From Solirubrobacteraceae bacterium (GTDB lineage Bacteria; Actinomycetota; Thermoleophilia; Solirubrobacterales; Solirubrobacteraceae): DNA of 64,000 nucleotides. Made by a program: the position numbers and the translations under genes. The notes under the pieces were generated by a model. It saw only the letters and a program-made list of their open reading frames with translations. It made no database searches and had not been told where the DNA came from. Where the stretch lies: positions 43,320 through 107,319 of the forward strand of contig JANWIP010000023.1 in NCBI GenBank assembly GCA_025449845.1, written 5' to 3'. This document shows, in pieces, positions 1 through 64,000 of this stretch (position 1 is its first letter; each line of letters begins with the position of its first letter).

Positions 1-2285
<2,285 letters not shown>

Positions 2286-2906
2286 TTAGATGCTCTCGGT
2301 CGCAAGCGCCACTCGGTCGAGCGTCAATGCCCGCCACCCCTCCGGCAGACGCGTGGGTGCAACCCCAGCGGGCGACTCGGATGCAAGCAGGCAGTACTCG
2401 GGCGCGGGACCGAACACGAACTGCCGGCGCCACAGGCTGGCATGCTCGGGGCTCATGCCATCGCCAAGCAACCCCGCGAGACCGCGGCGCTCAGAGCCGG
2501 GCAGTCCCGCTGGCGGGCGGGAGACCCAGATCGCTAGCGCGTCCAGATCGAGCTGCCGGGCATGTCCCTCAACCAGCCCGTACAGCCCACCTGCACCGGC
2601 GCCGTAACGGTAGGCGGCCTCGTCGTGAGCGCCCCGATGCCCGCTGCCGACCGCCGCCTCGTTGAGCACGCCCATGGCGGTGTAGTCCTCCAGCAGGTAC
2701 CAGTCTTCATACCCGCCGGCTCCCGCCTCGGTGGTGAAACTCGTCGGCACCAGCCACGGCAACTCGGCTACACGGAAGACGGCCGAGCCGCGAAAGCCAG
2801 CGGGAGGCACGCGCCGTAGCGACTCGTGAAAGCCGACCTCGGCACGCTCGTAGGCCTCGGTGTCCACGCCATCCAGCGGCCGGTGCCAGAAGACGTAGGC
2901 CAGCAT
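2286..2906 (-). CDS. Uncharacterised 206-aa protein (MLAYVFWHRPLDGVDTEAYERAEVGFHESLRR...)
   Basis: Long minus ORF; start set at MLAYVFWHRP (2906) because the upstream frame overlaps ilvC. Confidence 0.7.
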   Translation of the reverse strand: MLAYVFWHRPLDGVDTEAYERAEVGFHESLRRVPPAGFRGSAVFRVAELPWLVPTSFTTEAGAGGYEDWYLLEDYTAMGVLNEAAVGSGHRGAHDEAAYRYGAGAGGLYGLVEGHARQLDLDALAIWVSRPPAGLPGSERRGLAGLLGDGMSPEHASLWRRQFVFGPAPEYCLLASESPAGVAPTRLPEGWRALTLDRVALATESI

Positions 2907-2919
2907 CTCGCGCGTGCCC

Positions 2920-3906
2920 TCAAAAAGAGGGCTTGATCCAGTCCATGTGCGAGCGCAGCTCGCGGCCAACGTCCTCGATCTGCCCGGCGGCCTGCTCCGC
3001 GCGCATGCGCTTGAAATTCTCCTGCCCGGCGCGGTTCTCGGCGATCCACTCGCGCGCGAAGTCGCCCGACTGGATCTCCTTGAGGATCTGACGCATGTTC
3101 GCGCGCGTGTCCTCAGTGATGACGCGCTTGCCGCGCGTGTAGTCGCCGTACTCCGCCGTGTTGGAGATCGAGAAGCGCATGCCAGCGAGCCCCTTCTCAT
3201 ACATCAGATCAGCGATCAGCTTGAGCTCGTGCAGACACTCGAAGTAGGCCATCTCAGGGTCATAGCCGGCCTCGACAAGCGTCTGGAAACCGGCCTGCAC
3301 CAACTCTGAGGCACCGCCGCAAAGCACCGCCTGCTCGCCGAACAGGTCCGTCTCGGTCTCGTCCTTGAAGCTCGTCTCGATCACGCCACCGCGCGTGCAG
3401 CCGATGCCCTTGGCGTAGGCCAGCGCCAGCGCCCGCGCGTTGCCGGTCGCGTCCTGGTGCACGGCGATCAGGCCCGGCACGCCGCTGCCCTCGGTGAACT
3501 GACGGCGCACCAGATGCCCGGGGCCCTTGGGGGCCACCAACGCGACGTCAACTTCGGTGGGCGGCTCCACCTCCTTGTAGTGCACGGAGAAGCCATGACC
3601 GAACAGCAACATGTTGCCGGGGGCGATGCCGTCGCGCATGTCCTCCCACACCTGGTGGTGAAGCTCATCGGGCGCCAGAATCATCACCAGGTCGCCGCGA
3701 CTGGCCGCCTCTACGACTGACAGCACCTCCAAACCCTGCTCGCGCGCATGGGCGACGGAGGAAGAGTCCTCGCGCAGGCCGACTACGACGCTGACGCCGG
3801 AGTCCTTCAGGTTGAGTGCGTGGGCGTGGCCCTGGGAGCCGTAGCCGATGATGGCGACGGTCTTGCCGTCTAGGAGTTTGAGGTCTGCGTCGTCGTCGTA
3901 GATCAT
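2920..3906 (-). CDS. ilvC: Ketol-acid reductoisomerase
   Basis: [46 protein letters not shown]; classic IlvC N-terminus. Confidence 0.97.
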
Positions 3907-3955
3907 TGCGCGCAGGCTATCGACTCCAACAGCCGGCCGCCCCTCACCCGCCGAC

Positions 3956-4801
3956 TTAGGCGCCGGCAGCGGCGACTAGCGAGCTGCCGGGGATAACCAG
4001 TGAGCCGTCCTGCGCCGTGTATGGCTCAAGCTGCGCGATCAGCGCTGTGCGTACCTCACCTATCTGCTCCTCGGGCAGGGACAGCACCGCGTCGTGGAAG
4101 TTGCGCGAGAGGTCAAGCGTGGTCTCCCAGAAGTCCGTGAAGCTGGGTGGACGCTGCTCGACAGCGATCGTGTCCACAAGGATCTCGGTGAAGCCAGCCT
4201 CTTCCAGCAGCGTGCCCAACCGCTCGGGATCTGCTAGCGCGAAGGGTCCCGATGTGCCCTGCTGCTCAGGTGGTGGCGCGAGTCCGTGCTCGCGCAGCAC
4301 CGCGGCCGGTGCCTGCGCCCAGGGGTTGAGCTCCAGCCGATCCCACACCGCCAGAGCGAGACGCCCCCCGGGGCGCAGCACGCGTCGTGTCTCCAATAAG
4401 GCGGCGAGCGGGTCGGCCATCAACATGTATCCCCAGCGGCATAGCACCGCATCGACGCTGGCAACCGGCAGGTCGATCCATTCGGCGCCCATCACTTGAA
4501 ACTCGATGTTGGTCAACGCCAGCTCATGAGCCCGCGCGCGAGCGCCCTCGAGCATCGCCTCCGCCTGATCGGAGACGATCACACCGCCGACCGGAGCCAC
4601 GAGTTCGGCGGCAAGAAAACCGGTCTCGCCGAGGCCGGCGGCCAGCTCCAACACGCGCTGCCCAGGCTGGGGGTCGATCGCCTGCACCATCCAGTGAGAG
4701 ACCGGCGCGCCGAACATACGGATCTCATCCTGACGGCGGGTCCAGCCGGGGGCCGCCGCCTCCCAATGCTCGGCGCTGGCCAAGCGAGTCTCATCGCTCA
4801 T
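3956..4801 (-). CDS. Class I SAM-dependent methyltransferase
   Basis: ORF with start [20 protein letters not shown] at 4801; motif [19 protein letters not shown]. Overlaps the 3' end of menE by 4 bp. Confidence 0.85.
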
Positions 4802-6129
4802 ACGAGCTCCCGCCGCAGCAGCTTGCCCGAACGAGTGCGTGGCAGTGGGCGCTCTGCAAGCACGATCTGCTTGGGGACCTTGTAGGCCGCAAGGCTTGCC
4901 GCGCAGTATGCGCGCAATAGCTCCTCGTGCAGCTGCGAGTCCGGCTGCGCCACGACGATCGCCGTGATCGCCTCGCCCCACTGGGGATCGGGCCGGCCGA
5001 TCACCGCTGCCTCCAGCACACCGGGATGGGCTTCGAGCACCGCCTCAACCTCACTTGGCGCAACGTTCTCGCCGCCGCTGACGATCGTGTCCGAGGCGCG
5101 CCCGGTGACGCACAGGCGCCCGGCATCGATGCTGCCCAGGTCTCCCGTATGCAGCCAGCCATCAGCGTCGCGGCTGGCCGGTGCGACGGTGGGTCCAGCG
5201 ATCTGGATTTCCCCATCAGCAGCTATGCGCAGGCGTGTGCAAAACAGCGGTGTACCCGCGGCCCGCCGATCCTCGCCGATCGCGGCCAGCGGCGTGGTGG
5301 TGGCCTGCGAGCAGGACTCGGTTAGACCATAGGTCTGGCTCACCGGCACCCCCGCATCGTAGGCCCGCTGAAGCAGCGCCGGAGGCACCGGGCCTCCACC
5401 GGTGAGGGCGCAACGCAGCGACGGCGGGTGATCCAGGCCGGCGCTGAGCAAGCGGGCAAGCGTGGTGGCAACGAGACTCACGAGCGTGATCTCCTGTTCG
5501 CGCAGCGCGAACAGGACTGACTCAGTCTCGAAGCGCTCGTGCACCACCGCGGTGGTGGCATAGATGGCACTGCGCAGCAGGATCGAGAGGCCGCCCACGT
5601 GCGAGAGCGGCAGCGCGCACAGCCAGCGCTCCTGCGGATCGAGCCCCAAGGCCACAGCCGAACCAAGGGCGCTCCACAGAAAGTTGCCGTAGCTCAACTC
5701 GACCGGCCGCGGTGCTGAGGTGGTGCCCGAGGTGTAGATCACGACGGCTGTCGCATCAAGGTCGTGTCCGCTGTTCGAGGCTCCGTTTGGGGTACTAGCC
5801 ATAGTGTCCAGGGGCTCTTCGATGAGAACGCTTACGCCTGCTGCGATTCGTTCCCGTTCAGGCGCACTGAGGCGCAGATCGATCGGCACCGCGACTGCCC
5901 CGCTCAGCAAGCAGGCGTGCAGCGCCTGCACGAACGCCAATCCCGGCGGCAAAGCGATCGCCACGCGATCCCCCGGCCCGGCACCACGCCCAGCGAGTTC
6001 GGCAGCGCCGGCGCGGGCGTCGGCCAGCAACTCTGTATAAGAGCGGTTGCCCTGCGGGGTCTCGATCGCGGTACGCGCCGGGTGGGTGGCCGCGGCGCGC
6101 TCCAGCCATCCCTCCACCACCATGCCCAC
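4798..6129 (-). CDS. menE: o-succinylbenzoate--CoA ligase (AMP-binding)
   Basis: [45 protein letters not shown] motifs; men cluster context. Confidence 0.88.
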
Positions 6130-6207
6130 AGGCTAGCCTTCTATCCCCATCCTCCGCCCGCACCCTCTCGGCATGCGTGGCAATACCCCATAGGAGCGCA
6201 GAGAAGC

Positions 6208-7146
6208 TTGTCCCCCACCGCATGGATCCCCGCCGGGGAATACACCGATATTCGCTATGAGAAATCCGCTGAGGAGGACGGGTCCTCCGGGATCGCCAAG
6301 ATCACGATCAACCGGCCCGAGGTACGCAATGCCTTTCGCCCGCAAACGATCGTGGAGATAGGCCGCGCGCTGGAGGACGCGCGTGAGGACACGGAGATCG
6401 GCGTGATCGTGCTGACCGGCGAGGGTCCGCTGGCGTTCTGCTCGGGTGGGGACCAGCGTGTGCGCGGCGACTCCGGCTACCTATCAGAGCCCCTCGCCGG
6501 GGAGGCAGAGCCCCTCGCCGGGGAGGCAGAGCCCCTCGCCGGGGAGGCAGAGCCCCTCGCCGGGGAGGCAGAGGACGCGGCGGGGAAGTCCGGGGTAGGG
6601 CGCTTCCATGTCACCGATCTGCATATCCAGATCCGTCGCCTGCCCAAGCCCGTGGTGGCGATGGTCGCCGGCTATGCGATCGGCGGCGGCCACGTGCTGC
6701 ACCTGGTGTGCGATTTGACGATCGCCGCCGACAATGCACGCTTCGGGCAGACAGGTCCGAAGGTGGGCTCCTTTGACGGAGGCTTTGGCGCGGGCCTGCT
6801 GGCCAACCTCGTCGGCCCCAAGAAGGCCAAGGAGATCTGGTTTCTCTGCCGGCAGTACTCAGCGCAGGAGGCGCTTGAGATGGGGCTCGTCAACACCGTG
6901 GTCCCGCTGGAGCTTCTGGAGGAGGAGACGGTGCAGTGGTGCCGGGAGATGCTGGCCCTCTCCCCCTTCTCGCTGCGCCTCTTGAAGGCCAGCTTCAACG
7001 CTGCCGAGGACGGCCTGTCCGGCGTACAGCAGCTAGCCCACGACGCCAACCTGCTCTTCTACATGAGCGAGGAGGCGCAGGAGGGCCGCGAGGCCTATAA
7101 GCAGAAGCGCACTCCAGACTTCTCCCGCTTCCCTAGACGAGCCTGA
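6208..7146 (+). CDS. menB: 1,4-dihydroxy-2-naphthoyl-CoA synthase, with internal 4x EPLAGEA repeat
   Basis: [78 protein letters not shown]; likely TTG start at 6208 preceded by TAGGAG. Confidence 0.92.
6487..6570 (+). repeat. Four perfect tandem copies of a 21-bp unit GAGCCCCTCGCCGGGGAGGCA inside menB
   Basis: Direct reading of sequence 6487-6570; encodes (EPLAGEA)x4. Confidence 0.98.
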
Positions 7147-7150
7147 ACTG

Positions 7151-8092
7151 ATGGCCACCACCCACGACAGACCCCCCATGACTCCCAGCCACGCAGGGGC
7201 GCCCAGCGCAGTGCGTATCTGGGTGATGGCCGCCCGTGTGCGCACGCTGCCCGCCGCGGTGGCACCCGTTCTGGTGGGCACCTCACTGGCTCTGGGTGGC
7301 GGCCACTTCAACGTGCTGGCGTTCGTGGCCGCGCTGCTGGGAGCGATCTTCATCCAGGTGGGGACGAACCTTTCAAATGACTACTCCGATGCGCGCCGAG
7401 GTGCCGACACCGAGGATCGCCTGGGTCCGGTGCGGGTGACCGCCGGCGGACTTGTGCCCCCCAGTCAGGTGCTGCTGGCCACCTACGTGACCTTCGGCCT
7501 GGCGGTCCTGTGCGGCGCCTATCTCGTGGCTGTCGCCGGCTGGGAGCTGCTGGCGGTGGGTGCCGCCTCGATCCTCGCCGGCGTGCTCTACACAGGTGGC
7601 CCCCGTCCCTACGGCTATGAAGGTCTCGGCGAGCTGTTCGTGTTCCTGTTCTTCGGCGTGGTTGCTGTGGTGGGCTCCTATTTCGTGCAGGTGCAGGCGC
7701 TGCCATGGGAGCCGTTCGTCTGCGCCGTTCCCGTGGGTCTGCTGGCCAGCGCGATCCTGGTGGTCAACAACGTGCGCGATCTCGACACCGACAGACGCGC
7801 GGGCAAGCGCACGTTAGCCGTACGCCTCGGACGTGAGCGCACGCGCGGGCTGTATGTGGCAATGCTCGCCGTCGCCTTCCTCTGCGGGCCGCTGCCATGG
7901 GTGCTGGGTTCGATGAGCGCATGGCTCTTCCTCTGTTGGCTGGCGCTGCCCCTGGCGATTTCCGTGGCCAGCGTGGTGCGCACCCGCGTGGACGGACCAT
8001 CGCTGAACGGCGCCTTGGCCAAGACCGGAATGTTGCAGTTGCTCTTCTGCCTGCTGCTGTCCGCGGGCATCCTCGCCAGCGGCGGCATCTAG
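7151..8092 (+). CDS. menA: 1,4-dihydroxy-2-naphthoate polyprenyltransferase
   Basis: MAARVRTLPAAVAPVLVGTSLALG..., NLSNDYSDARRGADTEDRLGPVRVTAGG, NNVRDLDTDRRAGKRTLAVRLG (UbiA/MenA family). Confidence 0.93.
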   Translation: MATTHDRPPMTPSHAGAPSAVRIWVMAARVRTLPAAVAPVLVGTSLALGGGHFNVLAFVAALLGAIFIQVGTNLSNDYSDARRGADTEDRLGPVRVTAGGLVPPSQVLLATYVTFGLAVLCGAYLVAVAGWELLAVGAASILAGVLYTGGPRPYGYEGLGELFVFLFFGVVAVVGSYFVQVQALPWEPFVCAVPVGLLASAILVVNNVRDLDTDRRAGKRTLAVRLGRERTRGLYVAMLAVAFLCGPLPWVLGSMSAWLFLCWLALPLAISVASVVRTRVDGPSLNGALAKTGMLQLLFCLLLSAGILASGGI

Positions 8093-8122
8093 GCATTTGC
8101 TCGTGCACAGCGCTACCAGCGC

Positions 8123-9169
8123 GTGGGTGACCAGCGCGTGCGGCTGACCGTCGAGCGTCAGACGCTGAAGCTGCGCAAGCCGCTTGAGACCGCGTTCGGC
8201 ACGGTCGCGCGGCGGGAGCTGGCGATCGTGGCGCTCACGGGTGAGGACGGCGTCACCGGTTACGGCGAGGCAGCGCCACTTGAGGCATACGACGGCGTGA
8301 GCATCGAGCGCGTGTGGCAGGCCCTCCAGGACTACCAGCCTGTGCTGGCGCACTCGCGGGAGATGAATGGCGCGCAGTTGGTCGATGCCTGCCGCCAGGT
8401 GCACGATCTACCCACGGCGCTGGCGGCGATCGACATGGCGCTGTGGGATCGCGCCGGGCGACGCACGGGGCAGCCGGTGGCAGCATTGATCACCGACAAG
8501 CCGGTCGCCACGATCGAGGTCAATGCCACGCTCACGGCCAGCGACCGCGCGGGCGCCGCTGAGGAAGCCGCCCAGGCAGTACGGCAGGGGTTCAGCTGTT
8601 TGAAGGTGAAGGTGGGCATCGGCGATGACAACGGTCGTCTGGCGGCGGTGCGCGCCGCCACGGGCCCGCATGTCGCGCTGCGCGTGGACGCCAATGGCGC
8701 ATGGGACGTCGATGAGGCGGTGCGCGCGATCGACGCGATGGCCTCCGTCGGGTTGGAGCTGGTCGAGGAGCCAACGCACGGCCTGCAGGCTGTGCGCGAG
8801 GTGCGTGAGCGGGTGGCGGCGCGCGTGGCGATCGACGAGACAGCCGCCGAGCACGGTGCACTCGGAGCAGGGGTGGCCGACGCGGTATGCCTGAAGATCT
8901 CTCGTTGCGGTGGCATCGCTGGACTGCTCGCGGCGGCTACGCTCGTGCGTGCCTCAGGCGCCGAGGTCTACCTGGCCTCCACGTTCGATGGCCCTTTGGG
9001 AGTGGCCGCCGCCGTGCACGCCGCCGCGGCACTTGCCTCGCGCGGGCCCGTGGCGCCGTGCGGGCTGGCGACGCTCTCTTTATTTGAGGGCGTCGAGGAT
9101 CAGCTGCCGGTGCACGAGGGACGGATTTCCGTGCCCCTCGGGGCCGGTTTGGGAGTCACCCCCGGCTGA
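8123..9169 (+). CDS. menC: o-succinylbenzoate synthase / enolase-superfamily enzyme
   Basis: Enolase superfamily pattern (GYGEAAPLEAY, KVKVGIGDDN, LRVDANGAWD, LVEEPT, AIDETAAE); men context favours MenC, although dipeptide epimerase is also possible. Confidence 0.75.
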   Translation: MGDQRVRLTVERQTLKLRKPLETAFGTVARRELAIVALTGEDGVTGYGEAAPLEAYDGVSIERVWQALQDYQPVLAHSREMNGAQLVDACRQVHDLPTALAAIDMALWDRAGRRTGQPVAALITDKPVATIEVNATLTASDRAGAAEEAAQAVRQGFSCLKVKVGIGDDNGRLAAVRAATGPHVALRVDANGAWDVDEAVRAIDAMASVGLELVEEPTHGLQAVREVRERVAARVAIDETAAEHGALGAGVADAVCLKISRCGGIAGLLAAATLVRASGAEVYLASTFDGPLGVAAAVHAAAALASRGPVAPCGLATLSLFEGVEDQLPVHEGRISVPLGAGLGVTPG

Positions 9170-9203
9170 GCAAGTGTGTCGACTACGCAAGTGTGTCGAC
9201 TAC
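9170..9203 (+). repeat. Perfect 17-bp tandem duplication (GCAAGTGTGTCGACTAC x2)
   Basis: Direct reading; lies at the menC/menH convergent junction. Confidence 0.97.
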
Positions 9204-9938
9204 GGCCCGCGGATTCTCAAGCGGCAGCCGATGGCCACCGGGCACGATCGCCAGCTCGCCGTCGGGCAGCAGCTCGACCATGCGCCGGCCGAGTGCATGA
9301 AACTTCTCATCGCGCTCACCCACAAGCACCGTGACCGGCATCATCAGCTCGCCGAGGCGATCCCATAGCGGCGTCATCGCGCCGGTCCCGATACCACGCA
9401 GCACCGCCGCCAAGGCCAGCGGGTCGTTGCACTGCTGCTCAGCGCGCATCTCGGCATGAACCTCCGGGGGGTCCGCGGCGAAGACCTGCTGAGCCTGCCA
9501 GCGGTCCATGAACTCCGTGAAAGGTCGCTGTTCGAGGTCTTCAGCGAGCGTGTCATCTGCCGCTCTGCGCTCCGCGCGTTCAGTCACATCCGCGATACCA
9601 GCGGTGCTCGAGATGAGCACGAGCCGGCTGACGCGTTCAGGCGCGGCGAGCGCAACGTGCAGCCCTAGGCGACCGCCCAGCGAGTAGCCGCAGAGAGTGA
9701 ACCGCGGAGGGCTTTGAGCCAGTATGCGCTCTACGCAGGCAGCAAAGGTGATCCCCGCGCGAGGGTGAGACTCCCAGTGCAGAGGTGCCCGCGCATCGAC
9801 GGCCTGCCCGTGGCCGGGCAGGTCAAGCGCCAGCGGCGTGTAGCGTTCAGAGGCGAGAAGCTGGACGATGCCGTCCCACGTGCGTCGGGTGCCGGCGAAT
9901 CCGTGCAGCAGGACCAAGTTCTCCGGCACGCAAGCCAT
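9183..9938 (-). CDS. menH: Alpha/beta hydrolase, probable SHCHC synthase
   Basis: MACVPENLVLLHGFAGTRRTWDGIVQLL, LCGYSLGGRLGLHVAL; adjacent to menD. Confidence 0.85.
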   Translation of the reverse strand: MACVPENLVLLHGFAGTRRTWDGIVQLLASERYTPLALDLPGHGQAVDARAPLHWESHPRAGITFAACVERILAQSPPRFTLCGYSLGGRLGLHVALAAPERVSRLVLISSTAGIADVTERAERRAADDTLAEDLEQRPFTEFMDRWQAQQVFAADPPEVHAEMRAEQQCNDPLALAAVLRGIGTGAMTPLWDRLGELMMPVTVLVGERDEKFHALGRRMVELLPDGELAIVPGGHRLPLENPRAVVDTLA

Positions 9939-9947
9939 GGTATTGAC

Positions 9948-11696
9948 GTGAACTCCCCGACCGACACCCACCTGTTGCTGAACGTCTTCGTGGACGAGTT
10001 GGCTCGCTGCGGAATGCGCGCTGCCTGCACCTCCCCCGGCTCACGCAGCACCCCGTTGGTGCTGGCGCTCGCGCACGAGTCACGTCTTGAGTGCTACTCG
10101 CACATCGACGAGCGCTGCGCCGGCTTCTTCGCTTTGGGGCTTGCCAAGACCTCGGGTCTGCCGGTTGCGGTGGCGTGCACATCGGGCACAGCTGCCGCGG
10201 AGCTGCTACCGGCGGCGATCGAGGCACACGAGGCAGGCGTGCCGCTGCTGCTACTCACAGCAGATCGCCCCCCTGAGCTGCGTGAGTCGGGCGCCGGGCA
10301 GACGATCGACCAGATCAAGCTCTACGGTGACGCCGCGAAGTGGTTCTTTGAGGTCGGCAACCACGAGGCGACACCCGAGCGTCTGCGCTGGATGCGCACG
10401 CTTGCATGCCGTGCCTACTGGTGTGCGTTGGAGGGCCGCCCAGGTGCCGTCCACCTCAACTTCCCTCTACGCGAGCCGCTGGTGAGCGACGAGCCGCTGC
10501 CCGCCGAGCAGAGCGCCCGTGCACACGGCCAGCCATATGTGGGGCGTCCGCCCGCGCGGCTCGCCACGCCAGAAGGCATGGAGATGTTGAGCGAGTTCGT
10601 GACATCTGGCAAACGCGGGGTGCTGGTGGCCGGGCGCCACGAGCGTCTGACGCCGTTGGGCGAGGCAGCCGCCGCGTTCTGCACGGCAGCGGGCTGGCCG
10701 CTGCTGGCCGAGCCACTGTCGGGAGCGCGCAGAGGCGAAGCGGCGGTGGCGCACTACGACGCACTGTTGCGCGACGAGAGCTTCGCAGCCGACATGAGAC
10801 CCGACATGGTGCTGCGCGTGGGCGACCTGCCGACATCCAAGCCGCTGCGCGCCTGGCTGGCAGGCCTGGGCGAAGTGCCGCAGACGATCCTTGACCCCGA
10901 GGGCGGCTGGCGAGACCCAGATGCGGTGCTGTCATGCTCGCTGGCACTGGAGCCAGCCGCGGCGCTGTGGCAGCTCTCAGACTCCGCCCCGCCGGCCGAC
11001 CCCGACTGGCTGTCGAAGTGGCATAGCGCGGATGAGCTCGCCGCCGAGGCGATCCTCGGCGCGCTCGGAGTGGCCGGCCTATCCGAGCCGGTAGTCGCTG
11101 CCGAGCTGGGAGTACTGCTGCCCGCCGAGGCGACCCTGTTCGTCGCCTCCTCGATGCCGGTGCGTGACATAGAGAGCTTCTGGCCAGTGCGCGCCGACCC
11201 GCCGCGCGTGTTGTGCAATCGCGGCGCCAATGGCATCGATGGAACCGTCTCCAGCGCCTTCGGGGCGGCCGCAGCCAGCAACGGACCAGTGGTACTGCTT
11301 ATCGGCGACGTCGCCCTGGCATACGACATCGGCGGGCTGCTCGCGCACCGCCGTCTGGATTTGGATCTGACGATCGTGCTGCTCGATAACCAAGGCGGTG
11401 GGATCTTCGACTTCCTGCCCGTTGCACGCTCTCAAACAGCCCTCCGTGACGATGTCTACACCACCCATATCTCAACGCCCACCGGCCTTGACTTCGCCAA
11501 GGCAGCCGAGCTGTACGGCTTCGGCCATGAGCGTGTGGATGACCTCTTCGCCTTCCGCGCGGCGCTTGAGCGCTGTTTTGAAGATGGCCCGGATCGGGGC
11601 GCGAACATCGTTGAGGTGCGCACTGAGCGTGCAGCCAACGTCGAGTTGCATCGCCAACTGTGGGAGGCCGTTGCCGGCGCGCTCGGCTCAGCTTGA
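9948..11696 (+). CDS. menD: 2-succinyl-5-enolpyruvyl-6-hydroxy-3-cyclohexene-1-carboxylate synthase
   Basis: TDTHLLLNVFVDELARCGMRAACTSPGSRSTPLVLAL, LTADRPPELRESGAGQTIDQ, NRGANGIDGTVSSAFGAA; GTG start at 9948 inferred. Confidence 0.93.
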   Translation: MNSPTDTHLLLNVFVDELARCGMRAACTSPGSRSTPLVLALAHESRLECYSHIDERCAGFFALGLAKTSGLPVAVACTSGTAAAELLPAAIEAHEAGVPLLLLTADRPPELRESGAGQTIDQIKLYGDAAKWFFEVGNHEATPERLRWMRTLACRAYWCALEGRPGAVHLNFPLREPLVSDEPLPAEQSARAHGQPYVGRPPARLATPEGMEMLSEFVTSGKRGVLVAGRHERLTPLGEAAAAFCTAAGWPLLAEPLSGARRGEAAVAHYDALLRDESFAADMRPDMVLRVGDLPTSKPLRAWLAGLGEVPQTILDPEGGWRDPDAVLSCSLALEPAAALWQLSDSAPPADPDWLSKWHSADELAAEAILGALGVAGLSEPVVAAELGVLLPAEATLFVASSMPVRDIESFWPVRADPPRVLCNRGANGIDGTVSSAFGAAAASNGPVVLLIGDVALAYDIGGLLAHRRLDLDLTIVLLDNQGGGIFDFLPVARSQTALRDDVYTTHISTPTGLDFAKAAELYGFGHERVDDLFAFRAALERCFEDGPDRGANIVEVRTERAANVELHRQLWEAVAGALGSA

Positions 11697-13151
11697 GAGC
11701 AGCGGCAGCAGCGCCGCCAGCTTCATCTCTGTCTCGGCCAGCTCGGCACACGGATCGGAGTCCTTGACGACGCCCACCCCGGCGTAGCAACGAGCCACGT
11801 CGCGGTTCAGCAGCGCACAGCGCAAGGCCACGCAAAACTCGCCGTCACCGGTGGCGTCGGTCCAGCCCACCGGCCCTGCGTACCAACCGCGATCAAGTCC
11901 CTCGAGCGCCGGTATCAGCGGGCTCGCACGTGCGAGCGGCTCACCCCCCACGGCGGGGGTGGGGTGCATCAGATCAAGCAGCTCGATCGCATCCAGCGGC
12001 CGGGCGAGCTGCGCGCGGATCGGCGTGCCGAGATGCTGGATGTTGGCCACCCGCACCAGCACCGGCTCAGGCGTTGCGGTCACCCATAGAGCGTGCTGAC
12101 GCAGCGTGCGTTCGATGCGGCGCACGACGATCGCCTGCTCTTCGCGGTCCTTCTGAGAGCGCAGCAGTTGCTCGCCGAGATGATCGTCCACGGCAGGATC
12201 GGCGCTGCGCCGCGTGGAGCCCGCAAGCGCGAGTGTGCTGACGCGATGCCCTTCGCGGCGAACCAACAGCTCGGGGCTGGCGGCCACGAGCGTGCTGTCG
12301 CCGCGCCCGACGCAGAAGACAAAGCAGGAGGGAAACTCGGCGCGCAGGACGCCAAACACGGCCGCCGGGTCGTACTCGCCGGGCGCGTGTACCTGCACCT
12401 CGCGGGCCAGCACGATCTTCTGCATCTCCCCGTCGCGGATTAGCTCGACCGCGCGGGCGACCGCCGCCTCATAGTGCTCAGGAGGCATCGCGCTCGCCAC
12501 ATGACAGCGCCCAGCGGGAGCGGGATCGAGCAGCGCCAAGGGGCGTGAGCGCAGCTCGGATAAGCGGCCCTGAAGTCGGGCCAGCAGATCCTCGGGGGTG
12601 TCGTCGGGGGCGGCCAACGCCGAGAGTGTCATGCGCACGCGGCGCTCGCCATGGCGCTCGTCGCGGGCCAGCGCAACCTCGGGCACCACCAGCGAAGCCG
12701 GCTGAAAGCCGCCCCAATGAGGCGCCGAGCCCCCGTCCGGCGCGAACGCAAAGCCACCCACCGCGATCGGCCCCCCACCCACACCGCCGTCCTTGGGGCC
12801 GTGCGGGTCGCTGACGGCGGCCGCGGCCAGCACACGCCAGCGGTCGGCCACCTCGGCAAAGCGCTCCGGCCCACTGGCCGAGATCTCTGTGACATCACCG
12901 AGCGCCGCCAGGGCCACCTGTTTGCGCTCGGGCTGCTCGAATACGAACCAGGGCTCACTCGCCCGACGCGAAGCGCAGGCCACAGCACTGGGATCGATGT
13001 CCGCAGGCAGCGGCAGGGTCAACGTCGCCAGCGTCGGCGTGCCGCTGCGCCGGGCGCGCTGCACGGCCAGCTCCAGTCGGGCGCTCAGACGCTCGCGATC
13101 CTCGTCGGCGAGGACGAACGGTGATGTCTCAAGGACGCTGGTCGGTCTCAC
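11688..13151 (-). CDS. menF: Isochorismate synthase
   Basis: KIVLAREVQV, FCVGRGDSTLVAASPELLVRREGHRVSTLALAGSTRR, HPTPAVGGEP, WYAGPVGW (chorismate-binding family). Confidence 0.92.
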   Translation of the reverse strand: MRPTSVLETSPFVLADEDRERLSARLELAVQRARRSGTPTLATLTLPLPADIDPSAVACASRRASEPWFVFEQPERKQVALAALGDVTEISASGPERFAEVADRWRVLAAAAVSDPHGPKDGGVGGGPIAVGGFAFAPDGGSAPHWGGFQPASLVVPEVALARDERHGERRVRMTLSALAAPDDTPEDLLARLQGRLSELRSRPLALLDPAPAGRCHVASAMPPEHYEAAVARAVELIRDGEMQKIVLAREVQVHAPGEYDPAAVFGVLRAEFPSCFVFCVGRGDSTLVAASPELLVRREGHRVSTLALAGSTRRSADPAVDDHLGEQLLRSQKDREEQAIVVRRIERTLRQHALWVTATPEPVLVRVANIQHLGTPIRAQLARPLDAIELLDLMHPTPAVGGEPLARASPLIPALEGLDRGWYAGPVGWTDATGDGEFCVALRCALLNRDVARCYAGVGVVKDSDPCAELAETEMKLAALLPLLSS

Positions 13152-13705
13152 GTCTCGCCGCGACCACGGGCGATGGCGATCTCGCCGGTGCGCATCATCT
13201 CGATCAGGCCAAACGGGCGCACCATGCTCTCGAAAGCCTCGATCTTCTCGGTGGTGCCGGTGACCTCCACGATGATCGAGCGCTTGGTGACGTCCACGAC
13301 CTTGCCGCGGAAGATCTCGGTGATCTGCATCAGCTCTCCACGCTGAGGGCCATCGGCTGAGATCTTGAACAAGGCAAGCTCGCGGGAGACCGTGTCCGCT
13401 GGCTCCAGATCACGGATCTTGAGCACGTTAATGAGCTTGTGCAGCTGCTTGGTGACCTGATCGATGGGGTGCAGCGCGCCGTCGACCGTGAGCGTCACAC
13501 GCGAGATCCGCTCGTCGTCGGTGGGGCCGACGGTGAGCGTGTCGATGTTGAAACCCCGGCGGGCGAACAGGCCCGCGATGCGGGTGAGCACACCCGACTT
13601 GTTTTCCACGAGGATCGACAGCACGTGTTTGCGGCCGGTGCGCAGATTCCCGGAGGCCTGTAGCTCCTCCAGGCTCAGCGGCTCCTTGGTTGCTGGTTCG
13701 CCCAT
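13148..13705 (-). CDS. ilvH: Acetolactate synthase small subunit
   Basis: HVLSILVENKSGVLTRIAGLFARRGFNIDTLTVGPTDDERISRVTL (ACT domain). Confidence 0.96.
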   Translation of the reverse strand: MGEPATKEPLSLEELQASGNLRTGRKHVLSILVENKSGVLTRIAGLFARRGFNIDTLTVGPTDDERISRVTLTVDGALHPIDQVTKQLHKLINVLKIRDLEPADTVSRELALFKISADGPQRGELMQITEIFRGKVVDVTKRSIIVEVTGTTEKIEAFESMVRPFGLIEMMRTGEIAIARGRGET

Positions 13706-15397
13706 TTAGCCCACCATCTCTCGGGCGGCCTGTCCGGCAGGGATCATCGGATAGGTGTTCTCCTCCCGGGTCACCTTTACATCAACCACTACCGGGCCGT
13801 CGGTGGCGATCGCGCGCTTCATGTCTTCCACTAGCGTGCCCTTGTCTTCAAAGCGCATGCCGGTGGCGCCGTAGGCCTCGGCGAGCTTGACCCAGTCGGG
13901 GAACTTGCCGGTGTCGACATGGCTGTAGCGCCCATCCCAGAAGAGCTCCTGCCACTGGCGGACCATGCCCAGATAGCCGTTGTTCATGATGAACACCTTG
14001 ATCGGGATCTGCTCCTGCGCGCAGGTGGCCAGCTCCTGAGCGTTCATCTGCACCGAGCCGTCGCCGGCGATGCAGCAGACGAGCTGATCGGGACAGCCCA
14101 CCGCTGCACCCATCGCCGCTGGCAGGCCAAAGCCCATCGTGCCCAGGCCGCCGGAGTTGATCCAGCGCCGCGGCGCGGGGAAGTCGTAGTACTGCGCCGC
14201 CCACATCTGATGCTGGCCGACGTCGCTGGTCACGATCGCCTGACCGCCGGTCGCCTCATACAGCGCCTGCACCATGTACTGCGGCTTGATCTCTGAGTCG
14301 GCGCTGTCCTCGTAACCGAGCGGGTACTTCTCGCGCCAGCCCTCGATGCGCTCCCACCACTGCGCCAGCCGTGCCGGGTCGGCACTGAGCGCGCGGTACT
14401 CCACGACGAGCTTCGCCAGCACGTGTTTGGCATCGCCCACGATCGGGATGTGCGCGGGGACGTTCTTGGAGATCTCGGCCGGATCGACGTCGATGTGGAT
14501 GAACTTGGCCCGCGGCGCGAACTCCGAGAGCTTGCCGGTGACGCGATCGTCAAAACGCGCGCCCACGGCACAGATCAGATCGGCCTCGTCCATCGCATAG
14601 TTGGCGGCACGCGTGCCGTGCATTCCCAGCATCCCCAGCCACTGGGGGTCGGCGGTCCCATCCACCTGTGCGGGGTATGCGCCAAGACCCATCAACGTCG
14701 TTGTCACGGGGAAGCGGTCGCTGCGAGCGAACTCGATCAACTCCTCCGAAGCATTGGCGTTGACCACGCCGCCGCCGGCGTAGATCACCGGCCGCTGCGC
14801 GGAGGCCAGCGCCTTGGCGGCCTGGCGGATCTGCTTCTGATTGCCCTCAAGCGTGGGCTGGTAGCCGGGCAGGCGCACATCGCTCACGGGCTCGTAGGGG
14901 ATGTCCGCACGCGAGAGGTCCTGGGGGATATCGACCAGCACAGGACCCGGGCGTCCCGAACGGGCGATGTGGAACGCCTCGTGGATCGCGCGAGGGATCT
15001 CCAGCGGGTTCTGGATCATGAAGGAGTGCTTGACGATCGGCATCGTGATACCGATCGTGTCGGCCTCCTGAAAGCCGTCGGTACCCAGCAGCTCAGTGCG
15101 CACCTGGCCAGTGATGAAGACCACCGGCACGGAGTCCATCATCGCGTCGCAGATCGGCGTGATGAGGTTGGTCGCCCCCGGTCCGCTGGTGGCAAACGCC
15201 ACGCCCACCTTGCCGGTGGCCTTGGCGTAGCCCTGTGCGGCATGACCGCCCCCGGCCTCGTGACGAACCAGGATGTGGCGAATCCCACCGTCCACAAAGG
15301 CGTCGTAGGTGGGAAGGTTGGCGCCGCCCGGCAGGCCGAATACGACGTCCACACCCTCCGCCTTCAGGCATTCCATCACCGCGTCTACTGCACGCAT
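13706..15397 (-). CDS. ilvB: Acetolactate synthase large subunit
   Basis: ThDP-enzyme motifs (GVDVVFGLPGGANLPTYDAF, ATSGPGATNLITPICDAMMDSVPVV, GDGSVQMNAQELATCAQEQIPIKVFIMNN); strong SD AAAGGAGGT upstream. Confidence 0.96.
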   Translation of the reverse strand: MRAVDAVMECLKAEGVDVVFGLPGGANLPTYDAFVDGGIRHILVRHEAGGGHAAQGYAKATGKVGVAFATSGPGATNLITPICDAMMDSVPVVFITGQVRTELLGTDGFQEADTIGITMPIVKHSFMIQNPLEIPRAIHEAFHIARSGRPGPVLVDIPQDLSRADIPYEPVSDVRLPGYQPTLEGNQKQIRQAAKALASAQRPVIYAGGGVVNANASEELIEFARSDRFPVTTTLMGLGAYPAQVDGTADPQWLGMLGMHGTRAANYAMDEADLICAVGARFDDRVTGKLSEFAPRAKFIHIDVDPAEISKNVPAHIPIVGDAKHVLAKLVVEYRALSADPARLAQWWERIEGWREKYPLGYEDSADSEIKPQYMVQALYEATGGQAIVTSDVGQHQMWAAQYYDFPAPRRWINSGGLGTMGFGLPAAMGAAVGCPDQLVCCIAGDGSVQMNAQELATCAQEQIPIKVFIMNNGYLGMVRQWQELFWDGRYSHVDTGKFPDWVKLAEAYGATGMRFEDKGTLVEDMKRAIATDGPVVVDVKVTREENTYPMIPAGQAAREMVG

Positions 15398-15523
15398 CGC
15401 ACCGACCTCCTTTCACAAGGTTCTGGGGAACGGCGAGCAACGGGGACGTCGGTTTTGCCCCCGCACTCTTGGAAAGAGCGAGTTTACCAGTGGGTTTTCC
15501 GGGCGCCGGAGCAGGTTCCTGCA

Positions 15524-16060
15524 CTAGGAAGCGCCAAGGGCAACGCCGATCGCAAGCACGATCGCGCCCGCGAGCGTGACGACGATGAGCGAGGAGCTGA
15601 GCGAGACATCGAGGAAGCGCTCGCGCACCAGGGCGATCACGAACAGCTCGATCGCGACGACGATCCCGGCCACGATCAGCGCTTCGTGCGTATTGGGGAT
15701 GAGGAAGGGCAGCGTGTGGAAGATGCTGCCGAGCGCCGTCATCGAGCCGGTGATGGTGCCGCGCACGATCGGCGTGCCGCGGCCGGTCTTCTCGCCGGTA
15801 TCCGACAGCGCCTCGGAGACGCCCATGCTGATGCCGGCGCCGAGCGCCACGGCGATCCCCACCACAAAGGCGGTATGGGAGTTCGAGGACACCGCCGCGG
15901 CGAAGATCGGCGCGATCGAGGAGACGGTGCCGTCGATCAGGCCGACGAGCCCAGGCTGCACCACGCGCAGCACGAAGTCACGCTCGTCCTCAAAGCCCCA
16001 ACGCCGGATCAACCGGGCGATCAACGAGTCTTTGCGTACCGGAGGCGCGTCGGTGTTCAT
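15524..16060 (-). CDS. VIT/CCC1-like integral membrane protein
   Basis: VQPGLVGLIDGTVSSIAPIFAAAVSS...GAGISMGVSEALSDTGEKTGRG; multi-TM hydrophobicity. Confidence 0.7.
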   Translation of the reverse strand: MNTDAPPVRKDSLIARLIRRWGFEDERDFVLRVVQPGLVGLIDGTVSSIAPIFAAAVSSNSHTAFVVGIAVALGAGISMGVSEALSDTGEKTGRGTPIVRGTITGSMTALGSIFHTLPFLIPNTHEALIVAGIVVAIELFVIALVRERFLDVSLSSSLIVVTLAGAIVLAIGVALGAS

Positions 16061-16359
16061 GAAGGATTTATAGCTGCCCGCTCGCTCTCGGTCGTTTCAG
16101 ATGCCAGTACGACCTCCGGGTACTCGAGCTCGGTTCCGCAACGCATACAGATCGCGTCATATGCCTTCGTCACGCGCCCGCAGCGCGGACACTGACGACG
16201 CGGCTCGTTACGCTCGTTGCGGTAGACCACGGCGGCCAGCAGGCCAAAGATCGGTACCAGCCCCGAGATCAGGAACCACAGCAGGAACGAGCTGCCCTTG
16301 ATCCTGCCCACGATCCCTCCCGCGAGCCCGAAGCAGATGGCGATGACGATGTAGGCCAA
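16057..16359 (-). CDS. Small membrane protein with zinc-ribbon-like CxxC pair
   Basis: N-terminal TM segments followed by CPRCGRVTKAYDAICMRCGTELEYP. Confidence 0.65.
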   Translation of the reverse strand: MAYIVIAICFGLAGGIVGRIKGSSFLLWFLISGLVPIFGLLAAVVYRNERNEPRRQCPRCGRVTKAYDAICMRCGTELEYPEVVLASETTESERAAINPS

Positions 16360-16370
16360 CTCACGCGCCC

Positions 16371-16562
16371 CTAGAGGAGCACGCGCACAGCCCAGATGAC
16401 CGCTACGACCGCCAATATGAACACCACGAAGCCGGCAACTGCTGAGGCGATGCCGATCAGGAAGTGCAGCAGCAACCAGCCCGCGAGGACCAGGACCAGC
16501 ACCGCCACGATCGAGCGGCCGAAGGAGCCGGTGGAGGAGGACTGCGAAGGCGAGTCGTTCAT
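16371..16562 (-). CDS. Small membrane protein (63 aa)
   Basis: MNDSPSQSSSTGSFGRSIVAVLVLVLAGWLLLHFLIGIASAVAGFVVFILAVVAVIWAVRVLL; ATG at 16562. Confidence 0.6.
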   Translation of the reverse strand: MNDSPSQSSSTGSFGRSIVAVLVLVLAGWLLLHFLIGIASAVAGFVVFILAVVAVIWAVRVLL

Positions 16563-16605
16563 GGCTTCAGTTTGACAGGTAATTGAGGGGCTCGGCTCGT
16601 CACCC

Positions 16606-18080
<1,475 letters not shown>

Positions 18081-18084
<4 letters not shown>

Positions 18085-19535
18085 GCTGGCCCACCCGCCC
18101 CACTTACACGTGCTGGCGAGCCGTCGAAGCCGAGCACCTGCTCCAACGCATATGCAGCATCCAACAGGCGGTTCTCACTGAACACAGGCCCAGCAATCTG
18201 AAAGCCCACCGGCAATCCTTCGCTCAGCCCACAGGGGATGGATATCGCGGGGATACCTGCGAGCGACATCGGCACGGTGCAGTAGTCGTTGAGATACATC
18301 GACCACGGGTCGGCGGTCTTCTCGCCCAAGCGGAAGGCCACCGTCGGCGCGGTGGGAGTGACGATCAGATCCACCTCCGCGAAGGCCGCCTTGAAGTCCT
18401 CGGCGATCTTCGTGCGCACGCGCTGGGCACGACCGTAATAGGCGTCGTAGTAGCCCGAGGACAGCGCGTAGGTGCCGAGCATGATGCGCCGCTTGACCTC
18501 CGCGCCGAAGCCGTCGTGGCGAGTGCGGGTGTACATGTCCAACAGATCGTGCGCGTCCTGCGCACGCGCGCCGTAGCGCACGCCATCAAAGCGCGCCAGG
18601 TTGGAGCTGCACTCCGCGGGAGCCAGGATGTAATAAGCCGAGAGGGCATGCGGGGCATGTGGCAACTGCACGCTGTGCACCTGCGCACCCAGCTCCTCGG
18701 CGCGGGCAAGCGTGGCCTGGAACGCCTCCAACACACCCCCCTCGATCCCCTCGCCGGTCAACTCCTGCGGCACCCCCAGGCGAACCCCATCGAGACGCTC
18801 AGCACTGGGCAGCGAGACCTCCTCGGGGAACTGCAATGAGGTCGCATCGCGGGGGTCGCGCCCGACCATATGACGCAGCATCAGCGCGGCATCCGTGACA
18901 TCGCGCGTGAGCGGTCCTGCCTGATCCAGCGAAGAGGCAAAGGCGATCATGCCGTAGCGCGAAACCGCGCCATAGGTGGGCTTCAGGCCGACAATTCCGC
19001 AGAGCGCGGCAGGCTGGCGAATCGACCCCCCGGTGTCCGTCCCCAGCGCCCAGGGCGCCAGTCCCGCGGCGACCGCTGCCGCGCTGCCACCGGAAGAACC
19101 CCCCGGCACGCGCTCGGGGTCCCACGGATTGCGCACCGGACCGTAGGCCGAGTTCTCGGTGGAGGAGCCCATCGCGAACTCGTCCTGATTGGTCTTGCCG
19201 AGCAGCGTGGCGCCGGCCTCTTCCAGCCTGGCAACCGCGGTGGCCGTATAGGGCGGACGGTAGCCCTCCAAGATGCGCGAGCCCGACTGACTGGGCACGC
19301 CCTCGGTGCAGAAAAGGTCCTTGACAGCCAAAGGAACACCATTGAGAGGGGATTGAGAGGGGGGTGTTGTTGCGTCCTTCGGCGCCTGCTCGGCAAGCCA
19401 TGTGAAGCAGTTGAGCTCATCATTGCTCGCACGAGCCCGGTAGGCGTCAAACAGTTCGCCCGAGGACAACGTGCCGGCGTCGATCGCGGCCACCGCCTGC
19501 GCGGAGGAGAGATCGAAGATGTCCGTGTTATTCAT
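18081..19535 (-). CDS. gatA: Glutamyl-tRNA(Gln) amidotransferase subunit A
   Basis: Amidase signature [45 protein letters not shown]. Confidence 0.97.
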
Positions 19536-19816
19536 GCCTGGGGGCTTGGGACCAGAAATCCGTCGCCGCTCACCGCCGGCGCCTGCGCCAATGCGACCTC
19601 ACGCGTAAGCGACGCCACCGGCTCATCGGGGCGCAGTGCGCCCGTGACCTCAACGACGTGCGAGGTCGGCGACACATTGTCAAGGTCAAGCTCGCCGATC
19701 TTGGCGATGTGGTCGAGCACTGCCGAGAGCTCGCCGGTCATCGCCTGGACCTCCTGCTCGCTCAGCTGAAGGCGCGCCAGGCGCGCCACGTGCAGAACCT
19801 CATCGCGATCGATCAC
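19532..19816 (-). CDS. gatC: Glutamyl-tRNA(Gln) amidotransferase subunit C
   Basis: [44 protein letters not shown]; gatCAB order. Confidence 0.94.
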
Positions 19817-20304
19817 GGCGATGATTCTACGTGGGGCGCCGAGACCAACACGGTGCCCTCCTCAGTCATCCCGCGAAAGCCACCGTAGGCAATCGCCGCA
19901 CAGGAGATCAGACCCAACCAAGCGCCTAGCTTGACTTCGACATGCGTAAAGGGATGGCTGATCAGCAAGCGGTAAAGCACGAGGACGGCGGACAGCAATC
20001 CAAGACCAGCGACGACCGCGCTGATCGAGAATCCCGCGGGCAACTTGCGAGCACCCCCGACGAGAACCACCAGCACCAATCCAGCGATGACAGTGAACAG
20101 CAGCAGCCAGCGGATGTATTCCAGACTGTGCCACGCATCGACGCTTGTGCTCACGTTGGCAACGCGGAGATAGGCACCAATGATTCCCGGCACTTTGATG
20201 TCAAACCACTTGAAGAAGAACATGAAGATGAACAATGCGATCGAGCCGACGGCAACCACCCGGTCGCCGTGGCGCAGACGACTGAATTCAAAGCTCATAG
20301 GCAA
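19813..20304 (-). CDS. Hypothetical four-TM membrane protein
   Basis: Hydrophobic profile; overlaps gatC start by 4 bp. Confidence 0.6.
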   Translation of the reverse strand: MPMSFEFSRLRHGDRVVAVGSIALFIFMFFFKWFDIKVPGIIGAYLRVANVSTSVDAWHSLEYIRWLLLFTVIAGLVLVVLVGGARKLPAGFSISAVVAGLGLLSAVLVLYRLLISHPFTHVEVKLGAWLGLISCAAIAYGGFRGMTEEGTVLVSAPHVESSP

Positions 20305-20337
20305 TTTTCTCCCCAGGGTTAGTGGTGAACATTTCGC

Positions 20338-20778
20338 TTATACCGGCGGTGGCCGTGCCTGGATGTTCGCCGGCGGATACAGCTCAGTGCGTTCGTCGCG
20401 CATCGCCTGCCAACACCCAGCCAAGATCAACACGGCGCCCGCGAGCGCCAGCCAGGCCCCGGCGCACAGGCTGCTTGCGTGCTCGGGCCGCTCCAACACT
20501 CGCACGATCGCAGCCACCACGCCGAAGAACCCCAGCAGTGTGCCCCAAACCGCTGCCGCGACAGGCAGTGCCGTCGTGCGCTCGGTCACGGTCGCAACCA
20601 CCAAAACGAGTGCCCCGGCCGTGGACAGCATCAACAGCGCCACGGCCGGACCAAACGTCGCCCATGCGCTCAGATTGCGACCGGCGCTCTCATACCAGGG
20701 CAGCCTCAGCGCGACGATCACACAGATCGCCCCAGCCAGTGCCAGTAACTCACCCGCCCGCAGCCTGCGCAAGCTCAT
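20338..20778 (-). CDS. Hypothetical membrane protein
   Basis: MSLRRLRAGELLALAGAICVIVALRLPWYESAG; hydrophobic segments. Confidence 0.6.
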   Translation of the reverse strand: MSLRRLRAGELLALAGAICVIVALRLPWYESAGRNLSAWATFGPAVALLMLSTAGALVLVVATVTERTTALPVAAAVWGTLLGFFGVVAAIVRVLERPEHASSLCAGAWLALAGAVLILAGCWQAMRDERTELYPPANIQARPPPV

Positions 20779-20796
20779 CTCAGTGACCTCATGCCG

Positions 20797-21690
20797 TTAA
20801 TCATCCTCGATTCCCGCCTGACGGCGTGCTGCCATCAACGTGTTGCGCAGCAGCATCGCGATCGTCATCGGCCCCACCCCGCCCGGCACCGGCGTGATTG
20901 CGCTTGCCACCTCGGCTACAGCCGCGAAGTCGACATCCCCGACCAGACCGCTCTTCGTACCAGCCTCCTCGGGCGTAAGCCGGTTCACACCCACGTCGAT
21001 CACCACCGCGCCCGGCTTGACGAACTCGCGCGTGAGTATCCGCGGACGCCCCACCGCCGCTATCAAGATGTCCGCCCGCGCGCACACTCCTGGCAGGTCT
21101 CGCGTGCGCGAGTGACAGATCGTCACCGTCGCATTCGCCTCCAGCAGCAGCTGTGCCATCGGCTTGCCGAAAAGGTTGGAGCGTCCCACCACCACCGCCT
21201 CAGCGCCTTCGATCCGATCTCCCTCAATGCCGATGCTTGCCAGCAGCTCGATCACACCGCTGGGCGTGCAGGGGCGCAGGCCAGGACGCCCTAGTGCCAA
21301 AAGCCCGGCGTTCGCAGGCGTCAGGCCATCGACATCCTTGGCCACATCGATCATGCCGGTAAGCGTGGGACCATCAAGATGGTCGGGGACCGGTAGCTGC
21401 AACAGCACACCGCTAACCGCATCGTCTCCGTTCAGCTCTTCCAGCAACTCTGCCAGCTGAGTGAAAGGCGTATTGGCGGGCAAGCGCTTGTCGAATGCCG
21501 CCATCCCCACCTCGGCGCACGCGCGCTGCTTGGCGCCCACATAGACAGCCGAGCCGGGGTCATCGCCAACCAGGACCGTTGCCAGACCGGGCTGGCGGCC
21601 GGTGCTGGCAAGGAACGCCTGCACGCCTCGCGCCACCTCGGCACGCACCTGGGCGGCGATCGGCTTGCCTTCGATGAGCTTTGCGGGCAT
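20797..21690 (-). CDS. folD: Methylenetetrahydrofolate dehydrogenase/cyclohydrolase
   Basis: MPAKLIEGKPIAAQVRAEVARGV, GVLLQLPVPDHLDG, VVVGRSNLFGKPMAQLL, PVPGGVGPMTIAMLL. Confidence 0.96.
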   Translation of the reverse strand: MPAKLIEGKPIAAQVRAEVARGVQAFLASTGRQPGLATVLVGDDPGSAVYVGAKQRACAEVGMAAFDKRLPANTPFTQLAELLEELNGDDAVSGVLLQLPVPDHLDGPTLTGMIDVAKDVDGLTPANAGLLALGRPGLRPCTPSGVIELLASIGIEGDRIEGAEAVVVGRSNLFGKPMAQLLLEANATVTICHSRTRDLPGVCARADILIAAVGRPRILTREFVKPGAVVIDVGVNRLTPEEAGTKSGLVGDVDFAAVAEVASAITPVPGGVGPMTIAMLLRNTLMAARRQAGIEDD

Positions 21691-21728
21691 CGAGCTGATC
21701 GTATGCGCAGGAGCGGCGCGGGCGTCGC

Positions 21729-24122
21729 CTAACGTCCGCTCACCTGGGCGTACTCGGTCATCAACTTGCGCTCTGAGCCGTCCTCGGCGAAGCGCACAAC
21801 GATCACGCCGTCGGGCTCGACGCCGGTGACGACGCCTTCGCCGAAGGCTGGATGCGTGACGTCCTGGCCAAGGCGAAACGCCTTGATCGAGGAGACCTGA
21901 CGCGTCCCCCCTCGGGGCTGCCACTCGCCTGCGTCGTCCCAGTCTCCATCGACAACGTCATCCTCGTCGGCGAAGGGCTCGCGGCGGGATTTCGCGACGC
22001 GCGGGGGGCTGACGCGGGAGGAGCTCACGTTCTGGGTGGTCGCGCCCCTAGCGGCGGGAGCGCCATTGCCGAAACCTCGCCCCGCGCCCCAACGCGGTGC
22101 CTCCTGCTCCTCAAAGTCGGTCAAGTCCGAGGGGACCTCATCGAGGAAGCGGCTTGGCAAGCCGGCCGTCTGCGCGCCGAAGACGGTCCGGCGCCGGGCA
22201 TAAGAGAGATACAGATCGCGCATGGCACGCGTGACGCCCACATAGAACAGGCGGCGCTCCTCCTCAAGCGCCCCTTCATCCAGCGCGCGCGAGTGAGGAA
22301 AGACGCCCTCCTCGCAGCCGGCCACGAAGACGATCGGGTACTCAAGGCCCTTGGCGTTGTGCAGGGTCATGAGCGTCACGAGACTTTCCTCATCGCGCCT
22401 TGAATCAGCGTCGGCCATCAGGGCGATCTGCTGCAGGAAGGCGTCGAGGGACTCCCTGGAGGGTTCGTTGACAGCATCGAACTCATTGCCGACCTGCACT
22501 AGCTGCTCCAGGTTCTCGATGCGCCCCTGGGCCTCGATCGTGCGTTCGGCCTCCAATGCCTCCACATAGCCGGTCTGTGAGAGCACCGCCTCCAGCAGAT
22601 CTCCCACGGATGTGGGGTCCTGCTCGTCGTCAACCCGCCGGCGCAGTTCGTGCATGGTGTCCATAAAGCGCGCCAGCGCCTTCTGTGCGGCGGTGCCCAG
22701 GCCGGGCACTTCGGCGGGGTTCGCGGCGGCTTCCCAGACGGATAGGCCCATGGTGCCCGCGTGGCCCACCACCTTGCCGACCGACGTCTGGCCGATGCCG
22801 CGCCGGGGGGAGTTGACGATGCGCATAAAGCTCACCACGTCGCTGGGATTGGCCAGCAGTGAGAGGTAGGCAATCGCGTCCTTGATCTCGGCGCGCTCAT
22901 AGAACTTGGTGCCGCCGATCACCTGATAGGCGATCTCGCGGCGCACGAGCGTGTCCTCCAGCAGCCTCGACATGGCATTGGTGCGGTAGAACACCGCAAT
23001 CTCCGAGCGGCTTGCGCCCTCGTCCACCAGCCGCTCGATCTCGCCCACCACGAAGCGCGCCTCGGCGTACTCGTCCTCCAGCTCGCGCACCTTGATCGGC
23101 TCGCCCTCTCCCAGCGCGCTCCACAAGCGCTTGGCGATGCCGCCGCGGTTGTTGGCGATCACGGCATTGGCGGCGGAGAGAATTGTCTGGGTCGAGCGGT
23201 AGTTCTGCTCCAGCTTCACCACCCGAGCATCGGGGAAGTCGTCCTGGAAGTCGAGAATGTTGCGGACGTCGGCGCCCCTGAAGCCGTAGATCGACTGGGA
23301 ATCGTCGCCCACCACCGCCAGGTTGCGATGACCGGGGAGACTGATGCGGTCGCCTTTGGCGGGGTCCTCGCGGCCGCCGCCGACGAGCAGCTGCAGGAAG
23401 CGGTACTGGGCATGGTTGGTGTCCTGGTACTCGTCCACCAGCACATGGCGGAAGGACTGCGCGTAGCGCTCGCGCACCTCCTCGAACAGCTCCAGCATCG
23501 TCACCGTGCGGAACAGCAGATCATCGAAGTCCATCGCGTTCATGCGGTGCAGATCGCGCTCATAGCGCTCGTATACATCGGCCACCGTCTGCTCGAAGTA
23601 AGAGCCCACCTGCTGGCGGTAGGCCGCCGCATCGCGCAGCCTGTTCTTGGCGGCGCTGATCTGGCCGAGAATCGCCGGGGGCGTGTAGCGCTTGGGATCC
23701 AAGCCCAGATCATCGATGCAACGCTTGGTCAGCCTGCGCGCATCCGCCTGGTCGTAGATCGTGAACTGGCGCGTGTAGCCCAGACGCTCGGCGTCCGCGC
23801 GCAGCATCCGCGCGCAGGCAGCGTGGAAGGTCATCAGCCACATGGGTGGGCGGGAACCAAATCCATGCCCCAGCATCCGCTCCACGCGGCCGCGCATCTC
23901 CTGCGCGGCCTTGTTGGTGAACGTAATCGCCAGGATCTCCCCCGCCTGCGCCTGGTCGGTGAACACTAGGAATGCGATCCGGTGGGTCAACACGCGGGTC
24001 TTTCCGCTGCCGGCTCCAGCCAGGATCAAAAGCGGGCCCTCGCCGTGGGTCACTGCCTCGCGCTGGGGCTCGTTCAGCCCCTCCAACAGCTCCTGAAGAT
24101 GCTCGGCGTGCGGGTTCTCCAT
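21729..24122 (-). CDS. pcrA: ATP-dependent DNA helicase (UvrD/PcrA type)
   Basis: LNEPQREAVTHGEGPLLILAGAGSGKTRVLTHRIAFL, DEYQDTNHAQY, VVGDDSQSIYGFRGAD, LMTLHNAKGLEYPIVFVAGCEEGVFPHSRA. Confidence 0.95.
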   Translation of the reverse strand: MENPHAEHLQELLEGLNEPQREAVTHGEGPLLILAGAGSGKTRVLTHRIAFLVFTDQAQAGEILAITFTNKAAQEMRGRVERMLGHGFGSRPPMWLMTFHAACARMLRADAERLGYTRQFTIYDQADARRLTKRCIDDLGLDPKRYTPPAILGQISAAKNRLRDAAAYRQQVGSYFEQTVADVYERYERDLHRMNAMDFDDLLFRTVTMLELFEEVRERYAQSFRHVLVDEYQDTNHAQYRFLQLLVGGGREDPAKGDRISLPGHRNLAVVGDDSQSIYGFRGADVRNILDFQDDFPDARVVKLEQNYRSTQTILSAANAVIANNRGGIAKRLWSALGEGEPIKVRELEDEYAEARFVVGEIERLVDEGASRSEIAVFYRTNAMSRLLEDTLVRREIAYQVIGGTKFYERAEIKDAIAYLSLLANPSDVVSFMRIVNSPRRGIGQTSVGKVVGHAGTMGLSVWEAAANPAEVPGLGTAAQKALARFMDTMHELRRRVDDEQDPTSVGDLLEAVLSQTGYVEALEAERTIEAQGRIENLEQLVQVGNEFDAVNEPSRESLDAFLQQIALMADADSRRDEESLVTLMTLHNAKGLEYPIVFVAGCEEGVFPHSRALDEGALEEERRLFYVGVTRAMRDLYLSYARRRTVFGAQTAGLPSRFLDEVPSDLTDFEEQEAPRWGAGRGFGNGAPAARGATTQNVSSSRVSPPRVAKSRREPFADEDDVVDGDWDDAGEWQPRGGTRQVSSIKAFRLGQDVTHPAFGEGVVTGVEPDGVIVVRFAEDGSERKLMTEYAQVSGR

Positions 24123-24191
24123 CAGTCACTCAGCATAGATGCGAGGTCGGCTTGAAGCCCCGTAGGGCCACCAGGTCCTAACGTTGCACGC

Positions 24192-25088
24192 ATGACGCTC
24201 ACTGAGCAGGTGCGCCGCGACTGCGCCGACATAGCCGCTCGCGCCCAGCATGTGCGCATCGACCTCGCTGCCGCCGCGCTCTGCGAGCCCTCAGAGCCGC
24301 CCGCATTGGACCCTGAGCGCCACTACCTGGAGGGCGCGCCGGCGGACGTAGCCGACTATATGCTCGCGCTCGACGCCATCAACTTCGGCTCCGGTTGGTT
24401 CCCGCTGCTGCACAAGCGAGAGCTCGACGGGCGACCGCTCGGGGGCTACTTCACGGTTGCCTGGAACCTCGCCGACTACGTGCGCGCCCACGGACCGGAT
24501 GGCCGAGCGCTCGATTCGGTCTGGTTGCGGCAGGTCGATACGCGCGAGATCGCCACGATCCTCGGACAGCCCCCTGAGCTGGAGCTGATGAGCCTCTACG
24601 CACAGGCATTGCGTCAACTCGGCCACTTTCTGGGCAAGCGTCGCGCACTGGATCTCGTCGCGGGGTGCGGGCGCTCAGCCGAGCGTCTTGCACACACGCT
24701 CGCCCACGGCATGGCCCTGTTCGGTGACCGACCTTTCTACAAGCGCGCCCAGATCGTCCCCCACGACCTTGCCCTGGCCGGAGTCGTCGAGTTCGACGAC
24801 CTCCACCGCCTCACGATCTTCGCCGACAACCTCGTGCCCCATGTGTTGCGCTGCGATGGTGTGCTCGTCTACGACGAGGACCTCGCCGCGCGTATCGACA
24901 GCGGTGCCATCCTCACCCTTGGCGGCGCCGAGCGGGAGATCCGCGCTTGCGCTTTGCACGCCTGCGAGCGGATTTCCCAGCGCACCGGCGTTCCCCTACG
25001 CACCCTCGACGCTTGGCTGTGGAACCGCGGACAGGCACCGGCATACAAGGCGCGCCCGCGACACCGCTGCCGCACGGTGTTCTATTAG
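24192..25088 (+). CDS. Queuosine-salvage protein homologue (DUF2419 / Qng1-like)
   Basis: INFGSGWFPLLHKR, LTIFADNLVPHVLRCDGVLVYDEDLAARIDSG, EREIRACALHACERI, terminal HRCRTVFY resemble the DUF2419 family. Confidence 0.75.
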   Translation: MTLTEQVRRDCADIAARAQHVRIDLAAAALCEPSEPPALDPERHYLEGAPADVADYMLALDAINFGSGWFPLLHKRELDGRPLGGYFTVAWNLADYVRAHGPDGRALDSVWLRQVDTREIATILGQPPELELMSLYAQALRQLGHFLGKRRALDLVAGCGRSAERLAHTLAHGMALFGDRPFYKRAQIVPHDLALAGVVEFDDLHRLTIFADNLVPHVLRCDGVLVYDEDLAARIDSGAILTLGGAEREIRACALHACERISQRTGVPLRTLDAWLWNRGQAPAYKARPRHRCRTVFY

Positions 25089-25157
25089 GCAAACCGCATC
25101 CGCCGCGAGTCGTTGCAGCCGCGCCCGTGAGCCCCAGCCTCGCCCGGCGAGTCCTTC

Positions 25158-25928
25158 TCAGCCTCCGGCAGGGTTCTGCCCCTTGACAGGTCGCAGCTGC
25201 GTGACTTCGGCCGGCGGCTCAGAGCTGCCGTTCCCGGATATCTCACTCAGCGCCCGCTCCAGGGCGCCGATGCGGCTGGCGAGACCCTGAAGCGCCTCGG
25301 CGATCGGGTCAGGGAGGTGTATCCAGTCGGCATCCGGGCCCTCGGGGCGACGACCGTCCACGCGCACCGGATGACCGGGGTTGCCCACCACAGTCGTATT
25401 CGGGGGCACGTCGGTCACGACCACGCTGTTGGCGCCGATCTTGGCGCCGTGACCGATCGTGATCGGACCTAGCAGCTTTGCGCCCGAGCCGATCGTGACG
25501 TTGTCCTGCACCGTTGGATGGCGCTTGCCGGTGGCGAAGCCCGTGCCGCCTAGCGTTACGCCCTGATAGAGCGTCACATCGTTGCCGATGCTCGCTGTCT
25601 CGCCGATCACGACGCCCGATCCATGATCGATGAAGAGGCCCCGTCCGATATCCGCGGCAGGGTGGATCTCGATCCCGGTCAAGGCCCGCGTGGCCATCGA
25701 CAATGAGCGCGGCACCATCGGCATGCCCGCCTCGTGCAGTGCATGCGCTACGCGATAGGAGAGCAGCGCATGGATGCCCGGCCAGGTCGCCAGGATCTCC
25801 GCCTGCCCCACGCCGCGCGCGGCAGGATCGCGGTCGCGAGCGGCTTTTACATCGCAGCGCAGCTCTTTTGCAACCCGCGTGAGGGTGCCAACGCCCAGCA
25901 TCTCAGTCAACAGCCTAGCGGCCCCCAA
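25158..25928 (-). CDS. cysE: Serine O-acetyltransferase
   Basis: IHPAADIGRGLFIDHGSGVVIGETASIGNDVTLYQGVTLGGTG hexapeptide repeat region. Confidence 0.95.
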   Translation of the reverse strand: MGAARLLTEMLGVGTLTRVAKELRCDVKAARDRDPAARGVGQAEILATWPGIHALLSYRVAHALHEAGMPMVPRSLSMATRALTGIEIHPAADIGRGLFIDHGSGVVIGETASIGNDVTLYQGVTLGGTGFATGKRHPTVQDNVTIGSGAKLLGPITIGHGAKIGANSVVVTDVPPNTTVVGNPGHPVRVDGRRPEGPDADWIHLPDPIAEALQGLASRIGALERALSEISGNGSSEPPAEVTQLRPVKGQNPAGG

Positions 25929-26010
25929 AGCGCTCCCAGTACCGCGCTTCGCAGCAGATCTTGGATCGCGCGACCAACACGGCCGCCCTAGGCGGCCTCT
26001 CCCAAAAAAC

Positions 26011-26949
26011 TTAGGGCGCGAAGAACGCCTGGGAGATGTAGCGCTCGCCGGAGTCCGGCATCACAACCACGATGCGCTTACCCTTGCTTTCCGGACGCTC
26101 GGCCACCTCCAAGGCCGCCCACAACGCCGCGCCGCAGGAGATCCCGGCCAGGACGCCCTCGCGTTTGGCACAGCGCCACGCGGTGTGGATCGCATCGTCG
26201 TCCGATACCGGCATCACCTCATCCAGCAACTCGCGATTGAGCACCGGCGGCACGAAGCCAGCGCCAATGCCCTGAATGCGGTGTGGACCGGGCACCTCAC
26301 CGGAGAGCACCGCGCTGCCCTTGGGCTCAACTGCCACCACCCGCAGCTTGGGGTTGCGCTCGCGCAGGTATTCCCCGGTGCCCGTGATCGTCCCGCCGGT
26401 GCCGACGCCGGCCACGAGCACGTCCACCTCACCGTCCATCGCCTGCTCGATCTCCGGGCCGGTCGTGCGCCTGTGCACATCGGGGTTGGCGGGATTTGAG
26501 AACTGATCGGGCAGAAACACATCGGGCTCACTCGCCAGCGCGCGCGCCGCTTGCACCGCCTCGTGCATCCCGCCCATCGACTCCGTGATCCGCACCTGTG
26601 CGCCATACAGCCGCAGCAGGCACTCGCGCTCGCGGCTCATGCCCTGCGGCAGCGTCAGCACCAGCTCGTAGCCCTTGGCCGCGCACACCAACGCCAGCGC
26701 GATGCCTGTATTGCCGCTCGTGGCCTCCACGATCGTGCTGCGTCCCGGCTCGATCCGGCCCTCTGCCTCGGCTGCCTCGATCATCGCCACGCCGATGCGG
26801 TCCTTCACGCTGCCCCCGGGGTTCAGCGCCTCAAGCTTCGCCACCAGCTGCACGCCATTCTTGCGCGCGCCCTCCCCGAGCATCCTCGGCAACCCCACCA
26901 GCGGGGTCCCTCCTACAAGCTCCGAAATGTTGATCGGGATTTGGGGCAT
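26011..26949 (-). CDS. cysK: Cysteine synthase
   Basis: LVGLPRMLG..., ALNPGGSVKDRIGVAMIEAAE, EATSGNTGIALALVCAAKGY, GVGTGGTITGTGEYLR. Confidence 0.96.
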   Translation of the reverse strand: MPQIPINISELVGGTPLVGLPRMLGEGARKNGVQLVAKLEALNPGGSVKDRIGVAMIEAAEAEGRIEPGRSTIVEATSGNTGIALALVCAAKGYELVLTLPQGMSRERECLLRLYGAQVRITESMGGMHEAVQAARALASEPDVFLPDQFSNPANPDVHRRTTGPEIEQAMDGEVDVLVAGVGTGGTITGTGEYLRERNPKLRVVAVEPKGSAVLSGEVPGPHRIQGIGAGFVPPVLNRELLDEVMPVSDDDAIHTAWRCAKREGVLAGISCGAALWAALEVAERPESKGKRIVVVMPDSGERYISQAFFAP

Positions 26950-27051
26950 ATTGCTTCGAGCATAGTGGCCGAGCGCCCTCAGGGCTTACTGATACACGCA
27001 AGAGAACGCCCAGGATCTTGAAGATTGGGACAAACGACCGACTACCTTCGC

Positions 27052-28416
27052 ATGGGTGCGCCCGAGAAGCAGATGCCGGCTGCCATTGCCGCGAAGCTCC
27101 CGGCCGTCGCCGGCACGGATACCCCGGCCGCGATCACCGCGGACACCACCGCCGCGATCGCGGCCCTGCGCGAGTTGCCCGACGCCTCGATCATGGTTTT
27201 CGATGCCGACCTGCGCTTCACGCTCGTCGCCGGCCACGCGCTCCACAGCGGCAACGATCAGTCCGTCTACGGGGTGGGAATGCCCGTCGCGGAAGCCTTT
27301 CCCCCAGAGCTATGGAAGGAGATCGAGCCGCTCTGCCGCTCAGCGCTACAGGGCGATACTCGCTCGCGCAAGATCCGCGCCACTGGCAGCGTCCACAGCC
27401 TCACGATCGATGTGGGGCCGCTGTCTTTGCGCCAGCATCCCTCCCCTCACCCGGCGACGATCGCGGGCGGCGTGGCGGTCATCCTCGACAACAGCCCGCC
27501 CAGCCCGGCTCCAGCAGCGTCGGGCGACGTGGCTAGCGGTGCACACTCCCAGGAACATTTCGAACTGGTCTTTCAGCGGGCGCCCATCGGCACAGGTCTG
27601 ATCGACCCGGAGGGTCATTGGGTGCTTGTCAATCAGGCCCTCTGCGACATCACGGGCTACACCTCCAGCGAGTTGATCGGCAAGCGCTTCCAGGACATCA
27701 CCCACCCCGAAGACGCCAACAACGACACCGCTCGTCGTCAGCAGCTGCTGGACGGCGAGATCACCACTTTTCAGACCGAGAAGCGCTATTTCAACGCCGC
27801 CGGGGAAAAGATGTCGGCGCTGCTCTCGATCTCGCTCGTGCGCGACCAGCAGGACGCTCCACTTCATTTCATCGTGCAAATGCAGGACATCTCCGAGCGC
27901 AAGCACCTCGAAGAGCACCTGCGCCACCTCGCCGACCACGATCCCCTCACCGGCCTACGCAATCGTCGTCTCTTCGAGCATGACCTCAAGCTGCAGATCG
28001 GGCGCTGCCAGCGCTACGGCGAGCAGGCTGCCCTGCTAGCCATCGACCTCGACGGCTTCAAGCTCGTCAATGACCGCCACGGCCACAAGGTCGGCGACGA
28101 CGCGCTGAAGGCGGTAGCCCGCACGCTCACGCGCAGGCTGCGCGCCACCGACCTCGTCGCGCGTCTCGGTGGCGATGAGTTCGCCGTGCTGCTGCCCCAT
28201 ATGGACCTTGAGGGGGCCAAGATCGTCACCGAGGACTTGATGCGCGTGATTGAAGCTTGCGGCGTGGATGCCGGCGATACCGTCGTGCACCTCGCCGGCA
28301 GCGTCGGCTTCGCGCTGCTCGACAGCAACACCCTGCACGACGATCAGGCTCTCGTGGCCGCCGATCGTGCCATGTATGAAGTCAAGCGCAAGCGCGCCGG
28401 CTTCTCTCAGATGTAG
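27052..28416 (+). CDS. PAS-domain diguanylate cyclase (GGDEF)
   Basis: PAS-like region (FELVFQRAPIGTGLIDPEGHWVLVNQALCDITGY) then DHDPLTGLRNRRLFEHDL and LVARLGGDEFAVLLP. Confidence 0.9.
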   Translation: MGAPEKQMPAAIAAKLPAVAGTDTPAAITADTTAAIAALRELPDASIMVFDADLRFTLVAGHALHSGNDQSVYGVGMPVAEAFPPELWKEIEPLCRSALQGDTRSRKIRATGSVHSLTIDVGPLSLRQHPSPHPATIAGGVAVILDNSPPSPAPAASGDVASGAHSQEHFELVFQRAPIGTGLIDPEGHWVLVNQALCDITGYTSSELIGKRFQDITHPEDANNDTARRQQLLDGEITTFQTEKRYFNAAGEKMSALLSISLVRDQQDAPLHFIVQMQDISERKHLEEHLRHLADHDPLTGLRNRRLFEHDLKLQIGRCQRYGEQAALLAIDLDGFKLVNDRHGHKVGDDALKAVARTLTRRLRATDLVARLGGDEFAVLLPHMDLEGAKIVTEDLMRVIEACGVDAGDTVVHLAGSVGFALLDSNTLHDDQALVAADRAMYEVKRKRAGFSQM

Positions 28417-28799
28417 TAGACGCTGGCCCCTGCTTCGCGCGCCTCGCGCTCGATCACGTCGGCGATGGTCGTCTCTTCGAGCACCTTGCGAGCCGCCTGC
28501 GCAGCGTCCGCGAAGATTCCCTGCGCATCGCGGCCCAATGGCCCATCCAGCAGCTCCACCACCTCCAGCACGCTCACCTCGGCTGGATCGCGGGCGAACA
28601 TGTAGCCGCCCTTGACGCCGCGCTGCGAGCTCAGCACCCCTGCCCTGCGCAGCACCGCGAATAGCTGCTCCAGGAACTGCACCGGCACATCCCGGCGTCT
28701 GGCTAGGTCCCCGATCGGCACCGGTCCCGCGCCTGCACTGCGGCCGAGCTCGGCCAGCGCCAAGAGGGCATAGGGAGACTTGCTCGTGATCGAGATCAC
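28407..28799 (-). CDS. Rrf2-family transcriptional regulator
   Basis: MISITSKSPYALLALAELGRSAGAGPVPIGDLARRRDVPVQFLEQLFAVLRRAGVLSSQRGVKGGYMFARDP. Confidence 0.9.
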   Translation of the reverse strand: MISITSKSPYALLALAELGRSAGAGPVPIGDLARRRDVPVQFLEQLFAVLRRAGVLSSQRGVKGGYMFARDPAEVSVLEVVELLDGPLGRDAQGIFADAAQAARKVLEETTIADVIEREAREAGASVYYI

Positions 28800-28826
28800 T
28801 CAGGCGATGCTACGGAATAGCGCCCC

Positions 28827-28927
28827 AGGGCGATTGCTGGGCAAGCGAGGCAAGGACGCAGCGAGCGAAGTGTGCTGCGCACATGAGCGAGCGAGGACGC
28901 CGCCTCGCGCCGCTCAGCGATCGCCCT
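28827..28927. repeat. ~101-bp intergenic palindrome-bounded element (16-bp imperfect terminal inverted repeats, 14/16)
   Basis: AGGGCGATTGCTGGGC (28827-28842) versus reverse complement of GCTCAGCGATCGCCCT (28912-28927); internal TGTGC-TGC-GCACA hairpin. Confidence 0.75.
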
Positions 28928-30011
28928 AGAGCCAGCCGCGCTCGGTGGCGATCAGCACTGCCTGCGCACGATCGACGGCGCCCAGCTTGCCGTAGATGTT
29001 GTGCAGGTGGGTCCTGACGGTGCTGGTGGAAAGCGTCAACTCATGAGCGATCTGCTTGTAGACCTTGCCCTCGGCCAGGCGCTGCAAGACGCTCAACTCG
29101 CGCCCGCTCAGCGGGCAGGGGTCGATATGGCGCTGGCGCTGGTTGACGGGGTTGGGCAGCTCATACATAACCCGGCGCAGCTCTGAAGGGCCGAGGCCGA
29201 TCATGCGCGCGCTCTGCAGCATCTCGGCAGGCGACACAGGCGCGCCCTGTTCGTAGTGGGCCAGCATGTCGGCCAGGCGCACGAACGCGGCCTCGCCGAC
29301 GGCCTCGGGGCTGTGGTGGCGTTCGATCACTGTGGCCACTCCCACCGGCATGCCCCAACGCCTGGCCAGCACGCCGCCGACAAGCGCGTGATCCACGCCC
29401 AGCTCGCGGCGCTCCTGGTGAATACGCTCCTCGGGGGTCTGCGCGCCCTGGTGCACCTGCTCGGGATAGCCCGGGTAAGCGTGCAGCAGCACGAGTTTGC
29501 CGATGTCGTGCAAGAGGCTCGTCACCGTCAGGCGGTCGCGATGCTCATAGCCGACCTCGCCTGCCAGCCTGTCAGCCGCGTGCTGGGTGGCCAGAGCGTG
29601 CAGACGGAAGCGCTCGGGCGCCGCGTCCCACACGCTCGCGCGCTCAAAGAAATCGAAGGTGCGTAGGCGACTGGCGAGGGCCTGCACGGCCTGCGGGGAA
29701 AGCAGCTCTACCGCTGCCACAACGGTGTCAACGCGGCCGCGCGTGCCCTGCGCCTGATTGGCCATGCGCAACACTGCGATGATCAGCGCTACGTCTGACT
29801 CAACCGCGCTTACGACGTCCGCGGTTGCCACATGGTCCTTGGAGGTTACGGCCAGCAGCCGCTTGCGCGACTCGGCCAGCGCCGGAAATGCCTCCAGCGC
29901 TTCGAAAGCCTGGGTCAGGCGCCTACCGTGACCCTCGTTCTGATGGCGCGCACCCGCGGCGGCGGGCTTCGCCTTCGCCTCCCCCTTTGGCTTGGATGCT
30001 GCTGCCTGCAT
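28926..30011 (-). CDS. HDOD-domain protein with C-terminal LuxR-type HTH
   Basis: LLHDIGKLVLLHAYPGYPEQV..., HALVGGVLARRWGMPVGVATVIERHHSPEAVG; C-term LSGRELSVLQRLAEGKVYKQIAHELTLSTSTVRTHLHNIYGKLGAVDRAQAVLIATERGWL. Confidence 0.88.
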   Translation of the reverse strand: MQAAASKPKGEAKAKPAAAGARHQNEGHGRRLTQAFEALEAFPALAESRKRLLAVTSKDHVATADVVSAVESDVALIIAVLRMANQAQGTRGRVDTVVAAVELLSPQAVQALASRLRTFDFFERASVWDAAPERFRLHALATQHAADRLAGEVGYEHRDRLTVTSLLHDIGKLVLLHAYPGYPEQVHQGAQTPEERIHQERRELGVDHALVGGVLARRWGMPVGVATVIERHHSPEAVGEAAFVRLADMLAHYEQGAPVSPAEMLQSARMIGLGPSELRRVMYELPNPVNQRQRHIDPCPLSGRELSVLQRLAEGKVYKQIAHELTLSTSTVRTHLHNIYGKLGAVDRAQAVLIATERGWL

Positions 30012-30113
30012 GTTTCGCCTTTCCTACCTTGGAATCGCCAACGCCCACTCCTTTGGGCGCGTATCGCCTCTCCTATCGGCAGCTGTGGACAGATGGTTGA
30101 GCGCAGCGCCTAT

Positions 30114-31496
30114 CTAACTGGCCACCTTCGCCAGCGCGCTGTCGATCCGGCTCAAGGTCTCCTCGCGCCCCATCAATGAAACGCTCTCAAAGATGCCCGG
30201 CGAGATGGCGGTGCCGGCGATCGCCACGCGCAGCGGCTGGTAGATGTCACGCGGCTTGCAGCCCAGGCGCTCCTGCAGCGCATCCAGTACGCGCTGCACG
30301 CTCTCCTCCTGGAAGTTGTCTGTCTCGGCGAGGGCGGTGCGCGCCTGCGCCAGCGTCTCGCGGCCCTTCTCATCGAGCCACTTGGCGCGCGCTTTGGGAT
30401 CATCACTCACGCCGTCATAGAAGAACCCCGCCAGCGGCCAGAAGTCGGCCAGCGTCTGGATCTTCTCCTGGCTGATTCTCGCGGCCTGCGCAAGGCCCTC
30501 GCGTCCCGTGAACTCTTCCAAGCGACGCGCCAGCTCCTCGGGGGGCATGGCGCGGATGTAGATGCCGTTCAACCAGCGCAGCTTGGTCTCATCGAACTGC
30601 GCGGGATTACGGCTGACGCGCTCCAGCGCGAACTTCTCGACCAGCTCCTCAGTTGACATAACCGTGGCGTCGTCGTCTGAGCCCCACCCCAACAGGGCCA
30701 GGTAGTTGCGCACGGCCTCGGGTAGGAACCCCGCCTCGCGCAGCTCCTGCACGGAGGCGGCCCCGTGACGCTTGGACAGCTTGCGCCCATCAGGCCCGTG
30801 CAATAGAGGCAGGTGCGCATACAGCGGCTGCGGGGCGCCCAACGCCTCCAGCACCAACAGCTGCTTGGGCGTATTCGACAGATGGTCCTCGCCGCGCACC
30901 ACATGGGTTATGCCCGCGTCTAGATCGTCAATCGCGACGGCGAAGTTGTACAAGACCGAGCCATCCGAGCGGGCGATCACGGGGTCATCCATGTGCACGT
31001 GCTCAAAGCGCGTGTCACCGCGGATCACATCGTGCACCACCGTTGCTCCCTCATCGGGCACCTTCAGGCGCACCGCGCCCTCTTTCTGATCCCCCGCCCG
31101 CCCCTCGTCGCCGCGAAATCCCTGCTGCACGCCGTGACGCTCTTTGTAGTTCTTCACGTCATCGGCCGTGGCAGTTGAGCGATAGGCGTGCCCCGACTCC
31201 AGCAGGCTTTGCAACACCTCACCGTGGCGCTGTGCGCGATCTGACTGCAAGATCGGCCCTTCGTCCCAGTCGAGCTCCAACCAGCGCAGCGCGTCCAGGA
31301 TCTGCTCGACGTTCTCTGGCGTCGAGCGCTCGCGATCGGTGTCCTCGATCCGCAGCACAAGCGTCCCTCTCTCCTCTCCTGGCGCGGGAGAGCCGTGGGC
31401 CAAAAGCCAGTTGAACAGCGCCGTGCGCGCCCCGCCGATGTGTAGGGCGCCCGTGGGCGATGGTGCGAAGCGAACACGCATAGGATCTCGCGCCAT
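30114..31496 (-). CDS. gltX: Glutamyl-tRNA synthetase
   Basis: MARDPMRVRFAPSPTGALHIGGARTALFNWLLAHG, KLSKRHGAASVQELREAGFLPEA. Confidence 0.96.
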   Translation of the reverse strand: MARDPMRVRFAPSPTGALHIGGARTALFNWLLAHGSPAPGEERGTLVLRIEDTDRERSTPENVEQILDALRWLELDWDEGPILQSDRAQRHGEVLQSLLESGHAYRSTATADDVKNYKERHGVQQGFRGDEGRAGDQKEGAVRLKVPDEGATVVHDVIRGDTRFEHVHMDDPVIARSDGSVLYNFAVAIDDLDAGITHVVRGEDHLSNTPKQLLVLEALGAPQPLYAHLPLLHGPDGRKLSKRHGAASVQELREAGFLPEAVRNYLALLGWGSDDDATVMSTEELVEKFALERVSRNPAQFDETKLRWLNGIYIRAMPPEELARRLEEFTGREGLAQAARISQEKIQTLADFWPLAGFFYDGVSDDPKARAKWLDEKGRETLAQARTALAETDNFQEESVQRVLDALQERLGCKPRDIYQPLRVAIAGTAISPGIFESVSLMGREETLSRIDSALAKVAS

Positions 31497-31514
31497 GCTA
31501 TTCAGAGCCACGCC

Positions 31515-32378
31515 ATGTTGATCGGCGCCCATGTCTCGCCTTCCGGCGGCCTGCCCAAGGCGATCGAGCGCGGCGAGGCGCTCGGCGCGCGCGCCATTCA
31601 GATCTTCAACCAGTCCCCGCGCCAGTGGAAGCCCACCTCCCACAGCGAGGAGAGCATCGCCGCTTTCCGCGAGGCGATGGCCGGGAGCTCGATCGATGCC
31701 GTGCTGATTCACGCCGTCTATCTGCTCAACTGCGCCTCCGAGGACCCCGACATCCGCGCCAAGTCACTTACCTCGCTGACCCACTCCCTGCGCGTGGGGC
31801 AACAGATCGGCGCCACAGGTGTCGTGCTTCATCCCGGCTCGGCGAAGACCGGAGATGTCGGCCAGGCCATCAACCGCGCCGGTGCCGCCATCGCCGAGGC
31901 GTTGAAAGAGAGTGCAGGATGTCCTCTGCATCTTGAGAACACGGCCGGTACCGGGGGCACTTTGGGGCGCTCCATCGAGGAGCTGGCAGGCCTGATCGAG
32001 GCGGCCGATGGCGATGAGCGACTGGGGCTGTGCCTGGATTCCTGCCACCTGCTGGCCTCCGGCTATGACATCCGCACCCGCGCTGGCATGGATGAGCTGA
32101 TCGCCGAGATCTCCGAGAAGGTCGGTTTGGAGCGATTGGGCTCACTGCACTTCAATGACTCCCAGACACCTCTGGGCTCCAACCGCGACCGCCACGCCAA
32201 CGCCGGCGAGGGCGAGCTGGGCACCGCGGGCTGCACTGTTTTTCTCTCCACGCCCGCCTTTGAGGATCTGGCCTGTGTGCTTGAGACCCCCGGGGTGGAA
32301 CGCTCAGGCCCAACACGGGCAGAAGTCGCCTTGCTGATGAAGCTGCGCACAAAGGGCCTGGCCCGCGCGGCTAGGTGA
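31515..32378 (+). CDS. nfo: Endonuclease IV
   Basis: MLIGAHVSPSGGLPKAIERGEALGARAIQIFNQSPRQWK, LCLDSCHLLASGYDI, LHFNDSQTPLGSNRDRHANAGEGELG. Confidence 0.95.
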   Translation: MLIGAHVSPSGGLPKAIERGEALGARAIQIFNQSPRQWKPTSHSEESIAAFREAMAGSSIDAVLIHAVYLLNCASEDPDIRAKSLTSLTHSLRVGQQIGATGVVLHPGSAKTGDVGQAINRAGAAIAEALKESAGCPLHLENTAGTGGTLGRSIEELAGLIEAADGDERLGLCLDSCHLLASGYDIRTRAGMDELIAEISEKVGLERLGSLHFNDSQTPLGSNRDRHANAGEGELGTAGCTVFLSTPAFEDLACVLETPGVERSGPTRAEVALLMKLRTKGLARAAR

Positions 32379-32402
32379 CCTGCCTCGGGTTCCTCTCAGC
32401 GG

Positions 32403-35400
32403 CTAGGCCGCGGCAAGAGCCGCAGCTGGAGCGGCTGGCGCGCTGGCCTGCGGAAAGATCTGCGACAGCTCGGCGTGCAGCGCGGGGACAGGAGATACGC
32501 GGTATGCCTCGCCCAGCCGCAGCCAGCGCTGGCCGGCGTCGCCGATCAACTCCAGAACCACCTCGACGCTGCCGGGGAAGTTCTCGGCCAGGTGCTTGAA
32601 GTCCTCGATCGCGCTCTCGGCCAGGCTGGCCAGGTCGACGCGCAGGTGCACTGGCTTGGGCTCCTCATTCTGTTTGGTCGCATTTGCCTTGGCACCGGCG
32701 TTGGCCTGCTCAACCTCCTGCTCGGTAGGCGCGAAGGTCTCGACCGACTGCACGACCACACAGGTCTTACCGGCCTCCTTGTGATCCACACGCCCGCGCA
32801 CCAGCACCACCTGGTCGATCGCCAAGGCAGCCTCGTGCTCGGCCATGGCCTTGCCGAACACCAGGATCTCCACGGCTCCCTCAAGGTCATCGAGCGTGGC
32901 GAACATCATGTGATCGCCGTTGCGCGTGCGGATGCGCTTGGCCTCGGTGATGATTCCTCCCACTGTCACCCAGTCCTTGTCGCGGCGGTCGGCAAGTGCG
33001 ACAAGCGGACAGTCAACGCGCGCGCGCAGCGCCTCACGCAGAGGCTTCAAGGGATGCGCGGAGATGAACAGGCCGATTGCCTCTTTCTCCACCGCCAAGA
33101 GCTCGGCCTGATCGAACTCCTCAGCGGAGATCATCGGATGACTTGGCCTCATCAGGCTCGCGCCCGGCAGCGCCCCGCCGCCGTGACCCGCGCCCGCCCC
33201 GTTCCCCGCGGCGGGCGCGGGGTCGAGGTCGAAGATCGAGCCCTGGCCGATGAGCGCGTCCTGCTGGGCCTTCTGTCCCGCCCCCTGAGCCTGCTCGAGC
33301 ACGGCCAGCATGCCTTTGCGCGTGGCGTCGGTGGAGCCCAGCGCGCCGCACTTGATGAGCGCCTCGATCGCCTTCTTATTGACCGAACGGCCATCTACGC
33401 GCTCGCAGAAATCCCACAGCGAGGTGAACTCGCCGCCCTCCTGGCGCGCGTGCTTGATCGCCTCCACAGCCTGGTAGCCGACGCCCTTGACGGCGTCGAG
33501 ACCAAAGCGAATATTTCCCTCCACGACGGTGAACTCGTGGTCTGAGAGGTTGACGTCGGGAGGCAGAATCTCAATGCCCATCTCCTCGCAGCGAGCCACG
33601 AAGAAAGGCACCTTGTCCTTGGTGGACATCACCGAGGAGATAAGTGCCGCCATGTACTCGGCGGGGTGGTTGGCGCGCAGCCACGCAGTGCGGTAGGCAA
33701 TCAGCCCATAGCACGCGGCATGGCTCTTGTTGAATGAGTAATCGGCCGACTTTTCGTTGGTCTGCCAGAGCAGGTCGATCACCTGAGAGCTCGTGCCCGA
33801 GGCACGACAGCCCTCCACGAACTCGGGCTTGAGCGCGGCCATCGCTTCGCGGTTCTTCTTGCCGATCGCCTTGCGCAGATCATCCGCCTTGGCGCCCGAG
33901 AAGCCCGCCAGCTCCTTGGCGATCTGCATCGCCTGCTCCTGGTAGAGGATCACGCCCTTGGAGGACTCGAGGATCGGGCGCAGGCGCTCGTCGGCATAGG
34001 TGATCTGTTCGGGGTTGCGCTTGCCTTTGGCGTACACCGGGATCTGGTCCATCGCCCCGGGCCGGTAGAGCGCGTTGAGCGCCACGAGGTCGTTGAACTC
34101 GTCGGGACGCACCCGCTTGAGCGCCTCGCGCATGCCCTCGGACTCAAACTGAAAGACACCCACGGAGTCTCCGCGGGCGAGCATCTCGTAGGTCTTCACG
34201 TCATCCAGCGGCAGATTGGTCATGTCCGGGCGCACCCCCGGCTGACCATCCGGTCCTTGGGTGGAGCGCTCGATGATGTCCAGCGCGTCCTCGATCACGT
34301 CGAGATTGCGCAGCCCCAGGAAGTCCATCTTCAGCAGGCCGATCTCCTCGATCGGCTTCATCGAGAACTGGGTGACGGTGCGGTATACGCGCTCGCCATC
34401 GCTGGTGCCAGCGTCGGCGAGCTGCAACGGCACGATGTCGGTGAGTGGTCGATCGGCGATCACCACCGCGGCGGCGTGAATCGAGGAGTTGCGCACGATC
34501 CCCTCAAGGCCCTTGGCCACGTCCACGATCTTGCGCGCGTCGGGCTCCTCGTCGTAGGCCTTGCGTAGCGGCTCACCGGGCTTCAGGCAGTCCTCAAAGG
34601 AGGGTGCACGGCCCATGATCGGATCGGGGATCAATTTCGCCAGGCGATCGCCCGCGCCGTAGTCATAGCCCAACACTCGCGCCGCATCGCGCGTGGCGGC
34701 ACGCGGGAACATCTTGCCGAAGGTGACGATCTGCGCGACCGACTCGCGCCCGTACTTTTCGGTCACGTAGCGCATTACCTGCTCGCGTCCGCGCACGGAG
34801 AAGTCGATGTCGATATCAGGCATCGACACACGCTCGGGGTTCAGGAAGCGCTCGAACAGCAGGTCATAGCGCAGCGGGTCCACATCGGTGATCTGCAGGC
34901 AGTAGGACACGATCGAGCCCGCCGCTGAGCCACGGCCCGGCCCCACGGCGATGCCGTTCTCTTTGGCGTACTTGACGAAGTCCCAGACGATCAGGAAATA
35001 GGCGTTGAAGCCCATGCGATCGATCACGCCCAGCTCCATTTCCATGCGCTCCATAGCGTGGGCTGGCGGCGGGGCGCCATAGCGCAGGCTCATCCCCTCT
35101 TCCACGCGTGCGCGCAGATACTCGCGCTCGGGAGTCCCATCGGGGGTGGTGAAGCTCGGGATCAGCTGCTTGCCCAGCTCCAGCTCCACTGAACAGCGTT
35201 CGGCGATCTGCACCGTGTTGGCGATCGCCTCGGGCCACTCCGCGAAGGCGTCGGCCATTTCCTGGGAGTCGCGCAGGTAGAACTCGTTGGTGTCGAAGGT
35301 CAGCTTGGGCGCGGCCAGCGTACTCTTGGTCTGCACGCACAACAGCGCCGTGTGATGGTCGTAGTCCTCGCGGCGCAGGTAGTGCACATCGCCGGTGCCC

Positions 35401-36008
35401 ACCAGGCTGCCGCCTACCTCCCGCGCGATCTTGACGATCCCCTCGTTGCACTTCTCCTGGGGCGCAAGACCGTTCTTCTGCAACTCGAAGTAGACGTTCT
35501 CAGAGCCGAAGATGCGCAGCAGATCGTCGGCGTGCGCGCGCGCGTCCTGCGGGCGGTCCTCCAGCAGACGCTGGCAGAAGCGCGAAGCCAGGCAGCCGGT
35601 AAGCGCGATCACGCCCTCGGCGTGCTGCTGCACCTGATGCAGGTCCACGGTCGGCTTGCCCCGGTGCAGCCCCTCAAGGTAGCCCGCCGAGGAGAGCTTG
35701 ACGAGGTTGCGGTAGCCGGCGTTGTTGGCTGCCAGCAATGTCAGGTGGTTGCGCTCAACCTTGCCGGGACCGCGCGCGGCGTGGTCATCCACCAGATAGA
35801 TCTCACAGCCCATCACCGGCTTGACATTGTGTTTGGCACAAGCGCGGTACAGCTCAACTGCCCCGTTCATCACGCCGTGATCGGTGAGACCAAGGGCGGG
35901 CTGATCGAACTGCGCGGCGCGCGCGGCGAGGGCCTCAATCTTGCAGGCACCATCGAGCAGCGAGTACTCGGAGTGCACGTGAAGATGGGCGCAGGTTGGC
36001 TTGCTCAC
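32403..36008 (-). CDS. dnaE: DNA polymerase III alpha subunit
   Basis: PHP domain start CAHLHVHSEYSLLDGACKIEAL, VGPGRGSAAGSIVSYCLQITDVDPLRYDLLFERFLNPERVSMPDIDIDF; GTG start inferred at 36008. Confidence 0.96.
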   Translation of the reverse strand: MSKPTCAHLHVHSEYSLLDGACKIEALAARAAQFDQPALGLTDHGVMNGAVELYRACAKHNVKPVMGCEIYLVDDHAARGPGKVERNHLTLLAANNAGYRNLVKLSSAGYLEGLHRGKPTVDLHQVQQHAEGVIALTGCLASRFCQRLLEDRPQDARAHADDLLRIFGSENVYFELQKNGLAPQEKCNEGIVKIAREVGGSLVGTGDVHYLRREDYDHHTALLCVQTKSTLAAPKLTFDTNEFYLRDSQEMADAFAEWPEAIANTVQIAERCSVELELGKQLIPSFTTPDGTPEREYLRARVEEGMSLRYGAPPPAHAMERMEMELGVIDRMGFNAYFLIVWDFVKYAKENGIAVGPGRGSAAGSIVSYCLQITDVDPLRYDLLFERFLNPERVSMPDIDIDFSVRGREQVMRYVTEKYGRESVAQIVTFGKMFPRAATRDAARVLGYDYGAGDRLAKLIPDPIMGRAPSFEDCLKPGEPLRKAYDEEPDARKIVDVAKGLEGIVRNSSIHAAAVVIADRPLTDIVPLQLADAGTSDGERVYRTVTQFSMKPIEEIGLLKMDFLGLRNLDVIEDALDIIERSTQGPDGQPGVRPDMTNLPLDDVKTYEMLARGDSVGVFQFESEGMREALKRVRPDEFNDLVALNALYRPGAMDQIPVYAKGKRNPEQITYADERLRPILESSKGVILYQEQAMQIAKELAGFSGAKADDLRKAIGKKNREAMAALKPEFVEGCRASGTSSQVIDLLWQTNEKSADYSFNKSHAACYGLIAYRTAWLRANHPAEYMAALISSVMSTKDKVPFFVARCEEMGIEILPPDVNLSDHEFTVVEGNIRFGLDAVKGVGYQAVEAIKHARQEGGEFTSLWDFCERVDGRSVNKKAIEALIKCGALGSTDATRKGMLAVLEQAQGAGQKAQQDALIGQGSIFDLDPAPAAGNGAGAGHGGGALPGASLMRPSHPMISAEEFDQAELLAVEKEAIGLFISAHPLKPLREALRARVDCPLVALADRRDKDWVTVGGIITEAKRIRTRNGDHMMFATLDDLEGAVEILVFGKAMAEHEAALAIDQVVLVRGRVDHKEAGKTCVVVQSVETFAPTEQEVEQANAGAKANATKQNEEPKPVHLRVDLASLAESAIEDFKHLAENFPGSVEVVLELIGDAGQRWLRLGEAYRVSPVPALHAELSQIFPQASAPAAPAAALAAA

Positions 36009-36039
36009 CACACGGGATACTAGGCGTCGCGACGGCGGA

Positions 36040-37770
36040 TCAGCGGACCAGGCCCTGAGCCCGATCGGACCAGCCAAGCAACAGCGTCAAAGGCTCCAAG
36101 GGACCCTCGACGAGCACCTGCTCGGAGGACGGCAGCGGCGCTCCCGAGAGAACGCACACGAAGGCCCGCTCACTCAGCCTGACAGTGCTGAGCGGCTGCT
36201 CGCCACGCACCCGCGTGACCTCGATCGGCTCGCCGTTGCGCACCTGCACATACAGCGTCGCGCTGGGCTGGCCTTCAATCGCGAAGGCCAAGACAAAGCT
36301 GTGTCCCTTCGTCCACTGCGAGTCGATTGCCTGCGCCAGCGCCAACAGCAGCAGGCCGGGCCACACCTGAATCCCCGCGTCGGCGAGATCCGACAGCGCC
36401 AGTGGTGCTCGGCGCGCTGCCAGCAGCCGGCGCAGCTTGCGCCTTGAGCCGTGCACCTTCACACCGGGCAGTCGCCGTCCCGTGCCCCCGGCTGCCAGCT
36501 CGGCGAAGGCGCTCGCTGGTCCTTCCAGCAGAAACGCGCCGCGCTCTGAATGAGAACCCCGCTCACCCGAAGCCTGCACACCCGCAGCTTGTCCACCCGC
36601 AGCCTGTCCACTCCCACCGGCACCTGGAGCGACAATGGTTCCAGCGGAAGGCCTGCGCACTGCCGCGCGCTCACCCTCCAGCCTTACTTGCACATCTCCC
36701 AGCCCCTCGATCCTTAAGGTGTACGTCAATGCTCGCTTGACCCGCTGTGCCGGCAGCAGTTCGCAAACCAGCTCTCCCGCAAGCTTCGCGTCGCGCTCCT
36801 CGGCCACGCGGCGGATGGCAGGCGCAAGCCAGGGCTCACGCTGATCCGTATGCGCCAGCACGCGGGGGATGAACGGCGTTGGCATCGATTTGGGCTCCGG
36901 CGGCGTCGGCTCAGGCTCCGGAGCGCGATCCTTTGGCTCCAGCACCTGCCCTGACTCTGGCTCCTCCGGCTCTGGCTCCCCCCCTTCGGGCTCTTGCTCC
37001 CCGGACTCTTGCTCGTCCGGCTCGACGGGAACCGCGACGCGCGCCCGCAGACGAGCCACGGCCGCGGCAAGAGCTTGGGCCATCTCTTCGCGGTCGGGCT
37101 CCGGACGCGCAGGCTCCGGCGCTGGGACGCTCGACTTTACTGCCGCCTCACGCAGTTGCCCGGCGATGCCCCTGAGCTCCTGGGCGATTGCCTCCATCCT
37201 GGCCTGGCGGTCGCTCATATCCTGGAGCTGCGCCGCAAGCAGAAGCTCGCGGCGTGCGAGATCTGCCTCGCGTCCAGCGAGCTCCTGTTCGGCAAGGCGT
37301 GCGGCAGCGCGCCCCGTGGCGGCCTCCTGCTCTGCCTCGGAGAGCTCGCGGCGCACCTCCTCCAGGCGATCGGCCAACTCACGCGCGTGACGCTCGCCGG
37401 CGCCGAGACGCCGTTGCAGGCGATCGAGCTCCCCGCGCTGCTCACGCTCCAGGCGCTCGCGCTGTTCCTCGGCCTCGACGCGCAGCTGCTGCTCGGCGTA
37501 CTCGCGCTGCTTGGCGCGACGCACCTCGTGCTCGCGCTCGGCCAGCTGCTCGGCGACGCGTCGCTGCTCCTCCTCGGCCTCGCGTACGCGTCGGCGCAGA
37601 TCGGCGAGCTGCGACTCCAGCGTTCGCACTGCCGCCTCGGCGGCCTCGGCGCGACGCGTGAGCACCGCGTCCCCCAACTCCGCGCGGCGCGCGCGGCGCG
37701 CGGCAAGCAGATCGCGCTCGCTGGAGCTGGTGGGGGGCTCGTCACCCGGGGTCCTGTCTCCCTCTGCCAT
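36040..37770 (-). CDS. Long coiled-coil protein with Pro/Glu-rich linker and two C-terminal SCP2-like regions
   Basis: ORF 36040..38109 trimmed to MAEGDRTPGDEPP at 37770 (upstream part overlaps argG); heptad-rich RRRVREAEEEQRRVAEQLAEREHEVRRAKQREYAEQQ, then SCP2-like TLYVQVRNGEPIEVTRVRGEQPLSTVRLSERAFVCVLSGA. Confidence 0.75.
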   Translation of the reverse strand: MAEGDRTPGDEPPTSSSERDLLAARRARRAELGDAVLTRRAEAAEAAVRTLESQLADLRRRVREAEEEQRRVAEQLAEREHEVRRAKQREYAEQQLRVEAEEQRERLEREQRGELDRLQRRLGAGERHARELADRLEEVRRELSEAEQEAATGRAAARLAEQELAGREADLARRELLLAAQLQDMSDRQARMEAIAQELRGIAGQLREAAVKSSVPAPEPARPEPDREEMAQALAAAVARLRARVAVPVEPDEQESGEQEPEGGEPEPEEPESGQVLEPKDRAPEPEPTPPEPKSMPTPFIPRVLAHTDQREPWLAPAIRRVAEERDAKLAGELVCELLPAQRVKRALTYTLRIEGLGDVQVRLEGERAAVRRPSAGTIVAPGAGGSGQAAGGQAAGVQASGERGSHSERGAFLLEGPASAFAELAAGGTGRRLPGVKVHGSRRKLRRLLAARRAPLALSDLADAGIQVWPGLLLLALAQAIDSQWTKGHSFVLAFAIEGQPSATLYVQVRNGEPIEVTRVRGEQPLSTVRLSERAFVCVLSGAPLPSSEQVLVEGPLEPLTLLLGWSDRAQGLVR

Positions 37771-37823
37771 CACGCTCCCGGCCAAGGGTATGGGCGAGGC
37801 CGGACGCGACTTCGACCTCGACT

Positions 37824-39095
37824 TCAGGACTCGTTGCGCAAGCGCCAGGCCATACGCGACTGCAACGACCAAAGCTCGATGAAGCCAGGCGAGGCAGTCT
37901 GCGAGAAGAGACCGCCGGACTCCGCGAAGGAGGCCAGCGCGGCGTCGTAGACCGCGTTGGGCGAGGCACGCGTGACAACACGCGCCGTGCCCTTGTAGAG
38001 CTTGAGGCCGATGGTGCCGGTGACGCGCTCGTTGACGGACTCCATGTAGGCGTCGAGATCCAGGCGCAGCGGCTCCCACCAGAGACCGGCGTAGACGAGA
38101 TAGGCCCACTGGCGATCGAGCTGGGGCTTGAACTGGTTCTGGTGAATTGTGCAGACGAGCTTCTCAAGCTCCTGATGCGCGGGCAGCAGGATGGCGGCGG
38201 CAGGGGCCTCGTAGATGTCGCGCACCTTCAAGCCGACGATGCGATCCTCGATGTGATCGACGATTCCTACGCCATGGCGCGCGGCGATATCGGCGGTTTG
38301 TTCGATCAGCGCCACCAACCCCAGACGCTCGCCGTTCAGGGCGACCGGCGTGCCGTTCTCGAACTCGACGGTGACGATCTCGGCCTCCTCGGGCGCCAGC
38401 TCGGGGCGGGTGACGAGCTGGAAGACGTCGTCATCGGGAGCATGCGAGAGGTCCTCGATCCAGCGCCCCTCCGAGGAGCGACCCCAGAGATTGTCGTCGA
38501 TCGAGTAGGGCGCCACCTCGGTGCCGCCCTTGACGGGAATACCGTGCTCGCGCGCGTAGGCGATCTCCTCCTCGCGCCCCATTTGCCAGGAACGCACGGG
38601 TGCGATCACCTTCAGCTCCGGCGCCAGGGTGGAGACGGTCGCCTCGATGCGCACCTGGTCGTTGCCCTTGCCGGTGCAGCCGTGGGCGATCGTATCGCAG
38701 CCCGAGCGCCGAGCATAGTCGACGGCCAGCTTGGCGATCAGCGGTCGGCCGAGTGCCGTGAACAGCGGATAGCCCCCGCCGTACAGCGCATTGGCCTTGA
38801 TCGCCGGCAGCACGTACTCGCGCGCGAACTCCTCGCGGGCATCGACGATGTGGCACTCAAGCGCCCCGAGGCGCAGCGCCTTGCCCTCGATGACCTCGTA
38901 GTCCTCTCCGGGCTGCCCCAGGTTGACGGTGAGGCAGACGACCTCCGCGTGGTACTGATCCTGAATCCACTTCAGCATCACGCTCGTGTCAAGACCGCCG
39001 GAGTAGAGCAGCAGCACGCGCTTGACCTCGGCGGGGTCGGCCTCATAAGAGGCCGTGCGCGGCGGGAAGTTGTGCTCGGGCTCGGAGGGGGTCAT
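37824..39095 (-). CDS. argG: Argininosuccinate synthase
   Basis: VLLLYSGGLDTSVMLKWIQDQYHAEVVCLTVNLGQ, AHGCTGKGNDQVRIE, YSIDDNLWGRSSEG. Confidence 0.97.
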   Translation of the reverse strand: MTPSEPEHNFPPRTASYEADPAEVKRVLLLYSGGLDTSVMLKWIQDQYHAEVVCLTVNLGQPGEDYEVIEGKALRLGALECHIVDAREEFAREYVLPAIKANALYGGGYPLFTALGRPLIAKLAVDYARRSGCDTIAHGCTGKGNDQVRIEATVSTLAPELKVIAPVRSWQMGREEEIAYAREHGIPVKGGTEVAPYSIDDNLWGRSSEGRWIEDLSHAPDDDVFQLVTRPELAPEEAEIVTVEFENGTPVALNGERLGLVALIEQTADIAARHGVGIVDHIEDRIVGLKVRDIYEAPAAAILLPAHQELEKLVCTIHQNQFKPQLDRQWAYLVYAGLWWEPLRLDLDAYMESVNERVTGTIGLKLYKGTARVVTRASPNAVYDAALASFAESGGLFSQTASPGFIELWSLQSRMAWRLRNES

Positions 39096-39167
39096 CGGTC
39101 GGGAAGGCTACTGGGAGGTGCCGAAGAGAGGTCGGAGCCATCCTAAGCGGCCGGCATCCTGTGCGTC

Positions 39168-39480
39168 GTGGAAAACGAAGAGATCATCGGCGAGACAACC
39201 GATCTCGAGGGCGCCAGGGCCGTCCTGTTCGTGCGCATTTGGCAGAAGGTGTTGCCCCGAGCACATCGAGTTGACGTCTTTTATGGAGGAGGTATTGAAA
39301 ACGGTGTGTTCGGCGGAGCATGTCGAAGTCGATCCTGTGTACCCGAAGCGCGGACGCTATTTCGCCCGTGGCGTCGGTCCTAGCCAGTGGTTGCTAGTCG
39401 TCGTAAGCTATGAACGGATCCCGGCGCGAATCATCTCGGCATTCGGCTACCGAAAGGACCCTCCAACGTGGGGCGCGTAA
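39168..39480 (+). pseudogene. Toxin-like protein, reading frame interrupted by +1 shift at C4 run (39255-39258)
   Basis: Frame from GTG 39168 gives ...VLFVRIWQKVLP; shifted frame from 39259 gives EHIELTSFMEEVLKTVCSAEHVEVDPVYPKRGRYFARGVGPSQWLLVVVSYERIPARIISAFGYRKDPPTWGA*. Confidence 0.6.
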
Positions 39481-39755
39481 ACTTGAGAATCGGTTCGGTT
39501 GTTTTCGATCATGCGAACTACGACGCCGAGAACGATGTGCTTTACCTCCGCGTTGGCGCACCCGAGGATGGCGAGGGAGAGACGACGCCAGAGGGACACG
39601 TGATCCGCTTCGCACCGGGTACAAGTCGGATCGTGGGCCTAACGATGCTCGGCCCACGTCGTATCCTCGAGCGCGAAGGGCGCCTGGTAGTCACGATCCC
39701 TGAGGCGGTCGAGACAACCCCAGATGAACTGGCGGACGCCTTGGCAGCTGTCTGA
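39468..39755 (+). CDS. DUF2283-family protein (candidate antitoxin)
   Basis: YDAENDVLYLRVGAPEDGEGETTPEGHVIRFAPGTSRIVGLTMLGPRRILEREGRLVVTIP; overlaps upstream toxin-like ORF. Confidence 0.8.
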   Translation: MGRVNLRIGSVVFDHANYDAENDVLYLRVGAPEDGEGETTPEGHVIRFAPGTSRIVGLTMLGPRRILEREGRLVVTIPEAVETTPDELADALAAV

Positions 39756-39760
39756 CCTAC

Positions 39761-40219
39761 TCAGGGTGAGCGATAGGGTGCTTCCCCATCGACCTTGCGG
39801 CGGCGACGCTCCATCAGCGGATACACGAATTGCGACTTGAAGCCGACCTTCTCGTAGAGCTTCTGCTGCGAGGCGGTGTGCAATACCCAGGTCAGTCCCT
39901 CAAAAGGGCCGCCGTCGATCATCTCGCGCACCAGCTCCAAGCCAAGGCCACGACCGCGAAACTCCGCCAGGACATAGACATCGGCAAGGTAGGCGATGAT
40001 CGTCCGATCAGACACGGCGCGGGCAAAGCCGACCTGCTCAGTGCCGCGGTACAGGCCCATTACCCTCGCCGAGTTGCGGATCGCCCGCTCGACGAGCTCA
40101 CGCGGGCGCCCAACTCCCCAGTAGGACTCATCGCTGATAAAGCGGTGCACTGCATCGACATCGATCCGCGCCGGGTCGTCATCCAGCTCAAACCCATCCA
40201 CCAGAGCCCGCCGCGCCAC
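39761..40219 (-). CDS. GNAT acetyltransferase
   Basis: IIAYLADVYVLAEFRGRGLGLELVREMIDGG...LHTASQQKLYEKVGF; GTG start inferred at 40219. Confidence 0.85.
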   Translation of the reverse strand: MARRALVDGFELDDDPARIDVDAVHRFISDESYWGVGRPRELVERAIRNSARVMGLYRGTEQVGFARAVSDRTIIAYLADVYVLAEFRGRGLGLELVREMIDGGPFEGLTWVLHTASQQKLYEKVGFKSQFVYPLMERRRRKVDGEAPYRSP

Positions 40220-40220
40220 C

Positions 40221-41378
40221 TCAACCCTCCAGCACGGCGCCAAGCCGCGCAAGCGCCTGCTGAACATGCCCCTCATCGATGATGAGCGGCGGCAGGAAGC
40301 GGACGGTGGTGGGACCTGTGGCGTTCAAGACGAGGCGCTGCTCAAGCAGCGCACGGCGCACAACCTCAGGTGCGGGCACATCCAGCTCGCAGGCGAGCAT
40401 CAGGCCGCGCCCGCGCACGGAGAGCACGTGCGGCAGCTCCTGCAGCCCCTCCGCAAGGCGCCCTCCCAGCTCGCGAACACGCGCGAGCAGCGCGGCGTCC
40501 TCGACGATGTCGAGCGCCGCGAGTGCACCGGCGGCAATCGCGAGTCCGCCGGCAAACGTGGAGCCGTGATCGCCCGGAGCAAAGACGTCGGCGAGACGTG
40601 GCCCGGTGACGAGCGCACCGATTGGCAGCCCGCCGCCGAGCGCCTTGGCAGTGGTGAGCGCATCGGGCATGACGCCGGTTTGCTCATAGGCCCACAGCGA
40701 GCCGGTGCGCCCCATGCCGCACTGGATCTCGTCAAAGATGAGCACGGCACCGTGGCGGTCGCAGGCTTCCCGCGCGCTGCGCAGCAGCTCCTCGGAGAGC
40801 ACATTGACACCGGTCTCCCCCTGGATGGGCTCAAGCAGCACAGCCGCGGTGCGCTCATTGACCGCGGCGGTCAGCGCATCGGGGTCCGGGGCAACGGCGC
40901 GAAATCCCGGCACAAGCGGCGCGAAAGGAGCCTGCTTTGACTCCTGAGGGGTGGCCGAAAGCGCACCGTAAGTGCGCCCGTGAAAGGCGCCGAGCACCGA
41001 CACGATGTCACCCACAGGACGGGCCTTGCGGGCGAGCTTGATGGCGGCCTCATTGGCCTCGGCCCCCGAGTTGGCGAAGAAGACCTTGCCGCCTAGCGAG
41101 GAGCGCGAGAGACGCTCGGCCAGGAGCATGGCGGGCTCGGTGTAAAAAAGATTGGAGACGTGCATTAGCTGTCCCAACTGCGCACGCACGGCCTCCACCA
41201 CAAGCGGGTGACAGTGCCCCACGTTTGTAACCGAAACACCGCAGAGAAAATCTAAGTACTCATTGCCCTCGGCATCCCACAACCAGGGTCCCTCGCCGCG
41301 CACGAACTCCACGGGAAAACGAGCGTAGGAGGGAATTACACAATCGCTCTCGATCTGCTGCAACTCCGCCAAACTCAC
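40221..41378 (-). CDS. argD: Acetylornithine aminotransferase
   Basis: FLCGVSVTNVGHCHPLVVEAV, FFANSGAEANEAAIKLARK, IFDEIQCGMGRTGSLWAYE. Confidence 0.94.
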   Translation of the reverse strand: MSLAELQQIESDCVIPSYARFPVEFVRGEGPWLWDAEGNEYLDFLCGVSVTNVGHCHPLVVEAVRAQLGQLMHVSNLFYTEPAMLLAERLSRSSLGGKVFFANSGAEANEAAIKLARKARPVGDIVSVLGAFHGRTYGALSATPQESKQAPFAPLVPGFRAVAPDPDALTAAVNERTAAVLLEPIQGETGVNVLSEELLRSAREACDRHGAVLIFDEIQCGMGRTGSLWAYEQTGVMPDALTTAKALGGGLPIGALVTGPRLADVFAPGDHGSTFAGGLAIAAGALAALDIVEDAALLARVRELGGRLAEGLQELPHVLSVRGRGLMLACELDVPAPEVVRRALLEQRLVLNATGPTTVRFLPPLIIDEGHVQQALARLGAVLEG

Positions 41379-42253
41379 GAAGCGACTCCAACCTTCGTGC
41401 CAATGCCAGCGTCGGTGAAAAGCTCCAGCAACAAGGAATGGGGCAGGCGCCCATCGATGATGTGAGCGGAGTTGACACCACCCTGAATCGCATCAAGACA
41501 GGCCTGGAGCTTGGGACGCATGCCCCCTTCCAGAGTTGGGAGAGCTTGCGTGACCTGCTCGGCACTGGCCTGCCCAATCAGCGTGGATGCATCTTGGGGA
41601 TCGGCAAGCCAGCCAGGCACATCGGTGAGAAAGATCATCTTGTAGGCACCCAGCGCGCGAGCCACCGCCCCGGCGGCCTCATCGGCGTTGACGTTGTAAG
41701 AGTGCCCGTCGCGATCGGCCCCAACGGAGGCGATCACGGGGATGTAGTCGGAGGAGACGTGGTTGAGCACGTCGACGTTGACACGCTCGATACGCCCCAC
41801 GAAACCGATGTCCTCTCCCCCTGGCCCGGAGCGGCGGGAGACGCGGAAAAGCGAGCCGTCATCGCCACATAGACCTACGGCCGGCTGGCCATGACGGTTG
41901 ATGCGCATCACGATCTCCTTATTGACCTTGCCGACGAGCACCATCTTGGCGACCTCAACTGTGTCGGCATCGGAGACCCGCAGACCGGCCACGAACTCGA
42001 CCGGCAGCCCAAGTCGTTCCATGTAGGCGGTGATGTCGGGGCCGCCGCCGTGTACGACGATCGGGCTCAGACCGACGTACTTGAGCAGCACGACATCGCG
42101 CGCGAACTCCTCGCGCAGTTCGGGGTCCTCCATGGCAGCGCCGCCGTACTTGATGACAACCGTCTTGTGGTGAAACTCGCGGATGTACGGCAGGGCCTCA
42201 AGCAGCGTGCCTACGTCGCGCATCGGTCGGGCCTCCTGGTGTGGGTCAGGCAT
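41375..42253 (-). CDS. argB: Acetylglutamate kinase
   Basis: LPYIREFHHKTVVIKYGGAAMEDPELREEFARDVVLLKYVGLSPIVVHGGGPDI. Confidence 0.96.
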   Translation of the reverse strand: MPDPHQEARPMRDVGTLLEALPYIREFHHKTVVIKYGGAAMEDPELREEFARDVVLLKYVGLSPIVVHGGGPDITAYMERLGLPVEFVAGLRVSDADTVEVAKMVLVGKVNKEIVMRINRHGQPAVGLCGDDGSLFRVSRRSGPGGEDIGFVGRIERVNVDVLNHVSSDYIPVIASVGADRDGHSYNVNADEAAGAVARALGAYKMIFLTDVPGWLADPQDASTLIGQASAEQVTQALPTLEGGMRPKLQACLDAIQGGVNSAHIIDGRLPHSLLLELFTDAGIGTKVGVAS

Positions 42254-43594
42254 CTAGGTGGTGTAGTCGGCGTTGATGGTGACGTAGTCGTGGGACAGGT
42301 CCGAGAAGAACACCTCTGTCTCAGCGCCATCGCCAGGGAGAGTTATGTCGTACTCGACCTCTTTGGCCCGCACGGCCTTGGCGAGCGCGGTCTCGTCATA
42401 GGGGATGGCGTTGCCAGCGGAGCACACCTGGATGCCCTCGATGGAGATGTCCACAGCCAACGGCGATGGATACGGTCCTCGCCCACCCAGCGCACCGCCA
42501 ACGGCCTGCACGATACGCCCCCAGTTGGGGTCGGCGCCGTTGAGGGCCGTCTTGACCAGCGGTGAGTTGGCTACAGCGCGGGCGACCGCCTCCACGCTGG
42601 GCGCATGCCCACCGCGCACGGTGACCCGGGCGATGCGCTCCGCGCCCTCCCCATCTCTGACCATCATGATCGCCAACTGACGCAGCAACGCGTCCAGCGC
42701 CTCGCCAAAGCGCAGCTCATCCTCACTCTCGGGAGCTACAACCACACCAGAGGCGCCGGAGCACATGAGAATTGCGGCATCGTTGGTGGACAACTGTCCA
42801 TCGACTGTGCAGCGGTCAAAGGAGCGCTGCACACACACCCCCAGCAGCAGGTCCGCCGTCTCCGCTCCCAGCACAGCGTCGGTCTGCACGAAGCAGAGCA
42901 TCGTGGCGAAGCGGGGCGAGATCATTCCCGCCCCCTTGCACTGCGCACTGAGGCGCACGGTGCCGCAGGACAGCTGCACCTCCAGGTTGGCGCGCTTCTC
43001 GAAGGCATCGGTCGTCTGGATGGCCTGCTGGAAGTCGCCGTCGCCCTCCTGACGCAGGCGCGAGCTCGCGTCGAGGATACCGCGCAGGACGTTGTCCATC
43101 GGCAGGTAGTGGCTGATGCTCCCTGTGGAGCCGAGCACTACCTCATCGGGCTGAACCCCTACGGCCATGGCGATCGCCCCCTGGCTCTTGGCGGCATCGT
43201 CAAGCCCGCGACGACCGGTCGCCGCGTTGGCACAACCGGAGTTGGCCAGCACCACGCGCAAGGCGTCAAGGCGGCAGTGCTGCTGGCTGACGAGCACGGG
43301 CGCGGCGGGAGTGCCCGTGTCGGTGAAACGCGCCGCGCTCGTGGGGTGCTCGGAATCGCAGATCAGGATTCCCAGATCGGGATTGCCCGACGGCTTGATC
43401 CCGCAGGCGACACCGGCGGCCCGGAAGCCATCGGGGAGTCCCGCGGCAGGGCCGAGGTCGCGTATGTGCTCAGGCTTGGGAGACCAGCGCGAGTGGAAGA
43501 AGGGCTGCGGAGGCCCCGCAGCCGACTGGTCCCCGCGCACAAGCGTGCGCTCTTCCGCGGCCGGCACGCCAGCTTCGCTCGGCTCGCCGGCCAT
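42254..43594 (-). CDS. argJ: Bifunctional ornithine acetyltransferase/N-acetylglutamate synthase
   Basis: GFRAAGVACGIKPSGNPDLGILICD, GKGAGMI-like CKGAGMISPRFATMLCFVQTDA, GADPNWGRIVQAVG. Confidence 0.95.
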   Translation of the reverse strand: MAGEPSEAGVPAAEERTLVRGDQSAAGPPQPFFHSRWSPKPEHIRDLGPAAGLPDGFRAAGVACGIKPSGNPDLGILICDSEHPTSAARFTDTGTPAAPVLVSQQHCRLDALRVVLANSGCANAATGRRGLDDAAKSQGAIAMAVGVQPDEVVLGSTGSISHYLPMDNVLRGILDASSRLRQEGDGDFQQAIQTTDAFEKRANLEVQLSCGTVRLSAQCKGAGMISPRFATMLCFVQTDAVLGAETADLLLGVCVQRSFDRCTVDGQLSTNDAAILMCSGASGVVVAPESEDELRFGEALDALLRQLAIMMVRDGEGAERIARVTVRGGHAPSVEAVARAVANSPLVKTALNGADPNWGRIVQAVGGALGGRGPYPSPLAVDISIEGIQVCSAGNAIPYDETALAKAVRAKEVEYDITLPGDGAETEVFFSDLSHDYVTINADYTT

Positions 43595-44670
43595 CAGAGC
43601 AGCCCCGCCGTCTCGGGCAGGCCAAACATGAGATTGAGATTCTGGATGGCCTGCGAGGACGTGCCCTTCCAGAGGTTGTCGATCGCCGAGAACACGAGCA
43701 GCTTGCCGGTGTGGGTGTCGGCGGCGGCAAAGAGACGACAGAAGTTCGTCTCGCGCACCTCACGCACTCCTGGCGGGGCGTCGACCACCTCGACGAAATG
43801 CTCGGCGGCGTAGGCATCGTGATAGAGCGCCAGCAACTCATCCTCGGGCACAGGCCGCGTGGGCGTGACATAGCAACTGGCCATCTCCCCCTGATCAAGG
43901 GGCACAAGATGCGCCTGAAACTGCACGGGAAGATCGGCGCCTAACAACGCAAGCTGCTCCTCCATCTCAGGGGTGTGGCGATGCTTGGCAACCTTGTAGG
44001 GAGTGATGTTCTCGCCCGCCATCGACATGTGCGTGGTGTCATCGAAGGTACGCCCCGCCCCGGAGAGTCCCTGCTTGGCATCGATCACGACATCGGCGAT
44101 CAACCCTGCCCGGGCGAGCGGCGCCAGACCGAGCACGGAGGCCGTGGGATAGCAGCCGGGGTTGGCGACCAGGCGCGCCGTGGCGATACGCTCACGGTGA
44201 AACTCCGTGAGGCCGTAGACCGCGTGCGGGAGCAGCTCAGGGCGCGGGTGAGGACCGTACCAGCGCTCATAGGTGGCCAGATCGCTCAGGCGGAAATCGG
44301 CGCTGAGGTCGACCACGCGCACGCCATGATCCAGCAGCGCACCCACGGTTGGAGCAGCGGCCGCGTGGGGGTAGGCGACGATGGCAGCATCGATCTGCCC
44401 TAAATCATCAAGATCGAGCGGCGCAATCTCCAAGGGCACGCGGTAGCGCGGGTAGAGATCGTCAAGTCGACGTCCTGTCTCTGAGCGGCCGGTGATGCCG
44501 ACCAGCTCGAAGCCGGGGTGACGCCAGAGGAGATGGGCAGCAAGGGCGCCGGCGAAGCCGGTTGCCCCGGCGACCAGCACCTGCGCTGAGCCAGGGGCGA
44601 ACGCCTGAGCATCGGTGGGGGAGCTCTGTTGCTCTCCGGTTGAGCCGAGATCAGCCACGCAGCTCACCAC
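43594..44670 (-). CDS. argC: N-acetyl-gamma-glutamyl-phosphate reductase
   Basis: VLVAGATGFAGALAAHLLWRHPGFELVGITGRSETG, VANPGCYPTASVLGLAPL. Confidence 0.95.
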   Translation of the reverse strand: MVSCVADLGSTGEQQSSPTDAQAFAPGSAQVLVAGATGFAGALAAHLLWRHPGFELVGITGRSETGRRLDDLYPRYRVPLEIAPLDLDDLGQIDAAIVAYPHAAAAPTVGALLDHGVRVVDLSADFRLSDLATYERWYGPHPRPELLPHAVYGLTEFHRERIATARLVANPGCYPTASVLGLAPLARAGLIADVVIDAKQGLSGAGRTFDDTTHMSMAGENITPYKVAKHRHTPEMEEQLALLGADLPVQFQAHLVPLDQGEMASCYVTPTRPVPEDELLALYHDAYAAEHFVEVVDAPPGVREVRETNFCRLFAAADTHTGKLLVFSAIDNLWKGTSSQAIQNLNLMFGLPETAGLL

Positions 44671-47092
44671 CCAGGTCGCCCAAGGCGGCGATGATCCGTT
44701 CTCTCACGGGGGTGACGTCCTCGTCGGAAAGCGTGCGGTCAGATGCACGGAAGGCGAGCGAAAGGGCGAGCGAGCGTCTGCCCTCCCCCACCTGCGGGCC
44801 GGAGTAGACATCGAATACGCGCACGTCGGCGAGCAACTTGCCGGCAGCCGCGCGCACGACGTCGAGCACCTGCGCTGCGGGCACTTGCTCAGGCAGCACC
44901 ACGGCGAGGTCCTGGCGCAGGGGCGGGTAGCCGATCAGGTCGAGATAGTCAGGACGCGAGGCGTGGGCGAGAAAGCGATCGAGGTCGATCTCAAAGCAGG
45001 CGGCGCCAGGCAGCTCCCAGGTCTGCGCGACGAGCGGATGCAACTCACCCAGCCAGCCGATGGGCGTGGCTCCAAGCGACACCGAGGCGCTGCGCCCCGG
45101 ATGCAGAAACGGCTGAGGCTCCGAGGCGAAGACCAAATCGGATACGCGCAATGTGTCGGCGAGGGCTTCGAGCAGGCCCTTGGCCACGAAGAGATCGGCG
45201 GCAGGAGGGTCGGAGGCGGCGGAATGGTTCTTCCAATCGCTCGGAGCCAGTTTCCCGCAGAGCAGCACGGCGAGCGAGCGATGCTCGTTCAGTTTGTCGT
45301 CCTTCCACCTGAAAACTGTGCCGTGCTCGAACAGGCGCAGATCGGGCTCGCCGTGCGCGACGTTGTGCCGCGCGACATCCAGCAGCGACCCCAACAGCAT
45401 GGTGCGCAGCTGCGACTGCTCCTCCGACAGCGGGTTTTCGATGACGACGGGCCGGCGACGCTCATCCTCGGCGGGCAGCTGCAGCCGATCGGCGATGGAC
45501 GGCGCAGCAAAGGTCCATCCCACCGCCTCGTAGCACCCTCGCCCCACGAGGGCGTCGATGGCCCGCCGGCGCAGGCGCTGGGTGGGTGTGAGTAGACCGT
45601 AGGCGTTGCGGCGCTTGGGCAGCGTCGCCGGCAGCTTCTCCAGGCCGTCGATGCGAGCGACCTCCTCGATCAGGTCGGCCTCGCGCGTGACATCGCTGCG
45701 ACGCAGCGGCGGGACGCTCACGTCGAGCCCCCCGGGCACCTCGGCGGTGGCGAAGTCGAGCGAATTGAGGATCTCGGCCTGGCGCACGCGGGGAATGGGC
45801 ACCCCCAGGATGTCCTGCACGCGCGACTCGCGCAGCGGGAGGCTCAAGGGCGGCGGCCCCTCCCCTCCGATATCGATCGTGCCGGGCATTACGGAGGCGC
45901 CGCACAGCTCGATCATCAACCGCGTGGCGATTGCCTGTGCGTGCAAGCACTGCTCGGGCTGAAGGCCCTTCTCAAAGCGTGAGGAAGCCTCGCTGCGCAG
46001 ACCTAAGGCCCAGGAGGCACGATGAATGGCCGGACCATGCCAGGTGGCCACCTCCATGAGAACGCTGCTGGTGTCTGGCTGCACCTCCGAGCGCGCACCC
46101 CCCATCAGCCCGGCGATCGAAGTGGGTCCCTCCCCGTCCTCGATCACGATCATCTCGGCGTCGAGCGTGCGCGTCTGACCATCGAGCGTCTGCACCTGCT
46201 CGCCGTCGTGTGCGCGCCGCACCACCAGGCGCCGGCCGGCGATGCGAGCAAGATCAAAGGCGTGCAGCGGCTGGCCGCTGAGCAGCATCGCGTAGTTGGT
46301 TATGTCAACCACGTTGTTGATGGGCCGCTGTCCGGCAGCCATCAGCCGCGCCTTCAACCAAGGCGGCGAAGGCGCGATGGTGACATCGTGAAAGACGCGC
46401 GCGGTGAAGCGCGGGCAGAGCTCTGGGCACTCAACCCGCACCTCGGCCTCGGCCCCCTCCAGCGGCCCGCCGGAGCCCGGATCTTCATTCCAGGGGGCTG
46501 GAGTGAGCGACGCGCCAGTGGCCGCATGTAGCTCCCGTGCAACCCCATAGACGCCAAGGCAGTCCGGGCGATTGGGCGTGACCTCGAGCTCCAGCACCTC
46601 GGTGGCGATCGGCAGCACCTCCGCCAGCGCCCCCCCACGCGTCAACTGCGCATTGGGCAGCAGCTCTCCGAGCACCATGATGCCGTTGTGGTCTGAGCCG
46701 ATAGCCAGCTCGTCCTCGGCGAGGATCATGCCCTCGGAAGCCACACCGCGAAGCTTTGCCTTCTTGAGCTTGGTGCCGTCAGGCATCACCGACCCAGGGC
46801 GTGCGACTGCCACATCCTGCCCGGCAGCCACATTGGGTGCACCGCAAACGATCGTGGCAGGACCCTCGGGCCGGGCCGCGCCGAGATCAACCTCGCAGAC
46901 CGTCAGGCGATCCGCGTCCGGGTGACGCTCGGCGCGCAGCACATGCCCCACGACGAAGTGCTCCAGCTCGTGCACGCCGTGGTGGTGAATGGCCTCCACC
47001 TTGGTGCCCGTCATCGTCAGGCGCTCCTCGATGCCGTGCACGTCGAGCGCGGGATCGCAGTACTCGCGCAGCCATGTGAGAGGTACGCGCAT
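44651..47092 (-). CDS. pheT: Phenylalanyl-tRNA synthetase beta subunit
   Basis: MRVPLTWLREYCDPALDVHGIEERLTMTGTKVEAI, FVVGHVLRAERHPDADRLTVCEVD. Confidence 0.96.
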   Translation of the reverse strand: MRVPLTWLREYCDPALDVHGIEERLTMTGTKVEAIHHHGVHELEHFVVGHVLRAERHPDADRLTVCEVDLGAARPEGPATIVCGAPNVAAGQDVAVARPGSVMPDGTKLKKAKLRGVASEGMILAEDELAIGSDHNGIMVLGELLPNAQLTRGGALAEVLPIATEVLELEVTPNRPDCLGVYGVARELHAATGASLTPAPWNEDPGSGGPLEGAEAEVRVECPELCPRFTARVFHDVTIAPSPPWLKARLMAAGQRPINNVVDITNYAMLLSGQPLHAFDLARIAGRRLVVRRAHDGEQVQTLDGQTRTLDAEMIVIEDGEGPTSIAGLMGGARSEVQPDTSSVLMEVATWHGPAIHRASWALGLRSEASSRFEKGLQPEQCLHAQAIATRLMIELCGASVMPGTIDIGGEGPPPLSLPLRESRVQDILGVPIPRVRQAEILNSLDFATAEVPGGLDVSVPPLRRSDVTREADLIEEVARIDGLEKLPATLPKRRNAYGLLTPTQRLRRRAIDALVGRGCYEAVGWTFAAPSIADRLQLPAEDERRRPVVIENPLSEEQSQLRTMLLGSLLDVARHNVAHGEPDLRLFEHGTVFRWKDDKLNEHRSLAVLLCGKLAPSDWKNHSAASDPPAADLFVAKGLLEALADTLRVSDLVFASEPQPFLHPGRSASVSLGATPIGWLGELHPLVAQTWELPGAACFEIDLDRFLAHASRPDYLDLIGYPPLRQDLAVVLPEQVPAAQVLDVVRAAAGKLLADVRVFDVYSGPQVGEGRRSLALSLAFRASDRTLSDEDVTPVRERIIAALGDLGGELRG

Positions 47093-48189
47093 TACCCGAA
47101 CTGCTCCAAAAACCGTAAATCATTCGCATAGAGCAAGCGCAGATCAGGCACCCCGTACATGAGCATCGCGGCCCTCTCAACTCCCAACCCCCACGCGAAG
47201 CCCCGCACCTTCTCTGGGTCATAGCCGGGCGCGTTATGGTCGGTCGTCGGTACATACGCATACACGTTGGGATCTACCTCGCCAGCGCCCAGCACCTCAA
47301 GCCAGCCCTCGCCCTTGCACAGGTAGCAGCGCGTGCCATCGCGCAGGAAGCCCTTGCCCTCGCAGTGAAAGCACGACACGTCTACCTCGACGCTGGGCTC
47401 GGTGAAGGGGAAGAAGTGAGGCCGCAAGCGCACCTCGCGCGTCTCGCCGAAGGTGGCCCGCGCGAAGGCCAACAGCGTGCCCTTTAGATCGGCCAGCGTG
47501 ATGTCCTCATCCACCGCCAGCCCCTCCACCTGGTGAAACTGGGGCGTGTGGGTTGCGTCGCTGTCGGGCCGGTAGACACGCCCGGGAATTACCACGTAGA
47601 GCGGTGGCGGATGTGCTTCCATCGCGCGTATCTGCATCGGCGAGGTATGTGTGCGCAGCACCAGCTCCTCGGGCGAGCCTGGCTGAGGGCCCTGCGGCCG
47701 CTCGATATAGAAGGTGTCGGTACGCGCGCGTGCCGGATGCGTGGGCGTGTGGTTGAGCGCGTCGAAGTTGTAGTGCACGCTCTCCACCTCCGGACCCTCC
47801 AGCACGGTGAAGCCGAGCCCCAGGAAGATGTCCTCCAACAGGCGCTGTGTGGCGGTCAACACGTGCATGCGGCCAACCGGCTGCACCGGGGCCCCGGGCA
47901 GCGTCACATCCACCGTGTCCTCACGCAGTTGTGTCTCCAACTCACCCGCACCCAGCTCGCCTGCGCGCGCGTCGATCAGCGCCTCAAGCGCCTGGCGCGC
48001 CTGGTTCGCCGCGCGACCCACCGCGCCTCTTTCATCGGGTGGCAACTGAGCCACCCCGCGCAGCATCTGGGGCAGCTCTGCCTTGCGGCCGAGGTAGCGC
48101 ACGCGCAACTCCTCCAACGCCTCGCTCGTAGACGCCGCCGCGACGGCGTCCTGTCCCTGCGCACGCAGCGCTTCGATCCGTTCGATCAT
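47092..48189 (-). CDS. pheS: Phenylalanyl-tRNA synthetase alpha subunit
   Basis: GLGFTVLEGPEVESVHYNFDALNHTPTHPARARTDTFYI, LLRTHTSPMQIRAM-like, GLGVERAAMLMYGVPDLRLLYANDLRFLEQFG. Confidence 0.97.
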   Translation of the reverse strand: MIERIEALRAQGQDAVAAASTSEALEELRVRYLGRKAELPQMLRGVAQLPPDERGAVGRAANQARQALEALIDARAGELGAGELETQLREDTVDVTLPGAPVQPVGRMHVLTATQRLLEDIFLGLGFTVLEGPEVESVHYNFDALNHTPTHPARARTDTFYIERPQGPQPGSPEELVLRTHTSPMQIRAMEAHPPPLYVVIPGRVYRPDSDATHTPQFHQVEGLAVDEDITLADLKGTLLAFARATFGETREVRLRPHFFPFTEPSVEVDVSCFHCEGKGFLRDGTRCYLCKGEGWLEVLGAGEVDPNVYAYVPTTDHNAPGYDPEKVRGFAWGLGVERAAMLMYGVPDLRLLYANDLRFLEQFG

Positions 48190-49001
48190 CGTGACGGGAC
48201 CCTAGAGGGTGGCGCAGCCGGCCGCAGGCCGGCGAGCCGGGCCCCTCGCTTTTCCAAGTCACTCATTTCATACAGGCCAATGGTCGCCGCCATAGCGGCG
48301 TTCAGCGACTCCGAGCGAATCGGTATGTGAGCGGTCTGCTCGCAAGCATTCACGATCTCCTGCGGCAATCCTTCGCGCTCCGCTCCGATCAGCAGCGTCA
48401 GAGGCTGCTTGACCTCCAGCTCATGCAGCGACCGCCCGGCGCGCGCCACCAGCGCAACACGCTCTCCCGGAAGCTCGCTAACCATGTTCGCCCGCGCGAG
48501 CGGCACGCTGAAAATGGCCCCCATGCTGGCCCTCACAGCCTTCGGGGAATGCGGGTCCGCACAGTCTGGCCCCAATGCCACGCACGATGCTCCGAATGCC
48601 TCGGCCGCGCGTAGGATCGTGCCGACATTGCCGGGGTCGGCCAGTCCATGCAGGTACACGCACAGAGGCCCGACCGGAGTGTCAAGGAACCGCTGCTCGT
48701 AAACCCCGATTACACGCGTGCCGGAGCCAAGACTCGATAGCTCCGCTAACACCGTGGGCTCGACCTCCAGGAAGTCCGCAGTGCCGGCGGGAGCATCCGA
48801 TGTGGCGGCATCCCTTGTCGTGGTGCCCGTCGCGCGATAGCCCTCAATGGCTGGTCGTCCAGCCCGATGTGCCGCAGCTACGAGATCCTCGCCCTCCACT
48901 ACGAAGCGCAAAGTGCGCTCCCGCTCGCGACGGCGGCGCAGCCGTCGTAACTCCTTGAACCTGGAGTTGTGTGTTGAGGTGATGATGTCTGTGTGGGGCA
49001 T
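48186..49001 (-). CDS. TrmH/SpoU-family RNA methyltransferase
   Basis: LCVYLHGLADPGNVGTILRAAEAFGASCVALGPDCADPHSPKAVRASMGAIF, LLIGAEREGLPQEIVNACEQTAHIPIRSESLNAAMAATIGLYE. Confidence 0.93.
   Translation of the reverse strand: MPHTDIITSTHNSRFKELRRLRRRRERERTLRFVVEGEDLVAAAHRAGRPAIEGYRATGTTTRDAATSDAPAGTADFLEVEPTVLAELSSLGSGTRVIGVYEQRFLDTPVGPLCVYLHGLADPGNVGTILRAAEAFGASCVALGPDCADPHSPKAVRASMGAIFSVPLARANMVSELPGERVALVARAGRSLHELEVKQPLTLLIGAEREGLPQEIVNACEQTAHIPIRSESLNAAMAATIGLYEMSDLEKRGARLAGLRPAAPPSRVPSR
48205..48248 (+). repeat. 44-bp palindromic element, copy 1
   Basis: GAGGGTGGCGCAGCCGGCCGCAGGCCGGCGAGCCGGGCCCCTCG; 40/44 match to copy 2 in inverted orientation. Confidence 0.88.
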
Positions 49002-49095
49002 AAACGAACTCGATCTTGCTGGCTGCTAAGGACACAAAAAAGGCGCCGGCCTCAAAGAGAGCGGCGCCCGGAGGGTCAAGATTGTCGGCTGCGAA

Positions 49096-49455
49096 TCAGG
49101 CAGCCGACGCCTCGCGGGCGACCTCGGTAAAACGTCGAAAGGTATCGGCGTCGCGCACGGCGATGTCCGCGAGCACCTTGCGGTCGAGCTCAACACCGGC
49201 CAGCGAAAGACCGTGCATGAACTGTGAATAGCTCATGCCGTTCTGCCTGGCGGCAGCGTTGATGCGCGTGATCCAAAGCCTGCGAAAGTCGCGCTTGCGA
49301 TTGCGCCGATCGCGATAGGCGTAGGTGTCGGCCTTGATCAAGGCCTCCTTGGCACGCTTGTAGTTAGAGTGCGCCTCGCCGCGGAAGCCCTTGGTCAGCT
49401 CCAGCGTGGCACGCCTCTTCTTGCGGGCGCTGACCGAGCGCTTGACGCGGGTCAT
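49096..49455 (-). CDS. rplT: 50S ribosomal protein L20
   Basis: [70 protein letters not shown]. Confidence 0.98.
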
Positions 49456-49652
49456 TTGCCGACCCCCAGCATCCGCTTGATGCGCGGCGTGTCGTGGTCG
49501 GACATGATTGCCGGGTGGCCCAGGGTGCGCTTGCGCTTGGGCGACTTCTTCTCGAGGATGTGGCTCGTGAAGGGGTGCCGACCGCGGACCTTGCCGCTGG
49601 CAGTGACCTTGAAGCGCTTCTTCGCGCCGGAGTGAGTTTTCATCTTGGGCAT
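49452..49652 (-). CDS. rpmI: 50S ribosomal protein L35
   Basis: [45 protein letters not shown] at 49652. Confidence 0.97.
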
Positions 49653-49665
49653 AAGAATTGAAGAT

Positions 49666-49709
49666 CGAGGGACCCGGCTCGCCAACCTGCAGCCGGCTGC
49701 GCCACCCTC
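49666..49709 (-). repeat. 44-bp palindromic element, copy 2 (infC-rpmI intergenic)
   Basis: Minus strand GAGGGTGGCGCAGCCGGCTGCAGGTTGGCGAGCCGGGTCCCTCG. Confidence 0.88.
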
Positions 49710-49741
49710 GGGCAGGTGATTATGGCAGACCGGCCTGCAGC

Positions 49742-50518
49742 CTACGGCGTGGCGGTCTCGGCGCCCTGCTCAGCCTCGTCGGGGGAAGCGCCATTTGGGG
49801 CGGCCCCGTCGGGCGAAATGATGTCCGGCAAGACGGCATCCGCAGCCGCGCCATGGGGCGAGGCACCATCGGGCGGCGGCGTCTCAAGCGGCGCGGCAGC
49901 ACCCTCAGCCGTAGACCCATCCGGCAAAGGCTCGTGCCCCGCTTCATGCGCCTCGGCGCGACCGGCGAGGACGGCCTTGGAAGGAGCGAGCATCATCGTC
50001 ATGTTGCGTCCCTCCTGCAGGGGACGCTGCTCGACAACACCCAGCTCGGCGAGCTCCTCGGCGAGGCGGTCAAGGATCATGGTGCCGCGCTCGGGGTGGG
50101 TCACCTCGCGCCCGCGGAACATGATCGTGACCTTGACCTTGTCCTTGTGACGCAGGAAGCGTTCGACATGACCCTTCTTTGTGTCGTAGTCGTGCTGAGC
50201 GATCTTGGGGCGAAACTTGATCTCGCGGATGACGATCTGCTGCTGGTGCTTGCGCGCCTGCTTGAGCTTCTGCGCCTGCTCGTACTTGTACTTGGAGTAA
50301 TCGAGCACGCGGCATACGGGCGGGCGCGCCTCGGGGGCCACCTCGACCAGATCGAGATCGCGTTCCTGGGCAAAGCTCAGGGCATCGGCGGTCTTAAGCA
50401 CTCCCACCTGGTTGCCCTCGTCGTCGATCAGCCGGACCTCGGGCACGCGAATGCGCTCGTTGATCCTCGTCTGGTCCCGCTCAGGCGGGCGCCGGTCAAA
50501 TCTGCGCGGAACCGGCAC
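49742..50518 (-). CDS. infC: Translation initiation factor IF-3 with Ala/Pro/Gly/Asp-rich C-terminal extension
   Basis: [67 protein letters not shown]. Confidence 0.96.
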
Positions 50519-50618
50519 TAGCTGTTTTGGCGGCGCGTCAAGTCTTCTCTACGCGCGGCGCTCTGAAGGGGTGCGAGTGATCAACGGGGCCGAGTATAGC
50601 GGCGCGGCGGCGGCGCGG

Positions 50619-52619
50619 CTAGGGCTTCGCGGGTCGTGCACACTCGCCTGCAAGCTGGGCCACCATCTCATCGAGTGAGAAGCTGCCCGCGTCTCCGACG
50701 CGGTGGCGGCGCAGCGACACGCTGCCTTGCTCCTGCTCGCGCTCACCGACGATCAGCATGTAGGGGATCTTGCGCAGCTCGGCCTCGCGGATCTTGCGGC
50801 CAATCGACTCGCCGCGATCGTCGAGCTCCGCGCGCAGCCCTTGAGAACGCAAGCGCTCGTGCACCCTGGCCCCGTACTCGTTGAAGCGATCGGAGACCGT
50901 CAGCACGATCGCCTGCTGCGGCGTGAGCCACAGTGGGAACTCGCCGCCGTAGTGCTCGATCATGATCCCGATGAAGCGCTCGTAGGAGCCGAAGGCGGCG
51001 CGATGGATCATCACCGGCCGGTGCTCGGCGTTGTCGGCGCCCGTGTAGCTGAGGTCAAAGCGCTCGGGCATCGAGTAGTCCAGCTGCACCGTTCCCAACT
51101 GCCAGGAGCGCCCGAGGGAGTCGGTCATGTGCATATCGATCTTCGGCCCATAGAAGGCGCCGTCGCCGGGGTTCAGCTCGTACTCCAGGCCCCGCTCATC
51201 GAGCACGCTCGTGAGCTTGCCCTCGGCGCGGTCCCACATCTCATCGCTGCCGATGCGCTGCTCGGGGCGGGTTGAAAGCTCCAGGCGCACGTCAAGATCG
51301 AACATCGCATAGGTCTCAAAAGCCTGCTCCAGGCAGCTTGCGACCTCCTGCTGAACCTGCTCCTCGGTGCAGAAGATATGCGCGTCGTCCTGCGCGAAAT
51401 GACGCACGCGCAAGAGGCCATGCAGCACGCCTGAGGCCTCGTTGCGGTGCAGCAGGCCGGGCTCTGAATAGCGCACGGGCAGCTCGCGATAGGAGTGGCG
51501 CTGGCTCTTGAAGAGGTAGGCGTGGCCGGGGCAGTTCATCGGCTTGACGCCCATCTCGCGCTCCTCGACCTGCACCGTGAACATGTTCTCGCGGTACTTG
51601 CCCCAATGCCCGGAGGTCTTCCACAGCTCGGCGTCGTAGATCAGCGGCGTCTTGACCTCGGTGTAGTCGCGCGCCGTGTTCATCTCGCGCGAGAGTGCCA
51701 CCAGCGAGTTGTATATACCGGTACCGGCAGGCAGCCAGAAGGCCGCTCCAGGTGAGATGTCGGAGAAGTGAAAGAGCGCCAGCTCTCGCCCCAGCTTGCG
51801 ATGGTCACGTTCCTTGGCGCGCTCGATCAGCTCCAGATGCTCCTGCAGCTGCGCCTTGTTGGGGAAGGCGGTGCCGTAGATGCGCGTGAGCATCGGACGC
51901 GTGGAGTCACCGCGCCAGTAGGCGCCCGCCACGGACTGCAGCTTGAAGGCTCCCACAGTCGCTGTCGTGGGAGCGTGCGGGCCACGGCAGAGATCGGTGA
52001 AGGGGCCGTTGGTGTACAGCGACACTGTCTCCAGCGGCTCGTGATTTCCACTCGCCGCGGCGTCGCGCACGAGGTCGTCGATCAGCTCGACCTTGTAATC
52101 CTGCCGCTCGGCCACGAAGCGCTCGCGGGCATGCGCCACCGAGACGTCCTCGCGCGCGAAAGGCTCGCCTGCCTTGACGTGCGCGCGCATGCGCTCTTCG
52201 ATTGCGGAGAAGTCCTCAGCGGAGATTGATACGCCTTCGGGGAAATCGAAGTCGTAGTAGAAGCCGCCCTCGATCGCCGGTCCGATCGAGATCTTCACCC
52301 CTGGGTAGAGCTCCATCACGGCCGTGGCCAGCACATGAGCGGCGTCGTGACGGATCAGACGCAGGGGCTCCTCGCCGGCACTCTTGGCTGTGAGGATCGC
52401 AATGTGCGCTCCGTCGGGTAGCGGCCGCGCGAGGTCACGCAGCTCGGCTGCCTCAGCCCCCTCGGGGTGAGTGACCTCGATCGCCAGCGCCGCACGCGCG
52501 AGGCCGGCGCCAATCGCCGCGGCAGCATCGGCGCCGCTCGCGCCGTCGGGCAGCTCAAGCGTATTGCCGTCGGGGAGTGTGACCGTGAGGGACATGCTCA
52601 GGCAGGAGGCTACCCGCAC
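50619..52619 (-). CDS. thrS: Threonyl-tRNA synthetase
   Basis: TGS domain, RPMLTRIYGTAFPNKAQLQEHLELIERAKERDHRKLGRELALFHF, MNCPGHAYLFKSQRHSYRELPVRYSEPG. Confidence 0.97.
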   Translation of the reverse strand: MRVASCLSMSLTVTLPDGNTLELPDGASGADAAAAIGAGLARAALAIEVTHPEGAEAAELRDLARPLPDGAHIAILTAKSAGEEPLRLIRHDAAHVLATAVMELYPGVKISIGPAIEGGFYYDFDFPEGVSISAEDFSAIEERMRAHVKAGEPFAREDVSVAHARERFVAERQDYKVELIDDLVRDAAASGNHEPLETVSLYTNGPFTDLCRGPHAPTTATVGAFKLQSVAGAYWRGDSTRPMLTRIYGTAFPNKAQLQEHLELIERAKERDHRKLGRELALFHFSDISPGAAFWLPAGTGIYNSLVALSREMNTARDYTEVKTPLIYDAELWKTSGHWGKYRENMFTVQVEEREMGVKPMNCPGHAYLFKSQRHSYRELPVRYSEPGLLHRNEASGVLHGLLRVRHFAQDDAHIFCTEEQVQQEVASCLEQAFETYAMFDLDVRLELSTRPEQRIGSDEMWDRAEGKLTSVLDERGLEYELNPGDGAFYGPKIDMHMTDSLGRSWQLGTVQLDYSMPERFDLSYTGADNAEHRPVMIHRAAFGSYERFIGIMIEHYGGEFPLWLTPQQAIVLTVSDRFNEYGARVHERLRSQGLRAELDDRGESIGRKIREAELRKIPYMLIVGEREQEQGSVSLRRHRVGDAGSFSLDEMVAQLAGECARPAKP

Positions 52620-52828
52620 GTGGCGATGGCCGGCGACGTGAATGCTCGTAAGGATGATTGGGAGATGCCTGTGCTAGACGAAGGCATCGCGTTCACGACG
52701 ATTCCCGAGTGCCCAACACGGGATCACGGAGGAGGCGCGGCATGGCTTGGCGACGCGAACAGCCACCCGTACTTGCTGCCATTTTGGCTATGCAGACAGT
52801 TGTCTGTGCTTTCTGACATCATTGCAAC

Positions 52829-53323
52829 ATGAACAACGGTGAGTCGATCTCGATCACGCTCTCTCCCGCCCAAGTTGATCAGGTGGTGCGGGCAGCAGCA
52901 CAAGGCAGCACGCCAAGCTTTTCAGCTCTGATATCGACGACCTTGAACACTCAGCGCCTGGAAGCCGAGCGGGGTACCGCACTGCCTCCAGAGGGCAGCA
53001 CAACGATGGAAAGCTTGCCCGAGCAGAGCTTGACTGAGCAGAGCGAGGGGAACCCGATCCGCAAGGGCTACTTCCCCACCTACGAGGACGCACGACTGTC
53101 ACGCTCGCTGCTGCGCGGTCTCTCCGTGCTGACGTGCTTTGGCCCCGACAACCAGGAGCGAGGGATCATCGAACTCGCGGACCTGCTGGGGATGAGCCCA
53201 AGCACTACCCACCGCTATGTCGCAACCCTGGTCGAGTTAGGTCTACTGGAGCGTTGCACGCGCTCACGCAAATACAAGTTGCCGCAGGTGCCCCAGACGG
53301 AGGGCAGCGGCGCGCGTGCTTGA
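52829..53323 (+). CDS. IclR-type HTH DNA-binding protein (no effector domain)
   Basis: SRSLLRGLSVLTCFGPDNQERGIIELADLLGMSPSTTHRYVATLVELGLLERCTRSRKYKL. Confidence 0.8.
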   Translation: MNNGESISITLSPAQVDQVVRAAAQGSTPSFSALISTTLNTQRLEAERGTALPPEGSTTMESLPEQSLTEQSEGNPIRKGYFPTYEDARLSRSLLRGLSVLTCFGPDNQERGIIELADLLGMSPSTTHRYVATLVELGLLERCTRSRKYKLPQVPQTEGSGARA

Positions 53324-53340
53324 AGCCGTTGGTCCTGTGA

Positions 53341-53398
53341 GCTGTGCGCTCAGTTCCCCGCTGTGCGCTCAGTTCCCCGCTGTGCGCTTCAGTTCCCC
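53341..53398 (+). repeat. Three tandem 19/20-bp units (GCTGTGCGCTCAGTTCCCC) overlapping the pyrE stop
   Basis: 53341-53359 and 53360-53378 identical; 53379-53398 has one extra T. Confidence 0.97.
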
Positions 53399-54042
53399 GT
53401 GGCCCGTCTGTCGCTCAGCCAAGCCTCAACCACTGACACCTGCTCATCATCCAGCGAACCGGCGCGGGCGGCAGCAGCCAGTGCCTCGTCGATGGTTGTG
53501 AGCGTGGTATGCCGCAGGCTCAAGGACCGCAACCGCGCACGGGCGCTGGGCATGTCGTAGCTGGCGATCGTCAGCGAATCCTCGACAAGGAAACCGGCTG
53601 CGCGCAAGTTCTCGGCGGCGTCGGCGAGACTGCCCGCGGAGAACGCCAAGTCCTCGATGACCAGCACTCGGGCGCCATCGGGTGCGGCGCCCTCCACCGC
53701 GCTCTCCTTGCCCCACGCCTTGGCCTGCGAGCGCACATACAGAAATGGCAGGCTGAGCCGGTCGGCAATCCACGCTCCCCACGGAATCCCAGCCGTTGCG
53801 GTCCCCGCGATCGCGTCAGGGGCTTGCTGCTGTGTGGCAACGGCTTCAAGGAACGCTCCGATGACCTCCAAACGCTCGGCCACGTGCCCGAGCAGTTGAC
53901 GGTTATCGACGTAGACAGGACTCTCGGCTCCCGAGGTGAGGCGGAAGAACGGTGAGGTTCTGAACGCGACAGCGCCCGTACGCACAAGCGTCTCGGCGAT
54001 ACGGCTCGCCAGGAGTTGGTCGGGAGTGGGAGCGGCGTTCAC
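53389..54042 (-). CDS. pyrE: Orotate phosphoribosyltransferase
   Basis: FRLTSGAESPVYVDNRQLL, AGTATAGIPWGAWIADRLSLPFLYVRSQAKAWGKES, VLVIEDLAFSAGSL. Confidence 0.92.
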   Translation of the reverse strand: MNAAPTPDQLLASRIAETLVRTGAVAFRTSPFFRLTSGAESPVYVDNRQLLGHVAERLEVIGAFLEAVATQQQAPDAIAGTATAGIPWGAWIADRLSLPFLYVRSQAKAWGKESAVEGAAPDGARVLVIEDLAFSAGSLADAAENLRAAGFLVEDSLTIASYDMPSARARLRSLSLRHTTLTTIDEALAAAARAGSLDDEQVSVVEAWLSDRRATGN

Positions 54043-54048
54043 GAGGGC

Positions 54049-54885
54049 TCAGGGTAACCGAGTCACGGTTCCCCCGACGAGATCGTCGGATGAGGACTGT
54101 CGGGTCGTTGCAAGGATCGTCTGAGCGACCAGCTGCGGGTCATCGAACATGGGGACGTGCCCCATGTCCTCAAGTACGACGAAGCGTGCTCCAGGGATCA
54201 GATGACGCGCACGAGCACCGTAGACATCAACCAGAAAGAGCTGGTCCCGCGCGGACCACGCGAGCGTGATCGGGCACGGCGTGGGGTCCAGTGGTTCAAG
54301 CTGCGCTCCGTCGGCAAGCAGATCCTCGGCGATGACGCAGCCCGCGGTGTCATCCAGGATGTCAAGAAACTCCGCTGAACTTACCCGCTCCCCGTGGACT
54401 GCCATGTGGCGCAGCGCGGTGCGCCGCACAAGCTTTGAGCCGGCGCCCAGTGGCGCCAATCTGCGCAGGCGACGCGCGTCACGTAAGGCGTCGGACAAGA
54501 TCTTGAACACGCGCTGCTTGTCCGTCCAGTCATGGTCCCAAGCGCCGGCAGGAGAAAGTGCGCAAACCGTGCGGGCACGACCGCGCCGAGCCAGCTCGAT
54601 CGCGATCCAGCCACCCATCGAATTTCCGGCGAGATGCACCTTGCCCACGCCCAACTCATTGAGCTGGCGCTCTACGTCATCAGTGACGTGCTCGAAGCTC
54701 GCCGGCCTGGTGTTGACGGGCGGCCCACCGTTGTGCCCCAATGCGGTGAGAACGATCACATCGTGGTGAGGAGCCAGCAGCGGCATGACATTGCTCCAGG
54801 TACGCTCGCCAGAGATGATGCCGTGCAGCAATACCAGCGGCTCGCCTGATCCTTTGCGCAGCATCAGACCAAAATACCGGCCCAT
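54049..54885 (-). CDS. Alpha/beta hydrolase
   Basis: LVLLHGIISGERTWSNVMPLL, VHLAGNSMGGWIAIELARRG. Confidence 0.88.
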   Translation of the reverse strand: MGRYFGLMLRKGSGEPLVLLHGIISGERTWSNVMPLLAPHHDVIVLTALGHNGGPPVNTRPASFEHVTDDVERQLNELGVGKVHLAGNSMGGWIAIELARRGRARTVCALSPAGAWDHDWTDKQRVFKILSDALRDARRLRRLAPLGAGSKLVRRTALRHMAVHGERVSSAEFLDILDDTAGCVIAEDLLADGAQLEPLDPTPCPITLAWSARDQLFLVDVYGARARHLIPGARFVVLEDMGHVPMFDDPQLVAQTILATTRQSSSDDLVGGTVTRLP

Positions 54886-55028
54886 CGCACCGAAACAGCA
54901 CGCCCGACAGCATCAGTGGCTGCTGCGCGACTAAACTAGGCCGACCTTGGCGCCCATGAACCCCAGCTCTTCCTCGGCCATACTCCTGGTGTGGACTGGA
55001 TGACGTCAGCGAAGATTGCCGCTGGGAA

Positions 55029-55589
55029 GTGAGAGCCGTGCCGAATCGCCTGTACTTCACCGAGTCCGACGCCGCCAACGAGCTGATCGCCTCCGATCCG
55101 ATGGCTTTGCTGGTCGGGTTCGCCTTGGACCAGCAGGTCACGGTGCAGCAGGCGTTTGCCGGGCCGCTCACACTGCGAGAGCGACTCGGCGCGTTCGACG
55201 CGGCTACGCTCGCGAAGGCGGACCTGGAGCCTGTGTTCCGGGAGAAGCCAGCCATTCACCGCTATCCCGGCTCGATGGCCAAACGCGTACACGACCTGGC
55301 CGTCCACGTCGAGGACCGCTACGCCGGCGACGCGGCACGCGTGTGGACAGACGCCGCCGACTCCACCGAGCTGCGCGCCAACCTGGCAGCGCTTCCCGGC
55401 TTCGGGGAGATGAAGGTCAAGTCGATGGGTGCGGTGCTGGCCAAGCGCTACGGTGTCAAGGCTGCCAAGCCGCTGGTGCCGCCACATCCGACGCTCGGCG
55501 ACGTGGACTCACCGCAGGCTCTCGTCGACTACCAGGCCGCCAAGCGCGAGCACAAGGCCGAGTGGAAGAAGATGAAGAGCCGGGAGTAG
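55029..55589 (+). CDS. HhH-GPD family (base-excision-like) protein
   Basis: LLVGFALDQQVTVQQAFAGPLTLRERLG, LPGFGEMKVKSMGAVLAKRYGV helix-hairpin-helix-like. Confidence 0.82.
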   Translation: MRAVPNRLYFTESDAANELIASDPMALLVGFALDQQVTVQQAFAGPLTLRERLGAFDAATLAKADLEPVFREKPAIHRYPGSMAKRVHDLAVHVEDRYAGDAARVWTDAADSTELRANLAALPGFGEMKVKSMGAVLAKRYGVKAAKPLVPPHPTLGDVDSPQALVDYQAAKREHKAEWKKMKSRE

Positions 55590-55654
55590 TCGATGGGTCG
55601 GTGTCTCCCGGGAGATGAGGTGTTCGAGGCTAATTCGCAGCGCACGGTTATACG

Positions 55655-56959
55655 TCAGCTCCTGCCGTGCGAGAGTTCGAGCTTGGTGACGTGCAGCGCT
55701 TGCAGAAACGCCATTCGTTGCGCGAGGCTGCTGCCACCCCGGACGAGCACCCAGGCGGGCCCGACGAGGCGAGCGACCGTTGGCGGCACGAACACGTCCC
55801 AGTAGGTCTGCTCCTTGTCTGACAGCCGCTCGCGCTGGCGCAGGAACTGCTCGGCGCGTGCGCGTCCCTCCGCCTTGGTGACTTGAGCGAGGTCGCGCGC
55901 GGCCTGCGCGCTGCTGAGCTTTGGAAAGCTGAAGTGGAACTCACGTTGCACGGGCGGGATCTGCACTATTCCGCGATGCCCCGGGACGGGGATTGCGCCC
56001 CAGAGCATCGCCGGCGGCCTTCCCGGCGACTTGGCGTTGAGCAGGACCGCTGTCTCGTAGCTGGCGCCATCGCGTGAGAACCAGGTGTGCAGACAGGTGA
56101 ACCAGCCCGGCTCGGTGATGTCGCGATCGGGCGCGATTTTGGTTGCTACCTGACCCCATGCCGTGCGCACACCCGGAAGCGATGAGCTCATCGCACAACG
56201 CCCGCGGGCGGGAGGCGCCTGTGCGCCTTGCCAGTAGCTGAAGGGAAGTGTGAACGTCGGCGGTACGTGACCGATTGGGATGGCCCGGCCAGAGGCATCG
56301 AGCAGCGTCTCGGTCAGAGCAGGGCCCTGCCGGGCGTGCTCGAAGCGTTGAAGGACCTGGGGGCTTGACCCTGGTGGCAGGACCGTGCCGCGTGAGCCTG
56401 GTGGACGGTAGAACGCGATCTGCTTCGCTCCGGGTGGCGGGCCGGGCGCTGGCTCCGCCTTGAAAGTACCCACGTGCGCGACGCGCATCGCGGCGACACC
56501 GGACGCGGTGAAGATCGCGTCGATCTTCCCTTCCGGGCCCACCTTTTCCTCGGGGCTGAGTGCTTCTTCGCCACCGTAGACGGGGTAGCTCGCGCTGGGA
56601 AGCGGCCCGTTACAACTTCCCGTGCTGACGACCCTTACGCATACACCTACGTTTCCGGCTTGCAGCGACAGCGTGACCCCCATCAGCGCTGGCTGACCGC
56701 CGAGGAATGCGCGTCCGTGCACGAGTGTCAGCTTCCTCGGAGTCGCCGATGACTGTTCGCCCGCCGCGCCCGATTCGCCTTTGCCCCCGCCACCGATCAG
56801 CAGCGCCCCTATCGCCACCACGACCGCCCCGGCGCCGAGTGTCATGCCTGTTGCGCGCCGGCGGCGCTGACGACGCCGGGCCTCTTCGATGACCCCGTTG
56901 TCGATCTCGACTGCGGCTGAGGAGTGCGTCACCTCGGGCGGCGGAGCGGTCACGGGCAT
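55655..56959 (-). CDS. Hypothetical single-TM protein (434 aa)
   Basis: Basic RRRQRRRRATGMTLGAGAVVVAIGALLIGGGGKG TM segment, long extracytoplasmic-like C-terminus. Confidence 0.65.
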   Translation of the reverse strand: MPVTAPPPEVTHSSAAVEIDNGVIEEARRRQRRRRATGMTLGAGAVVVAIGALLIGGGGKGESGAAGEQSSATPRKLTLVHGRAFLGGQPALMGVTLSLQAGNVGVCVRVVSTGSCNGPLPSASYPVYGGEEALSPEEKVGPEGKIDAIFTASGVAAMRVAHVGTFKAEPAPGPPPGAKQIAFYRPPGSRGTVLPPGSSPQVLQRFEHARQGPALTETLLDASGRAIPIGHVPPTFTLPFSYWQGAQAPPARGRCAMSSSLPGVRTAWGQVATKIAPDRDITEPGWFTCLHTWFSRDGASYETAVLLNAKSPGRPPAMLWGAIPVPGHRGIVQIPPVQREFHFSFPKLSSAQAARDLAQVTKAEGRARAEQFLRQRERLSDKEQTYWDVFVPPTVARLVGPAWVLVRGGSSLAQRMAFLQALHVTKLELSHGRS

Positions 56960-56989
56960 GCTGGCGCTCCGTTTACATTGATGGGCATG

Positions 56990-57008
56990 GTGCTAATATG
57001 AATAGCAC
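56990..57008. promoter_or_regulatory. Palindromic operator-like site GTGCTA-N7-TAGCAC
   Basis: GTGCTAATATGAATAGCAC read directly; lies 1 nt upstream of the ATG of a 12-codon minus-strand ORF. Confidence 0.55.
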
Positions 57009-57101
57009 AATACAGAAGGGCATCGACCTTCCTCCCCGCGAAGCTGCTGCCTGTGCAACGCCTAGCGTTGGCCTGTAGTGAAGAGCCAGCGAAAGCCAGT
57101 C

Positions 57102-57395
57102 TCACGCGCTTGCGACGAGGCTGAAGTGCTCGACCGTCGGAAACGGGTCGTAGTAGCGGTGCAAGAGCCGACGCCACTCCTCATACGTCGCTGACCCCCG
57201 GAATCCCTCGGTGTGATCCTCGAGACGCTGCCATCCCACGAGGAGGTAACGGCTAGGCCGCTCAATACACCGATGCAACTGAAGCGACTCGAATCCGGGC
57301 ATCGAGGCGATAAGCGCCTTCGCCTCGCTGAAGTCGCTCTCGAAGGCGCTCTCCTGGCCCGGCCTTACGTCAAGTACCGCTTGCTCCGTGATCAC
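57102..57395 (-). CDS. Antibiotic biosynthesis monooxygenase (ABM)-domain protein
   Basis: VITEQAVLDVRPGQESAFESDFSEAKALIASMPGFESLQLHRCIERPSRYLLVGWQRLEDHTEGFRGS; GTG start at 57395. Confidence 0.8.
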   Translation of the reverse strand: MITEQAVLDVRPGQESAFESDFSEAKALIASMPGFESLQLHRCIERPSRYLLVGWQRLEDHTEGFRGSATYEEWRRLLHRYYDPFPTVEHFSLVASA

Positions 57396-57552
57396 ACCGC
57401 AATCGTCCCAGACGCTCAGCGAACCTGCCGCACCCCTCAACTCCTCTTGCCGGGCCCGTTGGTAGAAAAAGACCACGACCCGCCTATTCGTTCATTTTCG
57501 TCCGTCGTCCGGCGAACCAAGGCCAGCAGCACGAACGTTTCGGCGAGCCGCC

Positions 57553-57930
57553 CTACTCGCTATAGCAGGGGCAGCCGAAGCGCGCCCCCCGGCAACGGCC
57601 CCTATTCCAGCGTTCACGCCTGCTCGTCGCGTCAAGATGTGCGTAATGTCGGCGTTCAGGGTCTTGGGCGGACAGCACGAGAGAAACCGAGCGCATCCGA
57701 CGCGCTGCCTCATGCGCCCGCTTCGGCAGCAGGTGGGAATACACATCGACCGTAGTGGAGGTCTTTGCGTGCCCCGCGAAAGCGGCCACGAGCATGATGT
57801 CCTCACCCTGGCTGATCGCGTTCGTGATCGCTGTGTGCCGAAGGTCGTGCAGCCGGATCATGTCCGGGAGTCTGGCCCCGGTCCGCATAGCGGCGGAAGA
57901 CCCTCGTGACCATGCGCGGGCTCAGCGGAC
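57553..57930 (-). pseudogene. Tyrosine recombinase C-terminal remnant, frameshifted
   Basis: MIRLHDLRHTAITNAISQGEDIMLVAAFAGHAKTSTTVDVYSHLLPKRAHEAA; upstream VTRVFRRYA in another frame; no N-terminal domain. Confidence 0.85.
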
Positions 57931-58229
57931 GGCCGGTCGGTCGCATTACGCCCTCCCCGACCCCGCCTGGAACCCCACCCACAAATCCCTACACATCCCC
58001 AGCACCCTGCGCACACCCCAGCCGACACAGACACCCCACCGCGACACGCCCGACCGCGGGCGCTGATGCGTCCTGGCTGGGCTCGAAAATCAGCCTGGGG
58101 CTCGTTTTTGGGTGCTATTTCCCGTGTTGACTGGGCTTAGCTGCTCCCAGATTCGCTGAGATTTGCTCAAAACGGAACCACGAATGGAACCACGGCGAAT
58201 CCCCCGCCCTGCCCACTCGACAATCTCAT

Positions 58230-58520
58230 CACTCAGTTGCCGAGAGCCTTTCGAGCTCGACATCTGGGATCTCATCAAGGCGCATCATCCCCACGAGCCT
58301 CTTGCCGGTACCTGTCAAGCGAGGATGATCATCGCCTTGAGTCCTGTCCTCCAGCAGCAGCCCGCTGGACCAGGAAAACCGCACTAGCTCCTGTGATCGC
58401 CTCGTCGTAAGCGACGCTCGCGTAGAGGTGAGCGAGATAGGGCAGCTTGCGCTCCTCGTAGGTCGCGGCAGCCTCCCGCAGAAGACCCTCTAGGACCTCG
58501 TCAGTTTCAGAGCGTGGCTC
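58230..58520 (-). pseudogene. Decayed ORF of unknown function
   Basis: Minus-strand pieces SETDEVLEGLLREAAATYEERKLPYLAHLYASVAYDEAITGAS and RLVGMMRLDEIPDVELERLSATE* sit in different frames. Confidence 0.45.
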
Positions 58521-58532
58521 ATCACCCCCCTA

Positions 58533-58835
58533 TTGGACACCCCCGCCTTCTCCCCCCTGCGCGACCCCGCTATGTTCGAGCAGGTCGCGGTCGATGAGCA
58601 AACAGGCACGATCACGTGGCCGGGCGACGTTGACCTCGACCCTGACGTGATCTACGCGGCGCTGGACCTCGGACCGGACAAGGCGGCGGTCCTGGTCATC
58701 CGGCCCGGAAATACGGTGCAAACAAGCCGGTTTCCGTCCGATTCCTTCGCTAAGGTGTGCCATGGATGTGCCATCGGGCACCACACCAACGAAGCGCTCA
58801 TTCGCAATGAGCGTGCAGCCTTACAAGACCGCTGA
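58533..58835 (+). pseudogene. DUF2442-like fragment
   Basis: FSPLRDPAMFEQVAVDEQTGTITWPGDVDLDPDVIYAAL matches the C-terminal half of DUF2442 proteins; 5' portion missing. Confidence 0.6.
58756..58774 (+). repeat. Paired TGTGCCAT motifs, 11-bp period (integrase arm-like), copy A
   Basis: TGTGCCATGGATGTGCCAT just upstream of the integrase start. Confidence 0.7.
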
Positions 58836-60114
58836 TGGTCTTCAATGGCGCGTGCGCTGGCGCGACCCGAACGGAAAGATGCGCTCGCGCACGACGGCCA
58901 ACAAGCGCGAAGCCCTTGCGCTCGACGCCGATGTAAAGGCCCGCAGATTCCGAGGCGAGGTCATCCAACGCACGTCCCGCGACACCCTTGCCACGACGTA
59001 CGAGGAATGGAAGAGGCTCTACGCCGAGCAGCGTCTTTCCAAGAAGACGCGCACCAGATACGAAGAGGCATGGGAGCCCAACATCAAGGGGCGCCACGAT
59101 CACTACACGCTGGCCGAACTCGTCTCCGAACCGCAAATCTTCGAGGAGATGCTTGCCGAGATGGACGCCCGAGGGGTCGGCAACGAGACGCAACGCAAGG
59201 TCATGGTGGCGATGTCATCGGTGTTCAAGGCGGCGGTGCGTTGGCGCAAGGTCAGCGTCAATCCCGTGCTGGCGGTGCCCAAGCCACGAGCTGCGCACAA
59301 GCGCGTCCCGCGCCCCCTGCCGCCGATGGTCATTGAGCGAATCCGCTTGCAGATGCGCAGACGCAAGACCCGTGATCGGACCGGCGCTCGCGCCATCGCC
59401 GACGCCTGTCTGGTGACGCTCATGGCCTACGCCGGGCTTCGCCCCGGCGAGGCCCTAGCCCTGACGTGGGGCGACGTTGGAGCGAACATGCTCACGATCG
59501 ACAAGGCGGTGAGCATCGGCGAGGAAGAGGACACCAACGAGGAAGCGGACACCAAGACCGGCGGCGTGCGCTTTCCGCCCCTTGTGGAGCAGCTTGCCGC
59601 CGACCTTGCCGACCTACGAGCGGCCCGAGGGGACGTGACGGATGCGGACCTAGTGTTTCCCGCCCGCGACGGCGGGTATTGGTCACCGTCTCAATACAAC
59701 AACTGGCGCAGGCGTGTTTGGAAGAAGGCCATGAACAATCTCGCGGAGGGGAAGCCGCCACAGCCGCAGCTGGCGACGGCCCGCCCATACGACTGCCGAG
59801 GATCGTTCGTGAGCTTGCACCTGCGAGCGAGGGAGAACCCGATGGAAGTCGCCGAATGGGGCGGGCACTCGCAGCGAGTGATGTTCACGTACTACGCAGG
59901 CGTCATTAAGGAGCTACGCGGCGAGCCCGAGCTGTCAGCCGCCGAGCAGATCGCGCGAGCCCGTGACGCTGTGATCGAGGTGGAGCGGCGAGAGCTGGAC
60001 GAGATGATGGCCGACCTCATCGAGCACCCGACCATCATGTCCGGTGGCGGAGGCAGGGGCGGCGGTGGCGGGGGGAGACGAGCAGCCAGGAGGTTCTACG
60101 CGCCCAATATGTAG
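58807..60114 (+). CDS. Tyrosine recombinase / integrase
   Basis: N-terminal AP2-like WRVRWRDPNGKMRSRTTANKREA, catalytic AYAGLRPGEALALTWGDV, ARPYDCRGSFVSLHLRARENPMEVAEWGGHSQRVMFTYYAGV. Confidence 0.93.
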   Translation: MSVQPYKTADGLQWRVRWRDPNGKMRSRTTANKREALALDADVKARRFRGEVIQRTSRDTLATTYEEWKRLYAEQRLSKKTRTRYEEAWEPNIKGRHDHYTLAELVSEPQIFEEMLAEMDARGVGNETQRKVMVAMSSVFKAAVRWRKVSVNPVLAVPKPRAAHKRVPRPLPPMVIERIRLQMRRRKTRDRTGARAIADACLVTLMAYAGLRPGEALALTWGDVGANMLTIDKAVSIGEEEDTNEEADTKTGGVRFPPLVEQLAADLADLRAARGDVTDADLVFPARDGGYWSPSQYNNWRRRVWKKAMNNLAEGKPPQPQLATARPYDCRGSFVSLHLRARENPMEVAEWGGHSQRVMFTYYAGVIKELRGEPELSAAEQIARARDAVIEVERRELDEMMADLIEHPTIMSGGGGRGGGGGGRRAARRFYAPNM

Positions 60115-60257
60115 CGCCGCCGTTTGGCAAGCTCACGCCGACCCGTCGAGCGACCGGCGTCCAATCCCGTCGGTGGTGGGGGAGGCGATTGAGAAGGAGT
60201 TAGCGAAATCTGAGGACGGCGAAGCGGCTAGCCGATGGTTTAGCCGGAGCGGTCCGG

Positions 60258-60512
60258 CTAAAGTCTAAAGACGCGATCACGAGGCGCCTCCAGAAAGTCC
60301 CGTCCTGCGATAGGGTTCTCCAGACGGACGGTTATCGTTCCGGCCTCGTCGTCCGTGGCAGCCACTGTGCCTCTGCTCGTAAGGCCCTTCCCAATAACAA
60401 CATCGTCATCGATTTTGAGCCCCGACAAATCAACTTCGACAGGCTGCTCTTCGGTGTCCTGATCCGGCATCGCTTCAACACAGGCTAGCACCTCTCCTTC
60501 GATGCCTTCCAC
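60258..60512 (-). CDS. Hypothetical protein (84 aa)
   Basis: Plausible compact ORF MEGIEGEVLACVEAMPDQDTEEQPVEVDLSGLKIDDDVVIGKG. Confidence 0.4.
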   Translation of the reverse strand: MEGIEGEVLACVEAMPDQDTEEQPVEVDLSGLKIDDDVVIGKGLTSRGTVAATDDEAGTITVRLENPIAGRDFLEAPRDRVFRL

Positions 60513-60945
60513 GACACCACCCGCCGACGGGCAAACCGATCCCGGACGAAAGGTCGAGCTTCCACAGCCTGTCTTGCCTCCACAGCCTGCGCCGCATGAA
60601 GAGCGTGTCCCAATGTGGGTGTACGCGCCGCCAGGTACGACGCTGATTCCTGTGCCCGCAGCCCAAGAAGAAGCCGTGTACCGCCTGATTCAGAGCCAGT
60701 CTACGAATTGGTCGCGCCCTTCGAGCTACCAGCTTCCGGTTGACGTAAAGACGCCGCTCGCCATTCTCGTTCCGCTACTAGTCGGACTGGCTGGACAGAT
60801 CACAAGTAACGTGGTTCGCATCGCCATCATCGTCATTGCGTGCGCCGTTTTACTGTGGCTAGCACTTGCCACCTTGGGCGCTAGGCGCCTTCGGCATACA
60901 AACCGCGCGCTGGCCGAACCTAGCGAGCCGTTTACTCTCAGGTGA
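60502..60945 (+). CDS. Hypothetical membrane protein (147 aa)
   Basis: Two hydrophobic segments LAILVPLLVGLAGQITSNVV and IAIIVIACAVLLWLALATLGA. Confidence 0.55.
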   Translation: MPSTTPPADGQTDPGRKVELPQPVLPPQPAPHEERVPMWVYAPPGTTLIPVPAAQEEAVYRLIQSQSTNWSRPSSYQLPVDVKTPLAILVPLLVGLAGQITSNVVRIAIIVIACAVLLWLALATLGARRLRHTNRALAEPSEPFTLR

Positions 60946-61666
60946 GCGGGTACGTCAGTAAAGACGTCGCGCTGGTATTGATGCCCCGACCAACTGCCGT
61001 CTCCGAGCCCATCTACCAGCCCCCATCGTTCGAGCAGCCACCGGCCGCAGACCGCCTTACGGATGCGGCGAAGACGACGGCGAGAGCGCCGAGAGTGGTG
61101 GTGGGCCTTGGTTGCCATTTGGGTTTCCTCCAGGGGACGGATACGACGCCATCCCCAGGCCAGGAAGGAACCGATGCGGAGTGCCCCGAGCAACGCGAGT
61201 GCTATTGAGGGCCGCAGCTCCACGGGACCACTGGCACGATGGCGGATCGAAGCCAACCCCAGGAGGGACGCATGGCGACCGGCGCCGCCACGACGCTCCT
61301 CGTCGTCTTTGTCGCCTTCGGGGTGGTCGTGCCGACGACTGCTTGACCAGCTCGCCCACGTCGGCAATGGATCGCCCCTGCCTCCACCAGCCGGGCACCG
61401 GGGATCAGCACCCGCAGCTCTGCCGTGACGGTCGGTGCCGGGCGCCTTCGCTGCCCGGCACCGAGGGGTGAGTGCAGCCGGTGTGCGGCCCACAGCGGTC
61501 GGCACTCGGCCGGTCGTCACCGGCCCAGGCCGCCGCTGGCGAGAGCGACTGTCCGCAAGGTGCCTTGACCCGAACTCCGCTTCGCGTCGCCATAGCACGC
61601 ACTCCCTACAGCTCGCCGGACCTACCTAGTTTTTTCGTCTTTCTGGTGTTTTAGGGAAAGAACCGC

Positions 61667-61672
61667 TACAAT
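61667..61672 (+). promoter_or_regulatory. Probable -10 hexamer TACAAT for the TA-like pair
   Basis: TACAAT 6 bp before the ATG at 61679, implying a leaderless transcript. Confidence 0.5.
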
Positions 61673-61678
61673 CCCGGT

Positions 61679-62131
61679 ATGACCAAACGCGAGCAGCGAG
61701 CCCTCACGTTGGGCTTCATTACCCTCTCCGACACTCTGCATCGGACGGAAAACGCCCTCCAGCACGGAAGCATCCAGGACGCGCTGGACCAACTTCAGCA
61801 GACCCAGCACGTCGTGGCCGCCATGCACCCCGCCGAGATGGACGTGACGCAAGCTGCCGATGCGCTCGAAGTCTCCCCCCCGACCGTTCGAGCGTGGGCA
61901 AGGCGCGGACTGATGGAGGTCATCCGAGAGCGCCCGATGACGCTCGCCTTCCCGAGCGTCATCGGCCTGCGCGACCGCTTGCAGAGGCTACGCGAGACAG
62001 CCACCAACGAGAAGCGCTGGCAGTCGCTGCTCGCGGCCGCAGCAGACCAACGTGAGTTCGCGCAGGACGGCGCGCGCGAGGGCCTGGCCGACGCCCTCGC
62101 CGGGAACACCGAGCCACTGACGCAGCGGTGA
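61679..62131 (+). CDS. HTH (MerR/excisionase-like) protein, candidate antitoxin
   Basis: MDVTQAADALEVSPPTVRAWARRGLMEVIRERPMTLAFPSV helix-turn-helix; stop overlaps the next GTG. Confidence 0.75.
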   Translation: MTKREQRALTLGFITLSDTLHRTENALQHGSIQDALDQLQQTQHVVAAMHPAEMDVTQAADALEVSPPTVRAWARRGLMEVIRERPMTLAFPSVIGLRDRLQRLRETATNEKRWQSLLAAAADQREFAQDGAREGLADALAGNTEPLTQR

Positions 62132-62556
62132 CGTTCAACGTCTCCGTGGCCAGGCGAACGGCGCCGCGCGTGCGCGCACTTCGCGGAAGGGCACAGGAGC
62201 GATTTTGGGAGGCGGTGCGACAGTTGGAGGGCGAAGGCTGCAAGGCTGCCCACTACCGGATGCGTGCTCCCGATGGCGGGGACGCTCACATCTGCGGTCT
62301 GCGCTTCTACGCTGACTGGCGGATGCACTTGGTGTTCGGCGAGAACAACAACATCGTGGTCGCATGGGTCGGGCAGCACAGCGACAAAGAGAACGCCCAC
62401 ATCGACGGAGCCGAAGACATACCGCAGTTGGCGCACATCGGAAGGCGACGCGCGGATCAACCACCCTGCTGCGACGAGTTCGATGAGCCGCCGGCCGACC
62501 AAGACCTTGTCGATCTTGTCAACGCACTACGGCCAGCGCGAGCCCGGACACGATGA
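62128..62556 (+). CDS. RelE/ParE-like candidate toxin
   Basis: FWEAVRQLEGEGCKAAHYRMRAPDGGDAHICGLRFYADWRMHLVFGENNNIVVAWVGQHSDKENAHI; GTGA overlap with the HTH gene. Confidence 0.7.
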   Translation: MTFNVSVARRTAPRVRALRGRAQERFWEAVRQLEGEGCKAAHYRMRAPDGGDAHICGLRFYADWRMHLVFGENNNIVVAWVGQHSDKENAHIDGAEDIPQLAHIGRRRADQPPCCDEFDEPPADQDLVDLVNALRPARARTR

Positions 62557-62596
62557 CGTTGGTGTCGAGGACAGCCCCTCAGAGGTCCGTAGGAGG
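62540..62596 (-). pseudogene. PIN-domain N-terminal remnant
   Basis: Minus frame GAVLDTNVIVSGLALAVVR* preceded by an in-frame TGA. Confidence 0.45.
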
Positions 62597-62771
62597 CTCC
62601 CGGCGCAGCTCGCCGCAGCCAGCCGAGGGTACATGCCAAGCGCGCCGACATGGCACAGCAGGCGTCATCGCGCCACCAGCTCCGGCCCGCAGCACGCGCT
62701 ACGATGACCGCGCAATGCAGCGCGTTTCGAGCCCATGTGCCCTTGGTCGCCGGACTTCTTATCCCCGTATG

Positions 62772-62790
62772 TGTGCCATAGATGTGCCAT
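62772..62790 (+). repeat. Paired TGTGCCAT motifs, 11-bp period, copy B
   Basis: TGTGCCATAGATGTGCCAT; 18/19 identical to 58756-58774. Confidence 0.7.
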
Positions 62791-62846
62791 TCGGCGATGC
62801 GACGACGATGGGACGTAAGCTAGAAACCGCTTAGCAAAGCCACAAA

Positions 62847-62919
62847 GGGCGATTAGCTCAGTTGGGAGAGCGCCGCCTCGACAAGGCGGAGGTCACTGGT
62901 TCGAGCCCAGTATCGCCCA
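62847..62919 (+). tRNA. tRNA-Val(GAC), with C at position 33
   Basis: Cloverleaf: GGGCGAT TA GCTC AGTTGGGA GAGC G CCGCC TCGACAA GGCGG AGGTC ACTGG TTCGAGC CCAGT ATCGCCC A; no encoded CCA. Confidence 0.93.
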
Positions 62920-62932
62920 TTGGCGTACGGCC

Positions 62933-62954
62933 CCGCAAACACTGGGGTTTGCGG
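62933..62954 (+). terminator. Hairpin downstream of tRNA-Val (8-bp perfect stem)
   Basis: CCGCAAAC-ACTGGG-GTTTGCGG; no clear U tract. Confidence 0.5.
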
Positions 62955-62972
62955 CCTCCCGACGGTCCTTGA

Positions 62973-62989
62973 GGTTCCAATTTGGTTCC
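62973..62989 (+). repeat. Paired GGTTCC motifs, 11-bp period
   Basis: GGTTCCAATTTGGTTCC; related pair in opposite orientation at 58174-58192 (GGAACCACGAATGGAACCA). Confidence 0.6.
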
Positions 62990-63059
62990 GTTGCCTGCGC
63001 GAGCGCGTTGCGCAGGGAGCGAGTCAGCCGCGATGCTGCGGTCCAGGACATAGACCTGA

Positions 63060-63100
63060 GCCTTGTCGAGGCGGCGCTCTCCCAGCTGAGCTAATCGCCC
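63060..63100 (-). repeat. Inverted 41-nt copy of the 5' half of tRNA-Val
   Basis: Minus strand GGGCGATTAGCTCAGCTGGGAGAGCGCCGCCTCGACAAGGC; 40/41 identical to 62847-62887, then diverges so the anticodon stem cannot close. Confidence 0.9.
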
Positions 63101-63216
63101 TGGGACGGCCCTAGCGTATCAACGGCGACCGTCCGAGATCGCGTGAGGACCCAAGGCACCATCCTCAATACCCCCCAGAGCCCGCGCCCCCGGGCACCGG
63201 GCTGGAGTGACCCCCA

Positions 63217-63885
63217 TCAAGGCACAATCACAACTTGGCCTTCCCCACCCATGCCGGTCGGTCCCCCACCGGTTGAGCCCGAGCTGCCGGCAACCCCGTT
63301 GGCGCCTTCCGATTCCGCTCCGGAGCTCGATTCACGGCCAAAGGGCCCGGCTTCGCGACCTTCGCCGCCGCTGCCGCTAGCACCCCCGTAGGGACCTTCC
63401 GTTTCGGCGGGAGATTCCGTGCCGTAAGGCGAGGATTCGCTGCCGGAGGACCCCGGTGTCCCTGATGCCTGTCCGCCCTGACCCTGGGTGGAGGTCCCCT
63501 CACCAGACTCAATCGCCTTGACAACTTCGGTGACGGTGTTCGAGGAGATCGCGAAGCCCACCCCGGTGCTTCCTGGCTGCGATTCGGCGCTGCTCGCCGC
63601 GTCGCTTGCGATCTGCGAGTTGACCCCGATCACCTCGCCCTGATCGTTGAGCAGCGGGCCACCGGAGTTGCCTGGGTTCAAGGCAGCATCTGTCTGGATC
63701 GCGTCCTTGATGCTCGCTCCGTCGGGAGCCGATATTTCGCGCCCCAGGGCCGACACTATGCCCTTCGTCAAGGTCTCATCGAGGCCGTAAGGGTTGCCGA
63801 TCGCATAGACCGAGTCGCCGACCTGCACAGAGCTTGAGCTGACCATTTTCAAGGGCCGCAGTCCAAGGCCCGATGAGGGGGTCCC
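63217..63885 (-). pseudogene. HtrA-type serine protease, 5' truncated, with low-complexity C-terminal tail
   Basis: [64 protein letters not shown]; upstream replaced by IS DNA. Confidence 0.85.
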
Positions 63886-64000
63886 TGTGAAGTGATCCGG
63901 GCGTTGTGCGTGTTCGTCACGTCCCTGTGGTGGGATGAGAGGATGGACACGATCATGAAGCGACGGAGGCATACGCCGGAGCAGGCAGTTCGCAAGATCC
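63886..64000 (+). mobile_element. Left end of IS3-family element with OrfA start (runs off window)
   Basis: ATG at 63943/63955: [19 protein letters not shown], typical IS3-family OrfA N-terminus; boundary approximate (63880-63890). Confidence 0.8.

What the first reader, a model, noticed from the sequence alone, without database searches (positions are those of the whole stretch)
57000..63105. tRNA-Val-linked integration island with two recombinases and two classes of phased short repeats
Seen in sequence: a decayed tyrosine recombinase (57553-57930, minus), an intact one (58807-60114, plus), a tRNA-Val gene and two unrelated paired motifs. TGTGCCAT pairs occur at 58756 and 62772 (11-bp period, same orientation). 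GGTTCC pairs occur at 62973 (11-bp period) and, in inverse orientation, at 58174 (12-bp period). Helically phased pairs of short direct repeats are typical of arm-type binding sites of lambda-type integrases. Inference: each repeat class belongs to one of two recombinases that successively used the same tRNA-Val, leaving a composite or nested element.
Basis: partly seen in the sequence, partly recalled or inferred. Interest (0 to 1): 0.72.

Follow-up and report, generated by a model that had tools for sequence, protein, structure and literature searches.

The report
tRNA-hijacking element flipped at its site
A small mobile element in a soil actinobacterium replaced the front half and promoter of the only tRNA-Val(GAC) gene found in the genome, and a later DNA flip at the same 8-bp site left that tRNA assembled from element and host halves, so that losing the element should now destroy the tRNA.

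Summary
All reported motifs are real and non-random. The locus is a composite of two element classes. Element A (GGTTCC arm pairs) is an ordinary 3'-type tRNA-Val element; relative G018 holds an intact counterpart. Element B (TGTGCCAT pairs, integrase 58807-60114) integrated in the anticodon loop and replaced the 5' half and promoter of tRNA-Val. Evidence: the native 5' half with native promoter survives, inverted, at 63060-63100 beside the DegP-like gene. It carries C16, as in 15 of 15 arm-less relatives. The intact tRNA has T16 and the arm pair 56 nt upstream, as in G014. Across 232 order genomes the arm pair lies 52-56 nt upstream of tRNA-Val, Ile, Thr or Arg. G188 shows an uninverted case: a 40-nt displaced 5' half with arms, 1.3 kb before an intact armed tRNA. 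In the window a reciprocal inversion at (G/A)ACAAGGC then exchanged the tRNA core with a DUF2442 gene, whose body is at 58520-58684 and tail at 63024-63059. Int B is the likely catalyst. Excision should now break the tRNA. 5'-half capture and integrase-made inversions are known but rare; the combination is a new variant. Activity is untested.

The parts
57553..57982 (-). decayed tyrosine recombinase fragment (C-terminal catalytic part; upstream piece in another frame), owner unknown
   Evidence: Pfam Phage_integrase 4.6e-7 for 57553-57888; PHROG integrase 7e-13; upstream frame-shifted piece is read from sequence only
58077..58195 (-). attR of element A: GGTTCC pair (58174-58191) plus T-arm core TTCGAGCCCAG (58077-58087)
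   Evidence: 89% over 120 bp to G018 attR, where it runs into the tRNA-Val 3' end
58520..58684 (+). body of a DUF2442 gene (N-terminus missing), cut at the core by the inversion
   Evidence: 85% DNA identity to G018 DUF2442; four relatives keep body and tail contiguous
58677..58684 (.). inversion junction J2: GACAAGGC, DUF2442 body joined to the P' side of element B
58756..58774 (+). P' arm pair TGTGCCATGGATGTGCCAT of element B
   Evidence: only exact pairs in the genome are this and 62772
58807..60114 (+). intact tyrosine integrase Int B (ORF open from 58762)
61679..62131 (+). MerR-like HTH protein: cargo, antitoxin or directionality factor (inferred)
   Evidence: weak HTH hits, below Pfam cut-offs
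62128..62556 (+). partner ORF overlapping the HTH gene, possibly a toxin (inferred)
   Evidence: no family hit at useful E-value
62772..62790 (+). P arm pair TGTGCCATAGATGTGCCAT, 56 nt upstream of the tRNA
62847..62887 (+). tRNA-Val 5' half (T16) supplied by element B, with core GACAAGGC 62880-62887
   Evidence: T16 only in G000 and G014, both with arms
62888..62919 (+). tRNA-Val 3' half (chromosomal or element A origin)
62973..62989 (+). arm A GGTTCCAATTTGGTTCC, 53 nt after the tRNA
   Evidence: same position and class in G018, GGATCCAATATGGTTCC
63024..63059 (-). 3' tail of the DUF2442 gene, separated from its body by the inversion
   Evidence: 36/45 identical to G007 tail; best 40-nt match in the window 33/40 versus 23/40 next
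63060..63067 (.). inversion junction J1: GACAAGGC, native tRNA 5' half joined to the DUF2442 tail
63060..63100 (-). displaced native tRNA-Val 5' half (positions 1-41, C16)
63101..63125 (-). native tRNA-Val promoter region still next to the DegP-like gene
   Evidence: matches G018 10352-10378 and the pattern of 15 arm-less relatives

Best explanation
Two classes of tRNA-targeting element used the same tRNA-Val(GAC). Element A integrated at the T-arm (3' type), leaving GGTTCC arm pairs at both ends and carrying a DUF2442 cargo gene; its integrase is gone. Element B integrates in the anticodon loop by its own tyrosine integrase, with attP = TGTGCCAT pair - 89 nt (including tRNA 5' half) - GACAAGGC - 71 nt - TGTGCCAT pair - int. 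It therefore replaces the 5' half and promoter of the tRNA. A reciprocal exchange then occurred between the tRNA core GACAAGGC and a look-alike (G/A)ACAAGGC in the DUF2442 gene, inverting the DNA between them. Two orders give the same product: integration in the tRNA followed by a 4.4-kb inversion, or integration in DUF2442 followed by a 172-bp inversion. Shown from sequence: 5'-half replacement, both junctions, and the need for an inversion. Inferred: Int B as catalyst, arm function of the repeats, and that excision would now separate the tRNA halves and destroy the only tRNA-Val(GAC) found.
For: Native 5' half with native promoter and C16 at 63100 (minus) beside the DegP-like gene, as upstream of intact tRNA-Val in 15 relatives; T16 plus arms only in G000 and G014. 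Arm pair 52-56 nt upstream of tRNA-Val, Ile, Thr and Arg genes in six genomes, and before a truncated tRNA-Arg 5' half in G188; one non-tRNA hit in 232 genomes. G188: exact tRNA-Arg 1-40 copy with arms 1.3 kb before the intact armed tRNA-Arg, same orientation. DUF2442 body at 58520-58684 and tail at 63024-63059, contiguous in four relatives. Un-inverting puts both GGTTCC pairs in the same orientation, as in G018. One tRNA-Val(GAC) in the genome.
Against: No binding, integration or excision data. The P' end with int is seen in this locus only; the other armed tRNAs have no nearby intact Int B homologue in the sequence examined. The 8-bp core is short, and attR x attB-like exchange is not the standard integrase reaction. 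The GC-rich match of the P' side to the tRNA beyond GACAAGGC (12.5 on my scale) is hardly above background (12).
Confidence: 0.82

Rival explanations
1. Element B integrated as described, but the inversion was made by homologous or microhomology-mediated repair, not by Int B.
For: Only 7-8 bp are shared between the DUF2442 site and the tRNA, within reach of microhomology repair; a 49-bp inverted repeat now exists.
Against: One breakpoint lies exactly in the anticodon-loop core used by B, at the same tRNA position as in the G188 case. 8 bp is too short for RecA (general knowledge). The exchange is reciprocal, with no loss detectable at either junction.
Confidence: 0.17
2. The TGTGCCAT pairs are a tRNA promoter or regulator-binding motif, not integrase arm sites.
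For: Constant 52-56 nt spacing to tRNA 5' ends.
Against: Absent from nearly all tRNAs of the same genomes; one pair lies at the integrase start, not at a tRNA; the same tRNA genes in relatives lack it and have another promoter. It accompanies inserted cargo: hipBA, AbiE-like, Fic (names by sequence reading).
Confidence: 0.06
3. The inverted tRNA fragment and split DUF2442 gene are an assembly artefact.
For: The genome is a 36-contig assembly and inverted repeats can mislead assemblers.
Against: DUF2442 and tRNA share only 7-8 bp at each junction, too short for a k-mer assembler to join falsely; both reciprocal junctions are present.
Confidence: 0.04
4. Simple nesting: two elements, each with its recombinase, no inversion.
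For: Two recombinase genes and two repeat classes.
Against: Does not explain the inverted native 5' half, the split DUF2442 gene, or opposite GGTTCC orientation versus G018.
Confidence: 0.02

Closest known systems
5'-half tRNA integrators: Zhao and Williams 2002 element (title and citation only, via PMC6563490), archaeal pTN3-like integrases, the 159 of 3919 Islander islands with a 5' fragment (PMC4383910)
   Same: Displaced fragment is the tRNA 5' end; rebuilt tRNA is expressed from element DNA (PMC8371274 for pTN3)
   Different: Bacterial Solirubrobacterales element with paired TGTGCCAT arms; one signature at four tRNA isotypes; here followed by an inversion
IntpTN3 chromosomal inversions at tRNA genes in Thermococcus (PMC5495485)
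   Same: 5'-half tRNA integrase linked to inversions with tRNA breakpoints
   Different: There large inversions between long similar segments (about 100 bp or more); here 172 bp or 4.4 kb at 8 bp shared with a cargo gene
tRNA-dependent lysogeny, Fionnbharth and relatives (PMC10865867)
   Same: Host comes to rely on an element-supplied tRNA; about 10-bp core; secondary sites in protein genes
   Different: The phage disrupts the tRNA and brings a separate tRNA gene; here half of the same gene is swapped
3'-type tRNA elements of the same lineage (G018 at tRNA-Val; Int B homologues at tRNA-Thr, Arg, Ala)
   Same: Related tyrosine integrases, about 29-41% identity, often beside a tRNA
   Different: In the convergent cases the int 3' end faces the tRNA 3' end; B has reversed polarity

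Membership tests
5'-type tRNA integrative element | tyrosine integrase in the element | tested here: met
5'-type tRNA integrative element | displaced fragment is the tRNA 5' end, ending in the anticodon arm | tested here: met
   63060-63100; uninverted case in G188
5'-type tRNA integrative element | intact tRNA carries element-derived 5' half and promoter | tested here: met
   T16 plus foreign upstream versus C16 plus native promoter in 15 relatives
5'-type tRNA integrative element | fragment in same orientation as the tRNA (Islander filter, not a mechanistic requirement) | tested here: inconclusive
   opposite orientation in the window, explained by the later inversion; same orientation in G188
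5'-type tRNA integrative element | active integration and excision | not testable with these tools
   needs experiment
lambda-type integrase with arm sites | short repeats on both sides of the core | tested here: met
   58756 and 62772
lambda-type integrase with arm sites | arm-type DNA-binding N-terminal domain | tested here: inconclusive
   Pfam reported only the catalytic domain
lambda-type integrase with arm sites | integrase binds the repeats | not testable with these tools
   needs gel shift or footprint
integrative conjugative element | transfer or replication genes | tested here: not met
   none among the ORFs searched between 58756 and 62790
phase-variable DNA inversion switch | inverted repeats around a short segment with a recombinase nearby | tested here: met
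   49-nt repeat, 94%, 158 nt between; int 2.7 kb away
phase-variable DNA inversion switch | both orientations observed | not testable with these tools
   no reads available

The most novel reading that the evidence does not exclude
The 172-bp segment between the two GACAAGGC cores (62888-63059) is a reversible promoter switch for the tRNA: in one orientation the 3' half joins the element's 5' half and promoter, in the other it joins the native 5' half and promoter, flipped by Int B. The tRNA stays intact in both states, but its control passes between host and element.
Probability: 0.08. Interest if true: 0.78.

Novelty: new variant of a known kind. Interest (0 to 1): 0.5.

Why it matters
It resolves, base by base, how a rare 5'-type element takes over a tRNA gene's promoter and 5' half, and how one further exchange can make that takeover hard to reverse, because clean excision would now split the only tRNA-Val(GAC) found. 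It gives a searchable signature (TGYKCYATRGAWGYKCCAT 52-56 nt upstream of a tRNA) for a group of 5'-type elements in Solirubrobacterales. Island finders such as Islander discard tRNA fragments in opposite orientation as false positives (PMC4383910); this locus shows that such a fragment can be genuine.

Tried and rejected
Reading 58677-58720 as simply the DUF2442 3' end was considered, because DKAAVLVIRP resembles the G018 tail. It was rejected after four orthologues showed the true tail (LGPNKA.IKVLAPS.AA), which is at 63024-63059. Assigning the decayed recombinase to the GGTTCC sites: not supported. Close Int B relatives in genome contigs, viral contigs and plasmids: none; phages only 22-25% identity; no PDB sequence match. 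Pattern hits in viral contigs and Pseudalkalibacillus have no tRNA and are chance-like. Displaced 5' halves in G002, G003, G014 and the own tRNA-Ile locus were sought and not found above threshold, so those may be old, truncated or beyond the contig. The 81-bp piece shared with the own tRNA-Ile locus was not explained.
Full report
Observation. The TGTGCCAT pairs (58756, 62772) are the only exact ones in the genome and expected 0.00 times in the window. The GGTTCC pairs (58174 minus, 62973 plus) are expected 0.01 times. The intact recombinase, the decayed one and tRNA-Val(GAC) are confirmed.

Element A. In relative G018 (L049) a DegP-like gene is followed by tRNA-Val, then GGATCCAATATGGTTCC 52-53 nt after the tRNA, an integrase, and 4 kb on GGTTCCATTCGTGGTTCC, followed by a tRNA-Val 3' fragment TTCGAGCCCAGTATCGCCCA. 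This is a standard 3'-type element with its crossover in the T arm. The window carries both ends: 62973 next to the tRNA and 58077-58195 (89% to G018 over 120 bp). In G018 both arm pairs point the same way; in the window they are opposed. In several relatives (G002, G006, G018, G022) the GGTTCC pair is followed by a tRNA-like 3' fragment, by eye in some. The decayed recombinase lies outside this element and its relation to G018's integrase is weak.

Element B replaces the 5' half. Fifteen relatives without arms share a native tRNA-Val form with C16, and most show the upstream motif TTGATANNCTTGG..TCCCA or a close form of it. In the window that motif and C16 sit on the inverted fragment at 63060-63125, beside the DegP-like gene as in G018. 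The intact tRNA instead has T16 and foreign upstream DNA with the TGTGCCAT pair; G014 is the only other genome with T16, and it too has the pair. So the original 5' half was displaced and the present one came with element B. The right end of B is therefore P arm, tRNA 5' half, core; the left end is core, P' arm (58756), int.

Signature in other genomes. The degenerate pair TGYKCYATRGAWGYKCCAT was searched in 146 family and then 232 order genomes, up to one mismatch. Outside the int-proximal copy it occurs upstream of tRNA-Val (G000, G014), tRNA-Ile (G000, G002), tRNA-Thr (G003) and tRNA-Arg (G188, G212), with 52-56 nt between arm and tRNA; one further hit (G086) has no tRNA. G188 has two pairs 1.3 kb apart in the same orientation: the second before an intact tRNA-Arg, the first before an exact copy of tRNA-Arg 1-40 that stops in the anticodon arm. 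This is an uninverted 5'-type insertion. Scanning 84,980 species genomes with the pair plus TAGCTCAG gave four Solirubrobacterales or actinobacterial MAG contigs and one chance-like hit without a tRNA.

Inversion. The DUF2442 gene in G018, G003, G006 and G007 runs through LGPNKA.IKVLAPS.AA stop. In the window the body ends at GACAAGGC (58684) and continues into element B, while the matching tail (36/45 identical to G007; 33/40 against 23/40 for the next best place in the window) follows the native tRNA 5' half at 63024-63059. The reciprocal exchange took place within (G/A)ACAAGGC. Undoing it restores DUF2442, gives a normal B left end after the native 5' half, and sets both GGTTCC pairs in the same orientation as in G018. 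Two event orders lead to the same product: integration at the tRNA then a 4.4-kb inversion, or integration at DUF2442 then a 172-bp inversion. I cannot tell them apart.

Mechanism. Int B keeps the catalytic positions of its homologues, including R, K, R, H and Y; the first H of the HxxR box is Y, as in most of them. A tyrosine integrase acting in the 7-nt anticodon loop is typical (PMC8371274). Expression of a rebuilt tRNA from element DNA is known for pTN3-like integrases and called seldom in bacteria (PMC8371274), and pTN3 integrase makes inversions at tRNA genes (PMC5495485). Int B as inverting enzyme is inference, from the fit of the breakpoint to its core.

Consequence (inference). B is now flanked by DUF2442 and tRNA cores in direct orientation. 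Excision would carry away the 5' half and join the tRNA 3' half to DUF2442, while the native 5' half stays inverted against the DUF2442 tail. Only one tRNA-Val(GAC) was found (completeness 92.6%), so excision is probably lethal and the element is locked in. Alternatively, flipping the 172-bp segment would rebuild the tRNA with its native promoter; whether this happens is unknown.

Cargo. B holds an HTH gene overlapping a small ORF of unknown family, 61679-62556. The inserts before other armed tRNAs look like hipBA (G002), AbiE-like genes (G003) and Fic genes (G014), by sequence reading only.

Verdict. A rare but known kind (5'-type tRNA element) with an added, base-resolved inversion that makes the host tRNA a host-element hybrid.

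Noticed in passing
window 63870-64000: The contig end looks like the start of an IS3-type transposase gene ([15 protein letters not shown]) interrupting the N-terminus of the DegP-like gene; a 94% copy of the junction peptide lies in contig C25 of the same genome.
   Followed up: partly
L048 4739-5763 (own genome C20): tRNA-Ile has the TGTGCCAT-type pair upstream, an Int B-like C-terminal fragment (57% identity) downstream and a displaced tRNA-Ile 3' fragment 0.8 kb on: 5'-type and 3'-type insertions seem to share one tRNA.
   Followed up: partly
window 61534-61614 and L048 6023-6102: An 81-bp piece, 90% identical, is shared by element B and the region upstream of the armed tRNA-Ile in the same genome, and by no other genome of the genus.
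   Followed up: no
L088, L089 (G003, G002): tRNA-Val is followed at 52 nt by GGTAGCAATTTGGTAGCAAT, a third class of 11-bp-period pair at the same place as arm A.
   Followed up: no
L094, L100, L101 (G021, G018, G014): Stray tRNA-Val 3' halves starting at TCGACAAGG or nearby point to 3'-type elements that also cross over in the anticodon loop.
   Followed up: no
L109 7107-8373 (G188): The 1.27-kb insert between the displaced and intact tRNA-Arg holds a cupin-like gene and no integrase match; it may be moved in trans (part of the stretch is masked).
   Followed up: partly
window 58077: The attR of element A stops at TTCGAGCCCAG instead of running on to the tRNA 3' end as in G018 and G022, so the DNA to its left (with the decayed recombinase) is not the native flank.
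   Followed up: no
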